Origin: an uncultured Arenicella sp.
GTDB taxonomy: Bacteria > Pseudomonadota > Gammaproteobacteria > Arenicellales > Arenicellaceae
NCBI GenBank assembly: GCA_938048185.1
Contig: CALIVT010000001.1
Location: 1 to 64,000, forward strand
DNA: 64,000 bases
Direction: 5' to 3'
Below are positions 1-64,000 of the stretch, in pieces. The translations under genes were made by a program, and so were the position numbers. Position 1 is the stretch's first letter, and each line of letters begins with the position of its first letter. The notes below the pieces were generated by a model that worked only from the letters and a program-made list of their open reading frames with translations, did no database searches and was not told the origin of the DNA.

Positions 1-1
1 A

Positions 2-280
2 TTAAGAGTGTACGGCGATGCAGAAATGGTCAGCCCTGACGATGTGCAGTGGCAAGCGTTGTCAGAGGCTTACACTAGTCTTAACGGGGCTCGGCAAATC
101 TTTAAACTTAATATCGACTTGGTTCAGACGTCGTGTGGCTATGCCGTGCCGTATATGAATTACCAGGGCGAGCGCGATACATTAAAACACTGGACCAGTA
201 AAAAGACGCCCGATGAACTGCGGGCCTATCAACTCGAAAAAAACGCAGCAAGCTTAGACGGCAAAGAAACCGGAATTTAA
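2..280 (+). CDS. Pyridoxamine 5'-phosphate oxidase-family protein, C-terminal part
   Basis: The reading frame is open from the window edge, so the start lies outside. The visible part of about 92 residues reads LRVYGDAEMVSPDD, then GARQIFKLNIDLVQTSCGYA, then a GERDTLKHW segment. This matches the C-terminal half of the FMN-binding pyridoxamine-phosphate-oxidase-related family, where a conserved SCGY(G/A)VP segment followed by GERD is typical. These proteins bind FMN on a split beta-barrel, usually as dimers in the cytoplasm; the substrate of this subfamily is not known. Family assignment is from memory of the motif, and the N-terminal FMN site cannot be seen. Confidence 0.7.
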   Translation, partial: LRVYGDAEMVSPDDVQWQALSEAYTSLNGARQIFKLNIDLVQTSCGYAVPYMNYQGERDTLKHWTSKKTPDELRAYQLEKNAASLDGKETGI

Positions 281-400
281 GTGTCGTCAACTCAGCTTCC
301 TGTCTGGTTAGAAACGGCTCGAGGTGAGCTGGGGGGCGACGTGGAGCTGCGTTTATGTGGCGTTCATAAGGCAACTCGTTCGATTCAGTTGCGAACCTAA
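281..400 (+). CDS. 39-codon ORF, possible truncated gene remnant
   Basis: A GTG directly follows the TAA of the flavoprotein gene and opens a 39-residue frame (starts VSSTQLPVWLETARGELGG, ends with TAA). The composition looks protein-like (WLETARGELGGDVELR) but I recognise no family. It may be the N-terminal stub of a gene whose remainder was lost when the AT-rich DNA to the right arrived. From 401 to 593 I see only AT-rich spacer with a short GGCTACTA repetition near 485-500. It could also be non-coding. Confidence 0.25.
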   Translation: MSSTQLPVWLETARGELGGDVELRLCGVHKATRSIQLRT

Positions 401-593
401 TCTATATAAAAATAAAACCCCGTTTACAGCACAAGGCTATATCTTTTCAAGCAGGTTATATCTACACCGCGTACAAGTTACTAAGGCTACTAGGCTACTA
501 TGGTATTTATTTTAAATAAACCGATCGAATAATTGTGTTTAATATTGGTATCAAATAAACTTCGTATTTGGAAATGTTTCATAGGACAGGTAA

Positions 594-1184
594 ATGAAAA
601 TCAACCACATACCTTTAGCACTGATTGCTATTACTCTTTTAACAAATATGCTATCAGCTAGCGCAGCTGGTTTGCATAAGGAGTATAAATTGGAATCTTT
701 AGAAAGGTTACGGAGTTACGATTTAAAGAATTCTAAACGCTCGGCAATGTCAGCAGGTGAAATTCAAGACTTAGAAACACATTGTGATGAAACGGGACGT
801 TATAGCCATGACAATCGGTGCCTAGAGCAAAAATTCATACGAGAGGGGTACTATGTTATTGAGCTATCTTTTGTGAATGATGGCTCAATACCCAAGGAAC
901 CTCGACCTCGTTATATTCAAAGTGGTTCGGAAGGGGTTTTTGACTATACAGATAGAGATTTTTTCTTACTCGAATGGTCTGATGCCGTCTTTAGGAAATA
1001 TCTTGGAAACAATTTCGATACATTTAAATCTGTAGAGCTAAAATCAATCAATGATGGCTATATCTTTATTGAGTTGATGGTTAGTGACCCCGACCAAGTT
1101 GCTGAAATTTTTAATGACCCGAGAGTCGCCTCTATTAAACACATCGGCTCACCGCCTGAATTAGAAGAAATATCCGAAAGCTAA
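594..1184 (+). CDS. Secreted protein resembling a stand-alone subtilase propeptide (I9-like)
   Basis: 196 residues with a clear signal peptide (residues 1-24, ending LSASA-A), so it is exported. Two cysteines (in THCDETG and NRCLEQ) could form a disulfide. The C-terminal 45 residues read like the end of an inhibitor I9/subtilisin propeptide: a beta strand with IFIELMVSDPDQVAEIFND followed by DPRVASIKHIG, the position where propeptides carry their P-R-V-A-S-V-E ending. The next gene, 19 bp downstream, is a subtilase whose signal peptide runs straight into its catalytic domain with no propeptide. I infer that this protein was its in-trans chaperone/inhibitor. Base composition is AT-rich compared with the core genes. 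The fold assignment is inference from pattern only. Confidence 0.5.
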   Translation: MKINHIPLALIAITLLTNMLSASAAGLHKEYKLESLERLRSYDLKNSKRSAMSAGEIQDLETHCDETGRYSHDNRCLEQKFIREGYYVIELSFVNDGSIPKEPRPRYIQSGSEGVFDYTDRDFFLLEWSDAVFRKYLGNNFDTFKSVELKSINDGYIFIELMVSDPDQVAEIFNDPRVASIKHIGSPPELEEISES

Positions 1185-1203
1185 ATTAACCAAGGACGGA
1201 GCA

Positions 1204-3969
1204 ATGAAGAAGCGAATTTTATTGGCCTTTATGTTGGCTTCAGGCTTTAGTGTGTCTAATGCCCAAAAAATTGCCATTATTGATCAAGGAATCAATACAA
1301 ACCTATAAAATAAGGCAAATTTTTCTCAATCAAGATGCTTTAGCTCAGAAAAATGGTACACGCATACAGGCGTGAATATTAATAATGATTATTCGGGGCG
1401 ACATACTAATATTCGAGAGGGCAATCATGTTGGGATGGTAAGTGTTGGGCTATGCCAGCCCGGTCACTTTGAATTAAGTGACGGGTTTGCGGTAGTGCCA
1501 AGATTTAGAAGCCTGCCTGACTTTGGCCAAGCCCAAAATCTAACACCTAGCCCTTATAGAGAATTTGTAACACTCGATCACAATTTAACACCTAGAGTTA
1601 GTTTCAACGCTCCATATAAAGCTATTCGATTTGGTGAGCAATTAAGACATGGCACTCATGTTGCCAATGCTGCACATGAATTCAATAGCACCATGACGAA
1701 TACAATGGTGCAGGTTTACAGCATAACGAATGTCCCGCTACCAAGAACGACCGCTGCGCAATGCTCAGCGCCTTTCAGAACGAACATGACTCAAAATACT
1801 GGAACAATTATTGACGGTTCTGAGACCGTTGTAAGAGCGTTTGAGTCAGTTTTAGACAATCCAGATGGAATAGATGCAATTAATATGTCTATCGTTTTCA
1901 GAGCCGGTTTCTGCATTAGGAATGCAGGTACTACTGCGCCTAGATCGTGCCGTGAAAATATCGGACAAAATGTTGTATATGAACTGTTAGAGAAAGGAAT
2001 CCCCATTGTTGTTGGGTTAGAAAACAAAGATATTGGTGCGAATGAAGAAACATGGCCTGCTTGTTTAGATGGTGTTATCAAGGTCGGCAACGGCCCAGCA
2101 ACTAGAAACAGTATCGGCGTTGGGAAAATGAAGATAGACTCCTTTGCGAAAGATACATACGAAGCAAATGGCGGTGGACGCGGAAATAGCTTTGCTGCCC
2201 CGCGAATAGCCGCATCTTTGGCAATGTTAAAAACAGCAGTACCATCAAGCACCGTTGAACAACGGGTAAAAGCGTTAGAGTTGGCGCACCCGAGAACAAA
2301 AACCTACAGGGCGCACAATCGACGATATACAGCCAGATATGTTTTAAAGGAAGATATACCAAACGCAATTGAAGAGTTAAAGGCTCTAGTCAAAGGTGCA
2401 ATTGATGATATTGGTTTCGAAGACACTGAGGGGTATGGGCCAACCTTCAATGATAGCGACTCTGGAGATTACACATTCGATGTAAATTTTGATGAATTAA
2501 TTAGCGTCAACAGTAAGGTAAACTTGGCGCAAGCGGGCATAGCCTCGAAAGAATCGACCGTCTCGACTGTTCGAGATGTGGTTTTATCCTTTGATGCGAA
2601 AATGTCGGCTGATCTATTTAGGAGAAACGGATTTGAAATTTTCATAAATGGAATAAAGCAGGAAACGACCGAAACATTTGGCGGCGAAAGAAATATTGAA
2701 TTTACGTTTCCGCGGACATTGTTTAATCCCGGAAAAAATACCTTAAGGATAGCGCCAAAATTTTCTAATCGCCCTTGGGGCTTAACGAATATTAAGGCCG
2801 GATTTACAGCAGTTATAGAGTTAACTTTAAACCAGCTTGATAGAAATGAATACGGATCGGAGCAAGACCCAGAACACCCAACAGGCTTAAGGGCCACCTT
2901 TAGTATTCCTGATGTAGAAAGTGATGTTCTCTTTTATGTTACCGGTTGGGGTTTGCGTGAAGCTGATGAAGTAAAAGTACATTTAAACGGTGCTGAATAC
3001 GGATTCTTGCAAAGACTAAACAGTCGCTCTGATGGGTATAGCCCTCAAGACACTTTTTCCTTTGCGAAAACCGATCTTTTAGAAGGTTCTAATGTTATTG
3101 AGTTTGTACAAAAAGCAGGCGAAACAACCTGGGGAATAACAAATATGTTTGTCACCCAAGACGGTCTTGCTCCGGCCTTACCTCTCGGCGTAAGAAACAC
3201 GATTAAATATGGCAACAACTACGGAACAAACGAGCACCCTATACGCCTCGATGCAACTTTTACGGCTTCCACACAACACGATCACAATATTTCGTGGCAG
3301 GGTTTCGATATAGATGAAGATACCGATGTGAATGTGTATTTGAACGATTCTTTAATCAAGAGCATGCAGAAAACCCTGAACAACCGCTTAGGCTCTAGGG
3401 AATCATTGACGTTTGCTTCACGACTATTTAGAGCAGGAGAAAACACTCTCTCGTTTAGAGTAAGCGGTGACGCAAGTGACTCAACATGGGGAGTCACTGG
3501 TTTACAAGTAAGAACGAGCGCTGTAATTGATTTAGAAAATGAAATTAATCTAAATAAAGATTTCGGTTATTTCGCGAAATTTCGCAGTGGTCTTCCTAGT
3601 GGTTGGAACCGTACATATTCTGGACAAGAATATCAAAGCCGCTTGTACGCTACGTTTAACAGCTCGGGTACAACAGATAAAACAATACTTGTAACCGGTT
3701 GGGATATAGATTCTCAAGACGAGATTAGTGTCTATATTAACGGTTTGTTTTTGCAACATATGACAAGTTCAAGCCTTTCTTCGGCTTACAGTAAGACAGA
3801 TCGATTAGTAATTCCTAAAGCACAATTAGTTCCGGGGGAAAATTCGATTTCATTTAGAGCATCTGACACTGTAAGAGGGTTTCAAAATGAAAAGTGGGGT
3901 ATATTGTTCGGAGAAGCTGTTAACGGAGCGGGTCTATCTCCAATAATTTTTTTATTGCTCAGTGAGTAG
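1204..3969 (+). pseudogene. Secreted S8 subtilase interrupted by an in-frame TAA
   Basis: Starting at ATG 1204 after a good ribosome site (AAGGACGGAG), the frame gives a signal peptide (MKKRILLAFMLASGFSVSNA) directly followed by QKIAIIDQGIN, the subtilase Asp motif (Asp27). A TAA at 1306-1308 then stops translation, but the same frame stays open from 1309 to 3969. It contains the His motif HGTHVANA (His149) and the Ser motif GNSFAAPR (Ser329). The first full ORF start after the stop (GTG 1372) would lack both the signal peptide and the catalytic Asp. The region after about residue 430 holds four degenerate repeats of about 110-130 residues, each with D-x-V-x-V-Y-x-N-G and a G-x-N-x-I-x-F ... 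WG(I/V)T signature, probably beta-sandwich adhesion or substrate-binding modules. The end is a short hydrophobic tail (LSPIIFLLL). The gene is a pseudogene unless the TAA is a sequencing error or is read through. Confidence 0.75.
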
Positions 3970-4028
3970 ATGTTAGAAGCTTGAGCTTTACCCGAAAGCG
4001 AGACAAAAACGTTTTCCCTTTCACATAG

Positions 4029-4295
4029 AAGCCCTGGGATTGGAATGATATGTTGGCGAAATCTTGGTTAGAATGGGGCGTGCCGATCAGTGCGCCTAAA
4101 CTTGGTTGCGTTGTGGTTCTTGAGCGAAAAGACCCGAAAATGGAGGAATGTGAACCAGGCTGGAGGGGGCATGTTGGGTTCTTTTTGAGCAAAAACGCCA
4201 ATGAAATAAGCCTGCTAGGCGGCAATCAGTTAGATCAAGTTCGAGTACACGCTTACCCACTGTCTTCAGTGCTTGCCTACAGGTGGCCTAGTTAG
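4029..4295 (+). pseudogene. 3' remnant of a TIGR02594 / NlpC-P60-like gene
   Basis: The frame opens only after TAG 4026-4028. It reads KPWDWNDMLAKSWLEWG, then GCVVVLERKD, GHVGFFLSKN, LLGGNQLDQV and YPLSSVLAYRWP. This matches the C-terminal half of the TIGR02594/CHAP-NlpC/P60-like family: a GHVGF segment with the catalytic His, LGGNQ, and a terminal YRWP. The N-terminal part that would carry the catalytic Cys (typically W-C-A) is absent and preceded by a stop. I therefore read it as a truncated cell-wall peptidase gene, the kind often carried by phage or as immunity/effector cargo. An ATG at 4050 could start an 81-residue product, but it would lack the nucleophile. Confidence 0.6.
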
Positions 4296-4309
4296 GTGGC
4301 CCTTACCGG

Positions 4310-5635
4310 CTAGGTATTAGCCCACAAATCATGTTCGTCGCTGGCGTGCACCGTCACACTGACGATATCACCAACGTTATGTTGTACTTCATCGTTAAGA
4401 TAGACCAATCCGTCAATTTCCGGTGCGTCGGCTTTGCTGCGGCCGACTGCGCCTTGCTCGTCGACCTCGTCGATAATAACGTCGATGGTCTTGCCTATTT
4501 TCTTGGCAAGTTTGTCGGTGCTGATTTTAGCTTGTAAGCCCATAAATTCGGCGAGTCGATGTTCTTTTATATCGTCGTTAACGTGACCATCAATCGCATT
4601 CGCGGCGGCACCTTCAACTGGCGAATATTTAAACGCGCCCACGCGGTCAAGTTGCGCTTCGTCAATGAAGTCTAGCAATTGTTTAAAATCGTCTTCTGTC
4701 TCGCCGGGAAAGCCGACGATAAAGGTGCTACGAATAGTCAGGTCGGGGCAAATTTCGCGCCACGCTTTCACGCGTTTTAAGGTGTTATCAATTGCGCCTG
4801 GGCGCTTCATGGCTTTAAGTATTTTTGGTGACCCATGCTGAAAGGGAATGTCTAAATACGGCAATATCTTACCTTCGGCCATCAATGGAATGATGTCATC
4901 AACGTGCGGGTAAGGGTAGACATAATGCAGGCGCACCCAAGGTGTGTTTTCACCGCCGATATCACCCAGCGCATTACACAAATCAAGCATTTTGGTTTTG
5001 ATTGGTGCGCCGTTATGAAAGGTAGTGCGGTATTTCGTGTCGACGCCATACGCTGAGGTGTCTTGCGAGATTACTAATAATTCTTTAACGCCCGATTTAA
5101 CCAGCCCTTCGGCTTCGGCTACTACGTCGTTCGCGGGTCGGCTCACTAAATCACCGCGCATTGATGGAATAATGCAAAAGCTACAACGATGGTTGCAGCC
5201 TTCGGATATTTTCAAATACGCATAATGCCTAGGCGTTAGTTTGATGCCTTGTGGTGGCACTAAATCGATATGAGGGTTATACGGCGCGTCGTAAGGCAGG
5301 TGTGTTTTTACCGCGCCCAATACTTGCTCGTAGGCGTGCGGACCGGATACATCTAGAACACTTGGGTGTACGTCGGTAATGTCTGATTCGGTCGCGCCCA
5401 TGCAGCCGGTAACAATGACCTTGCCATTTTCACTAAGCGCCTCGCCAATGGTGTCTAATGACTCTTTCTTAGCAGAATCGATAAAACCGCAGGTATTCAC
5501 CACCACCATGTCGGCGTCTTGGTAGCTCGGCACAATGTCATAGCCATTGGTACGCAGCTCGGTCAGAATAAGTTCTGAGTCGACCAATGCTTTAGGGCAG
5601 CCTAGGCTGATGAATCCAATTTTAGGAGCAGACAT
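4310..5635 (-). CDS. rimO: Ribosomal protein uS12 methylthiotransferase RimO
   Basis: 441 residues. RimO is a radical-SAM enzyme that adds a methylthio group to the conserved aspartate of ribosomal protein S12 in the cytoplasm. The N-terminal MTTase domain has cysteines at 13, 49 and 78 ([21 protein letters not shown]) for one Fe-S cluster. The radical-SAM CxxxCxxC is Cys147/151/154 ([10 protein letters not shown]). A C-terminal TRAM domain (about 375-440) would bind the substrate. [11 protein letters not shown] is characteristic of RimO rather than MiaB. The gene stands alone on the minus strand, facing the remnant genes at the left. Confidence 0.96.
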
Positions 5636-5757
5636 AATTACCTCTTAATTATTGCGCGGGATTATAGCCTGAACCGAGCTGCTAGGCGCGCGCAATACCG
5701 CGTTAAATCGATTCTAGATACCGGTTAGCCTATTCTATATACGCCGTTACCGGCGTG

Positions 5758-7005
5758 TTAATAGAGACTTCTTAGCTCCTTGGCCATTAGTTCAAAACCG
5801 GTTCGTAATTTGTCGCTTGGTTGGCCATAGTTAATGCGTACACACTGACGAGTATGCTCCCAGTTTGGGTCCATATCGATAAAGAAATCTTCGCCCGGAA
5901 TCACAAACACGTGCTTTGCCTTCAAGCGTTGATATAGCTCTTTGCTGGAGATAGGTAAGTCCTTGCACCAAAGCCATAAAAAGAACGCGCCTTCAGGTTT
6001 GTGCATTAACACGGGTAGATCAGCGAATACCTCGTTAAAAATTTCGATAGCCGATGCGAGTTTTTGGCGGTAAAACGGTTTAATAATTTCTTCCGTGAGG
6101 TGACCGATTTCTCCGTCTTGAATCATACGCGTCATCAATGCCGCGCCAACGCTATTTGGCGCGAGCGTAATGATACCGCTAAGCGCACCTATGGTATTGG
6201 TGATTTCCTCGTTGGCGATTACGATTCCAGTGCGAGCGCCAGGCAAGCCGAGCTTTGAGAGTGACATGCACAGCACCGTGTTGTTGTTCCAGTTCAACTT
6301 AGCATCCGCGTAGATCACGTTCGGGAATGGCTGGCCGTAAGCGTTATCGACAATCAGAGGTATATTATGCTCAAGCGCCAAGTCGCTTAAACGCGCGAGT
6401 TCTCTATTGCCGATAACATTACCGGTTGGGTTGGTCGGGCGCGATAAGCAAATGGCGCCGATTTCATCGCCGATTTCAAGTTGGTCAAAATCTATTCGAT
6501 ATTTAAACTGGCGGTTCTCGAGCAGTTCGATATTTGGCTTGTGTGAGACAAACATGTCGTCGCTCAAGCCTGAGTCTGCATAGCCAACGTACTCGGGCGA
6601 GAGCGGAAACATGATTTTTTTGAATGAGCCATCGGGCATGTCACCGGCCAGAGCATTAAAGAGATAGAAAAAGCTGTTCTGGCTGCCGTTGGTTAGCGAA
6701 ATATTCTGCGGACCAATCGACCAATCAAATTGTTGATTTAGATACTCGGACAATACCTCGCGAAAGCTTTGCTCGCCTTGAGGCCCGTCGTATAAACCGA
6801 TCATGCGTTCGAACAGGTTGTTATCGATCAGTGCACGCATTTCTTGCCCGAATAAAGCTTGGGCTTGTGGAATAAACGCCGGGTTACCACCGCCAAGCAT
6901 GCAAAGGTCTGGGTGATTTGAGTTCGCCGCCGCACCCAGGTCTTGCATTAATTGGTTGATGCCTGATTTGCGGGTAAATTTACGGCCGAAATTTGAGAGG
7001 TTCAT
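5758..7005 (-). CDS. avtA: Valine--pyruvate aminotransferase AvtA
   Basis: 415 residues, a fold-type I PLP enzyme that makes valine from 2-ketoisovalerate with alanine as amino donor. The protein follows E. coli AvtA closely along its length: FGRKFTRKSGI at the start, MLGGGNPA, LTNGSQNSFFYLFN, SRPTNPTGNVI, IVDNAYG, the PLP lysine in CMSLSKLGLPG (Lys251), and HKPEGAFFLWLW. A hairpin (ACGCCG-TTAC-CGGCGT, 5741-5756) sits right after the stop codon on this strand but has no T-run. A short 15-bp tandem repeat lies just upstream of the start codon (7031-7075). Confidence 0.95.
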   Translation of the reverse strand: MNLSNFGRKFTRKSGINQLMQDLGAAANSNHPDLCMLGGGNPAFIPQAQALFGQEMRALIDNNLFERMIGLYDGPQGEQSFREVLSEYLNQQFDWSIGPQNISLTNGSQNSFFYLFNALAGDMPDGSFKKIMFPLSPEYVGYADSGLSDDMFVSHKPNIELLENRQFKYRIDFDQLEIGDEIGAICLSRPTNPTGNVIGNRELARLSDLALEHNIPLIVDNAYGQPFPNVIYADAKLNWNNNTVLCMSLSKLGLPGARTGIVIANEEITNTIGALSGIITLAPNSVGAALMTRMIQDGEIGHLTEEIIKPFYRQKLASAIEIFNEVFADLPVLMHKPEGAFFLWLWCKDLPISSKELYQRLKAKHVFVIPGEDFFIDMDPNWEHTRQCVRINYGQPSDKLRTGFELMAKELRSLY

Positions 7006-7030
7006 GATTGGTTTTGGGTTTTATCTGCTT

Positions 7031-7075
7031 GGTTCTGTAACGATTGGTTTTGTAACGATTGTTCTTCTAACTATT
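7031..7075. repeat. Three degenerate 15-bp tandem units upstream of avtA
   Basis: The units GGTTCTGTAACGATT, GGTTTTGTAACGATT and GTTCTTCTAACTATT lie head to tail. They fall in the spacer between the start of avtA and the end of the neighbouring dehydrogenase gene, both on the minus strand, so they would be in the avtA leader or promoter. This is the weakest of the short tandem arrays in the window. Confidence 0.6.
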
Positions 7076-7107
7076 ATCTCGTAGCCAAATGCCGTATGGC
7101 CAACGCC

Positions 7108-8088
7108 CTAGTGTCTTGTGACCAGGTTTTGAGGTTTTTCGAGTAGGAAAGAGTTTACGTTTTCAGCCAATATGCTGGTCAAATTCCGCATCGCTTGCTC
7201 ACTCGCCCACGCGATATGTGGGGTGAGGATAACGTTGCTGCGGTCAGCAATGGACAATAGTGGCGAGTCATTTCTGGGTGGTTCTTGTACCAACACGTCG
7301 AATGCAATGCCACCGATTGTCTTTTTATTGATCGCGTTTACCACATCCACTTCGTTTACCACGCCACCGCGCGCGGTATTTATTAAAATAGTATGTGCTT
7401 GCATTTTCGCTATTTCGGTGGCCGCTATTAAGTTCGTCGTTTCGGAGTTTAAGCTGCAATGCAAACTGATTACGTCTGCGCATTCTATTAATTCGTCAAA
7501 GCTAACATAGTCAGCAATGTCGCTTGAATAGTGTTGGCGTGAGTTATAGATAACGTTCATGCCTAGTGCGTATGCTTTGGCGGCGGTCGCACGCCCGAGC
7601 TCTCCAAAGCCGATAACCCCGAAAGTTGTGTCTTCTAAATCATTGATTGGTTTGTCAAACACACAAAATGTTTTGCTGTTTTGCCACGCGCCATTAACCA
7701 CTTGGGCGCGATAATTGATAAGTTGGCGACGTAGGCACAAAGCCGATGTGATCACGTGCTCTGCCACCGTGGTTGCTGCGTAGCTGGGGATGTTGCTGAC
7801 TGACACACCAAGTCGTTCACAGGCCTCGATGTCGATAATATTAAAGCCCGTTGCGGCAACCGCTATATGCGTAACACTAGGGCAGGCCAGCAGCACAGCT
7901 TCGTTGATTTTGACTTTATTAGTGATTATCACATGCGCGTTAAGGCATCGCTCGATCACAGCATTTGGGCTGGTTTCGGCATAGTCTATCCACTCGTGTT
8001 CGAGCTCTGGGCGTGGCGCGTTAAAGCGTTCTGGTAGGCTTGCGCGATCTAAAAAGACAATCCGTTTTTTTGAGGTTTTTTGTATCAT
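7108..8088 (-). CDS. D-2-hydroxyacid dehydrogenase (glycerate dehydrogenase / hydroxypyruvate reductase type)
   Basis: 326 residues, NAD(P)-dependent oxidoreductase acting on 2-keto/2-hydroxy acids. The Rossmann nucleotide site is GVIGFGELGRA (GxGxxG at 160-165). The family catalytic triad is visible as Arg240 (NTARGG), Glu269 (QEPPR) and His291 (TPHIAW). N-terminal residues 66-80 (LLACPSVTHIAVAATGFN) are the usual substrate-domain block. The pattern is closest to glycerate dehydrogenases (HprA), but substrate specificity cannot be settled by eye. It is transcribed divergently from glpK with about 115 bp between the two starts. Confidence 0.85.
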   Translation of the reverse strand: MIQKTSKKRIVFLDRASLPERFNAPRPELEHEWIDYAETSPNAVIERCLNAHVIITNKVKINEAVLLACPSVTHIAVAATGFNIIDIEACERLGVSVSNIPSYAATTVAEHVITSALCLRRQLINYRAQVVNGAWQNSKTFCVFDKPINDLEDTTFGVIGFGELGRATAAKAYALGMNVIYNSRQHYSSDIADYVSFDELIECADVISLHCSLNSETTNLIAATEIAKMQAHTILINTARGGVVNEVDVVNAINKKTIGGIAFDVLVQEPPRNDSPLLSIADRSNVILTPHIAWASEQAMRNLTSILAENVNSFLLEKPQNLVTRH

Positions 8089-8202
8089 GACTATGCCGTA
8101 GTGTAGTTGGTTTGCGAGCTAAAATCCCGTACACTTCTCAGCTTAAATTATTGCCTAATATTCCCTCATAAAATCAAAAAAGGCAGTATCGACGGAGGAA
8201 AT

Positions 8203-9696
8203 GTGACCGAACAATTGATTATCGCTCTAGACCAAGGCACCACCAGCTCGCGTGCCGTGTTGTTCAATCACGCGGCTGACATTGTAGATGTGTCGCAACA
8301 AGAATTTACCCAGCATTACCCAAAATCTGGTTGGGTTGAGCATGACGCCAACGAAATTTGGGACACGCAGTTTATGGTGCTGCAAAAGCTTGTCGCGAAT
8401 AACCAGTTACGACCGCAAGATATTGCTGCAATTGGTATTACCAATCAGCGCGAAACTACCGTGGTTTGGAACAAAAACACGGGTCAGCCAGTGCACAATG
8501 CAATTGTGTGGCAAGACCGTCGCACCGCGGCTAAATGTGATGCGATCACGGCCGCTGGTTGGAAGGAAAAAATACTGGAAAAAACGGGTCTGGTGATTGA
8601 CGCCTATTTCTCTGCCAGTAAAGTACAGTGGATTCTCGATAATGTCGAAGGAGCACGTGCACAAGCTGATGCAGGTGAGTTGCTATTTGGCACGGTCGAT
8701 ACGTGGGTGATCTGGAAGCTAACCGAAGGTGCGGTGCACGCGACTGATCCGAGTAATGCCGCGCGGACCATGCTGCTGAATATTAATACCGGTGAGTGGG
8801 ACCAAGAGCTGCTCGACCTTTTTACTGTTCCAGCGTCAATGCTCCCGCAAGTGCGTGACAGTTCAGGTGACTTTGGTAGTGTCAGTTTTCAGGGTCAAGA
8901 TGTCGCTATTGCCGGGGTTGCGGGCGATCAGCAGGCAGCGCTGTTTGGGCAAACGTGTTTTGCAAAAGGCATGGCTAAGAATACCTATGGTACTGGCTGC
9001 TTTCTGTTAATGAACACGGGTGCTGAACGCATCGACAGCGAGTCTGGCTTGCTGAGCACCATCGCTTGGTCAATTGACGGCAAAATCACCTATGCCTTAG
9101 AAGGCAGTGTGTTTATTGCCGGCGCAGCGGTGCAGTGGTTGCGCGATGAGTTAGAGTTTATTCAAACTGCCAGTGAATCTGAAGCATTGGCGCTGGAAGC
9201 GAACCCTGAAAGTGACGTGGTAGTGGTGCCGGCCTTCGCCGGTTTGGGCGCACCGCATTGGGACATGTACGCGCGTGGTGCTATCTTCGGTTTAACTCGT
9301 GATTCAGGCCGGCCAGAAATCGCTAAGGCTACGTTGCAATCACTAGCCTACCAAATTTTTGACGTGCTCAAAGCGATGGAAAGCGACAGCGGCATTGAGC
9401 TGAGTCAGTTAAACGTCGATGGTGGTGCAATCGCGAATGATTTTCTTGCGCAGTTTCAAGCCGACGTATTGCAAAAGCCGGTCACGCGTCCGAAAGTACT
9501 CGAGTCAACTGCACTGGGGGCCGCGTATCTGGCTGGCTTAAAGGTAGGCTATTGGCAAATGAAGGATCTGACCAAGGTGCGCGAGGTGGAACGTGAATTC
9601 AAACCCAAGCTTTCGATTGAGAAGGTGGCGGCGCTATTAAAGCAATGGCACAAAGCGGTAGCACGTAGCAGGCAATGGATTGACGCTGATGAATGA
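8203..9696 (+). CDS. glpK: Glycerol kinase GlpK
   Basis: 497 residues from the GTG at 8203, chosen because GGAGG (8194-8198) precedes it at good spacing and because the protein then begins MTEQLIIALDQGTTSSR, as in the family. An upstream in-frame extension to 8107 is not supported. It phosphorylates glycerol to sn-glycerol-3-phosphate with ATP. FGGY-family marks include DQGTTSSRAVLF, the AGDQQAALFGQ block with the catalytic Asp, and VDGGAIANDFL near the C-terminus. No glpF, glpD or glpR lies beside it. It overlaps slyX by 8 bp. Confidence 0.96.
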   Translation: MTEQLIIALDQGTTSSRAVLFNHAADIVDVSQQEFTQHYPKSGWVEHDANEIWDTQFMVLQKLVANNQLRPQDIAAIGITNQRETTVVWNKNTGQPVHNAIVWQDRRTAAKCDAITAAGWKEKILEKTGLVIDAYFSASKVQWILDNVEGARAQADAGELLFGTVDTWVIWKLTEGAVHATDPSNAARTMLLNINTGEWDQELLDLFTVPASMLPQVRDSSGDFGSVSFQGQDVAIAGVAGDQQAALFGQTCFAKGMAKNTYGTGCFLLMNTGAERIDSESGLLSTIAWSIDGKITYALEGSVFIAGAAVQWLRDELEFIQTASESEALALEANPESDVVVVPAFAGLGAPHWDMYARGAIFGLTRDSGRPEIAKATLQSLAYQIFDVLKAMESDSGIELSQLNVDGGAIANDFLAQFQADVLQKPVTRPKVLESTALGAAYLAGLKVGYWQMKDLTKVREVEREFKPKLSIEKVAALLKQWHKAVARSRQWIDADE

Positions 9697-9898
9697 TTCT
9701 GCGGTCGACGATCTGCAAGTTAAAGTCGCTTTTCTAGAGGATTCTTTAGCGAAATTAAGCGACGAGTTTTATTTACAACAGCGTGAATTTAATCAACTTA
9801 AAAGTAACTATGCGGCCTTAATAGAAAAGATGCGTGGTATGCAAAGTGGTGATTCTGAACAAGCACAAATTTTAGATGACCGTCCGCCGCACTACTAG
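9689..9898 (+). CDS. slyX: SlyX family protein
   Basis: 69 residues from ATG 9689, overlapping the last 8 bp of glpK, so probably translationally coupled. The protein is a predicted coiled coil (DLQVKVAFLEDSLAKLSDEF ... FNQLKSNYAALIEKM) and ends in DRPPHY, the proline-rich ending typical of SlyX. The function of the family is unknown. Upstream in-frame codons (TTG 9680) are poor alternatives. Confidence 0.88.
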   Translation: MNDSAVDDLQVKVAFLEDSLAKLSDEFYLQQREFNQLKSNYAALIEKMRGMQSGDSEQAQILDDRPPHY

Positions 9899-9964
9899 AG
9901 CAATTATTTTAAAGGTTTTAAGCTGCTGTTTTAAAACGACTTATTCGAATATTGAATCTACTGG

Positions 9965-9998
9965 TTGACAATCTTAAAACTACTGTATAAATTAACAG
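9965..9998 (+). promoter_or_regulatory. recA promoter with LexA (SOS) box
   Basis: A perfect TTGACA lies at 9965-9970. It is followed by a TATAAA-like -10 (9986-9991, or TAAATT 9988-9993 at 17-bp spacing). Overlapping it is a perfect CTGT-N8-ACAG LexA operator (9983-9998, spacer ATAAATTA). The operator sits on the -10 element about 45 bp before the recA start, the classical arrangement for LexA repression. Confidence 0.9.
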
Positions 9999-10040
9999 CA
10001 TTACTCAAACACAGTTCCAAACCCATTACTGGAGACCACA

Positions 10041-11105
10041 ATGGATGACAATAAACAAAAAGCGCTAGATGCAGCGTTAATGCAAATTGAACGACAATAC
10101 GGAAAAGGGTCGGTCATGCGCTTGGGTGATGACCCAAAAAATGGTGAAGCCATCGACGTTATTTCAACTGGCTCAATTGGCCTAGACGCGGCGCTGGGTG
10201 TTGGCGGTTTACCGCAAGGCCGAGTTGTTGAAATTTACGGCCCTGAGTCGTCGGGTAAAACCACCTTGACTCTAGAATGTATTGCTCAAGCTCAGAAGAA
10301 GGGTTTGACTTGCGCGTTTATCGATGCCGAGCACGCGCTCGATCCACAATACGCGAAACGCTTAGGTGTGGACATTGATAACTTGCTGGTGTCACAGCCT
10401 GATACAGGCGAACAGGCATTGGAAATTGTCGACATGTTAGTGCGTTCTGCCGCTGTGGGCATGATCGTAGTCGACTCAGTTGCAGCGTTAACGCCTAAAG
10501 CTGAAATTGAAGGTGATATGGGTGATTCGCACATGGGGCTGCAAGCCCGTTTGTTGTCACAAGCCTTGCGCAAGTTGACGGGTAATATCCAAAAATCAAA
10601 CACCTTAGTTGTGTTTATCAATCAACTACGGATGAAGATTGGCGTAATGTTCGGTAACCCTGAAACCACCACTGGTGGTAATGCGTTGAAGTTCTACTCA
10701 TCTGTACGCTTAGATATTCGCCGCATTGGTGCAATTAAAAAGGGCGATGAGATATACGGTAACCAAACTCGCGTAAAAGTGGTTAAAAATAAGGTAGCCC
10801 CGCCGTTCAAACAAACCGAGTTCGATATCTTATACAATCAAGGTATATCACGTGAAAGCGAATTGATTAGCATCGGTGTCGATAATGACATCGTCGAGAA
10901 ATCAGGTGCGTGGTACAGCTACGACGGAACTCGCATTGGTCAAGGTAAAGACAATGTGCGTGATTTTCTAAGAGAGAACGTTGAAATGGCTCAGGAAATT
11001 GAGGTTAAGGTGCGTAACTCTCTGGGTATGGGAGAAAAGGGCGCGTCGCCTGAAGCTCCAAGCGTTAAAGCAACAGCCAAAGCTAAGGGTGATCAAGAGG
11101 CATAA
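10041..11105 (+). CDS. recA: Recombinase RecA
   Basis: 354 residues. RecA forms ATP-dependent filaments on single-stranded DNA for homologous recombination and triggers LexA self-cleavage in the SOS response. The Walker A is GPESSGKT (67-74); other hallmarks are [13 protein letters not shown], the L1/L2 DNA-binding loop regions around [12 protein letters not shown] and [16 protein letters not shown], and the NKVAPPFKQ polymerisation segment. A GGAGA ribosome site precedes ATG 10041. The C-terminal tail is alanine/lysine-rich rather than strongly acidic. It is followed by recX, as in many Proteobacteria. Confidence 0.99.
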
Positions 11106-11141
11106 GCCTCTAACTCTTTCGATGAGTTAAATTTGACACTA

Positions 11142-11170
11142 AGGAGGCACAAGGATAAAGCCTCCTGATG
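11142..11170 (+). terminator. Hairpin between recA and recX (attenuator-like)
   Basis: The arms AGGAGGC (11142-11148) and GCCTCCT (11160-11166) pair perfectly with an 11-nt loop. The following GATGTTTTA is only weakly T-rich, so this is more likely a partial terminator that lowers recX expression than a full stop, as known for recA-recX in E. coli. Confidence 0.5.
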
Positions 11171-11211
11171 TTTTAGATTAAACCGAATAAGTTCAGATAA
11201 GAGCAAGTAGT

Positions 11212-11979
11212 ATGCGCATTATTCAGCCATTAAGGCGCAGTGCTAACTCGAAGGCAGAGTTTAGTAAGTCAGAGACGAAAGAGCCTAAGCCCAACTCGGA
11301 ATTAGGCTCAAATTCGTTGACGCCTAAGAATCGTGATGAATGTAGTTCTGGTAAACATGAGTATCAAGCTAATGAGTCGCTGGATCACACAACGAGAGAG
11401 CGAGCAACTGTTGCGGCAGAACTTGCTCCAGGTAGAAAACGTAGACGCTCTGCGCTAGGCCACACCTTTACTCACGCTAACGGCCAAACAGCCGGTGAGC
11501 CATTAGAACTGGTCGTCGACCCTGCGAAAAAAGAGTTTAACGAATTATTTGCTCGTGGCGTCAGGCTGCTCGCAATGCGCGAGCACAGTGTTAAGGAGAT
11601 CACCAGTAAGCTATTTGATAAGTCGGACAGATCAGACTTAGTCCCCGCCGTAGTTGAAGACTTGCTTGAGAAGAAGTACTTATCCGACGAGCGGTTTACC
11701 GAAAGTTACGTTCGTGCACGTGGTAATCGTGGGTTTGGGCCGGTGAAAATTCGAACAGAACTGAAATCAAAAGGAATTAGTAGCGTTTTAATTCAAGAGC
11801 ACTTGAATGAGAGCGCCGCGCATTGGTTTGACAGTGCGGCCGCTCAATATCAGAAAAAGTATGGTGATGCGCCGGTAAGCGACTATAATAGCTGGACAAA
11901 GCGGGCGCGTTTTATGCAGAGTAGAGGCTTCACTATGGAGCACATTCACGTAACGCTACCGTCAGTTGAATTTGATTGA
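11212..11979 (+). CDS. recX: Regulatory protein RecX with a long N-terminal extension
   Basis: 255 residues. RecX binds RecA filaments and restrains their growth. The RecX core is the C-terminal 145 residues: FARGVRLLAMREHSVKEI, DLLEKKYLSDERFTESYVRA, NRGFGPVKIRTELKSKGIS, and the third three-helix repeat with SWTKRARFMQSRGFTMEHI. The first roughly 105 residues are unusual: low-complexity, rich in Ser, Glu, Asn and Lys, with a basic stretch GRKRRRSALGHTF. Typical RecX proteins are about 150-165 residues, so this extension is family-atypical. A later start inside the frame (there is no good ATG before the core) is not evident. Confidence 0.85.
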   Translation: MRIIQPLRRSANSKAEFSKSETKEPKPNSELGSNSLTPKNRDECSSGKHEYQANESLDHTTRERATVAAELAPGRKRRRSALGHTFTHANGQTAGEPLELVVDPAKKEFNELFARGVRLLAMREHSVKEITSKLFDKSDRSDLVPAVVEDLLEKKYLSDERFTESYVRARGNRGFGPVKIRTELKSKGISSVLIQEHLNESAAHWFDSAAAQYQKKYGDAPVSDYNSWTKRARFMQSRGFTMEHIHVTLPSVEFD

Positions 11980-12032
11980 CGCTTTACTGTACCGGTATGA
12001 ATTTCGTCTAAGATATCTTCGTTTAGAGAACA

Positions 12033-12239
12033 CTTAGGCTCGTATAGATTGCTCAGGCTCGTATAGATTGCTCAGGGCTTTTATTTACAGGCTCAAGGCT
12101 GTTATTTACAGGCTCAAGGCTGTTATTGTCAGGCTCAGGGCTGTTATTTATTGGCTCAAGGCTGTTACGGCTCAAGGCTGTTATAGCTCAAGGCTGTTAT
12201 AGCTCAAGGCTGTTATAGCTCAAGGCTGTCTATTCATTG
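12033..12239. repeat. Tandem-repeat array of 11 units (CTCAAGGCTGTTAT core) upstream of alaS
   Basis: Eleven head-to-tail units lie in the 409-bp gap between recX and alaS. Two 19-bp units (CTNAGGCTCGTATAGATTG) are followed by four 21-bp units (CTCARGGCTNTTATTNNNNGG), four 16-bp units (CTCAAGGCTGTTATAG) and a final 21-bp variant. Unit length shortens in steps along the array, which suggests local slippage and homogenisation. The rest of the gap (12240-12388) holds the alaS leader with an AT-rich TTTAATTTTAATTAAA segment; I see no other gene. No long ORF runs through the array. Confidence 0.92.
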
Positions 12240-12388
12240 CGCCGACCGAAAGGATCAAGGTCAGCTGAATGTTGGACAATGCCGTTGCATATGTATTCGC
12301 GTTTTCCTCGTAATTGATTTAATTTTAATTAAACGCGGCTCGCTTTATATGAGGCGCTAAACCCTGTTATAAAACCGCCGACCCCTTT

Positions 12389-14986
12389 ATGAAGACCGCA
12401 GAGTTGAGACAACGTTTTATCGAGTTTTTTCAAGATAAAGACCATCGCAGTATTCCCAGTAGTTCACTCGTTCCTGGTAACGACCCGACTTTGTTGTTTA
12501 CCAACGCAGGAATGGTTCAGTTTAAGGACGTTTTCCTTGGACAGGAAGTTACTGACTACAAGCGAGCTGTAACCTCGCAACGTTGTGTGCGCGCTGGTGG
12601 CAAGCACAACGACCTAGAGAACGTTGGTTACACTGCACGGCACCATACTTTTTTCGAAATGCTCGGCAACTTTAGCTTTGGTGACTATTTTAAAGAAGAT
12701 GCGATTAAGTTTGCTTGGCAATTCTTAACCAAGGAACTGGGTTTACCAGAAGAGAAGCTTTGGATAACCGTATACGACCAAGACCCTGAAGCCGAAGATA
12801 TTTGGCTTAATAAAATGGGCGTTAGCCCCGAACGTTTCTCGAGAATTGGTGAGAAAGATAATTTTTGGTCGATGGGCGACGTTGGGCCATGTGGCCCTTG
12901 TAGTGAAATATTTTATGACCACGGTGAGCAATATTGGGGTGGCCCTCCAGGTACGCCGGAAGAGGATGGCGATAGGTACATCGAAATTTGGAACCTAGTA
13001 TTCATGCAATTTAACCGCAGCAAAGATGGTTCGCTAGACCCATTGCCCAAGCCCTCGGTGGACACCGGCATGGGCTTAGAACGCATCGCCGCGGTAATGC
13101 AGCATGTCAACAATAATTATGAGATCGATCTATTTGATAACCTGATTAGTGAAATTTGTAAGGTTATTGGCAGCGAAGATCGGAAGCATCATTCAGTGAG
13201 GGTGATTGCAGACCATATTCGCTCATGCTCATTCATGATCACGGATGGCGTGATTCCATCAAATGAGGGGCGAGGCTATGTGCTGCGACGCATTATTCGT
13301 CGAGCCATTCGGCATGGCTATCAGCTTGGCGGCCAAACACCGTTCTTTTATAAGCTTGTTGGTGCGCTCGCTACCGAAATGGGGGCCGCATACCCAGAGT
13401 TACTCGAAAAGAAAAGCGTGATTGAAGCTGCACTGAAAAAAGAAGAAATGCGCTTTGCTGAAACCCTAGAGCAAGGTTTGAAAATTTTTGAAGCTAAAGT
13501 CGCCAATCTAGAGTCAGACACTGTGCCAGGCGATCTGGTTTTTATGCTTTATGATACCTACGGCTTCCCGGCAGATTTAACCGCAGATGTCGCTCGAGAA
13601 CGCAAAATGGTGATTGATCAGGACGGTTTTGAGACATTAATGGAGCAACAACGTGAGCGAGCTCGGTCCAGTAGTCAGTTTGCGGCCCAAGGCGACGTAT
13701 CTATTGACGTCGAAACGCCAACTGAATTTACCGGCTACAACCACCTAAAAGGCCGCGGTAAGATTTTAGCTATCCAAGTCGATGGCTCTGACGTTGAGGC
13801 TGTTGTTTCTAAGTCTGAGCTGATCGTTGTGTTAGACAGCACTTCGTTTTACGCGGAAGGTGGCGGCCAGGTTGGCGATGAAGGTGTTATACGAAGTGGC
13901 ACGGCCGAAATTCGAGTAAGTGATTGTCGTAAGTTGCCTAATGGCGCTTATATGCATTTTGGTACCTTGGTATATGGTGCAATTAAAGTAGGTGATACGT
14001 TGGATGTAGAGGTGGATCCAGAGGCGCGTTACGCCGCCGCCGCTAACCACTCAGCGACACACTTACTTCACGCGGCCTTAAAAAAAGTATTGGGTGATCA
14101 CGTACAGCAAAAAGGCTCGCTTGTAAGCCCAACTCGTTTTCGTTTTGACTTTTCGCATGACGCGCCTGTAAGCGTGGCGCAAATTGCCGAGATCGAAGCT
14201 CTCGTAAACGCTGAGGTCTTTGCACAGCACCCGGTTACCGAGAAGGTTATGGCGATTGACGACGCGAAAGCGGCTGGTGCCGAAGCATTGTTTGGTGAGA
14301 AATATGGTGCTGAGGTTCGTACTATCACAATGAGCGATTTTTCGTTTGAGCTCTGTGGTGGCACGCACGTTAGCAATACGTCCGAAATCGGTTTATTCAA
14401 GATTGTTGCTGAATCAGGCGTAGCGGCGGGTGTTCGTCGTGTTGAGGCGGTCACTCGTCGTGCCGCGCTCGATTGGGCAAACGAGCAACAAGCCTTGCTT
14501 ACCGACGCCTCTAGTTTATTAAAAACTGACGCGCCAAGTTTGAGCAAGCGCATCGAACAGCTGCAAACGAACATTAAGGCACTCGAAGCCGATAAGAAGA
14601 AGTTGCAACAAATGATCGCGAGCGGTGCGGGCGGTCAAAACTTAGACTCTAAGATTAAGCAGCTTGGAGACGTTACCCTTCTGGCAGCTATTTTAGAGGG
14701 CGCAGATAAAGGCTTACTGCGAGACACTATTGACAAATTTAGAGATAAACACGCGAACGGCATTATTGTGTTAGGCGCCGAGATTGACGGCAAGGTCAAA
14801 TTGTCTGCGGGTGTTGCCAAGGCAATTTCAAAGCAGTACCCAGCAGGTAAAATTATTCAACATATTACGGCTTTGGCGAACGGCCGTGGCGGTGGTCGTC
14901 CTGATATGGCCGAAGGTGGAATTCCCAACGCGGCAGATCTTGAAACGTGCCTCGCGGCAGTTGAGCCATGGCTACTCGAGCAATAG
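12389..14986 (+). CDS. alaS: Alanine--tRNA ligase AlaS
   Basis: 865 residues, class II synthetase that charges tRNA-Ala and edits mischarged Ser/Gly. The N-terminal catalytic domain has TNAGMVQFKDVFLG, HHTFFEMLGNFSFGDYF and GPCGPCSEIFYD. The editing domain carries the zinc site His554/His558 (HSATHLLH) and Cys656/His660 (CGGTH). A coiled region and the C-Ala domain (GGGGRPDMAEGG type) complete it. Length matches E. coli AlaS (876). It starts at ATG 12389 and the ribosome site is weak. Confidence 0.98.
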   Translation: MKTAELRQRFIEFFQDKDHRSIPSSSLVPGNDPTLLFTNAGMVQFKDVFLGQEVTDYKRAVTSQRCVRAGGKHNDLENVGYTARHHTFFEMLGNFSFGDYFKEDAIKFAWQFLTKELGLPEEKLWITVYDQDPEAEDIWLNKMGVSPERFSRIGEKDNFWSMGDVGPCGPCSEIFYDHGEQYWGGPPGTPEEDGDRYIEIWNLVFMQFNRSKDGSLDPLPKPSVDTGMGLERIAAVMQHVNNNYEIDLFDNLISEICKVIGSEDRKHHSVRVIADHIRSCSFMITDGVIPSNEGRGYVLRRIIRRAIRHGYQLGGQTPFFYKLVGALATEMGAAYPELLEKKSVIEAALKKEEMRFAETLEQGLKIFEAKVANLESDTVPGDLVFMLYDTYGFPADLTADVARERKMVIDQDGFETLMEQQRERARSSSQFAAQGDVSIDVETPTEFTGYNHLKGRGKILAIQVDGSDVEAVVSKSELIVVLDSTSFYAEGGGQVGDEGVIRSGTAEIRVSDCRKLPNGAYMHFGTLVYGAIKVGDTLDVEVDPEARYAAAANHSATHLLHAALKKVLGDHVQQKGSLVSPTRFRFDFSHDAPVSVAQIAEIEALVNAEVFAQHPVTEKVMAIDDAKAAGAEALFGEKYGAEVRTITMSDFSFELCGGTHVSNTSEIGLFKIVAESGVAAGVRRVEAVTRRAALDWANEQQALLTDASSLLKTDAPSLSKRIEQLQTNIKALEADKKKLQQMIASGAGGQNLDSKIKQLGDVTLLAAILEGADKGLLRDTIDKFRDKHANGIIVLGAEIDGKVKLSAGVAKAISKQYPAGKIIQHITALANGRGGGRPDMAEGGIPNAADLETCLAAVEPWLLEQ

Positions 14987-15328
14987 TTTCTTTGACTACG
15001 CTTTCTGGTTAATTCTGGTGGAGCTAATCATTGGGTGACGAGCTAATTACTTGACCTTCGCTTATTTTTACAATAAATGAGCGCGCAATGCCGTACGTAT
15101 TTAGCCGTCACCAACGGATGATTAGTGAGGTCGGAGCCAGTGATTCTGTCTCGTATCCGTTGCAAGAGGTTGTTCAAAGGCTTGAAAGCTAGCTCAGTGT
15201 TGATCGATTTGACTATAAAGTTTGCATAAAACTCAGAATAAACAGGACAGGGATTTACACTTGCCAAGAAACCATGTTTAATCGCGCTCGGCCTTTGAAT
15301 TAGTTAAATCGGGTGTTCCCGAGAAATA
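14987..15328. other. Intergenic region alaS-lysC; small hairpin at the lysC ribosome site
   Basis: There is no convincing gene in 342 bp. A short hairpin TCGGG-TGTT-CCCGA (15309-15322) ends 6 nt before the lysC ATG and covers the place where a ribosome site would be. I do not see the conserved elements of a lysine riboswitch. Short reverse-strand frames here look like chance. Confidence 0.5.
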
Positions 15329-16552
15329 ATGACCCTAATTGTAGAAAAATTTGGCGGCACCTCAGTTGGTTCGGTTGAGCGAATTAATGCGGTGGCTGAT
15401 CATCTGGTAAAAAAGTTCGCCGAGGGCGAGCAATTAGTCGTCGTCGTTTCGGCGATGAGCGGCGAGACTAACCGCCTTATCAAACTCGCCAATGATATAA
15501 CTGAAAAACCCTCCGCTCGTGAGATGGATGTGCTGGTTTCAACGGGTGAGCAAGTTACTATCGCTCTGTTATCGATGGCGCTGCAAGAGCGTGAACAAGC
15601 CGCACGTTCCTACACTGGCGGGCAGGTATCCATCAAAACTGATGGTGTACATTCGCGCGCACGCATTCTTGAAATTGACGCTAAAAAAATAAGAAGTGAC
15701 TTAGACAAAGGGCGAATAGTTGTTGTCGCTGGTTTTCAGGGAATCGATTCGTCTGGCAACATCACCACGCTGGGTCGCGGTGGCTCGGATACAACTGCGG
15801 TGGCGATTGCCGCCGCGCTCAAAGCCGATGAATGTCGAATTTATACCGACGTCGATGGTATTTATACGACCGACCCGAGAGTTGTTCCGCAGGCGCGTCG
15901 TTTAGAAAGTATTACGGCTGAGGAAATGTTGGAACTATCCAGTCTTGGCGCCAAAGTATTGCAAACTCGCTCAGTTGAATTTGCTGGAAAATATCATGTT
16001 CCGCTGCGAGTGCTATCGTCTTTCGTCGATGGGCCGGGAACACTTATTACTTATGAAGAAGAGGGCAGCTCAATGGAAGCTCCATTAATTTCGGGTATTG
16101 CGTTTCAGCGCGATGAAGCAAAGTTAACAATTCGTGGTATTCCTGATCACCCTGGTATTGCCCATCAAGTTTTAGGCCCGATTTCTGAGGCCCATATAAA
16201 TGTAGATGTGATCATTCAAAATGCGAGCGCTAAAGGGCAAACCGACCTTACGTTTACCGTGCCGCGCGATGACTACGAATCGTGTATGGAAATCTTAAAC
16301 GGTTTGGTTACTGAGCTTGGTGCCAGAGACGTAAAAGGGGACGATAGGATAGCGAAAATTTCCATCGTGGGTGTTGGCATGCGCTCACACACTGGCGTCG
16401 CAAATACGATGTTTAAAACCTTGGCTGATCACGATATTAATATCCAAATGATCTCGACGTCTGAGATTAAAGTGTCAGTAATTATAGACGAGACTCATCT
16501 AGAGCGCGCAGTACAAACCTTGCATAAAGCGTTTGATTTGGACTCGGTTTAG
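15329..16552 (+). CDS. lysC: Aspartate kinase LysC
   Basis: 407 residues, phosphorylates aspartate as the first step to lysine, threonine and methionine. The kinase domain begins with VEKFGGTSVGS and contains GFQGID, LGRGGSDTTAVAIAAAL and YTDVDGIYTTDPR. Two ACT regulatory domains follow (about 265-407; DHPGIAHQVLGPISEAHINVD and VGVGMRSHTGVANTMFKTL), so feedback by Lys/Thr is likely. It is the monofunctional type found in Pseudomonas and in many marine gammaproteobacteria, not fused to homoserine dehydrogenase; hom is a separate gene at 50.9 kb. The AUG lies behind a small hairpin and has only a poor Shine-Dalgarno sequence. Confidence 0.95.
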   Translation: MTLIVEKFGGTSVGSVERINAVADHLVKKFAEGEQLVVVVSAMSGETNRLIKLANDITEKPSAREMDVLVSTGEQVTIALLSMALQEREQAARSYTGGQVSIKTDGVHSRARILEIDAKKIRSDLDKGRIVVVAGFQGIDSSGNITTLGRGGSDTTAVAIAAALKADECRIYTDVDGIYTTDPRVVPQARRLESITAEEMLELSSLGAKVLQTRSVEFAGKYHVPLRVLSSFVDGPGTLITYEEEGSSMEAPLISGIAFQRDEAKLTIRGIPDHPGIAHQVLGPISEAHINVDVIIQNASAKGQTDLTFTVPRDDYESCMEILNGLVTELGARDVKGDDRIAKISIVGVGMRSHTGVANTMFKTLADHDINIQMISTSEIKVSVIIDETHLERAVQTLHKAFDLDSV

Positions 16553-16683
16553 TCACAAATTGTTACTCAGCGTTAAGAGTCGCGTAAGGTACAGAAATAC
16601 TCGTTTCCTATGTTACACTTTGCCCAATCGCTTGTGGGGGATGTCGGCGCGTAAAGTTAATTAAAAAAGGAGAAGTAAAGCTA

Positions 16684-16709
16684 GAAATAGTAAATTATTT
16701 CCCTATAAT
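16684..16709 (+). promoter_or_regulatory. Candidate csrA promoter with an internal dyad
   Basis: A perfect -10 TATAAT (16704-16709) is followed by a GC-rich stretch, but no good -35 is present at 17 bp. Immediately upstream is a dyad GAAATA-N6-TATTTC (16684-16689 and 16696-16701) in the spacer/-35 region, which could be an operator or explain a weak -35 that needs an activator. The -10 lies about 115 bp before the csrA start. Confidence 0.45.
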
Positions 16710-16825
16710 ACGCGCACTTGTCTATGAGTGGCTAGATACAGGGTGGGTTTTGGAGACAAACTTTGTAGTGCTTCCGATTTGTTACATTTAGAGCAAATCA
16801 AGATAAGTTTAGATTGGAGATCGTA

Positions 16826-17116
16826 ATGTTAATTTTGACTCGACGTATTAACGAAACTCTCAACATTGGTGATGACGTGCAAGTTACTGTTCTTGGTATC
16901 AAGGGCAATCAAGTACGCATTGGTATTGACGCGCCACGCGACGTGCCAGTTCACCGTGAAGAGATTTACCAAAGAATTAAGCGCGAAGAACGCGGCGAAG
17001 ACGAAAGTAAGAGCAGCGTAAGTGATAGCGGAGCCGGTAGAGATGATTACAGTAGTGATCATGATTATCGTGGAGCTGACTATTTCGCAGACGATGATTC
17101 GGTAGGTAATAAGTAG
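16826..17116 (+). CDS. csrA: Carbon storage regulator CsrA with an acidic C-terminal extension
   Basis: 96 residues from ATG 16826; GGAG (16816-16819) sits 6 bp upstream, so the longer in-frame TTG start at 16814 is unlikely. CsrA is a dimeric RNA-binding protein that blocks or stabilises mRNAs at GGA motifs. The core is [35 protein letters not shown], and [13 protein letters not shown] with the conserved L4/R44 RNA-contact residues. Usual length is about 60-65; here about 30 extra residues follow, rich in Asp, Ser, Gly and Tyr ([16 protein letters not shown]). Position upstream of tRNA-Ser and tRNA-Arg is conserved in gammaproteobacteria. Confidence 0.95.
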
Positions 17117-17168
17117 TAAAAAGCGATTGTTTAGTTGGTAACCACTAAGTGCCAACTAAATGATTATT

Positions 17169-17198
17169 AAAATTTACGCAGTGATCTGCGTAAATTTT
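17169..17198. terminator. 13-bp perfect hairpin between csrA and tRNA-Ser
   Basis: The arms AAAATTTACGCAG (17169-17181) and CTGCGTAAATTTT (17186-17198) pair perfectly around a TGAT loop. The A/T ends make it look like a bidirectional terminator for csrA, but it also ends 13 nt before the mature 5' end of tRNA-Ser, so it may be a processing element in the tRNA leader. Confidence 0.55.
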
Positions 17199-17211
17199 AA
17201 ACAATTAAGAC

Positions 17212-17304
17212 GGAGAAGTGGCCGAGTGGCTGAAGGCGCTCCCCTGCTAAGGGAGTATAGGGTTTATAGCTCTATCGAGGGTTCGAATCCCTCCTTCTCC
17301 GCCA
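17212..17304 (+). tRNA. tRNA-Ser(GCT)
   Basis: A 93-nt class II tRNA. The acceptor GGAGAAG pairs with CTTCTCC, then G and encoded CCA. The anticodon loop CTGCTAA gives GCT, reading AGC/AGU. A long variable arm (around TATAGGGTTTATAGCTCTA) is typical of tRNA-Ser. The T loop is GGTTCGAATCC. Location after csrA is as in E. coli (serV). Confidence 0.97.
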
Positions 17305-17651
17305 TTAATAGATCGGCTTTTAGTAACAGGTTTCTTCTATGAAGCGTTTACTAGTGCTTTGATTTATTAGTCTTGAAGTAAGTACTTAATGTAAGTGCTT
17401 AATATAAGTGCTTAATATAAGTGCTTAGGCAGTTTTAATGAGAGAAATCTCGTTGGTTTGAAAAAAAGTTGGGATCGACTTTGCGCGTTCCAAAGTTTGC
17501 TTGTAAGCGGACCGATAGCGCCAAGGTACAAATTAACCCCACGCTAAATTCGAGCGTAGTTTTGGTTCGCTATTTAGTACTGAAAAATTATTAAACAGAA
17601 GCTTGATTAAGGAACGAATTTACCTTACTCTCACGCTCCTTGAAAAGACAC
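17305..17651. repeat. tRNA spacer with four 13-bp tandem units (17378-17429)
   Basis: The 347-bp gap between tRNA-Ser and tRNA-Arg holds no gene. At 17378-17429 four 13-bp units run head to tail: GTAAGTACTTAAT, GTAAGTGCTTAAT, ATAAGTGCTTAAT, ATAAGTGCTTAGG. Near the end, AAGGA (about 17610) can pair with TCCTT (17637-17641), ending 10 nt before the tRNA-Arg 5' end. Confidence 0.75.
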
Positions 17652-17728
17652 GCGCATGTAGCTCAGCTGGATAGAGTACCTGGCTACGAACCAGGCGGTC
17701 GGAGGTTCGAATCCTTCCATGCGCGCCA
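17652..17728 (+). tRNA. tRNA-Arg(ACG)
   Basis: 77 nt. The acceptor GCGCATG pairs with CATGCGC, followed by G and encoded CCA. The anticodon stem-loop CTGGC-TACGAAC-CAG gives ACG, the inosine-modified Arg anticodon reading CGU/CGC/CGA. It has a canonical D arm (AGCTCAGCTGGATAGAG) and T loop. Its last 19 nt are duplicated 167 bp downstream. Confidence 0.97.
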
Positions 17729-17917
17729 AACAACAAACCCTCGCCAAAGGCGGGGGTTTTTTGTTTGGTATTCATGAAAGTATGATGAGAACGTTACGTT
17801 CGACAAAATTGTTTGGAACAATTTTGCACGGCCGCAGGCCAGCCCCGAAGAGGTGAAGCGCACGGACGCGCTGAATAATCCTTCCATGCGCGCCAAACAA
17901 CAAACCCTCGCCAAAGG
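17710..17917. repeat. 41-bp direct repeat copying the tRNA-Arg 3' end (17710-17750 and 17877-17917)
   Basis: The two copies are identical over 41 bp and offset by 167 bp. Each contains the last 19 nt of tRNA-Arg including CCA, plus 22 bp of flank. The second copy ends just before the G-run and loses the terminator. Between them are two hairpins (GAACG-TTA-CGTTC; CAAAATTGTT-TGG-AACAATTTTG around 17803-17825) and a GGCCGCAGGCC dyad, with no gene. From 17918 to 18089 I see only AT-rich DNA leading to pilU. Reverse-strand frames over this segment end in the WKDSNLRPPGS-type string and are antisense tRNA artefacts. Confidence 0.9.
17729..17767 (+). terminator. Rho-independent terminator after tRNA-Arg
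   Basis: The stem CCCTCGCC (17738-17745) pairs with GGCGGGGG (17749-17756) over an AAA loop. It is extended by A-rich/T-rich arms and followed by TTTTTTG. This is a strong terminator for the csrA-side tRNA transcript. Confidence 0.88.
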
Positions 17918-18089
17918 TAAGAACCAAATCAACGCAAAACACCATTGAAAGAAAAGAAAACCTGATTTCACATTAATTTTCATGAGTTTAGGCTTGTGTG
18001 CTTCGCATTTGACGCTTGAAATAGTACTATTTGTCCAATAATAAATCTGTTAGTAATTGCCCTCTCAGGGCGAATGTAGGGGTAGTTCA

Positions 18090-19253
18090 GTGCTTAAAGC
18101 GTTATTAAGACTTGTCGTTGAAAAAGACGGCTCGGATCTCTATTTGTCGGCTGGTGTGCAACCGTCGATGAAGGTACAAGGGAAGTTGTTGAAAATCGGT
18201 CAAAAGCCACTCAGCGGAGCCGATGTTGAGAAGCTCGGTTTAGAGATAATGAATGCTGAGCAGGCCAAAGCGTTTGAATTAAAGCCTGAGATGAATTTGG
18301 CGATTGATGAGCCCGACATTGGCCGTTTTCGCGTTAACGTGTTTCGCCAGCGCAACGACATGGCGATGGTAATTCGCTCAATTAAGACTGAGCTACCAGA
18401 TTATAAGAAACTTGGTTTGCCCGAGCACCTAACGAAGTTGGTTATGTTGAAGCGCGGTTTGGTTATATTTGTTGGTGGCACCGGCTCAGGTAAATCAACA
18501 TCGTTGGCGGCATTGATCGATCATCGCAATAAGACTCACGCCGGGCATATCATTACGATTGAAGACCCAATTGAGTTTATTCATCCGCATAAAATGAGTA
18601 TCGTCAATCAGCGCGAGGTTGGAGTTGATACTGATAGTTACGAAGATGCGTTGGAAAACACCTTGCGTCAGGCGCCTGACGTTATACTGATTGGCGAAAT
18701 TCGGAATCGCGAAACTATGGAGCATGCGTTGGCCTTTGCTGAGACCGGCCACTTATGCCTGTCGACCTTGCATGCGAACAATGCGGATCAGGCTCTGGAT
18801 CGAATTTTGAATTTCTTTCCAGAAGAGCGCCACAACCAATTGTTTATGGACATGTCTTTAAACGTTCAGGGTATTGTCTCGCAACGCTTGGTTCCAACAA
18901 TTGATGGTGGCCGTGCAGCTGCGATTGAAATTCTTACCGGGTCTCCGCGCATTAAGGACTTAATCAAAGCTGGGAAAATCAACGAAATAAAAGAAGCTAT
19001 GGAGGCCTCAGAGGCGTACGGTATGCAGACTTTCGACTTGGCGCTTTATCACTTATTCAGCGATGGCAAGATCACTGAAGAAGAAGCACTTAAAAATGCG
19101 GATTCGCCCAATAATTTGCGTTTGAAAATCAAGCGCGCCACTGGGTTTACCGCTACCACCGAGTTTGAACTTGAGGCTGAACCGCAAGATGAGGATGAAG
19201 ACGAGCCGACGGATGGCGCTGAAAATACGGGGCAGGTGTTTTCGGTGAGCTAA
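18090..19253 (+). CDS. pilU: Type IV pilus retraction ATPase PilU
   Basis: 387 residues from GTG 18090, chosen because the protein then begins MLKALLRLVVEKDGSDLYLSAG like other PilU proteins; AGGGG precedes it. It is a hexameric cytoplasmic ATPase of the PilT family that assists pilus retraction in twitching motility. Walker A is GGTGSGKS (129-136). The Asp box (EDPIEFIHPH), Walker B (DVILIGEIRN) and His box (GHLCLSTLHANNADQALDRI) are all present. NFFPEERHNQLFMDMSLN is the PilU-type form. The C-terminal tail is acidic (DEDEDEPTDGAE). No pilT or other pilus gene is adjacent. Confidence 0.88.
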   Translation: MLKALLRLVVEKDGSDLYLSAGVQPSMKVQGKLLKIGQKPLSGADVEKLGLEIMNAEQAKAFELKPEMNLAIDEPDIGRFRVNVFRQRNDMAMVIRSIKTELPDYKKLGLPEHLTKLVMLKRGLVIFVGGTGSGKSTSLAALIDHRNKTHAGHIITIEDPIEFIHPHKMSIVNQREVGVDTDSYEDALENTLRQAPDVILIGEIRNRETMEHALAFAETGHLCLSTLHANNADQALDRILNFFPEERHNQLFMDMSLNVQGIVSQRLVPTIDGGRAAAIEILTGSPRIKDLIKAGKINEIKEAMEASEAYGMQTFDLALYHLFSDGKITEEEALKNADSPNNLRLKIKRATGFTATTEFELEAEPQDEDEDEPTDGAENTGQVFSVS

Positions 19254-19338
19254 CTATCAGTTTATTTCTTCACTAACATTAAATTTTTTCTGCGTTGAAT
19301 TCGTTTTCACACTTAATTTCAGCCATAAAAACAGTAAC

Positions 19339-19377
19339 AGCCAGCCCGAGCATTTCGCTTAGTGCTGGCTTTTTTTT
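19339..19377 (+). terminator. Rho-independent terminator downstream of pilU
   Basis: AGCCAGC (19339-19345) pairs with GCTGGCT (19364-19370) and is followed by a run of T (19370-19377). It lies about 85 bp after the pilU stop codon. Confidence 0.88.
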
Positions 19378-19678
19378 AGCTGTTTCAGCTCACGTCCCCA
19401 CACGCAAACTAGATGTATAACTAGGTAATAATCGAAATCGAGTTTATTTCCTCGCTTAGAAAATGCTCTATTTCGTAGAATATTTGATACTTAATGGATA
19501 AATGACTGATAATTAATGGACAAATAGTATTGTAAGAGAGTTGCTTAAGTAGTGTAAGTTCCAGTGAGCTGTCTATGGTTAGTAGCCTACCCACGTGACT
19601 TGACATAGACGGCGTTAAGCAGACTTAAAGCGTTACGTTGAGTCTGTTATCCCTACTAACTAGAAACCAGGAATTACA
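19378..19678. other. Gene-free leader of the S8 protease gene
   Basis: About 300 bp of AT-rich DNA with no gene. Near 19600 a TTGACA (19600-19605) is the best -35 candidate, but no convincing -10 follows at the right distance. Short direct repetitions (GATAAATGACTGATAA, GGACAAATAG) occur around 19490-19530. Confidence 0.4.
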
Positions 19679-21742
19679 ATGAAAATTAGAAACGCAGTTT
19701 TGCGCCACAGTCTATGTGGCCTGTCCGTTGCACTGTTAGCCCAAACGGCTAACGCAGTATTACCCAGTGACTCGCTTGGTGCTGCAGATGCGAAACCTTC
19801 CATCCCCGCAAGAAATAGCGCGATAGATTCGCCTCGGTTTATCGTTAAATATAGTGACAATCAGCTTTCGGCCTCGTCATTCAACACCTCATCGATGGTG
19901 TCGAGCTTGTCATCGAAAAGTGGGGAGACTTTTAAGTATGTGCGCGAAATGGCTACCGGTGCCTTTGTTGTTCAAGTCAAAGGCGATATGACCAAGGCCG
20001 AAATTCAAAACATGGTCCAGACTATGGAGGCTAGCTCGAGTGTAGAATACTTTGAAGAAGATCGGCGATGGCATGTATTGGTCGAGCCATCAGACCCACA
20101 GTACGATGATCAATGGCATTACTTTGAAGCGGCGGGCGGGCTGAACCTGCCTGACGCTTGGGATTCAACGACCGGTGAAAACGTCGTTGTGGCGGTGATA
20201 GACACCGGCATCACTGATCACGTTGACCTTCGAAACAATCTTTTACCAGGCTACGACATGATTAGCGACGCAACCATTGCGAATGATGGTAATGGTCGCG
20301 ATTCTGATCCCAGTGATACTGGCGACGCAACCGATCCCAACGAGTGTCGCCCCAACACCCCGGCGCGCAGCAGCAGTTGGCATGGCACTCACGTTGCGGG
20401 TACCGTTGCGGCAGTCGCCAACAATGGGCGCGGAGTTGCAGGGGTAGCGTACAACGCGAAAGTCGTTCCAATTAGGGCGTTGGGGCGTTGCGGTGGCTTC
20501 ACGTCAGACATTGCAGACGGCATGATCTGGGCGGCTGGTGGCAGTGTTCCAGGCGTTCCTGGCAACCCAAACCCGGCGCAAGTTCTAAACTTAAGTTTGG
20601 GTGGTGCTGGTGCATGCGATTCAACCTCGCAGGCCGCTATTAATCAAGCGGTTAATCTTGGCGCGACAGTCGTAGTTGCTGCCGGTAATAGCAGTGAAAA
20701 CGTTAGCAACGCGACGCCAGCTAACTGTAACAACGTGGTGAGCGTAGCGGCAGTAGGCCGCGGCGGTGGTCGCGCGAGCTACTCGAACTTTGGCAGCCTC
20801 GTCGATGTGGCGGCCCCTGGTGGTGATCAACGCGCCGGAGGCACAACGGCCGGTGTTTTATCCACGTTGAACAGCGGCAGTACTTCGCCCGGCAGTGATA
20901 TTTATCAATATTATCAAGGCACTAGCATGGCTGCCCCGCATGTTGCTGGCGTGGCCGCTTTGCTGTATTCGCTGAACCCCAACATTACTCCAGCTGCGGT
21001 TGAAAGCATTCTGGAAACTACCGCTCGCAGTTTTCCCGCTTCTTGCAGCGGTTGTGGAACGGGCATTGTGGATGCTGCGGCAGCAGTTGAAACACAACTT
21101 TCTGGCTCTGGTCCTAGTGACAGCGAATTAGACAATGGTGTTGCTAAGACTGGTTTAACCGGTAGCTTGCGTTCTGAAACCTTTTTCACGATCGACGTTC
21201 CAGCCGGCAGCAGTAATTTAACGTTTGTTACCAGTGGTGGTTCCGGCGACGCGGATCTTTACGTGCGCTTTGGTGCTAGACCCACAACGACAACGTACGA
21301 TTGTCGTCCGTTTCGTAACGGTAATAGTGAGACGTGCACTATTGCATCACCTCAAGCTGGCACCTATCACGTGATGGTTCGAGGCTATGCTGCCTACTCA
21401 GGTTTACGTCTAGTCGCAAATTACGAAGCCACATCCTCACGCCCTGATACGCTCTCACAGTCGGGTGTTAGCGGTGCGCAAAATCAGTTTGTGGATTTCG
21501 AGGTAGACGTTCCTGCGGGGCGCACGTCATTACAAGTGGCGATATCTGGTGGCACAGGTGATGCCGATTTGTATGTTCGGTTTGGTCAAAATCCAACGAC
21601 AACAACGTATGACTGTCGCCCGTTCCGGAATGGAAATTCTGAAACCTGCACCATAAACAGCCCGAGTGCGGGTACGTACTTCGTTCGCTTACGGGGTTAT
21701 CGTGCGTTCAGCGGTGTCACGTTGAGTGCCAGTTCACAATAG
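19679..21742 (+). CDS. Secreted S8 subtilase with I9 propeptide and two PPC domains
   Basis: 687 residues. A signal peptide (1-26, ending QTANA) is followed by an I9 propeptide (about 52-130, FIVKYSDNQL to SSVEYFEED) and the peptidase domain. The triad is Asp175 (VAVIDTGITD), His235 (HGTHVAGTV) and Ser416 (GTSMAAPHVAG), with the oxyanion Asn337 (AAGNSS). Two bacterial pre-peptidase C-terminal (PPC) domains follow (about 490-575 and 595-685), each with GGSGDADLYVRFG or GGTGDADLYVRFG and a TTTYDCRPFRNGNSETC block, near-duplicates of one another. This is the marine extracellular serine protease type, usually exported through Sec and then type II secretion; the Gsp genes at 54-59 kb would fit. 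PPC domains are usually removed on maturation. Confidence 0.95.
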   Translation: MKIRNAVLRHSLCGLSVALLAQTANAVLPSDSLGAADAKPSIPARNSAIDSPRFIVKYSDNQLSASSFNTSSMVSSLSSKSGETFKYVREMATGAFVVQVKGDMTKAEIQNMVQTMEASSSVEYFEEDRRWHVLVEPSDPQYDDQWHYFEAAGGLNLPDAWDSTTGENVVVAVIDTGITDHVDLRNNLLPGYDMISDATIANDGNGRDSDPSDTGDATDPNECRPNTPARSSSWHGTHVAGTVAAVANNGRGVAGVAYNAKVVPIRALGRCGGFTSDIADGMIWAAGGSVPGVPGNPNPAQVLNLSLGGAGACDSTSQAAINQAVNLGATVVVAAGNSSENVSNATPANCNNVVSVAAVGRGGGRASYSNFGSLVDVAAPGGDQRAGGTTAGVLSTLNSGSTSPGSDIYQYYQGTSMAAPHVAGVAALLYSLNPNITPAAVESILETTARSFPASCSGCGTGIVDAAAAVETQLSGSGPSDSELDNGVAKTGLTGSLRSETFFTIDVPAGSSNLTFVTSGGSGDADLYVRFGARPTTTTYDCRPFRNGNSETCTIASPQAGTYHVMVRGYAAYSGLRLVANYEATSSRPDTLSQSGVSGAQNQFVDFEVDVPAGRTSLQVAISGGTGDADLYVRFGQNPTTTTYDCRPFRNGNSETCTINSPSAGTYFVRLRGYRAFSGVTLSASSQ

Positions 21743-21762
21743 ACGTTAATTATGCTCGAAAA

Positions 21763-21794
21763 GGGCCGCTTGAGTTTCAAGCGGTCCTTTTTTT
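21763..21794 (+). terminator. Terminator after the S8 protease
   Basis: GGGCCGCTTGA (from 21763) pairs with TCAAGCGGTCC around a GTTT loop, and a run of seven or more T follows (21788-21794). Pairing is good apart from a G-U position. Confidence 0.9.
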
Positions 21795-21810
21795 ATGGCA
21801 TTCTCGCTTG

Positions 21811-22281
21811 ATGCAAAAGCCGCTTAAAATTGAACTAGACGACTTATCGGACGGCAACATAATTCGCTTACTCGCGAGCCACCGGCAAGACATGCTGACC
21901 CACTCACCAGCAGAGAGTGTGCATGCGCTCGATTCATCAGAACTGTTTGCTCCAGAGCTTAGCTTTTGGCGCGCGAGTATCGATGACACCTTCGCCGCCT
22001 GTGCGGGCTTGAAACAGCTTGATGCGGATAGTGGTGAGGTCAAATCAATGAAAACCGTTAAAAATTTTACTCGTCTTGGTCTGGCTAAGGCTTTGTTGCA
22101 ACACGTGATTTATGAGGCGAGAGCGCGCGACTACTGCTGCCTGTATTTAGAAACCGGAACGATGGACGCTTTTATACCAGCCCGCAATTTATATCAACAG
22201 ATGGGTTTTGAAGTTTGTCAGCCATTTGCTGACTACACCCCAGATCCAAACAGTGTTTGTATGCGCTTAGCCTTGGCTTAA
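21811..22281 (+). CDS. GNAT family N-acetyltransferase
   Basis: 156 residues from ATG 21811 (a TTG at 21808 is the alternative). GNAT enzymes transfer an acetyl group from acetyl-CoA to an amine. The order fits: DLSDGNIIRLLASHRQDM, SPAESVHALDSSEL, FWRASIDDTFAACAGLKQL, then the acetyl-CoA motif KNFTRLGLAKALLQHVIYEA, LYLETGTMDAFIPARNLYQQ and GFEVCQPFADY. The substrate is unknown. It starts just after the protease terminator and is followed 16 bp later by the spermidine-synthase-like gene, so the two may be co-transcribed. Confidence 0.85.
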   Translation: MQKPLKIELDDLSDGNIIRLLASHRQDMLTHSPAESVHALDSSELFAPELSFWRASIDDTFAACAGLKQLDADSGEVKSMKTVKNFTRLGLAKALLQHVIYEARARDYCCLYLETGTMDAFIPARNLYQQMGFEVCQPFADYTPDPNSVCMRLALA

Positions 22282-22297
22282 TCGGTATACTCTGTTT

Positions 22298-23020
22298 ATG
22301 CAAAATATTTTTGAAGAACTAGACTTCGAGTCTACCCCGTTAGGCGAAATTAGCTTGCGTCGGCGCACCGAACCTCGCTTAGACAACACCTTGATTTATG
22401 AAGTAAAACTAGGCGATGAATTTTTGATGTCGAGCTTGTTTGTCGAAGCTGAAGAGCAGCTCACCAAGCTTGCGCTGGCGGCGCTTGAGGCCAATGGTTA
22501 TAAAGATGGCCTGAATATCGTGGTGGGTGGGCTTGGGCTGGGCTACACCGCGTTAACTGCGCTCAATGACGACCGCGTGACTGAGTTGCGCACGATCGAC
22601 GTTATGGCCGCGGTGATACGTTGGCATCAGCAAGGTATCTTGCCGATTGGCGATGTGCTCGCACGTGATGCAAAGAGCACCCTGATTCATGGAGATTTCT
22701 TTGCCGTGGCAACGGATGATCAGCCGGGACTGCTCGATGATCGGCCGGTACACGGTATATTTTTAGATATTGACCATTCCCCCAGTCATTGGTTGAATGA
22801 TGTGAATTCTAGCTTTTACAGCCCAGCCTCGTTGGCAAAAATGAAAGCGAAAATTCTACCAAATGGGGTGTTCGGTTTATGGTCTAACGAACTGCCTGAC
22901 CCGAATTTTACCGAGTTATTAAACTCGGTGTTTGCTCATACAGACGAACATGTGGTGCGTTTTCCCAACCCTTATTCAGGCAGTGAGTCGATCAACTCGG
23001 TTTATATTTGCCGCGTTTAG
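22298..23020 (+). CDS. Spermidine synthase-like (SpeE-fold) protein
   Basis: 240 residues with a methyltransferase/aminopropyltransferase Rossmann fold. The nucleotide-binding glycine loop is NIVVGGLGLGYTALTAL (about 75-90), followed by ELRTIDVMAAVIRWH, where a conserved acid (Asp) follows the second strand, and HGIFLDIDHSPSHWL (a D-x-D/H segment). The protein lacks the usual polyamine-site GGGDG signature, so it is probably a SpeE-like methyltransferase of unknown substrate rather than a true spermidine synthase. It ends 4 bp into the convergent downstream gene. Confidence 0.7.
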   Translation: MQNIFEELDFESTPLGEISLRRRTEPRLDNTLIYEVKLGDEFLMSSLFVEAEEQLTKLALAALEANGYKDGLNIVVGGLGLGYTALTALNDDRVTELRTIDVMAAVIRWHQQGILPIGDVLARDAKSTLIHGDFFAVATDDQPGLLDDRPVHGIFLDIDHSPSHWLNDVNSSFYSPASLAKMKAKILPNGVFGLWSNELPDPNFTELLNSVFAHTDEHVVRFPNPYSGSESINSVYICRV

Positions 23021-23535
23021 ATCTCCACAGAATCTTCTTCAACTTGCACACCAAACGTCATCTCGCCACTGGTGTAGGACGAACCAAATGTCTTGCTTAG
23101 CGTTGCGACTTGCCTAATACCCGAGAGCAGCTGTTCTTTTGTTAAGGGCGAAAGAGGGTGTATGTAGGTCGCGTAAAGCACCGTGCCGCCAATGGCGTAG
23201 CGTGCATCCAGTGCTAAGTGATAGTTCGACACTAAGGTGGCGAGTATTTGTTCTTCGTTCAACTGCTCTACATCAATTACTGAGGCTACTAAGCGCATTC
23301 TATCGGCGGCCACGTCCGAGACCATCGTTATGGTAATGCCGTCGTGTAAAAAGCTCAGGTTATTTGCGGTGCCTTCGGTTTCGCTGACCAGCTCTTGAAC
23401 AATTTCGACCATCTTTTGTTGTGTCATGGTCACTGTTTTTTCTTCACGTTCTGGTTTAACAGGTGATTCAATTTGAGCGTACATTGGAGATGAAAATAAT
23501 ATCGAGATGGCAAAGAAGATGATTGATTTTCGCAT
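23017..23535 (-). CDS. Secreted small protein, YbjN/type III chaperone-like fold suspected
   Basis: 172 residues with a signal peptide (MRKSIIFFAISILFSSPMYA). The body has two helical segments around a sheet: MTQQKMVEIVQELVSETEGT, FLHDGITITMVSDVAADRMRLVASVID, then YHLALDARYAIGGTVLYATYIHPLSPLTKEQLLSGIRQVATLS. This strand-then-LALDARYAI-IHPLSPLT order reminds me of YbjN/CesT-like domains that occur in secreted proteins of marine gammaproteobacteria, but that is only pattern memory. It overlaps the preceding gene tail-to-tail by 4 bp. Confidence 0.55.
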   Translation of the reverse strand: MRKSIIFFAISILFSSPMYAQIESPVKPEREEKTVTMTQQKMVEIVQELVSETEGTANNLSFLHDGITITMVSDVAADRMRLVASVIDVEQLNEEQILATLVSNYHLALDARYAIGGTVLYATYIHPLSPLTKEQLLSGIRQVATLSKTFGSSYTSGEMTFGVQVEEDSVEI

Positions 23536-23651
23536 TGTGATGTCCGTTTTTTGTAAGCGTTAAGAACGACAGTCTAAGATAAACCGAGAATTGCGAGCAA
23601 TAAAGGGCGTGGTACCATAGACCTGATTTTTTTAGATAAGATTACAAGCTA

Positions 23652-24152
23652 ATGAAAGTACATATTTTTTGTGTGGGCGGCACCATCGATAAAATTTACT
23701 TTGATGCCAAGAGTAAATACGAAGTGGGTTCGCCGGCTATTGCTAAGATGCTAGCCCAGTTAGACGTTAAAATGGATATAAAAATCACCTCTTTAATGGC
23801 TAAAGACAGCCTAGAGATGACGGATGACGATCGTGCTGTCATTGCTGAAGCTGTGGTCAATTGCCCCGAAGAAAAGATAATCATTACCCATGGCACCGAT
23901 ACCATGCCTGAAACTGCCAGAGCGATCGTGAACCATGAAGATAAAGGTCGTAAAGGTAAAACGGTTGTTTTGACGGGTGCCTTAGCCCCCGCAATTTTTA
24001 AAGACAGCGACGCGATGTTCAACGTCGGTGGTGCGTTGGCCGCTGTGCAAGCGAAAGACGATGGCGTTTATATTGTCATGAACGGCGAAGTGTTTGACGC
24101 GATTAATGTTCGAAAGGATGTCGAAAACAACTGTTTCGTGCGCCTGAACTGA
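23652..24152 (+). CDS. Single-domain asparaginase-like protein
   Basis: 166 residues, equivalent only to the N-terminal domain of type I/II L-asparaginases (which are about 330). The active-site loops are present: VGGTIDKIYFDA with the first catalytic Thr, and ITHGTDTMPETARAI with the second Thr/Asp. TVVLTGALAPAIFKDSDAMFNVGGAL continues the family pattern. The second domain, which completes the active site across the subunit interface in full-length enzymes, is absent; both ends look intact, so this is a natural short form, not a broken gene. Its activity is uncertain. Confidence 0.8.
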   Translation: MKVHIFCVGGTIDKIYFDAKSKYEVGSPAIAKMLAQLDVKMDIKITSLMAKDSLEMTDDDRAVIAEAVVNCPEEKIIITHGTDTMPETARAIVNHEDKGRKGKTVVLTGALAPAIFKDSDAMFNVGGALAAVQAKDDGVYIVMNGEVFDAINVRKDVENNCFVRLN

Positions 24153-24295
24153 TTTCTCGACCTCTTATTCGCGCACCGCACCGCATTTTGAACTCGTTGT
24201 AACGCGTAATCGCAAATAAAGTGGCTACGGCAATGTGTGTCTGTCTATAGTTTGATTTGTAGGTTTGATTTTTAGATTCAGAACTTACAGCCTAA

Positions 24296-24325
24296 TAAAA
24301 ACGGCCGCATATGCGACCGGTTTTA
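24296..24325. terminator. Probable bidirectional terminator between the asparaginase-like gene and htpG
   Basis: A hairpin around the self-complementary GCATATGC centre (24307-24314) with arms ACGGCCGCAT and ATGCGACCGGT has two mismatches. It is flanked by A5 on the left and T4 on the right. It could end transcripts from both converging genes. Confidence 0.65.
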
Positions 24326-24354
24326 TTGGAGCAATAGTTCTTTAGATGAACGTA

Positions 24355-26232
24355 CTAAGCAACCAGCAGCCTATTCACCAACTTCACGTAATTTGCCGGG
24401 TCTTTGATTTGCGCGCCCTCGCTTAACGCGGCCTGGTCAAACAAAACCTGAGCCCAATCGGCAAAACTGGCGTTCTCGGCGTCTAGCTTCTTGATGATTG
24501 CGTGATCGGGGTTAATTTCGAGAATTGGCTTGCTGCTGGGGGCATCTTGGCCCATGGCTTTCATGATGCGTTCAAGGTTAGCACCCGGATCGGTTTCGTC
24601 CGCAACCAAGCACGCTGGAGACTCGGTGAGTCGATTGGTCAGGCGCACTTCTTTAACCGACTCAGCAAGCACTTCTTGCAATTTGTCGGTTACCGCTGAC
24701 AGCTCCGCTTTTTGCTCTTCTTGCTCTTTCTTTTCTTCATCAGACAGTTCCAAATCACCTTTCGTTACAGACTTAAGTGGTTTTTCGTTATGCTCGTTTA
24801 AGCTGTTTACCAACCACTCATCGACCGGGTCAGTGAGCAGCAATACCTCGATCCCTTTTTTCGTGAACATTTCTAAATGCGGAGAACCCTTAGCCGCTTG
24901 ATAGCTTTCGGCGGTAATGTAGTAGATGGCGTCTTGGTCGTCCTGCATACGTTCTACGTATTGGTCCAGTGACACTGATTGCGCCTCGTTGTCGTTAGTG
25001 GTGCTGGCGAAACGGAGTAGGGGCGTGATGTTATCTTTGTTCGCCATATCTTCGACGATACCCTCTTTGATCACTTGACCAAATTCGCTCCAGAAGCCCT
25101 GGAAGGTCTCGGGCTCATCTTTGGCGAGTCGTTTCAGCTCGTCTAGTACTCGTTTAACCGCGCGCGTTTTGATTTTTTGAATATCTCTATCGCTTTGCAG
25201 AATTTCACGCGAGACGTTTAATGGCAAATCCTGCGAGTCGATTACCCCTTTAACAAAACGCAAGTAGTTTGGCATTAAGTGTTCTGCGTCGTCCATGATG
25301 AAGACACGGCGCACGTACAACTTGATGCCTTTCTTGTTTTCGCGATTCCACATATCGAACGGCGCTTTTTTGGGAATAAACAGCAGCGATGTATATTCCA
25401 TATTGCCTTCAACTTTGTGGTGCAAGGTCGACAGCGGCGGTTCCATGTCGTAGCTGAGGCTTTGATAGAAATTTTGGTATTCTTCGTCGCTGATTTCCGT
25501 TTTTGGACGGGCCCACAGCGCGGTGCCTTTATTCACTGCTTCAAATTCCGCTTCTACCCCTTCTTGAGGCTTGCCTTCTTCATCAAGCGGTACCGAACCA
25601 AGCATTTTTATTGGCAGCGAGATGTGCTCAGAGTATTTGTTAATGATGTGCTTTAGGCGGAAGTCTTCAAGGTACTCTGACTCGTCTTCACGCAAATGCA
25701 ATGTAATAGAGGTGCCAACGCTGTCTTTTTCAGTGTCACCAATAGTGAACTCACCTTTACCGTCTGACTCCCAGGTGACGGCCGCGTCACCTCCGGCCTT
25801 ACGGGTAACGAGGGTAACGCTGTCAGCGACCATAAATACTGAGTAGAAACCAACGCCAAATTGGCCGATAAGACTAACGTCGTCGCCTTTATCTTTATTG
25901 TCGCTGAGCGCTTGCATGAACTTTTTAGTACCTGAGCGCGCGATAGTACCGATGTTATCGATCACTTCGTCATGGCTCATGCCGATGCCGTTATCGCTAA
26001 TAGTCAGCGTTTTGGCGTCTTTGTCAGTGGTGATGGTAACCGCCAGTTCTTCATCGTCGTTTAATAGCGATGCGTCGGTTAAGGCCTCAAAACGGCGCTT
26101 ATCGATCGCATCTGAACTATTAGAGATCAATTCGCGCAGAAAAATCTCTTTCTGGCTGTAAAGCGAGTTGATCATTAAGTCCAGAAGTTGACTTATTTCG
26201 GTTTGAAAAGCGTGAGTTTGTGGTTTGCTCAT
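24355..26232 (-). CDS. htpG: Chaperone HtpG (bacterial Hsp90)
   Basis: 625 residues, close to the E. coli length (624). The N-terminal GHKL ATP-binding domain has FLRELISNSSDAIDK, DNGIGMSHDEVIDNIGTIA, and IGQFGVGFYSVFMVAD. The middle domain has the conserved WNRENKKGIKLYVRRVFI and GVIDSQDLPLNVSREILQ. The C-terminal dimerisation domain includes a charged DEEKKEQEEQKAEL stretch and RIMKAMGQD. It acts as an ATP-driven dimeric chaperone in the cytoplasm. A heat-shock (sigma-32) promoter is visible upstream. Confidence 0.98.
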   Translation of the reverse strand: MSKPQTHAFQTEISQLLDLMINSLYSQKEIFLRELISNSSDAIDKRRFEALTDASLLNDDEELAVTITTDKDAKTLTISDNGIGMSHDEVIDNIGTIARSGTKKFMQALSDNKDKGDDVSLIGQFGVGFYSVFMVADSVTLVTRKAGGDAAVTWESDGKGEFTIGDTEKDSVGTSITLHLREDESEYLEDFRLKHIINKYSEHISLPIKMLGSVPLDEEGKPQEGVEAEFEAVNKGTALWARPKTEISDEEYQNFYQSLSYDMEPPLSTLHHKVEGNMEYTSLLFIPKKAPFDMWNRENKKGIKLYVRRVFIMDDAEHLMPNYLRFVKGVIDSQDLPLNVSREILQSDRDIQKIKTRAVKRVLDELKRLAKDEPETFQGFWSEFGQVIKEGIVEDMANKDNITPLLRFASTTNDNEAQSVSLDQYVERMQDDQDAIYYITAESYQAAKGSPHLEMFTKKGIEVLLLTDPVDEWLVNSLNEHNEKPLKSVTKGDLELSDEEKKEQEEQKAELSAVTDKLQEVLAESVKEVRLTNRLTESPACLVADETDPGANLERIMKAMGQDAPSSKPILEINPDHAIIKKLDAENASFADWAQVLFDQAALSEGAQIKDPANYVKLVNRLLVA

Positions 26233-26276
26233 GGTGATAATAATGTGCGTAATGGTTAAGTTTACTAATGCGATGT

Positions 26277-26306
26277 TTTATAAGGATTTAATTGGCTAAA
26301 TTCAAG
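26277..26306 (-). promoter_or_regulatory. Candidate sigma-32 promoter of htpG
   Basis: Read on the minus strand, CTTGAA (26306-26301) is the exact sigma-32 -35 hexamer. A 15-bp spacer follows, then CCTTATAAA (26285-26277), near the CCCCATNTA -10. This places the start site about 40 bp before the htpG ATG, and the gene is a known heat-shock gene. Confidence 0.65.
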
Positions 26307-26339
26307 CTAAGGAAATTAACCTTTTTTTTGAGTTTTTCG

Positions 26340-26368
26340 TTGACGACTTTCGGAAGTGGCAGTATAGT
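26340..26368 (+). promoter_or_regulatory. Sigma-70 promoter of the tRNA cluster
   Basis: TTGACG (26340-26345), a 17-bp spacer and TATAGT (26363-26368) are followed by a GC-rich discriminator CGCGCC, the type linked to stringent (ppGpp) control of stable RNA. About 90 nt of leader precede tRNA-Pro. In the leader GTGGTTT/CGCTT (26390-26401) can pair with AAGCG/AAACCAC (26440-26456). Confidence 0.82.
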
Positions 26369-26463
26369 CGCGCCTCAATGATTTACAGCGTGGTTTCGCT
26401 TTTAAATCCCAAGAGCGACAAGTTATTACTTTAGTTCGGAAGCGATTGAAAACCACACACCGT

Positions 26464-26541
<78 letters not shown>

Positions 26542-26588
26542 TTTTTCTTGTGATGATGTTGGTAGCAAGTTTGGTATAAGAAAAAGAC

Positions 26589-26620
26589 GCCGAGGGGCTT
26601 GTCCCCGTTACGGCTTTTTT
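26589..26620 (+). terminator. Terminator-like hairpin between tRNA-Pro and tRNA-Arg
   Basis: GCCG (26589-26592) and GGGG pair with CCCC and CGGC (26611-26614), then T6 follows. Its position inside the tRNA cluster suggests that tRNA-Arg may have its own promoter or that the hairpin is only partly used. Confidence 0.7.
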
Positions 26621-26684
26621 CTTAAGCCAACGTCTTAGTCAGTTAGTTGACAGAGCTACAGGCATGCTGTTCAAGAGAGGTTGA

Positions 26685-26761
26685 GTGCCCGTAGCTCAAC
26701 TGGATAGAGCAACGGCCTTCTAAGCCGTAGGTTACAGGTTCGAGTCCTGTCGGGCGCGCCA
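26685..26761 (+). tRNA. tRNA-Arg(TCT)
   Basis: 77 nt. The acceptor GTGCCCG pairs with CGGGCGC (one U-G pair), followed by G and CCA. The anticodon stem-loop ACGGC-CTTCTAA-GCCGT gives TCT, reading AGA/AGG. Confidence 0.95.
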
Positions 26762-26872
26762 TAACCACGCTTTATTTTTAAGCGGCTGTGTGTCATTGAA
26801 TTTGGTATAGTGTTGTTAACAGCTTGCCGAATAGCGTTAAGCTTGTGGTTGCTTTGCGATTGCGAACTGTAT

Positions 26873-26949
26873 GGTGATTGTAGCTCAGTTGGTAGAGCCC
26901 CGGATTGTGATTCCGGTGGTCGTGGGTTCGAGCCCCATCAGTCACCCCA
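26873..26949 (+). tRNA. tRNA-His(GTG)
   Basis: 77 nt with the extra G-1 typical of tRNA-His. GGTGATTG pairs with CAGTCACC over 8 bp and CCA follows. The anticodon loop TTGTGAT gives GTG. The similarity to E. coli hisR is strong. Confidence 0.97.
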
Positions 26950-27038
26950 GTTTGACCTAATTAGCGTTTCTGAGTTGATTAGGCAGAGTGAGCAAAGGCA
27001 GCTTAAAGCGGTTTTACGATCGGCTTAAATCGTGTTGT

Positions 27039-27123
<85 letters not shown>

Positions 27124-27382
27124 TTTAGGTTGATCGATAGGCAGTAAGTAAGGATGCACGAAAGTGGCATAGATGCCATGTTGCCAGTTTCAACAGTCTT
27201 GGTCGTACTATTTCGGACCGTAAGGCCAGCCCTTTAAACCGCTAAATATCCATCGAAATTAAGCACTAAGACGTTTTATCTATGCCTAGCTTAGTGGTAG
27301 AATCGCGCCCCTAATTGCGTCGCGCTTTAGTTTAGTCGCGCGATAGAACAAGAAACATTTGAATTAACACCACGAGTAATAC

Positions 27383-28696
27383 ATGCAAGCGTCTGTTGAA
27401 AAAACCAGTGCCATTGGCCGTAAACTAAACGTAACCGTTCCGGCTGACAAAATTGAGGCGGCGGTGCAGGCTCGTTTAAAGCAGCTTTCTAAACGCGTCA
27501 AGATTCAAGGCTTTCGTCCTGGCAAGGTGCCTATGAAGATCGTTGAGCAACAGTATCGTGGTTCAGCGACCAACGATGTGTTAGGCGATTTGATCCAAAA
27601 TAGTTTGCAAGAAGCGTTGCAAGATCAAGACGTTGTGCCGGCAGTACAACCAGACATTGTTCCTGGGGCGCCAATCGAAAAAGGCAAAGATTTCTCGTAT
27701 GTTGCCAGCTTTGATATATACCCTGAGTTCGAAAAGTTAGATCTTGAAGGCGTGAAAATTCAAAAGCCTGAGAGTGAAGTTGAAGACGCAGATATCGACA
27801 AAGTAATCGAGAACATGCGCAAACAGCAACTCACTTGGAAGGAACTCAAGCGCAAATCTAAAAAAGGCGACCGCGTGTTAATTGATTTTGTTGGCACAGT
27901 TGACGGTGAAGAGTTTGAAGGGGGTACTGCCTCTGACTATCCGATGGTGCTTGGTGAAAGTCAAATGTTGCCTGACTTTGAAAAAGGCGTGAAAGGCATG
28001 AAAGCTGGCGAGAGCAAAGACGTTGAAGTGGTCTTTCCTGATGACTATAGCGATGAGCTTGGCGGTAAGACCGCTGTCTTTAAAATTGATGCGAAGACCG
28101 TTTCTGAGCCGAATTTGCCTGAGATTGATGAAGACTTTATCACCTCATTTGGGGTTGAGAGTGGCAAAGAAGCTGATTTGCGTGCTGAGGTTAAAAGCAA
28201 TCTTGAGACGAATCTAGAGAGCCAATTAAGCACTACCTTACGTCAGCGCGCGTTTGATGCCTTACTTGAGCAAAATCACGCAGAAATGCCGCTTAAAATG
28301 ATCCAAGAGGAAGCTGGGCGCATGGTTCAAGAGCAAAAGAATCAAATGATCCAACAAGGTATCGATGCCAAAATGCTGGAAAACTTTCCTGACCCAGAAT
28401 TCGATGTCTTAAAGCCTCAAGCCGAAAAGCGCGTTGCTCTTGGTCTTTTGATGATGGAGATTATTCGCAAGCAAGACATTAAGCCTGACGAAGAGCGCGT
28501 TAACACACGCATTGAAAAGATGGCGTCTTCCTACGAAGACCCATCTCAGTTTGTTGAGTACTATAAAAGCAATCAACAAGCACTCGCGCAAGTTCAATCT
28601 ATTGTCTTAGAAGAGCAAGTAGTTGATTTTCTAATTGAAAAAGCGGATGTGGAAGTAGAAAAAGTCGACGCATCTAGCCTTTTGAATATGCAGTAA
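27383..28696 (+). CDS. tig: Trigger factor
   Basis: 437 residues, the ribosome-bound chaperone and peptidyl-prolyl isomerase that meets nascent chains. The N-terminal domain has the ribosome-binding signature GFRPGKVPMKIVEQQYR (about 43-59). The FKBP-type PPIase domain follows (KSKKGDRVLIDFVGTVDGEEFEGG, MLPDFEKGVKGMKAGESKDVEV). The C-terminal helical domain is about 250-437. Codon context and length match the family (E. coli 432). It lies at the head of tig-clpP-clpX-lon. Its probable -10 is TAGAAT (27298-27303) with a GC-rich CGCGCC start region; the -35 is weak. Confidence 0.97.
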   Translation: MQASVEKTSAIGRKLNVTVPADKIEAAVQARLKQLSKRVKIQGFRPGKVPMKIVEQQYRGSATNDVLGDLIQNSLQEALQDQDVVPAVQPDIVPGAPIEKGKDFSYVASFDIYPEFEKLDLEGVKIQKPESEVEDADIDKVIENMRKQQLTWKELKRKSKKGDRVLIDFVGTVDGEEFEGGTASDYPMVLGESQMLPDFEKGVKGMKAGESKDVEVVFPDDYSDELGGKTAVFKIDAKTVSEPNLPEIDEDFITSFGVESGKEADLRAEVKSNLETNLESQLSTTLRQRAFDALLEQNHAEMPLKMIQEEAGRMVQEQKNQMIQQGIDAKMLENFPDPEFDVLKPQAEKRVALGLLMMEIIRKQDIKPDEERVNTRIEKMASSYEDPSQFVEYYKSNQQALAQVQSIVLEEQVVDFLIEKADVEVEKVDASSLLNMQ

Positions 28697-28754
28697 TTGA
28701 TCATAGAACTCATTGTTCTTGAGTTTTCGTGGTTTGCCTTTAGATAAGGTTTTT

Positions 28755-28867
28755 ACTAAGAAACTTTTCATCAAGGAACTTTTCATCAAGAAATTTTTCA
28801 TCAAGAAATTTTTCATCAAGAAATTTTTCATCAAGAAATTTTTCATCAAGAGGCTTTTCATTAAGGT
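28755..28867. repeat. 15-bp tandem-repeat array upstream of clpP
   Basis: Seven full 15-bp units plus a partial eighth occupy the tig-clpP gap. The central four are identical (ATCAAGAAATTTTTC) and the outer ones vary (ACTAAGAAACTTTTC, ATCAAGGAACTTTTC, ATCAAGAGGCTTTTC). Because 15 is a multiple of three, the reverse strand shows an artefactual MKNFL-repeat frame, which I do not consider a gene. It lies about 105-215 bp before the clpP start codon. Confidence 0.93.
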
Positions 28868-28971
28868 GTAAGTCTTAATGAAAGCTTGTACATATTACGC
28901 TCAGTTGCGAGTTTGTATACTTGTAACGACAATACATAGATAACTCGAGCTTCGAACTTCAAGAGACGGCA

Positions 28972-29634
28972 ATGACAAATTTTCCAAATTCAATTATTCA
29001 GCAACCTATCGCGGGTGGCTCTGGTGCATTAGAACCTCAAGCCGCAGGTGGCTTGGTGCCAATGGTAGTAGAGAGTTCGGGTCGTGGTGAGCGCGCCTAT
29101 GACATCTATTCACGCTTATTAAAAGAGCGAGTGGTGTTCTTGGTTGGCCAGGTTGAAGACTATATGGCCAATCTAATCGTCGCTCAGCTCTTGTTTTTAG
29201 AGTCGGAAAACCCGGATAAAGATATCAGCTTGTACATCAATAGCCCAGGTGGGTCGGTTACAGCTGGCATGGCTATTTATGACACCATGCAGTTTATCAA
29301 GCCTAAGGTTAGCACTGTTTGTATTGGTCAGGCAGCGAGTATGGGGGCATTGTTGCTTACTGCGGGTGCTGAGGGTAGTCGTTTTGCCTTGCCGCACGCG
29401 CGCATCATGATTCACCAACCACTTGGTGGTTTTCAGGGGCAGGCGACCGACATCGATATTCACGCGAAAGAAATTCTGCGTATCAAGCAAGAGCTTAATG
29501 AAATCATGGCTAAGCATTCTGGTCAAAAATACAAACAGGTGGCTCAGGATACCGAGCGTGATAATTTCATGAGTGCCGAAGAAGCAAAAGAATATGGCCT
29601 GATTGATGACGTTATCGAGCAACGCCCTGAATAA
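28972..29634 (+). CDS. clpP: ATP-dependent Clp protease proteolytic subunit ClpP
   Basis: 220 residues. ClpP forms the tetradecameric serine-protease chamber served by ClpX (next gene) and ClpA. The catalytic triad is visible as Ser123 ([11 protein letters not shown]), His148 (IMIHQPLGG) and Asp197 (TERDNFMS). [23 protein letters not shown] is the oxyanion/handle region. The N-terminal stretch before LVPMVVESS is longer than in E. coli (207) and likely includes a removed propeptide. A GAGACGG ribosome site precedes ATG 28972. Confidence 0.98.
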
Positions 29635-29654
29635 TATTCGCTACTATGCGTTGG

Positions 29655-29681
29655 AAAAAAGGTCGCAGTTGCGGCCTTTTT
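29655..29681 (+). terminator. Terminator after clpP
   Basis: GGTCGC-AGTT-GCGGCC is flanked by A6 and T5, with one G-U pair. It separates clpP from clpX, so clpX probably has its own promoter or relies on read-through. Confidence 0.8.
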
Positions 29682-29924
29682 AATGCAACCTGATGGGCGT
29701 GTGCGAGCCTGAGGTCGATTTGCGCTAATCACGATGCTTTCCTGCTCTTGATTTATTCTAAGTCCATGACCAGAAGAGGTTAAATAGTAAAAACGGGTAC
29801 GAATATGCCAGCTTTTACGTTTTATTGTGGTCTTTAGTTAGGTTACAATTTGGTGACTACATGCCTGCGCTGGCATGCAATTTACGTTTTATGCCGCAGA
29901 ACGCGGCCTGTCTTAGGGGCAAGT

Positions 29925-31196
29925 ATGAGTGACGACAATAAAAGTAACGATGATAACAAGCTACTTTATTGCTCTTTTTGTGGCAAAAGCCAACATGAAG
30001 TCCGAAAATTAATTGCTGGCCCTTCGGTATTTATCTGCGATGAATGTGTCGACCTTTGCGAGGACATTATTCGCGAAGAAGCGATTGAAGATATTTCGAA
30101 AGCAGAAGAGAAGGAGCAGTACCCCACACCCGCCGAAATTCACGCGGGGCTAAACGAATATGTGATTTCGCAAGAAGACGCTAAGAAGGTCCTCTCGGTG
30201 GCTGTTTATAATCACTACAAACGTATTCGCGGCCAAGATGAAACGGATCAAGCCGATATTGCTAAGAGCAACATTCTACTAATTGGGCCAACGGGTTCAG
30301 GTAAGACGCTGTTAGCGGAAACGCTTGCGAAACAGCTTAATGTGCCTTTCACTATTGCCGACGCAACCACATTAACCGAGGCGGGTTATGTTGGCGAAGA
30401 TGTCGAGAATATAATCCAAAAATTGCTACAAAAATGTGATTACGATGTTGAGAAAGCTGAAATCGGCATCGTCTATATCGATGAGATTGATAAAATTTCG
30501 CGCAAAGCTGACAACCCGTCAATTACTCGTGATGTCTCAGGCGAGGGCGTGCAACAAGCCTTACTCAAATTAATCGAAGGTACAACCGCGTCGGTGCCGC
30601 CACAAGGTGGGCGCAAGCATCCGCAACAAGAGTTTCTGCAAGTAGATACACGTAATATTCTGTTCATCTGCGGTGGTGCATTCTCTGGTCTGGATTCAAT
30701 TATTCGAGACCGTTCAGAAAAAAGCGGTATTGGTTTTGGCGCACAAGTACACAGCAAAACTGATAACCCGTTTATTACAGAACACCTCAAAAAGTTAGAA
30801 CCCGAGGATTTGGTTCGCTATGGCTTGATCCCTGAATTTATTGGTCGCCTGCCTATCATCGCCACTCTGCAAGAGTTAGACGAAGATGCGTTGATGACTA
30901 TCTTGACGCAACCCAAAAATGCCTTGGTCAAACAATACCAGCGCTTGTTGAAGCTCGATGGTGTTGACTTAGAGATTCGCGAAGACGCTCTGCGGGCGGT
31001 TGCTGAAAAAGCCATGGCGCGAAAAACCGGGGCTCGAGGCTTACGTTCGATCTTAGAGAACGCGTTGCTGGAAACTATGTATGACCTGCCATCGAAAGAA
31101 GGCGTTCAGAAAGTGTCGGTTGACGCGAGCACGATCCTTGAGGGGGCTCGCCCGCTGTTTATCTACGAAGAGAAAGACGCAGAAAAAACAGCATAG
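29925..31196 (+). CDS. clpX: ATP-dependent Clp protease ATP-binding subunit ClpX
   Basis: 423 residues from ATG 29925, chosen because the upstream extension to 29850 is not family-like and AGGGGCAAG precedes this ATG. It is an AAA+ unfoldase that feeds tagged proteins to ClpP. The N-terminal zinc-binding domain has Cys16/19 and Cys38/41 (YCSFC, ICDEC). Walker A is GPTGSGKT (121-128). [11 protein letters not shown] is the pore-1 loop (GYVG), and the ClpP-docking IGF loop appears as GIGFGAQVH. Sensor 2 is [10 protein letters not shown]. Confidence 0.98.
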
Positions 31197-31531
31197 AGTG
31201 TGTATTGAGCTGAAAATTTTTTGATAGTCAGTTTGAAGCCCGCTGACATTTATGTCGTGCTTCGAAATACGACGGTACAGAGTCGGATGGAGCGCCAATT
31301 GGTGCAATAGTTGTGCATCAGTAGCTCCGTATTGGCGATTATGCGTTCGCCGAGCCGAGATATACTTACTGAATATGCTTAAGCGGCTAAACCTCTGTTG
31401 ATTCTCGCATAACTGGTCTTATATACGCCCTAGCTGTTCTGGTCACAGGTTCACCACCTTGGTTACTAGAACCGTGTTATGAATTAGTGACGAAATTGGT
31501 CGCGCTAATCTTATTGAGTTAATGAATTCAT
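31197..31531. other. Gene-free clpX-lon spacer
   Basis: 335 bp without a gene. Complementary blocks GGAGC...GCTCC and CGCCAAT...ATTGGCG overlap in order (about 31288-31340) and could form alternative hairpins. There is no T-run, so a terminator is not clear. I see no convincing sigma-32 promoter; a CTTGGT...TATGAATT pair near 31455-31485 is weak. Confidence 0.35.
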
Positions 31532-33949
31532 ATGTCTGAAGAAAATATTGTTGTTGATTACACCACGTCGTTTCCGCTATTGCCGCTGCGCGATGTGGTG
31601 GTTTTTCCACACATGGTAATTCCCCTCTTTGTCGGGCGTGAACGTTCTATCGTCGCGCTAGAGCGTGCGATGGAAAATGGCAAGCAAATTGCCTTAGTTG
31701 CACAGCATGATGCTGCATTAGAAGAGCCAAGTACTGATCAAATTTATCAGGTTGGAGTGCTGGCGAACATATTGCAAATGCTCAAATTACCCGACGGTAC
31801 AGTTAAAGTATTAGTTGAAGGTAAGTACCGCATCCGTCTAAATAAAGTATTCGAAGATGATTGCTTTATGACCATGGCCGAGCCGTTAATGACCGTCGAC
31901 GTTGAGGCGAATGAATCTGAGGTGGCGATACGCACTTTGGTGAGTGAGTTCGAAAGTTACAGTAAAATTAATTCAAAAGTTGCTCCTGAAGCGCTCGGGC
32001 AGCTGCGCGCGATCGAAGACTTAGATCGCTTAGTTGATACTATTGCCGGCTTCGTTGATTTAAAACTCGAGGATAAGCAATTTTTACTAGAGGCCGATAG
32101 CCTGACAGAACGTCTCGACCACGTACTGTCGTTTATGGAGTCTGAGCTTGATATGCACCGTGTTGAGAAGAAAATTCGCGGTCGTGTTAAGAAGCAAATG
32201 GAGAAAAGTCAGCGCGAGTACTATCTCAATGAGCAGATGAAAGCCATTCAAACTGAATTAGGTGAGTCTGAAGAGGGCCAAAGCGAACTTGAGGAGATTC
32301 AGGCGAAAGTTGAAGCTGCAGGCATGAGCAAAGAGGCTAAGGATAAGGTCGAGTCGGAGATCAAGAAGCTCAAGATGATGTCACCCATGTCGGCTGAAGC
32401 AGCGGTAGTGCGCAACTATATCGACTGGGTAGTGCAGGTGCCCTGGAAAAAGCGTTCACGTGTGCGCAGTGATATAGAGAGCGCACAGCTTATTTTAGAT
32501 GAAGATCATTTTGGCTTAGACAAAGTCAAGGAACGCATCCTTGAGTATTTGGCCGTCCAGCAGCGTTTAAAGAAAATGAAGGGTCCTATTCTGTGTTTGG
32601 TCGGCCCCCCTGGTGTGGGTAAAACGTCACTCGGTAAATCTATTGCCAAAGCCACCAACCGAAAATTTATTCGTATGTCTTTAGGTGGCGTGCGTGATGA
32701 AGCTGAGATTCGCGGACACCGACGAACGTATATTGGCTCGATGCCGGGCAAGATTGTACAAAACATGTCGAAAGTGCAAACCAAGAATCCGCTCTTCTTA
32801 TTGGATGAAATCGATAAAATGGCGGCGGATTTTCGTGGTGACCCGGCCTCGGCGATGCTCGAAGTGTTAGACCCTGAGCAGAACAACAGCTTTGCCGACC
32901 ACTACTTAGAAGTTGATTACGATTTGTCCGAGGTTATGTTTGTTGCCACCTCGAATAGTTTAAACATTCCTGGTCCGTTGCTTGACCGTATGGAGGTTAT
33001 TCGTTTAGAAGGTTATACCGAGGATGAAAAGCTTAATATCGCTACTCGTTATCTCGTTGCAAAGCAGAAAGAGAACAATGGTTTAAGCGAGTCTGAAGTT
33101 GAAATAGAGCAGGGTGCGATTCTAGATATTATTCGTTACTACACTCGTGAAGCCGGTGTGCGAGGCCTTGAGCGAGAGCTTGCCAAGATTTGCCGCAAAG
33201 TAACAAAGCAGATAGTCATGAATGGCGAGCTGAAGAAAGTTACTGTTGACAGCAAGAATTTGAATGATTACTTAGGTGTGCGCAAGTTTAGTTTCGGTGC
33301 CGCAGAAGAAGAAAACCGCATTGGCCAAGTTACTGGCTTAGCGTGGACCTCAGTCGGCGGAGAGTTGTTATCGATTGAAGCGGTTGTTGTGCCAGGTAAA
33401 GGCAAGCAGACATACACCGGTAAGCTGGGCGACGTGATGCAAGAGTCGATTCAGGCCGCCGTCACCGTGTTACGCTCGCGTGCAAATTCGCTTGGTATCG
33501 ATAAAGAATTTTTCGCTGAGCGTGATTTCCACGTACATGTGCCTGAAGGCGCAACGCCCAAAGATGGTCCTAGCGCTGGTATTGGTATGTGCACCGCCTT
33601 GATTTCAGCGATCACGCAAATACCCGTCAAGGCGGATGTTGCGATGACCGGAGAAATAACCCTGCGCGGCGAAGTATTGCCGATTGGGGGGTTAAAGGAA
33701 AAGCTGTTGGCGGCGCATCGCGGAGCGATAAAGACGGTTATTATTCCGAAAGACAACGAGAAAGATCTAATCGAAATTTCTGAAGATGTGCGTGCGGATC
33801 TAACCATTATTCCCGTTAAATGGATTGATGAGGTGCTTGCAATCGCGTTAACCGAAGTGCTCAAAGGTAGCGACTCTTCGGGTTCAGACGACAAAGCACC
33901 GACCAAAAAAAATAAACCGGACACATCAAAACCGACTGCCAGACATTAA
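31532..33949 (+). CDS. lon: ATP-dependent protease Lon
   Basis: 805 residues (E. coli 784). The N-terminal substrate-binding domain starts [23 protein letters not shown]. The AAA+ domain has Walker A GPPGVGKT (358-365), and [20 protein letters not shown] serves as Walker B. The protease domain has the Ser-Lys dyad Ser681 ([10 protein letters not shown]) and Lys724 ([13 protein letters not shown]), with 43 residues between them as in E. coli. It degrades misfolded and regulatory proteins in the cytoplasm. The C-terminus is extended by a Ser/Lys-rich tail ([17 protein letters not shown]). Confidence 0.98.
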
Positions 33950-34527
33950 TTAATCGACATGCTGAAGCGTCGATTATCGAGCGCGTTTATTTTGTTTTAA
34001 CACTGCAAGTCAAACAAGCTATATAAATCAATATGATCGCGCTCATTATTGAGCGCCAGCGTTAACAGTGCCTTATGTGCTGAAATCCTTGAAACCCGCA
34101 TGTTTGCTGGCTTCATTACTAAAAATAATTGGATGTCAATATTGTTTTTTGGCGTCAAACAGACCATGATACGCGCAGTAGGAGTAACACGCGCTCTGAT
34201 AGAGAACGTGTTGCGATACTGCTCACTTAACCAAGGGGGTTAGGTTGGTTTTTGTTGCTTAGACCGAACCCTTATACCGGGGTTAGCAAAGCGTGTAAGT
34301 TTATGACTGTGGTGACAATTCGTTGTGACTCGGTTTGCGTTGGTATTAAGGCTTGCGTTTTTATACGACCATGTCTTTGATACTAATCGCGCATTACATT
34401 TGGATTCGCTAGCCCTTTAACTCGACGAAAGTAGAGTTATAAAAGTAATACAGAGCGTCGAATTTTTTGTCGCTCAAAATTATAAATATAGATACACACC
34501 CAAACCTATTAAATTGAGGAAAATAGC
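33950..34527. other. Gene-free lon-hupB spacer
   Basis: 578 bp without a credible gene. Dyads are AATCGAC...GTCGATT (about 33954-33976), CGCTCA-TTAT-TGAGCG (about 34039-34054) and AACTC...GAGTT (about 34420-34438); none has a T-run. A TATAAATA element near 34482 may be the hupB -10. The 64-codon forward frame at 34049-34243 has no ribosome site and no recognisable content. Confidence 0.35.
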
Positions 34528-34800
34528 GTGAATAAATCAGAACTAATTGAAAGCATAGCCGAAAAAGCGGACATTTCTAAATCGACTGCGGGCGATGCTT
34601 TAGAAGCAGTGTTAGGCGGTATCACTGATGCATTGAAATCTGGCGACAGCGTAACATTCGTTGGCTTTGGTACTTTCTCTGTAAGTGCTCGTGCAGCACG
34701 CGATGGCCGTAATCCACGCACTGGCGAAACTATCAAAATTAAAGCGTCAAAACTGGCTAAATTTAAAGCTGGTAAAGCCCTAAAGGATGCTTTAAACTAG
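34528..34800 (+). CDS. hupB: DNA-binding protein HU-beta
   Basis: 90 residues, the usual HU length, from GTG 34528 after GAGGA. HU is a dimeric nucleoid protein that bends DNA. The family line is clear: [48 protein letters not shown] (the GxGxF and RxxRxGRNPxTG DNA-binding arm), and [12 protein letters not shown]. Placed between lon and ppiD, as in E. coli. Confidence 0.98.
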
Positions 34801-34880
34801 CGCCGCTTCGGAGGGCTGGCTGGTAATTTTAGCTTTGAAAATTAGCTAAAAACTTTTTATAAAACAACTTAAAAAGTTAC

Positions 34881-34955
34881 TTGCAAGCTGCTTACCTTCT
34901 GGTATTATCGCCCTCCAAATTGAGCAAGCCGATGTCTAATTTGACATCGGTTTGC
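34881..34955 (+). promoter_or_regulatory. tRNA-Val promoter and leader hairpin
   Basis: TTGCAA (34881-34886), a 16-bp spacer and TATTAT (34903-34908) are followed by GC-rich CGCCCTCC. Downstream, a 13-bp hairpin GCAAGCCGATGTC (34924-34936) / GACATCGGTTTGC (34943-34955), with one G-U pair, ends 11 nt before the mature tRNA. Confidence 0.75.
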
Positions 34956-34966
34956 TAAATTGATTT

Positions 34967-35042
34967 GGGTGCTTAGCTCAGTTGGTAGAGCATCGCCCTT
35001 ACAAGGCGAGGGTCAGAGGTTCAAGTCCTCTAGCACCCACCA
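34967..35042 (+). tRNA. tRNA-Val(TAC)
   Basis: 76 nt. The acceptor GGGTGCT pairs with AGCACCC, followed by A and CCA. The anticodon stem-loop TCGCC-CTTACAA-GGCGA gives TAC. Confidence 0.97.
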
Positions 35043-35097
35043 GTATAAGTTTAATTTTATTTTTCGCATGAAGAGTTAAATTAGACACGTTCAAATA

Positions 35098-35319
35098 GCG
35101 AAAGGCTTTTTATCAAAGCTAAGGGCTTTTTATCAAAGCTAAGGGCTTTTTAGGGCTAAGGGCTTTTTAGGGCTAAGGGCTTTTTAGGGCTAAGGGCTTT
35201 TTAGGGCTAAGGGCTTTTTATTAAAGCTAATGGCTTTTTAGAGCTAAGGGCTTTTTATTAGAGCTAAGGGCTTTTTATTAGAGCTAAGGGCTTTTTATTA
35301 GAGCTAAGGGCTTTTTAGA
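35098..35319. repeat. Tandem-repeat array of 12 units (GCTAAGGGCTTTTTA core) between tRNA-Val and tRNA-Asp
   Basis: Twelve head-to-tail units of two lengths, 17 bp (GCTAAGGGCTTTTTAGG) and 20 bp (GCTAAGGGCTTTTTATYARA), sum to exactly 222 bp. Order: 20,20,17,17,17,17,20,17,20,20,20,17. Nearly the whole tRNA-tRNA gap is repeat. Each unit carries a T5 run, so transcription of tRNA-Val/Asp must pass it. There is no gene. Confidence 0.94.
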
Positions 35320-35338
35320 GCGAAAGATTTTAAAATGC

Positions 35339-35415
35339 GGAGCGGTAGTTCAGTTGGTTAGAATACCGGCCTGTCACGCCGGGGGTCGCGGGTTCGAGTC
35401 CCGTCCGCTCCGCCA
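35339..35415 (+). tRNA. tRNA-Asp(GTC)
   Basis: 77 nt. The acceptor GGAGCGG pairs with CCGCTCC, followed by G and CCA. The anticodon stem-loop CCGGC-CTGTCAC-GCCGG gives GTC. The valU/aspV-type neighbourhood is disrupted by the repeat array before it. Confidence 0.97.
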
Positions 35416-35423
35416 TTTTAAAT

Positions 35424-35455
35424 AAAAAAAAGACGACTTCGGGTCGTCTTTTTTT
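35424..35455 (+). terminator. Terminator after tRNA-Asp
   Basis: AAGACGAC pairs with GTCGTCTT over a TTCGG loop, preceded by A8 and followed by T7. This is a strong rho-independent terminator, and its symmetry could serve both strands. Confidence 0.92.
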
Positions 35456-35702
35456 ATGTCGGTCACATATTTTTACCCCCGTCATATACGTTCAAAATCT
35501 ATGTCGACAGGATCTCGACTAACTAGGTTTGTGATATCAGAAAACCTATTAAGTTATGCTTAGCGCTCGTTGAACGTTATTCGGTCTCTCGCTGGCGATT
35601 GATTTGGGTGTTTAGCGCTTTTATATTTTGAGTGTCGACGTCGGTCGACTTATCGTTTTTGACGATTCATTTTCAACCATTACCTGCGCGGTGAACGTTA
35701 CT

Positions 35703-37535
35703 ATGCTTCAAAGTGCCTTAATTTATTTGCTGGCTGCAGTGGTCGCTGTACCTATCGCAAAGCGACTTGGCTTAGGCTCGGTGCTCGGCTACCTGATCGC
35801 TGGAATCGTAATTGGCCCCAGCGCGTTGGCCTTGGTCGGTGATCAAACTCACGTGATGCACTTCGCCGAATTTGGTGTGGTAATGATGCTGTTTTTAGTT
35901 GGGCTAGAGTTGCAACCCAGCCGGCTGTGGAGTTTGCGAAAACCAATTGTCGGCTTGGGCGGCTTACAAGTTGCGCTGAGCACTGCATTGATTGGTCTCG
36001 CCGCATTTACGTTGTTTGGTCTCGCGTGGCAACTGGCTCTGGCGGTCGGTTTGACTCTAGCGCTGTCATCCACCGCGATCGTGTTGCAATCATTGACCGA
36101 ACGCGGTCAGCTTGATACGCAAGCCGGCAACAACGCGTTTTCAGTCCTATTGTTTCAAGACATTGCGGTCATACCGATTTTGGCACTTTTGCCGCTGCTT
36201 GCCACGTTTCCTGAGCTTGGCCATGGTGGCGACCACAGTGGAAATTTAATTGAAGGTCTGCCGTTGTGGCAACGAATCACGATCATTGTTGGCGCCATTG
36301 GCCTAATTATCAGCCTGGGACGTTTTTTGTCGGCGCCAGCCTTTAGCTATATTGCGCAAACACGCTTGAGTGAAATGCTCACCGCGTTCGCACTGCTGAT
36401 TGTGGTGGCAATATCGGTTGCCATGACGTCAATCGGCCTGTCAGCTGCGCTTGGTACCTTTCTGGCTGGCGTGGTCTTGGCGGAGAGTGAGTTTCGACAT
36501 GAGATTGAGGTCGATATCGAGCCGTTCAAAGGCCTATTGCTTGGGCTGTTCTTCATTACCGTGGGTGCGAGCATTGACTTTGATCTGCTGGCGTCGCAGT
36601 TGACCGTAATTGTCTGTTTAGTGCTGCTTTTGATTGTCCTTAAGGCGGTTGTTTTGTTTGCACTTGGCAAGCTTTTCAATATGTCGAACAAGCATACACT
36701 TTTGTTCGCTGTCGCCTTGGCGCAAGGCGGTGAGTTCGCTTTCGTATTGGTATCGACCGGCCGCCAATTTTCTGTTTTTGACGTTCAAACCAGCAGTCTA
36801 ATTACAATCGTTGTTGCGCTGTCGATGTTGTTAACGCCGTTGCTTTTGGTGGTTTACGAGGCGTATTTTAGCCGGAAATCTCAAAACGCGGTTTATCAGG
36901 ACGATCAGGAGGTGCAACCGACGTGTCAGGTAATCATTGCGGGCTACGGGCGTTTCGGGCAAGTTGTCGGGCGTATGCTCTCAAGCAACGGGTTTCATAC
37001 AACGATCTTGGATCACAGCCCAAGTCAGATTGATTTAGTCCGGCGATTTGGCAGTGTGGTGTTCTACGGCGATGCAGCGCGCGCTGACCTACTCGCAGCG
37101 GCGGGTGCAAAGCAGGCAAAATTATTAGTGATAGGCGTAGATCAGGCGGATAAAGCGATGGAGATTATTGCCACCGCTAAAAAACACTTTCCGCACCTGA
37201 AAATATTGACGCGGGCAGTTGATCGACGGCACGCCTATCAAATTATTAAGAGTGAGGTCGATGGTTTTCGTCGGGAGACATTTGATTCTGCTCTTAAGCT
37301 TGGCACCGACGCCTTGCAAATAATGGGTTTAAGCCAAGCGCGTGCCGAGCGCGTGACGCAGCTTTTTGCTGAGCATGACGAGAGCTCATTACATAAACTC
37401 GCTCAAGTCTGGGGCGACGAGCACAATTATGGTTTGGCGGTGCGTCAACGAACTCAAGACCTCAGCCGAGTATTGGCCGAAGATTCAGCGAAGTATGACG
37501 ACGCTTTAGTGAACAGCGACCCGAAACAGCCATGA
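35703..37535 (+). CDS. Kef-type monovalent cation:proton antiporter (CPA2) with TrkA-N domain
   Basis: 610 residues from ATG 35703; the in-frame extension to 35628 is not family-like. KefB/KefC proteins are inner-membrane glutathione-gated K+ efflux systems. Twelve or so membrane segments start ALIYLLAAVVAVPIAKRLGLG, and GLELQPSRLW and FLAGVVLAESEFRHEIEVDIEPFKGLLLG are hallmark CPA2 segments. A cytoplasmic nucleotide-binding TrkA-N domain begins at VIIAGYGRFGQVVGRML (about 411). Length matches KefB/KefC (601/620). Whether it is KefB, KefC or a paralogue, and whether an ancillary KefF/G subunit exists elsewhere, cannot be seen. Confidence 0.88.
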   Translation: MLQSALIYLLAAVVAVPIAKRLGLGSVLGYLIAGIVIGPSALALVGDQTHVMHFAEFGVVMMLFLVGLELQPSRLWSLRKPIVGLGGLQVALSTALIGLAAFTLFGLAWQLALAVGLTLALSSTAIVLQSLTERGQLDTQAGNNAFSVLLFQDIAVIPILALLPLLATFPELGHGGDHSGNLIEGLPLWQRITIIVGAIGLIISLGRFLSAPAFSYIAQTRLSEMLTAFALLIVVAISVAMTSIGLSAALGTFLAGVVLAESEFRHEIEVDIEPFKGLLLGLFFITVGASIDFDLLASQLTVIVCLVLLLIVLKAVVLFALGKLFNMSNKHTLLFAVALAQGGEFAFVLVSTGRQFSVFDVQTSSLITIVVALSMLLTPLLLVVYEAYFSRKSQNAVYQDDQEVQPTCQVIIAGYGRFGQVVGRMLSSNGFHTTILDHSPSQIDLVRRFGSVVFYGDAARADLLAAAGAKQAKLLVIGVDQADKAMEIIATAKKHFPHLKILTRAVDRRHAYQIIKSEVDGFRRETFDSALKLGTDALQIMGLSQARAERVTQLFAEHDESSLHKLAQVWGDEHNYGLAVRQRTQDLSRVLAEDSAKYDDALVNSDPKQP

Positions 37536-37612
37536 TTTAGCCTTTTTTGTGGCCTTACAGTCGATTATACTTACGCGCTTAATTATTAGAACTGTGTTTT
37601 TAAGGATTCCGC

Positions 37613-39511
37613 ATGTTAACTGAAATTCGTGAACGTTCGACGGGCTTTTTTGCTTGGGTTATTGCCGCCATCATCATCATTCCAATGGCCTTCTTTGGTG
37701 TGCAGCAATACGCCAGCACCGAGGCACGTCCTACTGTGGTTCAAATAGGCGATCAAAAAATCACGCAACAAGACTACCAAGCAAGATTGGCTCAAGCACA
37801 AAATCAAGCGCGTGAAAGTAATCCCAGCTTGGCGAACTCAGACTTGTTAAACAGTGAGTTCTATAAAAAACAAGTGTTGCAGAGCATGGTTGATCGCTCC
37901 TTGACCGATTATGTGGCGAGCGAGAATAATTACCGCGTTGGCGAGGGGCAAGTAGATAAGACTATCCGCGAACTCCCAAATTTTCAGACCGACGGTAAAT
38001 TCGATCAAAACTTATTTCAAACCTTTGCCGCCAGTCGTGGACGCGGTGGCGCTAAGCAGATCAAAGACGATATTCGAGCGAGTACGCGCGCTCAGCAAGT
38101 GATATCAGGCTATCAAGAGTCGGCCCTGATATTGCCAAGCGAAGTGCGCGAATTGTTGGAAATCCAAGCCGAGCAACGTAGTTTTGAATTGATCACGGTT
38201 AAGCAGGCGGACTATAACGACAAAGTCACCGTTACCGATGAAGATATTGCCGAGTATTACGCCGCCAATATCGACAATTATCAGCTGCCCGACCGCGTTG
38301 CGGTGAGCTATATCGAATTAGATCGCGCGAAGCTCGCAGAGAGCGCCACCGTCGACGATGCGGCAATAAAGTCCGCGTACGAAGAATATACCTCGAGCTT
38401 CGTTAAGGACGAAACTCGAAGCACACGTCATATTTTATTGAGCACTGGCGATGGTAAAGATGAAGACGCACAGCTAGCTAAGGCTAATGAGCTTATCCAA
38501 CAACTGAATGAGGGCGCCGATTTTGCCGAGCTCGCGAAAGCGAACTCTGATGACCCCGGTTCGGGCGCTAATGGCGGTTCTTTAGGCGACGTTGAGCGTG
38601 GCCAAATGGTCCCGGAATTTGATGAAGCTACTTTTTCATTAGAGAAAGGCGTTATTTCCGAACCCATTAAGACTCAATTCGGTTACCACATTATTCAGGT
38701 TGAAAAAATAGATGCGACCGAGCCAGACGCGTTTGCAGATTTGCGCTTTGAGCTCGAAGAAGAAGAGCGTGCTCGTATTGCTGACGAGCAATTAATAGAG
38801 CAAGCTGAACAGCTTAGAAACCTTTTATTTGAACAACCGGACAGCCTTGAAAATATCGCGTCAGAATTGAGCTTGGAGATAAAGACGACCGAGCTATTCT
38901 CCAGGGAGTCTGGCGACGGTATTGCTACGAATGAGAGCGTCCGTGCAGCTGCGTTCAACGAGAGCGTATTGCAAGAAGAAGTGAATTCCGAATTGATCGA
39001 AGTTGCCGACGGTCTTTACGTTGCGCTACGCAAGTCGAGCTTCGCGCCGTCGGAGCCTAAAAAATTAGACGTGGTGAGCGCAGAAATCAAGGCAAAGCTT
39101 ACTCGGGATCGTGCAATAGCGGCCGCGAAAGAAGCTGGTGACAGTTTGCTAGCGCGCGCCGAGCAAGATTGGTCTGGGCTCGCTGGTGACGACACGGTAA
39201 CGGTTGACTCACACACGGTTACGATGATTGATACCGACCGAAAAGTGACGAGTGATATCTTGCGTGAAGTGGTCAAAATGCGCCTGAATAATGGAGACCC
39301 GGTAGTGAATTCTTTTACTGGTGCGAATGGTGATTTCAATATCGTGCGTTTACATAAAATCGCGCCAGGTGACCTTGCCGCAGTTAGTCAGCAAGTTAAA
39401 GACGCGACCCGCTCATTAATTGAGCAACGCAACGGCCAGTCACTATTCGGCGCCTACATCAGCGGTTTAAATGAAGAGTTAGACTTAGAAATTAACGAAG
39501 ACCTTTTGTAG
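37613..39511 (+). CDS. ppiD: Periplasmic folding chaperone PpiD
   Basis: 632 residues. PpiD is anchored in the inner membrane next to the Sec translocon and helps newly exported proteins fold. One N-terminal membrane segment ([20 protein letters not shown], about 12-31) is followed by a SurA-N-like helical part and a parvulin rotamase domain (about 264-365; [61 protein letters not shown]). A C-terminal helical region follows. Position after hupB is the E. coli order (lon-hupB-ppiD). Confidence 0.95.
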
Positions 39512-39587
39512 GCTTTACTATTTTCTAGCTAAGACTAATTAGGCTAGCCTGCTAACTAAATTCGTCAGCTAAAGGACGAGGACCATT

Positions 39588-40781
39588 ATGATTATTTCGC
39601 CTAGAGTTCGTGGTTTTATTTGTACTAACGCACACCCTATAGGGTGCGCTGAAAACGTTGCGCAACAAATCGACTACATCAAAGCTCAAAACGTCGACAA
39701 TACCGACGGAGCACCCAAAAATGTATTAGTGATCGGTTCGTCAACCGGTTATGGGCTGGCGTCTAGAATTACTGCAGCGTATGGTTATGGTGCCAAAACC
39801 TTAGGTCTGTTTTTTGAAAAGCCACCTACTGCAAAAAGAACTGCGTCGGCCGGTTTTTATAACTCGGCTGCTTTTGAAGCCCAAGCACGCGCTGACGGCT
39901 TGTTTGCAAAAAGTATCAATGGTGATGCCTTTTCTAACGAAGCTAAGACACAAGCAATCGACATTATTAAAAATGAAATGGGGGGCAAGGTAGACCTGGT
40001 TGTTTACAGCTTAGCGTCGCCGCGCCGCGTCGATCCGACCGATGGCGAAACATATATGTCTACCCTCAAACCGGTTGGTCAAGCGTACACGGCGAAGAAC
40101 TTAAATACGGATACTCAGATCGTTGATGAGATCACCTGCGAGCCAGCGACCGAAAAAGAAATTGCCGACACGGTCAAGGTGATGGGCGGCGAAGATTGGG
40201 CTCTATGGATTGATGCTCTGCATGATGCGGGCGTACTAGAAGAGGGCACTAAGACCGTTGCTTACACTTACATAGGCGATAAGTTGACTAAGCCAATTTA
40301 TGGTCATGCCACCATCGGCATTGCGAAAGAGCATTTAGATGTTACTGCTGCGGCACTCAATAGTCGTCACAGTGTCGACGCGCGAGTGTCGGTGTTGAAG
40401 GCCGTTGTGACGCAAGCCAGCTCCGCTATTCCAGTTATGCCGTTATACCTCTCCATTTTGTTTAAAGAAATGAAAGCCGCAGGCACTCACGAGGGTTGTA
40501 TAGAGCAACTTAACCGCTTATTTAAAGAATGTATTTACAGCGCGTCACCACGACTCGACGATGAAAATCGTTTTCGAGTTGACGAGCTAGAGTTGTTGCC
40601 CGAGATGCAAGCTAAGGTTGAGGCTATTTGGCCACAAGTAACGACTGAAAACCTGAATGAGTTAAGTGATTTTGACGCATACAAGTCGGAGTTCTTACGC
40701 CTATTCGGTTTTGGTATCGACGGGGTTGATTATGACGCCGATGTGAGTCTGATGCTTGAGGCTGACTTCGTTTCGATTTAA
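39588..40781 (+). CDS. fabV: Enoyl-[acyl-carrier-protein] reductase FabV
   Basis: 397 residues, NADH-dependent trans-2-enoyl reductase that completes fatty-acid elongation. The start MIISPRVRGFICTNAHPIGC and the nucleotide loop VLVIGSSTGYGLASRIT are typical. The FabV active-site pattern Y-X8-K is exact: Tyr238-GHATIGIA-Lys247. FabV is an alternative to FabI and is generally insensitive to triclosan. The ribosome site AAAGGACGAGG precedes ATG 39588. A single-gene unit between ppiD and rsmJ. Confidence 0.96.
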   Translation: MIISPRVRGFICTNAHPIGCAENVAQQIDYIKAQNVDNTDGAPKNVLVIGSSTGYGLASRITAAYGYGAKTLGLFFEKPPTAKRTASAGFYNSAAFEAQARADGLFAKSINGDAFSNEAKTQAIDIIKNEMGGKVDLVVYSLASPRRVDPTDGETYMSTLKPVGQAYTAKNLNTDTQIVDEITCEPATEKEIADTVKVMGGEDWALWIDALHDAGVLEEGTKTVAYTYIGDKLTKPIYGHATIGIAKEHLDVTAAALNSRHSVDARVSVLKAVVTQASSAIPVMPLYLSILFKEMKAAGTHEGCIEQLNRLFKECIYSASPRLDDENRFRVDELELLPEMQAKVEAIWPQVTTENLNELSDFDAYKSEFLRLFGFGIDGVDYDADVSLMLEADFVSI

Positions 40782-40803
40782 CCCATTTCAGTTACGTTTG
40801 CCA

Positions 40804-41589
40804 ATGTCGCAAACCGTCAATATTAAGCACGCCTCAGTCACCGTCATCGGTGCTGAGGCGTGTTCGGTTTTACAGCAGTTTGTGGCTAAGCAAACGGAGG
40901 TCGATACCGGCTCCGCCGTTGATTTCCAGGCTGCTGATCTAGAGTTACGTTCAAGCCAGAGTGGCTTGGTGCTGATTTGGAATAAAGAGCAGAGTTCTCC
41001 TTTGAAATTTCAGTTAGATTTTGAAAAAAAAGCGCGACAATTACGTTCGTTCCCTGCGCCTAAACAGGGCGCCTTTAATCAGGCATTGGGGAAAAAAACG
41101 AAGCACGTAATCGACGCAACTGGCGGATGGGGTGGTGATGCGTTATTAATGTGTTTGCAAGGTTACCAGGTCACCGTTATCGAACGTTTGCCGCTCATGG
41201 CGGCGTTATTAGACGACGCCTTTAAACGTTTGGCTGCTTCTGATTGGGCGACTTACAATCACGTTTGTGCGCCCATCGTTGTTTGTGACGATGCCGCTGA
41301 GGTATTAGCCGCGCGCGCGCTTAAGGCCGATTGTGTTTATCTTGACCCAATGTTCCCATCAAAGCGAAAGAAGAGCGCGTCAACCAATAAAAACATGCAG
41401 CTATTGCAATGGTTGGCAGGCCCTGATGCAGACGCTGGCGAGCTGGCACGTGTTGCCATGAGTCATTATGCGAGGCTTGCCGTGAAACGCCCTGATTATG
41501 CCGAGCCTTTGATGCAGCCTGTTGATGCAAGATTTTCAAGTAAGTTGGTTCATTATGATGTTTATCTTAAGGCTGAGAGGCTAGTGTAG
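40804..41589 (+). CDS. rsmJ: 16S rRNA (guanine(1516)-N2)-methyltransferase RsmJ
   Basis: 261 residues from ATG 40804; the upstream frame from 40756 overlaps fabV and is not family-like. RsmJ methylates G1516 of 16S rRNA using SAM. The SAM motif is HVIDATGGWGGDALLM, followed by VTVIERLPLMAALLDDAFKRL. The catalytic N-methyltransferase-type motif is VYLDPMFPSKRKKSA. The stop is followed at once by the GTG of rsmE, so the two rRNA methyltransferases form a coupled pair. Confidence 0.92.
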   Translation: MSQTVNIKHASVTVIGAEACSVLQQFVAKQTEVDTGSAVDFQAADLELRSSQSGLVLIWNKEQSSPLKFQLDFEKKARQLRSFPAPKQGAFNQALGKKTKHVIDATGGWGGDALLMCLQGYQVTVIERLPLMAALLDDAFKRLAASDWATYNHVCAPIVVCDDAAEVLAARALKADCVYLDPMFPSKRKKSASTNKNMQLLQWLAGPDADAGELARVAMSHYARLAVKRPDYAEPLMQPVDARFSSKLVHYDVYLKAERLV

Positions 41590-42297
41590 GTGGCAATCCC
41601 GAGTTTTTATCACCCCGAACTATCAAGCAGTGATTCGCTGATACTGCTTGCCCAAAATGAGGCGAGCCACGCGGTCAAGTCGCGGCGCTTAAGGGTGGGT
41701 GATAGCGTGCGCGTATTCGATGGGCAAGGCGTGGTCGCGAGCGCCAAGATAGTTGCGGCAGAGCGGCGCGAGGTTGCACTTGAGCTGATTGATGTAATGC
41801 AACGTCCTAAGCCCGATAACGCGCTGGTAATCGCTTGCGCGGTGCCCAAGGGTGATCGCCAGAAAATAATGCTAGACATGTTGACCCAACTCGGTGTTTC
41901 TGGAATTATCCCGCTGCGTTGCGAGCGTTCAGTCACACGCTTTAGCCCCAACATGGCGGATCGGTGGCGTCGCGTCATGATTGAAGCGTGTAAACAATCA
42001 CAAAACCCGTGGCTGCCTTCAATAAGTGATGAAATTGCGTTTAATGAGTTGCTCAAAAATGCCGAGCGCCCGTTGATTTACGCCGATGTGACGGGTGATG
42101 CAGCGCACTCAGCTTTCAGTGCAACTAACGATGTTACGGTATTGATAGGTCCCGAAGGCGGGTTTTCGAATGCGGAGATTAACCAATTAAAGCGACGCTC
42201 TGCTCAGGCACTGAGTCTGGGCGGACACATCTTGCGAACGGAGGCGGCAACCGTGGTGGCGGCGGCTCAATTTAACGCTAACCTGCGACTAAGATGA
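41590..42297 (+). CDS. rsmE: 16S rRNA (uracil(1498)-N3)-methyltransferase RsmE
   Basis: 235 residues, a SPOUT-fold enzyme that methylates U1498 of 16S rRNA. The N-terminal PUA-like domain has HAVKSRRLRVGDSVRVFDGQG. The knot region has ACAVPKGDRQKIMLDMLTQLGV, CERSVTRF, IEACKQSQNPWLP, LIGPEGGFSNAEI and LGGHILRTEAATVVAAAQF. The GTG start directly abuts the rsmJ stop. Confidence 0.95.
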   Translation: MAIPSFYHPELSSSDSLILLAQNEASHAVKSRRLRVGDSVRVFDGQGVVASAKIVAAERREVALELIDVMQRPKPDNALVIACAVPKGDRQKIMLDMLTQLGVSGIIPLRCERSVTRFSPNMADRWRRVMIEACKQSQNPWLPSISDEIAFNELLKNAERPLIYADVTGDAAHSAFSATNDVTVLIGPEGGFSNAEINQLKRRSAQALSLGGHILRTEAATVVAAAQFNANLRLR

Positions 42298-42473
42298 TGC
42301 TTGGGGATAATGCTCAGACAAATTTTCTCCGCGCTTTAAATTAGTGGTATAGAGCCATAGTTAATACCTATTAATCTGCGGCGTAGTTAGTTGTGAAAGA
42401 TAATCAATTATGGCAAGGTCATAGTTAGAAGAGAATAAAAAGCGCTTGAAGTAGACTCGCTTTCGCGCGATTA

Positions 42474-43043
42474 ATGAGGACACGATTTTTGTCACTTAAT
42501 AACAGCTTGCTGCAAACTAACGTTGATGCTTTACATGAGGGAGAAACCTTGTTGACAGCGCTCTCTGCTGAGCAGTACACCCAAGGTTATAAGCCCGCGT
42601 TCCATTCGACAATTGGTGCGCACTTTCGACATGTGCTTGAGCATTATCGCTGCTTCTTGAGTCAATTGTCGAAGGCTGAATTTTGTTACGATAGCCGCGA
42701 GCGCGACCAGCTTCTAGAATGTGATTTTTCCTACGCGAAGCAAACAATTAAAGATCTAGGCGACCGCTTAAGTTTGTTAACTAATGAAGATGTAGGTCGT
42801 GCTTGTAAGGTTGTTGATCACCAAGCTGATGGCACAGTAAGCAGCACCATACACCGAGAGTTATTGTTTTTGCAGTCGCATACAATGCATCACTACGCAA
42901 TTATTGGTGCCATGGCGCGAGCGCTTGGTTCTCAGCCTGAGGATGACTTTGGTGTTGCTATCGCGACCCGTGAGCACCAGAAATGTAACGCCAACAATCC
43001 CAGCGCTCCGCTTACTAGAGGTAACACACCATGTGCACAATGA
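42474..43043 (+). CDS. DinB-family protein (four-helix metal-binding)
   Basis: 189 residues. The DinB/YfiT superfamily is a four-helix bundle that binds a divalent metal with three His. Candidate ligands are His50/His57-type residues in STIGAHFRHVLEHYRCFL and a later His in LLFLQSHTMHHYAIIGAMARALG. The DUF664/DinB-like layout fits, but the enzymatic role of these proteins is often thiol transfer or unknown. It overlaps the next gene by 13 bp, so the two are probably translated together. Confidence 0.7.
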   Translation: MRTRFLSLNNSLLQTNVDALHEGETLLTALSAEQYTQGYKPAFHSTIGAHFRHVLEHYRCFLSQLSKAEFCYDSRERDQLLECDFSYAKQTIKDLGDRLSLLTNEDVGRACKVVDHQADGTVSSTIHRELLFLQSHTMHHYAIIGAMARALGSQPEDDFGVAIATREHQKCNANNPSAPLTRGNTPCAQ

Positions 43044-43801
43044 CCTGGTTTGTGAAAGACGACGGTTATGAACTGTTCTTTAATCGCGATGAGCGTATAT
43101 CACGCAGCCGAGCTGAACTGCCGACTCCGCAACATCAGGACAGCGTGCAATATATTTCACCAACCGATTCCGACGCCGGCGGCACGTGGATTGCGTGCAA
43201 TCAATACGGCGTGACGGTTTGCCTATTAAATCATTACCAATTCGAACAAATCGAGACGTATAAAAGCTGGACAAGTCGCGGCGAAATCGTCCGCCACTTC
43301 GCCACGACAAGTAATTTGAGCGACGCTGAAGCGAATTTCCATTCTTTAGATTTGGACGACTATCGTGCTTTTAGAATGTTCATTATTGATCGAGAAGGCG
43401 GTAATCGCTTGTGTGTTTGGGATGGGCATAGTGCGCGAGTTGAGCGTGATGTCACAACGCCTAAATCCAGTTCTTCAGTTGACGCTAAACACGTTAAGCA
43501 ATTGCGCAGAAGCTTGTTCGAAGACCTTAACTTGGTCGACTCGAAAAACGTAGATGATTATATAAGTTATCACGCCAGTCATTTGCCCAGTCGATCGAAA
43601 GAATCGGTGTGTATGCATCGCGCTGACGCGAACACCGTTAGCCTGAGTCACGTCAGTGTTTCAGGGCAGGGTGTTAGTTTTCGCTATGCTGACGGCTCAC
43701 CATGTGAGGCGCAACTTGGGCCGTCATTGGCCATGAAAATTGTGAAACCTGAGCTTAGTTCTATTGTTGGTGGCGAGAGTGTCGCCGCAACTAAGTGTTA
43801 A
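43031..43801 (+). CDS. NRDE (TANGO2-like) family protein
   Basis: 256 residues with N-terminal Met-Cys and the FFNRDERISRSR segment that names the NRDE family. Further pattern: SPTDSDAGGTWIACNQYGVTVCLLNHY and GEIVRHFATTSNLSDA. The conserved Cys2 may become the N-terminal nucleophile after Met removal, as in Ntn-hydrolases. The bacterial function is unknown; the human homologue TANGO2 is linked to lipid/heme handling. The start overlaps the upstream DinB-like gene. Confidence 0.85.
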   Translation: MCTMTWFVKDDGYELFFNRDERISRSRAELPTPQHQDSVQYISPTDSDAGGTWIACNQYGVTVCLLNHYQFEQIETYKSWTSRGEIVRHFATTSNLSDAEANFHSLDLDDYRAFRMFIIDREGGNRLCVWDGHSARVERDVTTPKSSSSVDAKHVKQLRRSLFEDLNLVDSKNVDDYISYHASHLPSRSKESVCMHRADANTVSLSHVSVSGQGVSFRYADGSPCEAQLGPSLAMKIVKPELSSIVGGESVAATKC

Positions 43802-43912
43802 CAACGTTCAGTAATCGCGTTTTATTGTATATCACTTTTTATTCGTAGAACCATTCGCCGTCTTTCTTACCCTATGATTTGTGGAACACGCTAGTTCCCG
43901 GACTATTTTCCA

Positions 43913-44728
43913 ATGGCTATTAACCCAAAAGTCTTTAAACAGATGACCAAGCTCATTGCTGGCAGCATGTCAGCCGGTCGTTATGATGTGCGGTTAGCTC
44001 GCTCAGAGGCCGAGATTCACGCGGCCCAAAATTTGCGTTATGAAGTTCTGTTTAAAGAAAGCGGCGGCCGCATCACGCGTGAAATGCTCAATACTGAACG
44101 CGAGGAAGATGAATGGGATCAGGTCGCTTATCATGTGGTCGTTATCGATAAGCGCAACGACAATAAAGTCGTGGGCACGGTACGGCTGGTTAGTAACCGT
44201 GCGCTTGAACCACATCAAGATTTTTATACTGAACACGCCTTCGATTTGTCGGGCTTGCGCAATAACTACAAGAGAATGCTCGAGCTTAGTCGAGCGTGCG
44301 TATCACCCGATGGGCGAGGTGGTGCCATCTTAATGTTGATTTGGAAGTTTACGATGCAGTTTATCGAGCAAAATCAATATGACGTGCTATTCGGTTGTGC
44401 GAGTTTTAAAGGCACAGACTATGAAGATCACACAGAGATATTGTCGTATCTCTATGAGCGTAATCTGGCCAGTGAAGAGCTGATGCCGCGTCCGCGAGAC
44501 GAGGTTACGAGCGTGAAAATTGAAGACTTCTCTAAACCACCGGGCAAAGGTAAAGATCGAGGTAAAGTGCCCACTATGCTGCGGGGTTACTTAAAGATTG
44601 GCGCACGTATCAGCGAGCACGCGATTGTGGACCCAGTTTTTAACACTACCTTTGTAGCGATTTACGTGGATGCAAAAGAGATGTTCGGAACTAATCACGT
44701 GCTAGTAAACAAGTCGATCGAACATTAG
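43913..44728 (+). CDS. olsB: L-ornithine N-alpha-acyltransferase OlsB
   Basis: 271 residues of the GNAT-like acyl-ACP-dependent acyltransferase family. It transfers a 3-hydroxyacyl group from ACP to ornithine to make lyso-ornithine lipid. Pattern: RLARSEAEIHAAQNLRYEVLF, VVGTVRLVSNRA, LELSRACVSPDGRGGAILMLIWKF and LFGCASFKGTDYEDHTEILSYLY, all hallmarks of OlsB/hemolysin-type proteins. It ends 1-4 bp before the acyltransferase olsA, the usual olsB-olsA pairing, so the pathway to membrane ornithine lipids is complete here. Ornithine lipids are phosphate-free and help cells under phosphate limitation. Confidence 0.85.
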   Translation: MAINPKVFKQMTKLIAGSMSAGRYDVRLARSEAEIHAAQNLRYEVLFKESGGRITREMLNTEREEDEWDQVAYHVVVIDKRNDNKVVGTVRLVSNRALEPHQDFYTEHAFDLSGLRNNYKRMLELSRACVSPDGRGGAILMLIWKFTMQFIEQNQYDVLFGCASFKGTDYEDHTEILSYLYERNLASEELMPRPRDEVTSVKIEDFSKPPGKGKDRGKVPTMLRGYLKIGARISEHAIVDPVFNTTFVAIYVDAKEMFGTNHVLVNKSIEH

Positions 44729-44729
44729 C

Positions 44730-45677
44730 GTGATGACGATCAAGAAGAATTATTTGCTCGGTGGTATACGCCTAGTTGCGATCGCGTTGTGGATTATCGT
44801 AATGCCTCTTTTTTATTTGGTGGTGCAGTTAGTGCGCGTGCCTGGCTATAAACGATTGGTTCCGTTTTTTCACGCGGGTACCTGTCGTATTCTGGGTATT
44901 CACATTGAGGTAAGCGGTGAGATGAGTCTCGCTAAACCAACTTTGTATGCGAGTAATCACATATCGTATATCGATATTTTTATCTTGGGCCAGATTCCAG
45001 CCTATTTTGTCGCCAAATCAGAAGTCGCTGGCTGGCCTGTTTTCGGCACGTTAGCTGGGTTTCAAAATACCTTATTCATAGAGCGTAATCCGCGTAAAGC
45101 AAAGTCCCAGTTAGAAATATTAAAAACGCACCTTCGACAAGGCAATAGTTTGACGTTTTTCCCTGAGGGCACCAGTACTGATGGTGTGCACGTAGAGCCA
45201 TTTAAATCGACGCTGTTTGAGTCGGCGAATCTAGATGATGGTGCCCAAAGTGCCGAGGGCTCTTTATCCGCTGAAGGCTCTTTATCCGCTGAAGGCTCTT
45301 TACCCGCTGAAGGCTCTTTACCCGCTGAAGGCTCTTTACCTGCTGAAGGCTCTTTACCCGCTGAAGGCTCTTTACCCGCTGAAGGCTCTTTACCCGCTGA
45401 AGGCTCTCGAAGCGTTGCGATTCAGCCGATAACAGTGGCCTACACCCACCATGATGGTAAGAAAATCGATAACCAGGGAGTGCGCGACCACTATGCTTGG
45501 TATGCGAAAATGCCGTTTTTATCGCATTTTCTTGGCTTAATGCCATTAAAAAAAGTAAGGGCCAGTATTCATTACCACCCAATCTGTTATCTTGATGACT
45601 TTGATACCCGCAAAGAGTGTGCGGATCATTGTCAGAGATTGGTGGCTGATAAGCTGCATGAACTTGTTGCTGTATAA
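44730..45677 (+). CDS. olsA: Lyso-ornithine lipid acyltransferase OlsA (PlsC family) with a nine-fold repeat insertion
   Basis: 315 residues (GTG 44730, or ATG 44733). The PlsC domain adds the second acyl chain to lyso-ornithine lipid at the inner membrane. The N-terminal membrane segment is LVAIALWIIVMPLFYLVVQLV. The catalytic HX4D is His77-Asp82 (SNHISYID), and the lipid-phosphate/acyl motif is FPEGTST (144-150). Residues 175-228, inserted between KSTLFESANLDDG and VAIQPITVAYTH, are nine copies of AEGSL(P/S), encoded by an 18-bp minisatellite. The canonical protein lacks this run, which would lie in a loop before a conserved strand. Activity is likely kept because both motifs are intact. 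Confidence 0.85.
   Translation: MMTIKKNYLLGGIRLVAIALWIIVMPLFYLVVQLVRVPGYKRLVPFFHAGTCRILGIHIEVSGEMSLAKPTLYASNHISYIDIFILGQIPAYFVAKSEVAGWPVFGTLAGFQNTLFIERNPRKAKSQLEILKTHLRQGNSLTFFPEGTSTDGVHVEPFKSTLFESANLDDGAQSAEGSLSAEGSLSAEGSLPAEGSLPAEGSLPAEGSLPAEGSLPAEGSLPAEGSRSVAIQPITVAYTHHDGKKIDNQGVRDHYAWYAKMPFLSHFLGLMPLKKVRASIHYHPICYLDDFDTRKECADHCQRLVADKLHELVAV
45252..45413 (+). repeat. In-frame 18-bp minisatellite (9 units) inside olsA
   Basis: Nine 18-bp units, most of the form GCTGAAGGCTCTTTACCC, run head to tail and translate as AEGSLP or AEGSLS. Unit length is a multiple of three, so changes in copy number would keep the frame. The core GCTGAAGGCTCTTTA resembles the intergenic repeats at 12.0-12.2 kb and 35.1-35.3 kb. 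Confidence 0.95.
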
Positions 45678-45741
45678 GGTGGCAAGTCGCCAACGGCCAT
45701 CCCTTCAGAGAAACTAGGGTGAAAACATTAAAGGTATTAGT

Positions 45742-46191
45742 ATGAACGTAATTTTCAGAAATCTATTTGTCGTTACCATGCTTGTGTTTACGGCCAAGGC
45801 ATCGGCGTTAGATCCGGTTTATACCGGCTTTTTTTCAAATGAAGCAATTAAAGGTTATGACACCGTTGCCTATTTTACCGAGGGTAAACCGGTCAAAGGC
45901 AAAGCAGATTTCAGCACTGAGTATGAAGGTGCTAAGTGGCTGTTTTCGAGTGAAGAGAATTTGATGCTTTTCAAAGAAGACCCGACAAAATACGCCCCTC
46001 AGTATGGAGGCTATTGCGCTTACGCAGTGTCGCAAGGGAAGACCGCATCGATCAAGCCTGAGTTATTCACCGTTCACGAAGGTAAGCTCTATTTAAATTA
46101 CAACAAGTCAATCAACGATAAATGGATTAAGGACAAGGCCTCCTATATCGAAGATGCTGATAAAAGTTGGCCTGCTTTGTTGGCGGAATAG
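45742..46191 (+). CDS. Secreted YHS-domain protein
   Basis: 149 residues with a signal peptide (1-22, ending KASA). The YHS-like pattern AIKGYDTVAYFTEGKPVKGK, WLFSSEENLMLFKEDPTKYAPQYGGYCAYAVSQGK and LYLNYNKSINDKWIKDKASYI matches the periplasmic YHS family common in Proteobacteria. The YHS fold is thought to bind metals; the exact role is unknown. A single gene after olsA. Confidence 0.88.
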   Translation: MNVIFRNLFVVTMLVFTAKASALDPVYTGFFSNEAIKGYDTVAYFTEGKPVKGKADFSTEYEGAKWLFSSEENLMLFKEDPTKYAPQYGGYCAYAVSQGKTASIKPELFTVHEGKLYLNYNKSINDKWIKDKASYIEDADKSWPALLAE

Positions 46192-46194
46192 TTC

Positions 46195-46341
46195 TTACTT
46201 AGCGCGTGATTTTCTTCTTGCTCGTGCGCCGTTATTTACAATGAATTCCCGGCCTTTGTTAGCGCCGTTTTGCTCGCCCGGTTTGGCAAGGTGTATTTGG
46301 CTGGCGGGGCCGTGACCGTGCGCGTGAGTAAATCGCGGCAC
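46195..46341 (-). CDS. Possible 48-residue basic protein or 3' gene remnant
   Basis: On the minus strand a GTG at 46341 opens 48 codons ending TAA at 46195-46197. The product is His/Gly-rich at the start (HAHGHGPAS) and then basic, with the end ARARRKSRAK. An in-frame TAA lies just two codons before the GTG. It could be a small nucleic-acid-binding protein, the tail of a decayed gene or chance. There is no clear ribosome site. Confidence 0.2.
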   Translation of the reverse strand: MPRFTHAHGHGPASQIHLAKPGEQNGANKGREFIVNNGARARRKSRAK

Positions 46342-46430
46342 TCGTTACCGCAGCGGTTCGCAAATAGCTCAGCTTGAGTCCTTTAATAGTTGCGATTACC
46401 GTCGCATAAATATATATTCCAACCCTTGAT

Positions 46431-46507
46431 CGGGGTGTAGCGCAGTCTGGTAGCGCACCGCTCTGGGGGAGCGGTGGTCGTAGGTTCGAATCCTATCACC
46501 CCGACCA
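46431..46507 (+). tRNA. tRNA-Pro(GGG)
   Basis: 77 nt. The acceptor CGGGGTG pairs with CACCCCG, followed by A and CCA. The anticodon stem-loop CCGCT-CTGGGGG-AGCGG gives GGG. A small hairpin TGCGA-TTACCG-TCGCA (about 46391-46406) precedes it. It is the second proline isoacceptor in the window. Confidence 0.96.
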
Positions 46508-46651
46508 ATTTAAAAAAAACCGATACCGGCGCAGATGTTTCATGTTTCTGGTCGAAAATCATTTGTTGCACAGACCAAGCCCTACAATAATACTGGCCTA
46601 ATTCCCTCCTACAGCCAGACGTTCTTTTTTTTACCGCCAACGGAATTATAC

Positions 46652-47410
46652 GTGCATATTCTTATCAGCAACGACGATGGTTATAACGCGCCTGGCTTAT
46701 TAGTATTAGCCGATGCGTTAAAAAATCAACATCATAAAATTATTATTGTCGCTCCCAAAGAAAACAAGAGCGGCTGTGGTATGGGCTTATCATTGCGACA
46801 GTCAATCGAAGTGAATCAGGTATCAGACAACACTTTTGTAGTAGACGGAACGCCAACAGACTGCGTTTACATTGGTTTAAATAATTTGGTAGATGAGCCG
46901 GTAGATTTGGTCGTTAGTGGTATCAACAATGGCCCAAACCTAGCCGATGATATTCTCTACTCAGGCACTTTTGGTGCTGCTATGGAAGCAAGGCGCATGA
47001 GCATGCCAAGCATTGCGCTTTCCATTACTGAGCGCAATGTGCAAAACTACGAAACGGCTGCCTACATTGCCGTGGAAATGACTAATGCGTTGCCGCACTT
47101 GAATTATCGCAGTTTACTTGCGGTATTGAATGTCAATGTTCCAGACATTCCGGTCGCGAACCTGCGCGGGTTTAAGGCGACAGTGCTCGGCGAGCGCGAC
47201 GCGCCGATGCCACCGATAAAAAAGGCAAATTCAGGTAGCAAGTCGTTCTACAACTTAGGTCCAGCTGGTGGCTTCAGGTCGATTAAGCGCAATAAAATGC
47301 AAGATTTCGAGGCCGTGCAACAAGGGTTCGCTTCCGTGACGCCATTGAGCTCGAAATACGAAGACAGCGCGTATGTTAACGACGTGCAAGCCTGGCTCGA
47401 CGGTCTTTGA
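46652..47410 (+). CDS. surE: 5'/3'-nucleotidase SurE
   Basis: 252 residues from GTG 46652, chosen because the protein then begins MHILISNDDGYNAPGLLVLA as all SurE proteins do; the upstream extension runs through the tRNA region. SurE is a metal-dependent phosphatase acting on nucleoside monophosphates. The metal ligands are the Asp pair in SNDDG (8-9), the Ser/Asn of YSGTFGAAMEA and the Asn in GINNGPNLADD. It is followed after 19 bp by pcm, the conserved surE-pcm stress block. Confidence 0.95.
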   Translation: MHILISNDDGYNAPGLLVLADALKNQHHKIIIVAPKENKSGCGMGLSLRQSIEVNQVSDNTFVVDGTPTDCVYIGLNNLVDEPVDLVVSGINNGPNLADDILYSGTFGAAMEARRMSMPSIALSITERNVQNYETAAYIAVEMTNALPHLNYRSLLAVLNVNVPDIPVANLRGFKATVLGERDAPMPPIKKANSGSKSFYNLGPAGGFRSIKRNKMQDFEAVQQGFASVTPLSSKYEDSAYVNDVQAWLDGL

Positions 47411-47429
47411 ACCGGCGAGTTATTTAGGT

Positions 47430-48104
47430 ATGTACCAAGATCAATTGAATAAACCTCAATACGCCGGGCGCGGCATGACTTCAGATCGCACTCGCCGTCG
47501 TTTGGTCGAGCAAGTGCGCTCTATGGGGGTCACTCACAAAGCCGTGTTAGGTGTGATGCAAAGCTTGCCCCGACATGTCTTTGTTGACGAAGCGCTCGCG
47601 AGCCGGGCGTACGAGAATACGGCCCTACCTATTGGTCACGGGCAAACCATTTCACAGCCCTACATTGTAGGGTTGATGACACAGACGTTGTTTGATAAAC
47701 CGCGTGCGAAAATTTTAGAAATCGGCACCGGCTGTGGCTATCAAACTGCAATTCTTGCCCCCTTATGCGAAGAGGTGATAAGTCTAGAACGAATTATTAA
47801 ATTGCATCGGCAGGCGCGCGATCGCTTATACGATCTTGGTGTGCGCAACGTAAAATTTAGACATGGTGACGGCTTCGCGGGCATGCAAGACTTTGCACCC
47901 TACGATGGAATTTTGGCGGCCGCGGTGTCTGAAGATATTCCACAAGAGCTTATTGATCAGCTTGTTGATGGTGGTCGCATCGTTATGCCGGTCGGCCGCG
48001 ATGACACGCAGGTACTGGTTGTGGTTGATAAAACCAGCTCCGGGATTCGTAAATACGAAGTAGAAGCGGTGCGCTTTGTGCCACGTTTGGCTGGCCTAAG
48101 CTAA
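47430..48104 (+). CDS. pcm: Protein-L-isoaspartate O-methyltransferase Pcm
   Basis: 224 residues from ATG 47430 (the ORF opens earlier at 47373 but overlaps surE). Pcm repairs isoaspartyl residues in ageing proteins by SAM-dependent methylation. Signature: HGQTISQPYIVGLMTQ, the SAM loop ILEIGTGCGYQTAILA (95-110), VISLERI and the GDGFAGMQDFAPYDGILAAAV block. The N-terminal residues MYQDQLNKPQYAGRGMTSDRTR match the family start. Confidence 0.93.
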   Translation: MYQDQLNKPQYAGRGMTSDRTRRRLVEQVRSMGVTHKAVLGVMQSLPRHVFVDEALASRAYENTALPIGHGQTISQPYIVGLMTQTLFDKPRAKILEIGTGCGYQTAILAPLCEEVISLERIIKLHRQARDRLYDLGVRNVKFRHGDGFAGMQDFAPYDGILAAAVSEDIPQELIDQLVDGGRIVMPVGRDDTQVLVVVDKTSSGIRKYEVEAVRFVPRLAGLS

Positions 48105-48147
48105 TGATAACTTGGTTAAACCAGGTCAACCATAACTCCAGAGTTTT

Positions 48148-48735
48148 ATGAAGCTATTCGAGCCGATATATACCACCGTTTTAGCTTGGGCCAAGCACAA
48201 ACATGCAGAGCGATATTTGGCTGGCTTGAGCTTTGCCGAGTCGTCGTTCTTTCCAATTCCGGTCGACGTCATGTTAGCGCCCATGGTGTTGGCAGATACC
48301 CAGAAGGCATGGCGTTTGGCAACAATCACAACGATCATGTCGGTGCTTGGCGGAATTTTTGGCTACCTAATTGGTGCTTTTTTTTTCGAGGCGTACGGTG
48401 AGCAAATACTTAACTATTTTCATGCACATGACACCTTCGAGGCGATTAAAGCCAAGTATGCGGCGCATGGCATCTTGATTATATTGTTGGCGGGTTTTAC
48501 GCCGATCCCTTATAAGATTTTCACCATCGCTTCGGGTGTGTTAGGAATTGCGTTCTTGCCCTTTGTGTTTCTCTCGCTACTTGGACGAGGAGGGCGGTTC
48601 TTTATGGTTGCGGGCCTGGTGCGACTCGGCGGCGATAAGCTTGAGGAGACCATTCATAAACAAGTTGAATTAATTGGTTGGGTGTCGTTAGCCTTGGTTG
48701 GTATTGGCGGCACTGCCTATTACCTTTTGCGTTAA
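48148..48735 (+). CDS. YqaA-family inner membrane protein (SNARE-associated/DedA superfamily)
   Basis: 195 residues with about four to five membrane segments (LIGAFFFEAYG, ILIILLAGFTPIPYKIFTIASGVLGI, VSLALVGIGGTAYYL). The G-x-F-x-P-(I/V)-P-x-K pattern in AGFTPIPYKIFTIASG is the DedA/VTT signature. YqaA homologues often sit between pcm and nlpD; here the gene is in the same place. Its function is unknown; DedA relatives take part in lipid transport and membrane homeostasis. Confidence 0.8.
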   Translation: MKLFEPIYTTVLAWAKHKHAERYLAGLSFAESSFFPIPVDVMLAPMVLADTQKAWRLATITTIMSVLGGIFGYLIGAFFFEAYGEQILNYFHAHDTFEAIKAKYAAHGILIILLAGFTPIPYKIFTIASGVLGIAFLPFVFLSLLGRGGRFFMVAGLVRLGGDKLEETIHKQVELIGWVSLALVGIGGTAYYLLR

Positions 48736-48739
48736 TACG

Positions 48740-49549
48740 ATGCGCAACAAATTGCTACTTGTGAGTGTGTGTCTGTTAGCGCTGGTCGCGTGCGCGCCAC
48801 TTCCGAGTGTGCCGGTTGAGGAGCGTTCGGTGCTTACCGAGCGTCAGCAAATTGACGAGTTTGGCGGCCAACTAATACGCATCGCGCAACCCGGCGATAC
48901 CTTACACAGCATCGCTTTTATTGCTGGATTGGATGTAAATAAAGTCGCCGCCTGGAACGACATAAAAGATACCAGTAAACTACAGATTGGCCAACGCATT
49001 CGTCTTACCCAACCAATCGGGTTCGTCGCAGTAAAACCAAAGCCACAAGCGAAAGCGAGTCCTAAAGCTAACACCAAGCTTGGTGCAAAGACAGGTGAAA
49101 CGAGAGAGCGAAACGATGAGCGTGTTTTAAGCACTCCCTCATCGGTCAAGGTGGCGGACAATAAGCCGGGCTCGACCAAGCTCGGTTGGCTGTGGCCATC
49201 GCCGGGCAAGGTGATTCGTCAATTTGCGCTAGCCAAAGGTCAGCAGGGCATTGATATCCAGTCAACGAAAGGTCGTGCAGTGCGCGCCAGCAGTGCGGGG
49301 AATGTGGTGTATGTCGGTAGCAGCCTAAAAGGGTACGGGAACTTGATCATTGTTAAACACAATGAGACATTTTTAAGTGCTTATGCGCACAACGATAAGA
49401 TTCTGGTTAAAGAAGGCCAGCGTGTTGCTCGTCAGCAAGTAATTGGCGCGGTTGGTATTAATAATCGCCGCGAGCCCGCTTTGCATTTCCAGATTCGAAA
49501 AAACGGCCGTCCGGTCAACCCGTTATCTTATTTGCCAAATAGGCCTTAA
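48740..49549 (+). CDS. nlpD: Murein-hydrolase activator NlpD (lipoprotein, LysM and LytM domains)
   Basis: 269 residues from ATG 48740; the upstream frame into yqaA is not a proper start. The lipoprotein signal is LLLVSVCLLALVAC with lipobox LVAC, so it anchors in the outer membrane. A LysM domain (IRIAQPGDTLHSIAFIAG ... LQIGQRIRL) binds peptidoglycan, and a Lys/Ala/Pro-rich linker follows. The LytM-like domain has GIDIQSTKGRAVRASSAGNVVYVG and ends LHFQIRKNGRPVNPLSYL, but the first zinc His is replaced (GQQGIDI), which fits a catalytically inactive activator of amidase AmiC rather than an active endopeptidase. rpoS, often next to nlpD, does not follow here; alaC does. Confidence 0.9.
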   Translation: MRNKLLLVSVCLLALVACAPLPSVPVEERSVLTERQQIDEFGGQLIRIAQPGDTLHSIAFIAGLDVNKVAAWNDIKDTSKLQIGQRIRLTQPIGFVAVKPKPQAKASPKANTKLGAKTGETRERNDERVLSTPSSVKVADNKPGSTKLGWLWPSPGKVIRQFALAKGQQGIDIQSTKGRAVRASSAGNVVYVGSSLKGYGNLIIVKHNETFLSAYAHNDKILVKEGQRVARQQVIGAVGINNRREPALHFQIRKNGRPVNPLSYLPNRP

Positions 49550-49677
49550 TCAGTCTCAATTTGCCGTCGAAATCAATTTTAGTATCGGTATTTAGCGCGA
49601 TATTTAGGGTTACTTTAGTGCGCGGGCTGGCTACAATATCGCTTCCAAATTTTTAGCAGCGCAATTCAATACTTCCC

Positions 49678-50865
49678 ATGGCAATGGACGACTTTCCTCG
49701 CATTAAGCGACTTCCGCATTATGTCTTTAACATTGTTGGGGAATTAAAAGCCGAGGCGCGCGCGCGCGGCGAGGATATTATTGATTTTGGCATGGGCAAC
49801 CCAGACCAGCCAACACCGCAACCGATTGTCGATAAGCTGTGCGAAGCCGCGCAACGCGGAAACACTCATCGATATTCTGTTTCACGCGGCATACCTCGCT
49901 TGCGTAAAGCAATTAGCAATTGGTACGGAGAGCGCTTTAACGTCGACATTTGCCCTGACAAAGAAGCGATCGTTACTATTGGCTCAAAAGAGGGGTTGGC
50001 GCACTTGGCCATGGCCACGGTTGATAAGGGCGACTCGGTCTTGGTTCCAAACCCAGCGTACCCGATTCACCCCTATGGTTTTATTATCTCGGGCGCCGAT
50101 ATTCGGCATGTGCCGATAGGCTCTGACATCGATTTTTTCGACGAGCTTGAAACGGCGTTAAAGAACATGTTTCCCAAGCCCAAAATGTTGGTGCTTAATT
50201 TTCCGAGCAACCCAACGGCTCAGTGCGTGGAGTTAGACTTCTTTGAGCGCATTATCGACATGGCGATCGAGCATCAGTTTTGGGTAATTCAAGATCTGGC
50301 GTACGCCGACATCGTGTTTGACGGCTATGTGGCACCATCGATTATGCAAGTGCCTGGCGCCAAAGACGTTGCGGTTGAGTCATATAGTTTATCCAAGAGT
50401 TACAACATGCCCGGCTGGCGAGTTGGCTTTCTAGTAGGTAATTCAACGCTGATCGCTGCGCTTGCCAGATTGAAATCTTATTTGGATTACGGCATGTTCG
50501 CGCCGATCCAAATTGCCTCTATTTTCGCTTTAGAAGCGCCTGAAGCGAAAGACTGGATTGGCGATATACGTGATATGTATCAGCGACGTCGTGATGTATT
50601 ATGTGATGGTCTTGACGCGGCGGGCTGGCCGGTGGAGCGGCCCAAAGCAACGATGTTTGTTTGGGCTAAGATTCCTCCGCGTTACGCAGACCTGGGCTCG
50701 ATGGAGTTCAGTAAATTATTATTGAAAGAAGCTAAAGTTGCCGTTTCCCCGGGTATTGGTTTTGGTGAATACGGTGATGCATATGTCCGCTTTGGTTTGA
50801 TTGAGAACGAACATCGCACGCGTCAGGCCATTCGAAGCATAAAGGCCTTGCTTAAGCGTCCATGA
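49678..50865 (+). CDS. alaC: Alanine transaminase AlaC
   Basis: 395 residues, class I PLP aminotransferase that interconverts pyruvate/glutamate with alanine/2-oxoglutarate. The PLP lysine is Lys240 ([15 protein letters not shown]). Other family blocks: [46 protein letters not shown] and [11 protein letters not shown]. The gene order alaC-hom-thrC is seen in Pseudomonas-like bacteria. Spacing to hom is about 77 bp. Confidence 0.93.
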
Positions 50866-50942
50866 AATTTGCCTTTAGAGGCGGCATCAACGTTATTTAA
50901 CGTAACTTGAAGATAATTAGAAATTATAAGTATTAGGCGATC

Positions 50943-52253
50943 ATGAAAACAGTAAACGTAGGCATTTTAGGCTTGGGCACAGTGGGCGGTGGCACCGCGT
51001 TGGTGCTACAACGCAATGCACAAGAGATTTTTCGTCGAGTCGGGCGCGAGGTTCTCGTCACGATGGCGTCTGTACGTAACCTCGAGAGTGACCGCCTATG
51101 TGATTGCTCAAACCTAAGCTTAACGCAAGACCCGTTTAGAATTGTTGATCACGCCGACATCGATGTGGTGGTTGAGCTGATCGGTGGCGAGTCTCTCGCT
51201 AAGGATCTTGTGCTGCGCGCGATTAGTAACGGCAAGCACGTTGTGACGGCGAATAAGGCTCTAATTGCCTTGCACGGCAATGAGATATTTGCCGCCGCCG
51301 AGGCGAACGGAGTGTCGGTTAGCTTTGAGTCGGCGGTTGCTGGCGGCATCAGCATTATCAAAAGCATGCGCGAAGGGCTCGCCGGCAATCAAATCGAAAT
51401 GGTTGCCGGAATTATTAATGGCACAGGCAATTTCATTTTGACCGAAATGCGTGATAAGGGCCGTACCTTTGAGGATGTTTTAGCGGAAGCTCAAGCCTTA
51501 GGCTATGCTGAGGCTGACCCCACCTTTGATGTAGAAGGCATTGATGCAGCGCATAAGCTGACGATCTTGGCTTCTATCGCCTATGGCACGCCATTGCAAT
51601 TTGAAAAAGTGTACACCGAAGGGATTTCAGCGCTGAGTTTGACCGACGTCGCTTATGCCGAGGAGCTCGGTTACCGCATCAAACATTTGGGCATTGCCAA
51701 AGCAACTGACACCGGTTTGGAGTTGCGCGTTCACCCCACGCTAATTCCTGCAGCGCGTTTAATAGCCAATGTGAATGGTGTGATGAATGCGGTATTGGTG
51801 AAAGGCAATGCGGTAGGCAACACTCTGCATTACGGCGCCGGTGCTGGCGCTGAACCGACCGCCTCAGCGGTAGTCGCTGACATTTTAGATTTGGTTAGAG
51901 GTATTGATGGAGCGTGTGCGTCACGTGTGCCGCATTTGGGTTTTCAGGCCAGCGAGATCATCGAGCGCGAGGTTAAAGCGCACGCTAAATTCGAGACGGC
52001 TTGCTACCTTCGCTTTGAAGTCAAAGACGTGGCGGGCGTTATGTCTAAGTTGTCAGCTGAATTCGCTAAACAAAATATAAGCCTTGAAGGTATTACTCAA
52101 AAAGAACCCAAAGCCGGCGACGATTTGGTGTCCGTAATTTTCATTACTCAAGTTACTGAAGAAGGTCGAGTCGACGAAGTTGTCGCGAGTATCGAAGCAA
52201 TGAGCGAGGTGTTTAAGCCTGCGGTAAAAATTCGTGTTGAGCACTTCAATTAG
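50943..52253 (+). CDS. hom: Homoserine dehydrogenase Hom
   Basis: 436 residues. It reduces aspartate-semialdehyde to homoserine. The NAD(P) loop is GILGLGTVGGGTA (8-20). ANKALIALHG and AGIINGTGNFILTEM are the conserved catalytic/substrate segments, then GYAEADPTFDVEGIDAAHKL. A C-terminal ACT domain (about 352-436) should confer threonine feedback. thrC follows 14 bp later, so they are co-transcribed. Confidence 0.96.
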   Translation: MKTVNVGILGLGTVGGGTALVLQRNAQEIFRRVGREVLVTMASVRNLESDRLCDCSNLSLTQDPFRIVDHADIDVVVELIGGESLAKDLVLRAISNGKHVVTANKALIALHGNEIFAAAEANGVSVSFESAVAGGISIIKSMREGLAGNQIEMVAGIINGTGNFILTEMRDKGRTFEDVLAEAQALGYAEADPTFDVEGIDAAHKLTILASIAYGTPLQFEKVYTEGISALSLTDVAYAEELGYRIKHLGIAKATDTGLELRVHPTLIPAARLIANVNGVMNAVLVKGNAVGNTLHYGAGAGAEPTASAVVADILDLVRGIDGACASRVPHLGFQASEIIEREVKAHAKFETACYLRFEVKDVAGVMSKLSAEFAKQNISLEGITQKEPKAGDDLVSVIFITQVTEEGRVDEVVASIEAMSEVFKPAVKIRVEHFN

Positions 52254-52267
52254 TCGGGTCTTGATTT

Positions 52268-53686
52268 ATGAAATTTATTAGTACACGTGGCGATGCGCCT
52301 GCGCTGTCTTTTGAAGAGGTTGTGCTAGCCGGGCTTGCTAGCGATGGGGGGCTGTATGTTCCCGAGACTTTACCCACGTTCAGCCAAGCCGAGATCGCCT
52401 CTTGGGTAGGCTCGAGCTATCAAGAGCTCGCCTTTAACGTTATACATCCGTTTATCGACGGCGAGATAGCGGATGATGATTTAAAAGGCATTATCGCGAA
52501 GGCGTATGTAACCTTCCGACATGATGCGATTGCACCCTTGGTGCAAACCGGCCATAACGAGTGGGTGTTAGAACTATTTCAAGGGCCTACGCTCGCGTTC
52601 AAAGACTTCGCTTTGCAATTTCTGGGTCATCTACTCGACTTTATTCTCGCCAAGCGAAATCAAAAAGTAGTCGTGATGGGTGCCACCTCAGGCGACACAG
52701 GGTCAGCGGCGATAGAGGGCTGCCGCCGATGTGAGAATATCGACATATTTATTTTACACCCCTACCAACGGGTGTCTGATGTGCAGCGCCGGCAAATGAC
52801 CACCGTGACCGCCGATAATGTTTTTAACATCGCGCTGCGAGGTAATTTCGACGATTGTCAGAATATGGTCAAGGCCAGTTTTCGCGATCAGTCTTTTCTG
52901 CCCGATGGTCGCCAATTAGTTGCTGTGAACTCGATAAATTGGGCGCGCATCATGGCGCAAATTGTCTATTATTTTTACGCGTCTTTAGCGCTTGGCGGGC
53001 CACATCGCGAGGTTTCGTTTTCGGTTCCTACCGGTAATTTTGGTGATATTTTTGCTGCCTACCTTGCGAAAAAAATGGGTTTGCCAATTGAACAACTGGT
53101 TATCGCAACCAACTCCAACGATATTTTGCATCGTTGTATTGCCAATAACGATCACAGCAAACAGAACCTGCATCAATCGCTTTCACCGAGCATGGATATT
53201 ATGGTGTCGAGCAACTTTGAACGTTTGTTGTTCGATTTGTACGATCGCAAAGGGGCTGAGATTCAGCGTCTAATGCGCGAGTTTGAAAGTGGGCACATGA
53301 GTTTGAGCGATGCAGCACTAACCGACGCCAGAGCATTGTTCTCGAGTTTCAAACTAGACGATGATGATACGCTGGACTTGGTTGCGCAAATGTATGCACG
53401 CAATGGTTACCTAGTAGACCCGCACACTGCAATTGGTGTCGCAGCCGCGCGCTCTGAACGGCATAGTCAGGAGACCCCAATGGTGTGTCTTGCTACCGCG
53501 CACCCGGCTAAATTTCCGGAAGCGGTAATAAAGGCCGCAAAAAAGCATACAAATGCCCAGCTAAAGCAGCCGTCGTTGCCCAGTCATATGCATGACTTGT
53601 TTAGTCGTACTGAAGAGTACCGTGTGTTAGACGACAACATTGACGAAGTACACGCTTATATTAGCGCGAGCCTTGTGCGCGATTAA
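52268..53686 (+). CDS. thrC: Threonine synthase ThrC
   Basis: 472 residues, PLP enzyme of fold type II that makes threonine from O-phosphohomoserine. The PLP Lys is Lys112 (FKDFALQFLG). Also present: VVMGATSGDTGSAAIEGCR and FSVPTGNFGDIFAAYLAKKMGLP, the phosphate-binding glycine-rich loop region. The N-terminus MKFISTRGDAPALSFEEVVLAG is the family start. Together with hom (and probably a homoserine kinase gene elsewhere) it forms the last steps to threonine. Confidence 0.95.
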   Translation: MKFISTRGDAPALSFEEVVLAGLASDGGLYVPETLPTFSQAEIASWVGSSYQELAFNVIHPFIDGEIADDDLKGIIAKAYVTFRHDAIAPLVQTGHNEWVLELFQGPTLAFKDFALQFLGHLLDFILAKRNQKVVVMGATSGDTGSAAIEGCRRCENIDIFILHPYQRVSDVQRRQMTTVTADNVFNIALRGNFDDCQNMVKASFRDQSFLPDGRQLVAVNSINWARIMAQIVYYFYASLALGGPHREVSFSVPTGNFGDIFAAYLAKKMGLPIEQLVIATNSNDILHRCIANNDHSKQNLHQSLSPSMDIMVSSNFERLLFDLYDRKGAEIQRLMREFESGHMSLSDAALTDARALFSSFKLDDDDTLDLVAQMYARNGYLVDPHTAIGVAAARSERHSQETPMVCLATAHPAKFPEAVIKAAKKHTNAQLKQPSLPSHMHDLFSRTEEYRVLDDNIDEVHAYISASLVRD

Positions 53687-53891
53687 GTCTGAAAATTATC
53701 GTCACAGCTTATAAATAAAGGGTCACAGGCGAATTAACTTACCGTTACTTCTTGGCAAACTCATGGTCTCATTGTCATAATTTGAGTATGATCAACGCGC
53801 AAATCTAAATAAGTATAACTAGCCCGAGGCGCATGCAGTCAGTTGCCCGACGGTGTAAGTACAATAAACAGGATTAAGAGTTTTAGAGTTC

Positions 53892-56186
53892 ATGAGCCAA
53901 ACTATAAATTTTGCGCGTCACATTCTGTGTCGAAAGCTGGACGAGACACAAGAGCTGATCGCGCGGCGAGTCAAATTGGCGGTGGTGTGCGCGGGCATCA
54001 CATTTAGCTTGGGCGCTAATCAGGCAAGTGCGCAAACCACGCAAGGCGATGCGGGTACACGCAACTCTCAAGAGGAGAAAGCCGAAGTCACCTTGAACTT
54101 GCAAGATGTTGATATTCGGGTATTGATTAACACGGTTGCTGAAGTCAGCGGCAAGAATTTTATCGTCGACCCTCGAGTCAAAGGTAAAGTGTCGGTTATC
54201 TCGGGTGCGTCGCTTGACCCTGAGCAGTTGTATGATGTGTTTTTATCGATCTTAGAAGTGCATAATTTTGCAACGGTCGATTCTGGTGAAGTTATTAAAG
54301 TTGTACCAAGCAATGTTATCAAACAGCGGCCCACGCCCACTCTATTTACACCAACCGAAGACTCTAACGACGCGCAAATCACCCAAATTATTCAATTGAC
54401 CTATGCGTCGGTCCAAGACTTGGTGCCGATCATTCGTCCGTTGATTCCACCGACAAGTCACTTTGCGCCGCATGTGCCCTCGAACAGTGTTGTGTTGACG
54501 GATACTGCGGCAAATATTCAGCGCGTATTAAAAATTATTCGCAAGATCGATGTTCCCGATAAGCGCTCAAACATCCACGTGGTGAACTTGAATTTCGCCA
54601 AAGCGAGTGAGATTGCAGCAACAATGACGCAATTAGTCACTACGACTGCTGACCCTAAAGACGCTGCGACGGCCGCAAAAATTAGTATTCAACCGTTTGA
54701 TGCAATAAATTCGCTCGTCATAAGTGCGCCGGATGATCAATATGGAAAAATTCAAGCCTTAGTCGATCAGCTGGATATCGAGCGAGAAGTGGAGGGCAAC
54801 GTAAACGTTATTCCGCTCAAGCACGCCAAGGCTGAAGACTTGGCAACGATCTTAAAAGACCTGACCGCGAACTCCGCACAAGGTGCGGTAAGTGAGTTCA
54901 CCGTGCAGGCAGATGAGGCGTCGAATTCACTGATTGTCAAGGCCAGTGGCACACAACTCAAAACCGTAGAGAGCGTGGTTGAGAAGCTTGATAAACGTAG
55001 GGCTCAGGTGTTTGTCGAAACAATCATCGCCGAAGTTTCCTTAGATCAAAGCGCTAACTTAGGTATCAATTGGAATATCGGCGGTGAGCGCGGTGGTACA
55101 CCGGGGTCAGGTACTGGCGATACCGCCATACCCGCAGTGGCGGGAACTGGCAACATACAGGATGCCGACGGACGGATTATCGGTACCGCAGCAACCGGAC
55201 AAAGTTTTACTTTAGGCAGTGCTGGTTATAATTATTCGCTACTCGATTTGGGTAAGTACCAGCTCGATATTATTTTGAACGCCATTGCCACGGATACGAA
55301 TAGTAATGTCTTGTCGACGCCGACAATTTTGACCTTGGATAACGAAGAGGCTGAAATTGTTGTTGGACAGGAAGTTCCCTTTGTTACCGGCAGTTTTAAC
55401 AATGGCTTTAACAACCCAAATAACACCGACGGCGGTAATACCGGCAATGGCAACGGCATCGGGGTTGGCAATGGGTTCCAGTCGATCGAGCGAAGAGATG
55501 TTGGCATCATGTTGAAGATCAAGCCTCAGATCAACGACGGGGATACGATCCAGTTAGAAGTGTTGCAAGAAACCTCCGCGATCACCAGCGCAGTAGTGTC
55601 GGGTATTCCCGGTGGCGTAATCACAAATCGACGTTCAATCGAAGCGGTTGTGCAGGTTGATGACGGTCAAATAGTCGCGTTGGGTGGTTTGATCAGTGAT
55701 GACGTGCAAGACACCGTAAGTAAAGTGCCTATTTTGGGTGATATCCCAATTCTGGGAAATTTGTTTCGCAGCAAAGAAAAGCGAGCGGTTAAACGCAATT
55801 TAATGGTGTTTCTTAAACCACATATTATTCGCTCGCCCGAAGAGTTGGCTCAGTTCAGTCGTTCCAAGTACAACGATGTTCGGCGTGATAGTAAAATTGC
55901 CGCGCAGCAGAATCCGAGCTTTATTATCAAAGATTCAGCAGCGCCTATTTTGATTGATTACGATGAGAGCGTCGACGAAGGCGTGGTTGGCAGTGAGCGT
56001 CGTGCCAAACTCGCTCGTGATGGTGTTCCTAAAACGTTCAGATCAAAGGTAAAGAATATTATTTTTGGACGGTCAGCAGACTCAGATGATAAAGATAAGC
56101 CGAGCGACTTTAAAACCGAAGGTGAGCTCGAAGCGATTGAACCTGAAGCGCGCGCCTTACCTGAATTAGATGAGACTCAAGAGTAA
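53892..56186 (+). CDS. gspD: Type II secretion system secretin GspD
   Basis: 764 residues. GspD is the outer-membrane secretin pore of type II secretion. A signal peptide of somewhat unusual length (about residues 1-48, hydrophobic VVCAGITFSLGANQASA) precedes N0 (VTLNLQDVDIRVLINTVAEVSGKNFIVDP), N1-N3 modules (each ending IIRKIDVPDKRSNIHV, VDQLDIEREVEGNVNV and similar) and the secretin domain with VETIIAEVSLDQSANLGINWNI, VPFVTGSFNNG and VPILGDIPILGNLFRS. A Gly/Asn-rich loop and an acidic tail follow (DKDKPSDFKTEGELEAI). The operon continues directly with gspE. No gspC precedes it. Confidence 0.95.
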   Translation: MSQTINFARHILCRKLDETQELIARRVKLAVVCAGITFSLGANQASAQTTQGDAGTRNSQEEKAEVTLNLQDVDIRVLINTVAEVSGKNFIVDPRVKGKVSVISGASLDPEQLYDVFLSILEVHNFATVDSGEVIKVVPSNVIKQRPTPTLFTPTEDSNDAQITQIIQLTYASVQDLVPIIRPLIPPTSHFAPHVPSNSVVLTDTAANIQRVLKIIRKIDVPDKRSNIHVVNLNFAKASEIAATMTQLVTTTADPKDAATAAKISIQPFDAINSLVISAPDDQYGKIQALVDQLDIEREVEGNVNVIPLKHAKAEDLATILKDLTANSAQGAVSEFTVQADEASNSLIVKASGTQLKTVESVVEKLDKRRAQVFVETIIAEVSLDQSANLGINWNIGGERGGTPGSGTGDTAIPAVAGTGNIQDADGRIIGTAATGQSFTLGSAGYNYSLLDLGKYQLDIILNAIATDTNSNVLSTPTILTLDNEEAEIVVGQEVPFVTGSFNNGFNNPNNTDGGNTGNGNGIGVGNGFQSIERRDVGIMLKIKPQINDGDTIQLEVLQETSAITSAVVSGIPGGVITNRRSIEAVVQVDDGQIVALGGLISDDVQDTVSKVPILGDIPILGNLFRSKEKRAVKRNLMVFLKPHIIRSPEELAQFSRSKYNDVRRDSKIAAQQNPSFIIKDSAAPILIDYDESVDEGVVGSERRAKLARDGVPKTFRSKVKNIIFGRSADSDDKDKPSDFKTEGELEAIEPEARALPELDETQE

Positions 56187-56194
56187 GCCTCGGT

Positions 56195-57742
56195 ATGAGT
56201 GAATTACTTAGTCAAGAAAGCGTCAGGGAAGAACCTGGCATTGAGGTTGCGTTTGAGCCAGAAGAGGCTCAAAGCCGCGAATCCCTCATTCCGTACTCTT
56301 ACGCGAAGAAGCACAACGTTTTGGTCCATATGCAGGACGACGGCACCGCTCAGGTAAGCTGTATGGACACGCCGAAATTAGCGGTGTTGTCTGAGCTAAA
56401 GCGTCGACTAAATACTCGCTTAGTACTCAATAAGTTGGCACCCGGGGCGTTCGATACATTGCTGCGTTCCGTTTACGATACGGGCGGTAGTCAAGCGACC
56501 CAGCTAATGGATGATATGGGCGACGGTCTTGATCTTGAGCGGCTTGCTCAGGAAATGCCGCAGACCACTGATTTACTTGAAGCTGATGATGACGCGCCAA
56601 TCATTCGGCTAATAAATGCATTGTTGACTCAGGCGATTCGCGAGAACGCCTCGGATATTCACGTTGAAGCCTTTGAAGAGGAGTCAATTGTACGGTTTCG
56701 TGTCGATGGTGTATTGCGTGATATTTTATCGCCGCGCCGTGAGCTACACGGCGCACTTATCTCGCGTATCAAAGTTATGTCAAAATTAGACATCGCCGAA
56801 AAACGTTTACCGCAGGATGGTCGCATGTCACTGCGTGTGGCGGAACATCCGGTGGACGTGCGGGTATCTACCTTGCCAACACAGCATGGCGAGCGCGTGG
56901 TAATGCGTTTGTTAGACAAGCAAAGCGCGCGTCTGGATTTAAAAGCGCTGGGCATGCCAGCCGACATTCTTGCAACGTTTGAGGAATTAATCGGTAAACC
57001 GAATGGTATTTTGCTGGTTACCGGGCCAACCGGTTCGGGCAAAACGACGACGCTTTATTCTGGCTTACATCGACTTGATCGCAAGCGTCTGAATATTCTA
57101 ACGGTTGAAGACCCGGTTGAATACGATTTAGACGGTGTTGGTCAAACCCAAATGAATTCCAAAATCGGCCTCACTTTTGCCAGTGGGCTGCGTTCAATTT
57201 TACGTCAGGACCCTGACGTTGTGTTGGTGGGTGAGATTCGTGATTTGGAAACCGCCGAAATCTCTGTGCAAGCCAGTTTAACGGGCCACTTAGTATTGTC
57301 TACCTTACACACCAACACGGCTGTTGGTGCGGTCACGCGTCTAGTTGACATGGGTGTAGAGCCATTTTTAATTGCCTCGAGCCTAGTCGGGGTGTTGGCG
57401 CAACGATTAGTGCGCCGGCTTTGCCCGACCTGTAAACAGCCCCACGAGGCCGATGAGGCTGAACGCGAGCTGCTTGGTTTAGCGGTGGATCATCAAGCGA
57501 GTTTGTATCACGCGAAAGGGTGCACTGAATGCGATCAAATTGGTTATCGCGGGCGCTTAGGTATTTACGAGTTGATCGGCATGGACGACGGCATGCGTCG
57601 TCTTATTCACGACCAGGTATCAGAAAACGAGTTGACGGATCACGCGCGTCGTTCGTCAAAGAGCTTGATGCAGAATGGCTTTGAGCGCGTTATACAAGGT
57701 CAAACTACCTTAGACGAAGTCTTTCGTGTGACTCAAGCTTAG
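56195..57742 (+). CDS. gspE: Type II secretion system ATPase GspE
   Basis: 515 residues. GspE is the cytoplasmic hexameric ATPase that powers pseudopilus assembly. Walker A is GPTGSGKT (277-284). The Asp box LTVEDPVEYDLDGVGQTQMN, Walker B DVVLVGEIRDLETAEI and His box GHLVLSTLHTNTAVGAVTRL are intact. A tetracysteine zinc motif (CPTC ... CTEC) lies near 410-445. The N-terminal domain for GspL binding is about 1-150. It starts 8 bp after gspD. Confidence 0.97.
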   Translation: MSELLSQESVREEPGIEVAFEPEEAQSRESLIPYSYAKKHNVLVHMQDDGTAQVSCMDTPKLAVLSELKRRLNTRLVLNKLAPGAFDTLLRSVYDTGGSQATQLMDDMGDGLDLERLAQEMPQTTDLLEADDDAPIIRLINALLTQAIRENASDIHVEAFEEESIVRFRVDGVLRDILSPRRELHGALISRIKVMSKLDIAEKRLPQDGRMSLRVAEHPVDVRVSTLPTQHGERVVMRLLDKQSARLDLKALGMPADILATFEELIGKPNGILLVTGPTGSGKTTTLYSGLHRLDRKRLNILTVEDPVEYDLDGVGQTQMNSKIGLTFASGLRSILRQDPDVVLVGEIRDLETAEISVQASLTGHLVLSTLHTNTAVGAVTRLVDMGVEPFLIASSLVGVLAQRLVRRLCPTCKQPHEADEAERELLGLAVDHQASLYHAKGCTECDQIGYRGRLGIYELIGMDDGMRRLIHDQVSENELTDHARRSSKSLMQNGFERVIQGQTTLDEVFRVTQA

Positions 57743-57753
57743 GTAGCTATTCT

Positions 57754-58980
57754 ATGGGCGCTTTCGAATATCAGGCACTGGATGCAAAGGGTAAAACCAT
57801 AAAGAGCATCACCACCGGTGATCATGCGAAACAAGTTCGCGCGGAACTTCGTGCTCAAGGCTTGATGCCGCTTGAAGTCAAAGCAATATCTGACAGCGCG
57901 GCGAGTAAATCGGATAAGAAGGAGCGCGGAAATACTCGCGTTAAAATTCGTACCAACGATTTATCCATTCTGACTCGGCAAATGGCAACATTGCTAGAGT
58001 CTGGTATGACGGTTGAGGAGACACTCAGTGCTGTGATTAAGCAGTCAGAAGGGCATAAGATTAAATCAGTAATGAGCGATATTCGCTCGTTAGTTACCGA
58101 GGGTTACTCCTTGTCCGATGCGATTGGGAAGTACCCCAATAGCTTTCCTGAAATTTACCGCGCGTCGATCTCCGCGGGCGAGCAATCAGGCACGCTTGAT
58201 AACGTGCTAGACCGCTTAGCCGACTATTTAGAAGATAGCCATGCGATGCAGCAAAAAATCACGCAAGCGATTGTCTATCCAATCTTTTTGTTTTTTGTGT
58301 GTGCGGCTATTTTAGTTGTGTTAATAACCGTCGTAGTGCCGAAAGTTGTGACTGTTTACGAAGATATAAACCAGGAATTACCGACGCTTACACAAGCGGT
58401 AATCAAATTGTCAGATTTCATGGTCAATTATGGTGCTATTTTAGCGGTTGTACTGGTTTTAACCGTACTTGGATTTCGTTATGTTTTTAGCCAGGAGAAA
58501 CCACGCTTTTGGTTGCATTCCTTATATTTAAGGGTCGCCGGACTGCGAAAAATGGTGCAGAACGTCGATACCGCTAGAATGGCCAGAACGTTGTCGATTA
58601 TGGTAGGTTCTGGCGTACCCATTCTGTCGTCAATGCGAGCGAGCGAAGGCGTTATGAGTAACCGTGTGTTGCAGAAAAATCTTCATGCGGCAACCGAAGA
58701 AGTGGCACAGGGTGTGTCAATTGGCCGCGCATTAGACAGGCATGGCAACTTTCCGCCATTGTTAGTTCACATGGTTTCTAGTGGTGAAAATAGTGGCCGT
58801 TTAGGGCACATGCTTGAGAAGGCCGCGACCGCGACCGAAAACGAAATGCAGACTCGTATTAGTATGATGGTGAGTTTGCTGGGGCCGGTAATGATTTTAG
58901 TTATGGGCTCTATGGTGTTAGTTATTATTTTGGCGATTTTGATGCCAATGTTTCAATTGCAAGAGATGATTAATCTCTAG
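57754..58980 (+). CDS. gspF: Type II secretion system inner-membrane protein GspF
   Basis: 408 residues, the polytopic platform protein of the T2SS. GAFEYQALDAKGKTIKS is the typical start. Two homologous helical domains (about 65-190 and 270-395) flank membrane segments at about 170-200 (VYPIFLFFVCAAILVVLIT), 220-245 and 375-400 (GPVMILVMGSMVLVIILAIL). SILTRQMATLLESGMTVEETL and LSIMVGSGVPILSSM are the GspF signature repeats. It starts 11 bp after gspE. Confidence 0.96.
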   Translation: MGAFEYQALDAKGKTIKSITTGDHAKQVRAELRAQGLMPLEVKAISDSAASKSDKKERGNTRVKIRTNDLSILTRQMATLLESGMTVEETLSAVIKQSEGHKIKSVMSDIRSLVTEGYSLSDAIGKYPNSFPEIYRASISAGEQSGTLDNVLDRLADYLEDSHAMQQKITQAIVYPIFLFFVCAAILVVLITVVVPKVVTVYEDINQELPTLTQAVIKLSDFMVNYGAILAVVLVLTVLGFRYVFSQEKPRFWLHSLYLRVAGLRKMVQNVDTARMARTLSIMVGSGVPILSSMRASEGVMSNRVLQKNLHAATEEVAQGVSIGRALDRHGNFPPLLVHMVSSGENSGRLGHMLEKAATATENEMQTRISMMVSLLGPVMILVMGSMVLVIILAILMPMFQLQEMINL

Positions 58981-58992
58981 AGTGTGAGAAAA

Positions 58993-59433
58993 ATGAGAGT
59001 AGACAAAAATATTAAGTTTGCAGCACGCCAGTCGGGCTTTACTTTGATCGAGATAATGGTCGTGGTGATTATCATCGGCTTGTTATCAACGATGATCCTA
59101 CCGAATCTGTTTAATCAACAAGACAAGGCCTTTGTCACAAAAGCGAAAGCGGATGTGAGTAAAGTTGGGTCAGCACTGGATTTGTATCGTTTAGATAATT
59201 TCAGTTACCCCTCAACCTCTGAGGGCTTGCAAGCGTTAGTTACGAACCCTGGTAAGCCAAACTGGACCGGCTATCTAAACAAGATTCAAAAAGACCCGTG
59301 GGGCAATGACTTCCAGTATCAGCAGCCTGGCACACACAACCCGAATGGCTATGATCTATGGAGCTTTGGCAAAGACGGAGCACCGGGCGGTGAAGGTTCT
59401 GCAAGAGATATTGGTAACTGGGACGCCGAATAA
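58993..59433 (+). CDS. gspG: Type II secretion system major pseudopilin GspG
   Basis: 146 residues from ATG 58993 (GTG 58984 is an alternative). The prepilin peptidase site SG-FTLIEIMVVVIIIGLLSTMI shows the Phe that becomes the methylated N-terminus and the Glu5 required for assembly. The C-terminal part has the calcium-binding GspG form: NPNGYDLWSFGKDGAPGGEG. It ends the visible operon; the other pseudopilins (H-K) and GspL/M/C are not in this window. Confidence 0.96.
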   Translation: MRVDKNIKFAARQSGFTLIEIMVVVIIIGLLSTMILPNLFNQQDKAFVTKAKADVSKVGSALDLYRLDNFSYPSTSEGLQALVTNPGKPNWTGYLNKIQKDPWGNDFQYQQPGTHNPNGYDLWSFGKDGAPGGEGSARDIGNWDAE

Positions 59434-59472
59434 AAAGACCACTTTAATGTTTATTGGTCGCCAAGCTAGCTC

Positions 59473-60057
59473 TTAGCGATCTAATCGTTCCGCGGAATTG
59501 ATATTCAGGAAGCCGTCAGCATTGTGGGAGAAGTCGACTTCCTGGATGCCAATTTTCCCATACCAACGATGCATTGCACGTTCGCCATTGGTGTAAAAGT
59601 CAATCAACGAAGCCCAAGCACCCCGCTTAATTAAACAGTGTAAGTTTTGCCTGCGCAAACCATCGTGGGCAACTGCGACCAAGCAATTGTGCCCCGATTC
59701 TGCGTGTAGTTTCTGACCAAGATCAAGCGGAATGTTGGGCGTGTCACAGCTCGTGATGAGTGCCGCGTCGAAATCCGATTTATTAAGGTGTTCTAGGGCT
59801 GCGCTAAGGCCCGCCATCGGCCCTTGAAAGCCAGTGTCTTTGTCGCGCGTCACATGAAACCCCAGTTTTTTATATTGCTCAATGTTCCTATTGGCACAAA
59901 TAACTAGGTCTGAAACCTGTGGTTCCAAGCGTGAGGTTGTATGGTCGATCAGGCGTTTACCATGATAAATTTGCAGGCCTTTATCTGCGCCGTTGAAACG
60001 ACGCCCTGCGCCACCAGCGAGAACGATGCCGACGATACGTGATTCATTTTTCTGCAT
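59473..60057 (-). CDS. mobA: Molybdenum cofactor guanylyltransferase MobA
   Basis: 194 residues, transfers GMP from GTP to molybdopterin for bis-MGD cofactor synthesis. The nucleotide loop is VLAGGAGRRFNGADKGLQ (14-31). Further blocks: FQGPMAGLSAAL and the metal-binding SCDTPNIP. It is convergent with gspG. Its presence implies molybdoenzymes of the DMSO-reductase family in this organism. Confidence 0.93.
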   Translation of the reverse strand: MQKNESRIVGIVLAGGAGRRFNGADKGLQIYHGKRLIDHTTSRLEPQVSDLVICANRNIEQYKKLGFHVTRDKDTGFQGPMAGLSAALEHLNKSDFDAALITSCDTPNIPLDLGQKLHAESGHNCLVAVAHDGLRRQNLHCLIKRGAWASLIDFYTNGERAMHRWYGKIGIQEVDFSHNADGFLNINSAERLDR

Positions 60058-60140
60058 AAAGAACGAACTGAGCCTTAGTTGATAAAAGTTTGCACCCGAT
60101 ACTGCTATATTTAAACGGAAATAGACTATCGAGCTTAATT

Positions 60141-60557
60141 ATGACATCAATGATACTCCCCGCCGTTGTTTTAATGTTAGTCACCGCAGTGGTATGGCTA
60201 AAGATGTTTATTGGGCGACTTGTCGCTACCAAAAAACTTGGGATTGAACCGCAAGACTTGGCTACCCCAGAGCAAGTCACAGCGGCCTTTAACGACAGAA
60301 CTCAAGCAGCGGGTAATTGTTTTAAAAACCTATTCGAAATGCCCGTTATTTTTTATGCATTAACGGCGTTTATTACCACGCTTGGTATTCCCGACACGCT
60401 GTATGTCAACCTTGCATGGACGTTTGTCGGGCTGCGTGGATTACAAGCCAGCGTGCATTGTACCTATAATAAAGTTATGCACCGTTTTCTCGCCTATTTT
60501 GCCTCCTCACTGGTGCTCTGGTTCATGCTGATCCGCGTGTTTATGACGCTTATTTAG
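60141..60557 (+). CDS. MAPEG-family membrane protein
   Basis: 138 residues from ATG 60141 (ATG 60150 also possible). Four membrane segments are visible: ILPAVVLMLVTAVVWLKMFIG, MPVIFYALTAFITTLGI, LAWTFVGLRGLQASVHC and LAYFASSLVLWFMLIRVFM. The pattern FKNLFEMPVIFY with LRGLQASVHCTYN is the MAPEG glutathione-dependent family (eicosanoid/glutathione metabolism). Bacterial members are often of unknown substrate. Confidence 0.8.
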   Translation: MTSMILPAVVLMLVTAVVWLKMFIGRLVATKKLGIEPQDLATPEQVTAAFNDRTQAAGNCFKNLFEMPVIFYALTAFITTLGIPDTLYVNLAWTFVGLRGLQASVHCTYNKVMHRFLAYFASSLVLWFMLIRVFMTLI

Positions 60558-60684
60558 GTTTTTAAGCCTGGCGTGTTCGTTGCTTCGTGAATTTATATCT
60601 AATTAACCTACATTGCCTATAGTAAATGGCAAAAGAGGGCGCTTTCCTGTAACCTGCGCCCCACTTAAACTAGAGATTTACTTC

Positions 60685-62118
60685 ATGAAATTTGCTGACT
60701 TAGGTCTATCGGACGCTTTGCTCGACGCCATTGAACTTCAAGGTTATACCGAGCCATCGCCGATTCAGAGCAAGGCCATCCCTCACGTGATCGAGGGCAA
60801 GGATGTGATGGCTGCGGCCCAGACTGGCACGGGTAAAACGGCGGGGTTTACGCTGCCGATTTTGCATCGCTTAAGCAATACGCCCAAACCTCAAAATAAT
60901 GACAAGCGCAAGAGTAATCAAGCACGAGCCTTGGTACTGACGCCCACTCGAGAGTTAGCCGCGCAGGTTGCGGCAAGTGTCGAGACCTATGGCCAGAACT
61001 TGAAGATTAAATCAGCCGTGGTGTTCGGCGGCGTGAAGATTAACCCGCAAATGCAAAAACTGCGTGGCGGCGTTGATGTGCTAATTGCAACACCGGGCCG
61101 GCTACTCGACTTGCACAATCAAAACGCTGTACACTTCGACAACCTAGAAGTGCTTGTTTTAGACGAAGCTGATCGTATGCTCGATATGGGCTTCATTCAC
61201 GATATTAGACGTATTATAAAACTGCTGCCGCGTAAGCGTCAGAATCTTTTGTTTTCAGCAACCTTTTCAGATGAGATTCGCCAGTTGGCTAAGACCATCG
61301 TTCATCAACCAGTCGAAGTGTCGGTAAGCCCGGCCAACAGCACGGTAGATGCGGTTAAACAAAGTTTGATTGCGGTCGAAAAAGCCGACAAAACACGTAT
61401 CCTAACCAGCCTGATTAAGGAAAACGATTGGTTTCAAGTGTTGGTGTTTTCGCGTACAAAACATGGTGCCAACCGTTTAGCCAAACAGCTGGTTGCCAAG
61501 GGCATAGAAGCATCGGCGATTCACGGTAACAAAAGCCAAGGCGCACGCACAAAAGCATTAGCTGAGTTCAAGCAAGGCAAAGTCAGAGTGCTTGTTGCAA
61601 CCGATATTGCGGCCAGAGGCATCGACATAGATCAGTTGCCACACGTTGTGAATTTCGACCTGCCACAAGTTGCTGAAGACTATGTGCACCGCATAGGCCG
61701 TACTGGTCGAGCTGGGGCAACGGGTGAAGCTGTATCACTAGTGTCGCACGATGAATTTAAATTGCTACTTGGTATTGAACGCTTAATTAAAAAGGAAATT
61801 CCGCGTGTTGAGTTGGACGGATATCAGCCGTTAAATGACTTACCAAGTTCAAAAAAAGACTTTCGTGACATTAAGCCAAAGAAACCAAAGAAGCCAAGTA
61901 ATCAAAGGTCTCGGGGCGGCAATGGCTCGCAACAAAATAAGAAGGACGTCGCAGAAAAAGCTGATGGTGGACGTAACAGCAAGAAGAAGCGACCAAATTT
62001 TAAAAAGAAACCCAGTCAATCTCGCCCGCCGAGGCCTGGGCGGAACGCAAGACGCGCAAAAAAAGTAGGTAACAAATCAGCCTCAAGTGTTAACGGCAAC
62101 GTGAAGGCGGCGAATTAA
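60685..62118 (+). CDS. DEAD-box RNA helicase RhlE-like
   Basis: 477 residues from ATG 60685; the ORF opens earlier but the [16 protein letters not shown] start is the family one. The motifs are all there: Q motif ([13 protein letters not shown]), Walker A AQTGTGKT (45-52), [21 protein letters not shown] ([10 protein letters not shown]), SAT (LFSATFS), [11 protein letters not shown] and [10 protein letters not shown]. The C-terminal tail is strongly basic ([22 protein letters not shown], then [10 protein letters not shown]), as in RhlE. It assists ribosome maturation and mRNA handling in the cytoplasm. Confidence 0.9.
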
Positions 62119-62133
62119 TTCCAGTTTTTTTTT

Positions 62134-62535
62134 ATGGCATTGTTTGATCGATTTTCGTTTGCGCAGCGTAGTTTAATACCCTCAATGGCGGGCTTTTTGT
62201 TTTACGGTTCGTGGGCATTTTTCGTCAATATTATGTACGGAAAATTTGTGGCACTTAAGGCCGCACTGGTTCAAGGTTCCTACAGTTTTTTAATCACACT
62301 GGTAATGACTCTGATGCTTGAGGGTCTGCATAAACTATTGGGTCGTTACCTTAGTAATAGCAGTGTGGTTAACTGGGCGACTATTACAGTTTGCTGCTCA
62401 ATTGTGTTTTCGGGTTCATGGATTGTGAACACGATTGCGGGCACTCCTGAAATATTTCGCACGGTTATTTTAGGGTACATTATTGGTGGTTTATTCAGTA
62501 TTACCTACGTTCTGGGGTTGTCACAAAGAGCCTAG
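62134..62535 (+). CDS. Small membrane protein of unknown function
   Basis: 133 residues with about four hydrophobic segments: SLIPSMAGFLFYGSWAFFVNIMYG, ALVQGSYSFLITLVMTLMLE, WATITVCCSIVFSGSWIVN and TVILGYIIGGLFSITYVLGLS. The G-x-x-G-S-W repetition in segments 1 and 3 hints at an internal duplication. I do not recognise the family. It starts 15 bp after the helicase gene, so it may be co-transcribed. Confidence 0.7.
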   Translation: MALFDRFSFAQRSLIPSMAGFLFYGSWAFFVNIMYGKFVALKAALVQGSYSFLITLVMTLMLEGLHKLLGRYLSNSSVVNWATITVCCSIVFSGSWIVNTIAGTPEIFRTVILGYIIGGLFSITYVLGLSQRA

Positions 62536-62608
62536 ACTTTGGGCCAGAACCACAAGTGGAATCTCTATGTTATGCTTTCCGGATAACAGCATATATGAGA
62601 TAAAATTT

Positions 62609-64000
62609 ATGAAGAAAACCGTTTTTCGACACGCTGTATTCAGTCTTGCACTTGGCGTGATATCGGGTTGTGCCAGTACATCGCTTGAGAGTCAAAATTC
62701 AACTGCTAACACTGCGGGTCATGACAGTGATCAATCGTTTGTGCCATTTGCATCGACTTACGAAGTGCCCGAGTCGCCCGCGTATGTAATACGCGGTGCA
62801 ACCATCTGGACCGGCACCGGTGAGGAGATGATAAATAGCGATATTGTGTTTGCTGATGGCAAGGTTGTTGCCGTTGGGCAGTCACTTAGCGCTCCGGACG
62901 GAGCCAAGCTTATCGACGGTAACGGAATGTTTATTACGCCAGGCATTATCGACGTGCATTCGCATATGGGAGTCTACCCAACTCCGTCTATCCCATCGCA
63001 TGAAGACGGTAACGAAATCGTTGCGCCCGCTACTGCAAAAGTATGGGCTGAACACTCGGTTTGGCCGCAAGACCCGAATTTCGAAAAAGCAATAGCCGGG
63101 GGGGTCACGACGGTACAGATATTGCCCGGCTCGGCGAACTTATTTGGTGGGCGAGGGGTGACGCTAAAAAATGTACCGGCGGTCACTATGATGGACATGA
63201 AGTTTCCCGGTGCGCCTCATTCATTGAAGATGGCCTGTGGCGAGAACCCGAAACGAGTGTACGCGGATAAAGGCGGCCCCGGCACGCGCATGGGAAATAT
63301 GGCGGGTTATCGCAGCGCCTGGATTGCCGCGAAGGCTTACGACAAGTCTTGGAATGAGTATGAGCAAAAGCTCGCTAAAGGCGAGAAAAATGCGGAAGCA
63401 CCGACTCGCGATTTAGAGATGGAAACGTTACGGGGCGTATTAAAAGGTGAGATCAAAATTCATAACCATTGTTATCGTGCCGATGAAATGGCTAATATGA
63501 TCGAGTTGTCGAAAGAGTTTGGTTATAAGATCGCTGCGTTTCATCACGCGGTAGAAGCGTATAAGGTTGCGCCGATCCTCGCTGCGAACGATGTGTGCGC
63601 CGTAGTATGGGCTGACTGGTGGGGTTTTAAACAAGAAGCTTACGATATGATTCGTGAAAATGCCGCCCTGCTAGAATATGCTAAAGCTTGCGCGATTATT
63701 CATTCAGATGATGAAATTCAAATTCAGAGATTGCCACAAGAAGTGGCGAAGGTTGTCAGCGCGGCTAAGCGTATGGGGGTCGATATAACGCCATCTCAAG
63801 CGATTAAATGGCTTACTCATAATTCGGCTAAATCGCTAGGCTTAGAGGACCGAATCGGTAGCCTGAAAGAAGGTATGAATGCGGACGTTGTGTTGTGGAG
63901 CGGCAACCCAATGAGTGTCTACACCAAGGCTGATAAGGTTTGGATCGACGGTGCGTTACGATTTGATCGTCGGGATATGTCGATCACCCCGACGAGCGAT
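62609..64000 (+). CDS. Lipoprotein amidohydrolase, truncated at the window end
   Basis: At least 464 residues; the frame runs off the end. The start at ATG 62609 gives a lipoprotein signal (VFSLALGVISGC with Cys at the lipobox VISGC), so it is membrane-anchored on the periplasmic side. The amidohydrolase pattern is clear: YVIRGATIWTGTGEEMINSD (start of the beta domain), FITPGIIDVHSHMG with the HxH metal site, then KIHNHCYRADEM, AAFHHAVEAYK, a late HSDDE aspartate and NADVVLWSGNPM. The substrate is unknown. Many marine gammaproteobacteria carry two such genes in a row, so a partner may follow. Confidence 0.88.
   Translation, partial: MKKTVFRHAVFSLALGVISGCASTSLESQNSTANTAGHDSDQSFVPFASTYEVPESPAYVIRGATIWTGTGEEMINSDIVFADGKVVAVGQSLSAPDGAKLIDGNGMFITPGIIDVHSHMGVYPTPSIPSHEDGNEIVAPATAKVWAEHSVWPQDPNFEKAIAGGVTTVQILPGSANLFGGRGVTLKNVPAVTMMDMKFPGAPHSLKMACGENPKRVYADKGGPGTRMGNMAGYRSAWIAAKAYDKSWNEYEQKLAKGEKNAEAPTRDLEMETLRGVLKGEIKIHNHCYRADEMANMIELSKEFGYKIAAFHHAVEAYKVAPILAANDVCAVVWADWWGFKQEAYDMIRENAALLEYAKACAIIHSDDEIQIQRLPQEVAKVVSAAKRMGVDITPSQAIKWLTHNSAKSLGLEDRIGSLKEGMNADVVLWSGNPMSVYTKADKVWIDGALRFDRRDMSITPTSD

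Follow-up and report, generated by a model that had tools for sequence, protein, structure and literature searches.

What leads a tRNA gene to be followed by a second copy of its own 3' end? An intact tRNA-Arg(ACG) gene raises this question in the stretch of DNA analyzed here, 64,000 nucleotides from an uncultured Arenicella sp. (hereafter, the window). The first-pass annotation had described a perfect 41-bp repeat containing exactly the last 19 nt of this tRNA with CCA, and had likened it to the rtT repeats of the Escherichia coli tyrT locus. A direct repeat search bore out the first point: the two 41-nt copies are 100% identical and start 167 nt apart, with an interval of 126 bp between them, and each starts with the AATCC of the T-loop, takes in precisely 19 nt of tRNA 3' end, CCA among them, and continues for 22 nt into the trailer. 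The likeness to rtT also held, in that the 19-nt tail opens at the same AATCC in E. coli. The second copy had been said to lack the terminator; it stops at position 17917, inside the terminator stem, and carries the 5' arm only (Table 1). Given a perfect 41-mer at 167 bp and a like unit at tRNA-Arg(ACG) in five other genomes of the genus, chance is of no concern for this repeat.

The gene order around the repeat, using candidate names from reading the translations, is alaS, lysC, csrA, tRNA-Ser, tRNA-Arg, and a PilT/PilU-like ATPase. Between tRNA-Ser and tRNA-Arg, at 17372-17423, there are also three degenerate tandem copies of a CTTAATATAAGTG-like repeat with a 13-bp step. In a tail scan of the window's own genome, a full second tail was found at the window tRNA only (1 of 30 tRNA genes), and the remaining copies in this genome are decayed, cut, or of a kind that lies upstream of the tRNA.

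Table 1. Features of the tRNA-Arg(ACG) locus, in window coordinates
Feature	Position	Strand	Basis or remark
tRNA-Arg(ACG), intact	17652..17728	+	ARAGORN; Rfam tRNA
41-bp repeat, copy 1: T-loop AATCC, 3' strands of T-stem and acceptor, CCA, 5' arm of terminator	17710..17750	+	
Intrinsic terminator of the tRNA-Arg(ACG) gene	17735..17759	+	consensus match
Decayed inverted copy of tRNA tail and T-arm (CATGaAAG..AT..GAAC)	17773..17792	+	sequence reading; weakly complementary to second tail
GTTCG, left half of split T-loop	17798..17802	+	
Element core, 74 nt	17803..17876	+	R1 match 17797-17876, 82.9 bits, E 1.5e-16
Hairpin H1, GGA in loop (17815-17817)	17804..17826	+	
Hairpin H2, GGCC-GCA-GGCC	17830..17840	+	
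Place of hairpin H3, poorly formed in window copy	17842..17853	+	
Hairpin H4 (CACGGACG), loop ACGGAC closed by C-G	17854..17875	+	
41-bp repeat, copy 2: right half of T-loop, tRNA 3' end, half terminator	17877..17917	+	

A folded core in a split T-loop

The interval between the repeats holds a core that sits exactly in the T-loop of a partial tRNA copy, splitting it as TTCG^AATCC (the caret marks the junction), and the right flank of this core matches the intact tRNA-Arg(ACG) over 40 nt. Cores of this type start at the A of ACAAA, end in GAGT or GAAT, and are mostly 70-86 nt long. These limits are confirmed by head-to-tail arrays in relatives, where model positions 7-77 are repeated and GAGT is directly joined to ACAAA. 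Alignment A3 comprises 13 cores from five tRNA contexts (Arg ACG, Arg TCG, Glu, Ser GGA, and Lys). For searches we used R1, a covariance model restricted to the core (tail excluded), which counts the window copy among its 13 seeds and leaves out the rows from E. coli and from genomes G027, G041, and G046.

The first-pass annotation had suggested that the hairpins in the spacer could be part of an RNA, and the pairing conserved among relatives is in keeping with an RNA-like structure. A3 yields four hairpins with a tandem G.A, which in H4 of the window copy lies at 17855-17856/17873-17874, next to a stem at 17857-17861/17868-17872. Pairing was found in 94.7% of the A3 cells, compared to 28-42% when partners were slid, although this percentage leans toward structure because the structure was drawn from these very sequences; that alone does not explain the two-sided changes. 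Such changes affect 11 of the 22 pairs, a number reached in 1 of 500 shuffles, and 40 cells, compared to a mean of 12.7 in shuffles (as high in 0 of 500) and 2-10 in slid controls. The number of further pair types was no better than chance (19 versus 17.3 in shuffles; 94/500). Compared with shuffles, folding is better for the unit plus its terminator (z = -4.23) but not for the core alone (z = -0.50) or the unit minus the terminator (z = -0.53); we dropped folding energy as evidence, and the case for structure therefore rests on compensatory changes. With strong compensatory pairing among relatives, the core is a conserved structure. Some cores (L066:1222-1330, L112:985-1103, and L124) have a further insert (CCATCCTTCGGTC...GGCACATCCATGTGCCA) in or right after H1.

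Seats of the core at stable-RNA genes

We examined 132 R1 matches in 94 loci, chosen among the matches listed; genome G039 contributes ten of its 29 core-like matches to this set. In the window's family, 71 of the 103 core places among the matches listed lie no more than 500 nt from an intact tRNA (63), 5S (5), or tmRNA (3) gene on the same strand. Another 9 are at contig ends, and no intact stable-RNA gene was found at the remaining 23, some of which seem by eye to follow a tRNA or tmRNA end that is cut or decayed.

To locate the junctions, we compared both flanks of each core with the intact same-strand tRNAs of its locus, a comparison that applied to 73 of the 132 matches. Among the matches listed, 52 of these 73 cores resolve to one tRNA break, and all of the breaks are in loops (39 T, 12 D, and 1 anticodon); 43 of the 52 match at 5 or more nt on each flank, and 21 of the 73 were without a resolved break. 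When junctions were shifted by 12-45 nt in five rounds, 6-7 of 71-73 passed, mostly outside loops, and only 0-2 had at least 5 nt on both flanks. The first six R1 positions (GGTTCG) favor T-loop left flanks, a bias that does not extend to right flanks or to cases in the D-loop, anticodon loop, or 5S. All 13 D-loop and anticodon cases are upstream of the intact tRNA, with its leader and 5' part kept, and 33 of the 39 T-loop cases are downstream, with the 3' part and trailer kept to varying extent. Both kinds occur at L072, L112, and L117. Exact splits within a loop are seen at several different tRNAs, both upstream and downstream of the intact gene.

The seats extend beyond tRNA. In G019, G020, and G014, a 5S gene lies 81-82 nt upstream of the first core, and the motif split there, CATGTG^AAAGTAGG, is one that lies in an internal loop of 5S. 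A tmRNA precedes cores in the window's own genome and in G001. Two further arrangements were seen: in G026 (L087), one partial tRNA-Ser(CGA) copy has two cores, in the D-loop and the anticodon loop, both at TCG^AA, and in G007 (L106:1-330), 164-bp tandem units with the core in the D-loop run from the contig end and lie upstream of tRNA-Arg(CCT).

Retention of the tail varies. A tRNA ends no more than 130 nt upstream of 36 cores, 18 of which retain at least 17 of the 19 nt of their own tRNA's end. Glu and Lys loci supply 10 of these 36 cores, all with decayed tails and none reaching 17, and one tRNA-Lys unit of G014 keeps its tail at 19/19.

The window's own genome has seven R1 matches at E <= 0.01 among the matches listed, including the window unit. 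Two cores follow tRNA-Glu, one follows tRNA-Lys and is cut by a contig end, one sits in a D-loop just before tRNA-Arg(CCT), and one lies 242 nt after tmRNA. The core at C4:53 has 5S-like flanks by eye, yet Rfam detects no 5S there. Across the genus, the site after tRNA-Arg(ACG) is visible in 12 of 18 genomes, and the same kind of unit as in the window follows this tRNA in G001, G004, G005, G014, and G015. The first-pass annotation had considered that relatives might all lack the repeat; this is so for six genomes, which by reading share another terminator type, and not for the six that carry the unit, our own included. No pair of strains with and without the core at an otherwise identical site was seen. 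Core identity is 0.736 for copies at different genes within one genome, 0.718 for copies at the same gene in different genomes, and 0.671 for copies that differ in both. These values, about alike within genome and within gene, demonstrate neither purely vertical inheritance at each locus nor a recent burst, and would fit descent, conversion, or spread. Two further features were seen at this tRNA: upstream of the intact gene in G014 (L055, approximately 4830-5035, minus strand), there appear by eye to be two decayed, core-less tandem copies of a near-whole tRNA-Arg-like sequence, and what follows the unit is different in each of three relatives (L052, L053, and L054), a pattern reminiscent of an integration hot spot.

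Many loci have a spacer that looks like an inverted copy of the end of the local tRNA. In E. coli, GGGGAAGGATGAGAAGCTTCG matches the reverse-complemented tRNA-Tyr end except at 3 of 21 positions, and in the Rfam structure part of this sequence is paired with the tail. We tested 37 units chosen for at least 14/19 tail matches, so the 34 exact tails among them are a conditional count. Complementarity between spacer and own tail averaged 7.38, compared to a permuted mean of 5.80 and maximum of 6.42 (300 permutations), and the duplex energy was -17.28 versus -13.59 kcal/mol, the lowest of 200 permutations being -15.2. Singly, 18 of the 37 units beat 95% of foreign tails. The 45-nt spacer of the window gives a weak signal, with -8.9 kcal/mol for its own tail, a mean of -5.7 for foreign tails, and a foreign best of -11.0.

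Taken as a whole, the sequence comparisons point to a probable explanation: the unit is a loop-inserted, non-autonomous element of an RtT-like family that was probably once mobile. Each unit would be a partial copy of the neighboring stable-RNA gene with a loop split by the folded core. The core would have inserted precisely, probably in the form of a non-autonomous mobile element with a preference for loops in structured or palindromic sequence, and insertion would have been accompanied by a tandem partial duplication that left the working gene intact. Arrays could then grow through head-to-tail duplication. The inverted copy in the spacer may have originated by fold-back (template switch), which at a terminator hairpin during replication would yield just such a copy, or it may reflect selective maintenance of a unit-closing stem. 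A transcript, if one is made, would consist of a hairpin at the tRNA end and a four-hairpin head, much like E. coli RttR. The intervening sequences of 23S rRNA are also short folded inserts in stable-RNA loops, but here the insert is carried by a surplus partial copy, with the working gene left whole.

Regulatory RNA and dispersed repeats as alternatives

Alternatively, the unit could be a selected regulatory RNA, a small RNA whose two GGA loops titrate CsrA/RsmA and whose expression is driven, now or once, by tRNA or rRNA transcription. We consider this possible but somewhat unlikely. Hairpin loops with GGA, as in CsrA sponges, are present in the sequence: across 86 distinct family cores, the GGA columns of the H1 and H4 loops are 0.91-0.98 conserved, and stem columns fall as low as 0.35. 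GGA is found in the H1 loop of 114 and the H4 loop of 115 of the 132 R1 matches, and H4 takes the form CA-n-GGA-n-G, that of the CsrA/RsmA (RsmE) consensus, in 98 of the 132. These counts are biased because R1 was built from GGA-bearing seeds, and by eye the cores of E. coli rtT, G041 (L059), G046 (L058), and G027 (L063) have no GGA in either loop. The sponge RNAs RsmX, RsmY, and CsrB likewise consist of repeated GGA-loop hairpins, whereas the core described here is tied to tRNA fragments; one G014 array scored 39.6 bits against rsmX, for which the cut-off is 56.

Expression of RtT-type RNAs has been reported elsewhere. Excerpts of two papers describe Northern signals for RtT RNAs of Actinobacillus pleuropneumoniae, placed upstream of tRNA-Asn and tRNA-Lys genes (PMC4986893), and detection by RNA-seq in Thioalkalivibrio (PMC8092127). 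Against a selected regulator in our case stand the presence or absence of the unit between species of one genus and the lack of a sigma-70-like promoter in our search of the window unit, from which the tRNA is separated by a terminator. With that terminator and no such promoter found, expression of the window unit is doubtful. In the parts examined of the literature naming both RtT and CsrA, no link is drawn between the two.

A second alternative is a REP/BIME-like repeat that builds up in intergenic DNA rich in hairpins, where stable-RNA genes would be frequent but not special neighbors. REP and BIME elements are likewise short, non-coding, hairpin-rich, and multicopy, and similar cores are dispersed in other genera. 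A pattern scan of named genomes returned 84 stretches, of which 80 were listed; it sampled one kind of core, as the pattern fixed parts of H1 and H2. R1 gave 117 matches in the scanned stretches. Twenty of these are no more than 400 nt from a tRNA or tmRNA, 7 of the 20 coming from the window's genus, and the remainder are mostly dispersed in Methylomonas, Methylobacter, Salinicola, Thioalkalivibrio, Ectothiorhodospira, Halothiobacillus, and others. By eye, several dispersed cores lie inside palindromes such as GATACTTTC...GAAAGTATC. In G039 (e.g., L147-L155), the ten examined of the 29 core-like matches share the flank GATGAACGCCGGGCTGAAA or a close variant and have the look of a REP family; no tRNA, 5S, or tmRNA lies on their strand within 500 nt. 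Published excerpts agree in part, since rtT is said to resemble BIMEs (PMC2965389), rttR is listed as containing REP (PMC12306157), and a small-RNA survey of Pectobacterium places RtT matches beside protein genes, ansA and ECA2950 (PMC4710047). The dispersed copies and the Pectobacterium matches tell against an exclusive tie to stable-RNA genes and would fit a wider preference for hairpin loops.

Even so, we judge the REP/BIME reading unlikely, as neither the 71 of 103 family places beside stable-RNA genes nor junctions exact to the loop would be expected from random intergenic repeats; here the core has a precise seat in fragments of stable-RNA genes and comes with a copy of the local gene end, in contrast to REP. 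We also rejected a simple REP moved by a RAYT: in these draft genomes, copy number does not track matches to Y1 (RAYT-type) transposases, with 25 core matches and no Y1_Tnp in G014 and six Y1_Tnp matches without a core match in G002. No transposase or integrase could be tied to the core.

Kinship with RtT and its implications

The rtT repeat was reportedly described in 1991 by Bosl and Kersten (cited in PMC4986893), and to our knowledge its function and origin have been open since then. The first-pass annotation had suggested that the locus in the window may be an independent case of the process seen at E. coli tyrT. It could then have arisen convergently, by slippage that duplicated a tRNA 3' end in tandem; alternatively, the two could share descent. 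A period of 167 compared to 178 in E. coli and an equal 19-nt tail would suit slippage, but the two also share a core anatomy. As in the window, where a core in a split T-loop is followed by the 3' 19 nt of the local tRNA, the RtT/RttR units of E. coli tyrT-tyrV have the core in a split T-loop (GGTTCGA...AATCC) and a tail made up of precisely 19 nt from the local tRNA, in a tandem arrangement. The E. coli units also have a spacer-tail stem, a feature significant over the 37 units tested above and weak in the window copy. A tandem G.A motif is reported for RtT in an excerpt of a further paper (PMC7657543).

We then scored these sequences with the Rfam RtT model (RF00391; gathering cut-off, 45 bits). 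The three E. coli units scored 134-138 bits, and the window's own genome, including the window copy, had no match at E <= 1. Matches at E <= 1 were found in 11 of 61 relatives, with the cut-off passed in one, G046, from another genus of the same order (45.8 bits). Within the genus the best score was 30.2 bits, and RF00391 aligns full-length at the tRNA-Arg(ACG) unit in G014 (26.7 bits, E 0.0066) and, weakly, in G001 (21.0 bits) and G004 (18.3 bits). A tRNA gene stands beside the match at 8 of the 8 relatives' loci examined. Among 369 genomes of the class, with at most 8 candidates scored per genome, 65 have a match at E <= 0.001 and 23 have one above the cut-off. The end of the local tRNA (Gln, Tyr, or Ser) is copied after the element at 18 of 30 class RtT loci, with the tail at 19/19 in all but two, although this count leans toward tail copies because RF00391 itself spans the tail; of the other 12 loci, three have no tRNA gene detectable by ARAGORN.

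Given RtT matches at the same tRNA in the genus and one above the cut-off in G046, common descent with rtT is likelier than convergence. This evidence led us to reject independent slippage, which we regard as very improbable. By sequence, the core in the window is best called a divergent relative of Rfam RtT, RtT-like rather than a member by curated score. It differs from RtT in that the window copy falls below the Rfam score, its A+T-rich H1 and its GGA loops are absent from E. coli, and a terminator separates tRNA-Arg(ACG) from the unit; in relatives, cores are also found in D-loops, in one anticodon loop, and by tmRNA and 5S, before or after the intact gene. We found no description of RtT-like cores in D-loops, tmRNA, or 5S in the literature searched, which included few subscription papers and did not cover the 1991 paper.

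The first-pass annotation had also raised an att duplication, in which the 41-bp repeat would be the attL and attR left by an excised island; tRNA 3' ends are common attB sites and, by reading, the sequence after the unit differs among relatives, but a simple att scar is hardly credible and was rejected, as the five relatives with the same short unit have no island between the repeats, and the interval contains a conserved core that is also found before and after other tRNAs and by tmRNA and 5S.

Returning to the loop-inserted element, a bolder version of this explanation can be put forward tentatively: RtT as a whole may be, or may once have been, a mobile element that entered with base precision the T-, D-, and anticodon loops of tRNA, the T-loop of tmRNA, and loops of 5S, leaving partial and often fold-back copies next to the intact gene, and in the Arenicella-like lineage its loops may have become CsrA-binding sites scattered across stable-RNA loci.

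A loop-inserted element would give partial tRNA copies one cause, and it supplies a rule that can be tested in any gammaproteobacterial genome: the junction should fall before an A in a loop, as in TCG^A. If the element is mobile and targets loops, this would be a new habit among bacterial repeats. Binding of CsrA by the GGA loops, if it occurs, would mean that stable-RNA loci supply input to a global regulator.
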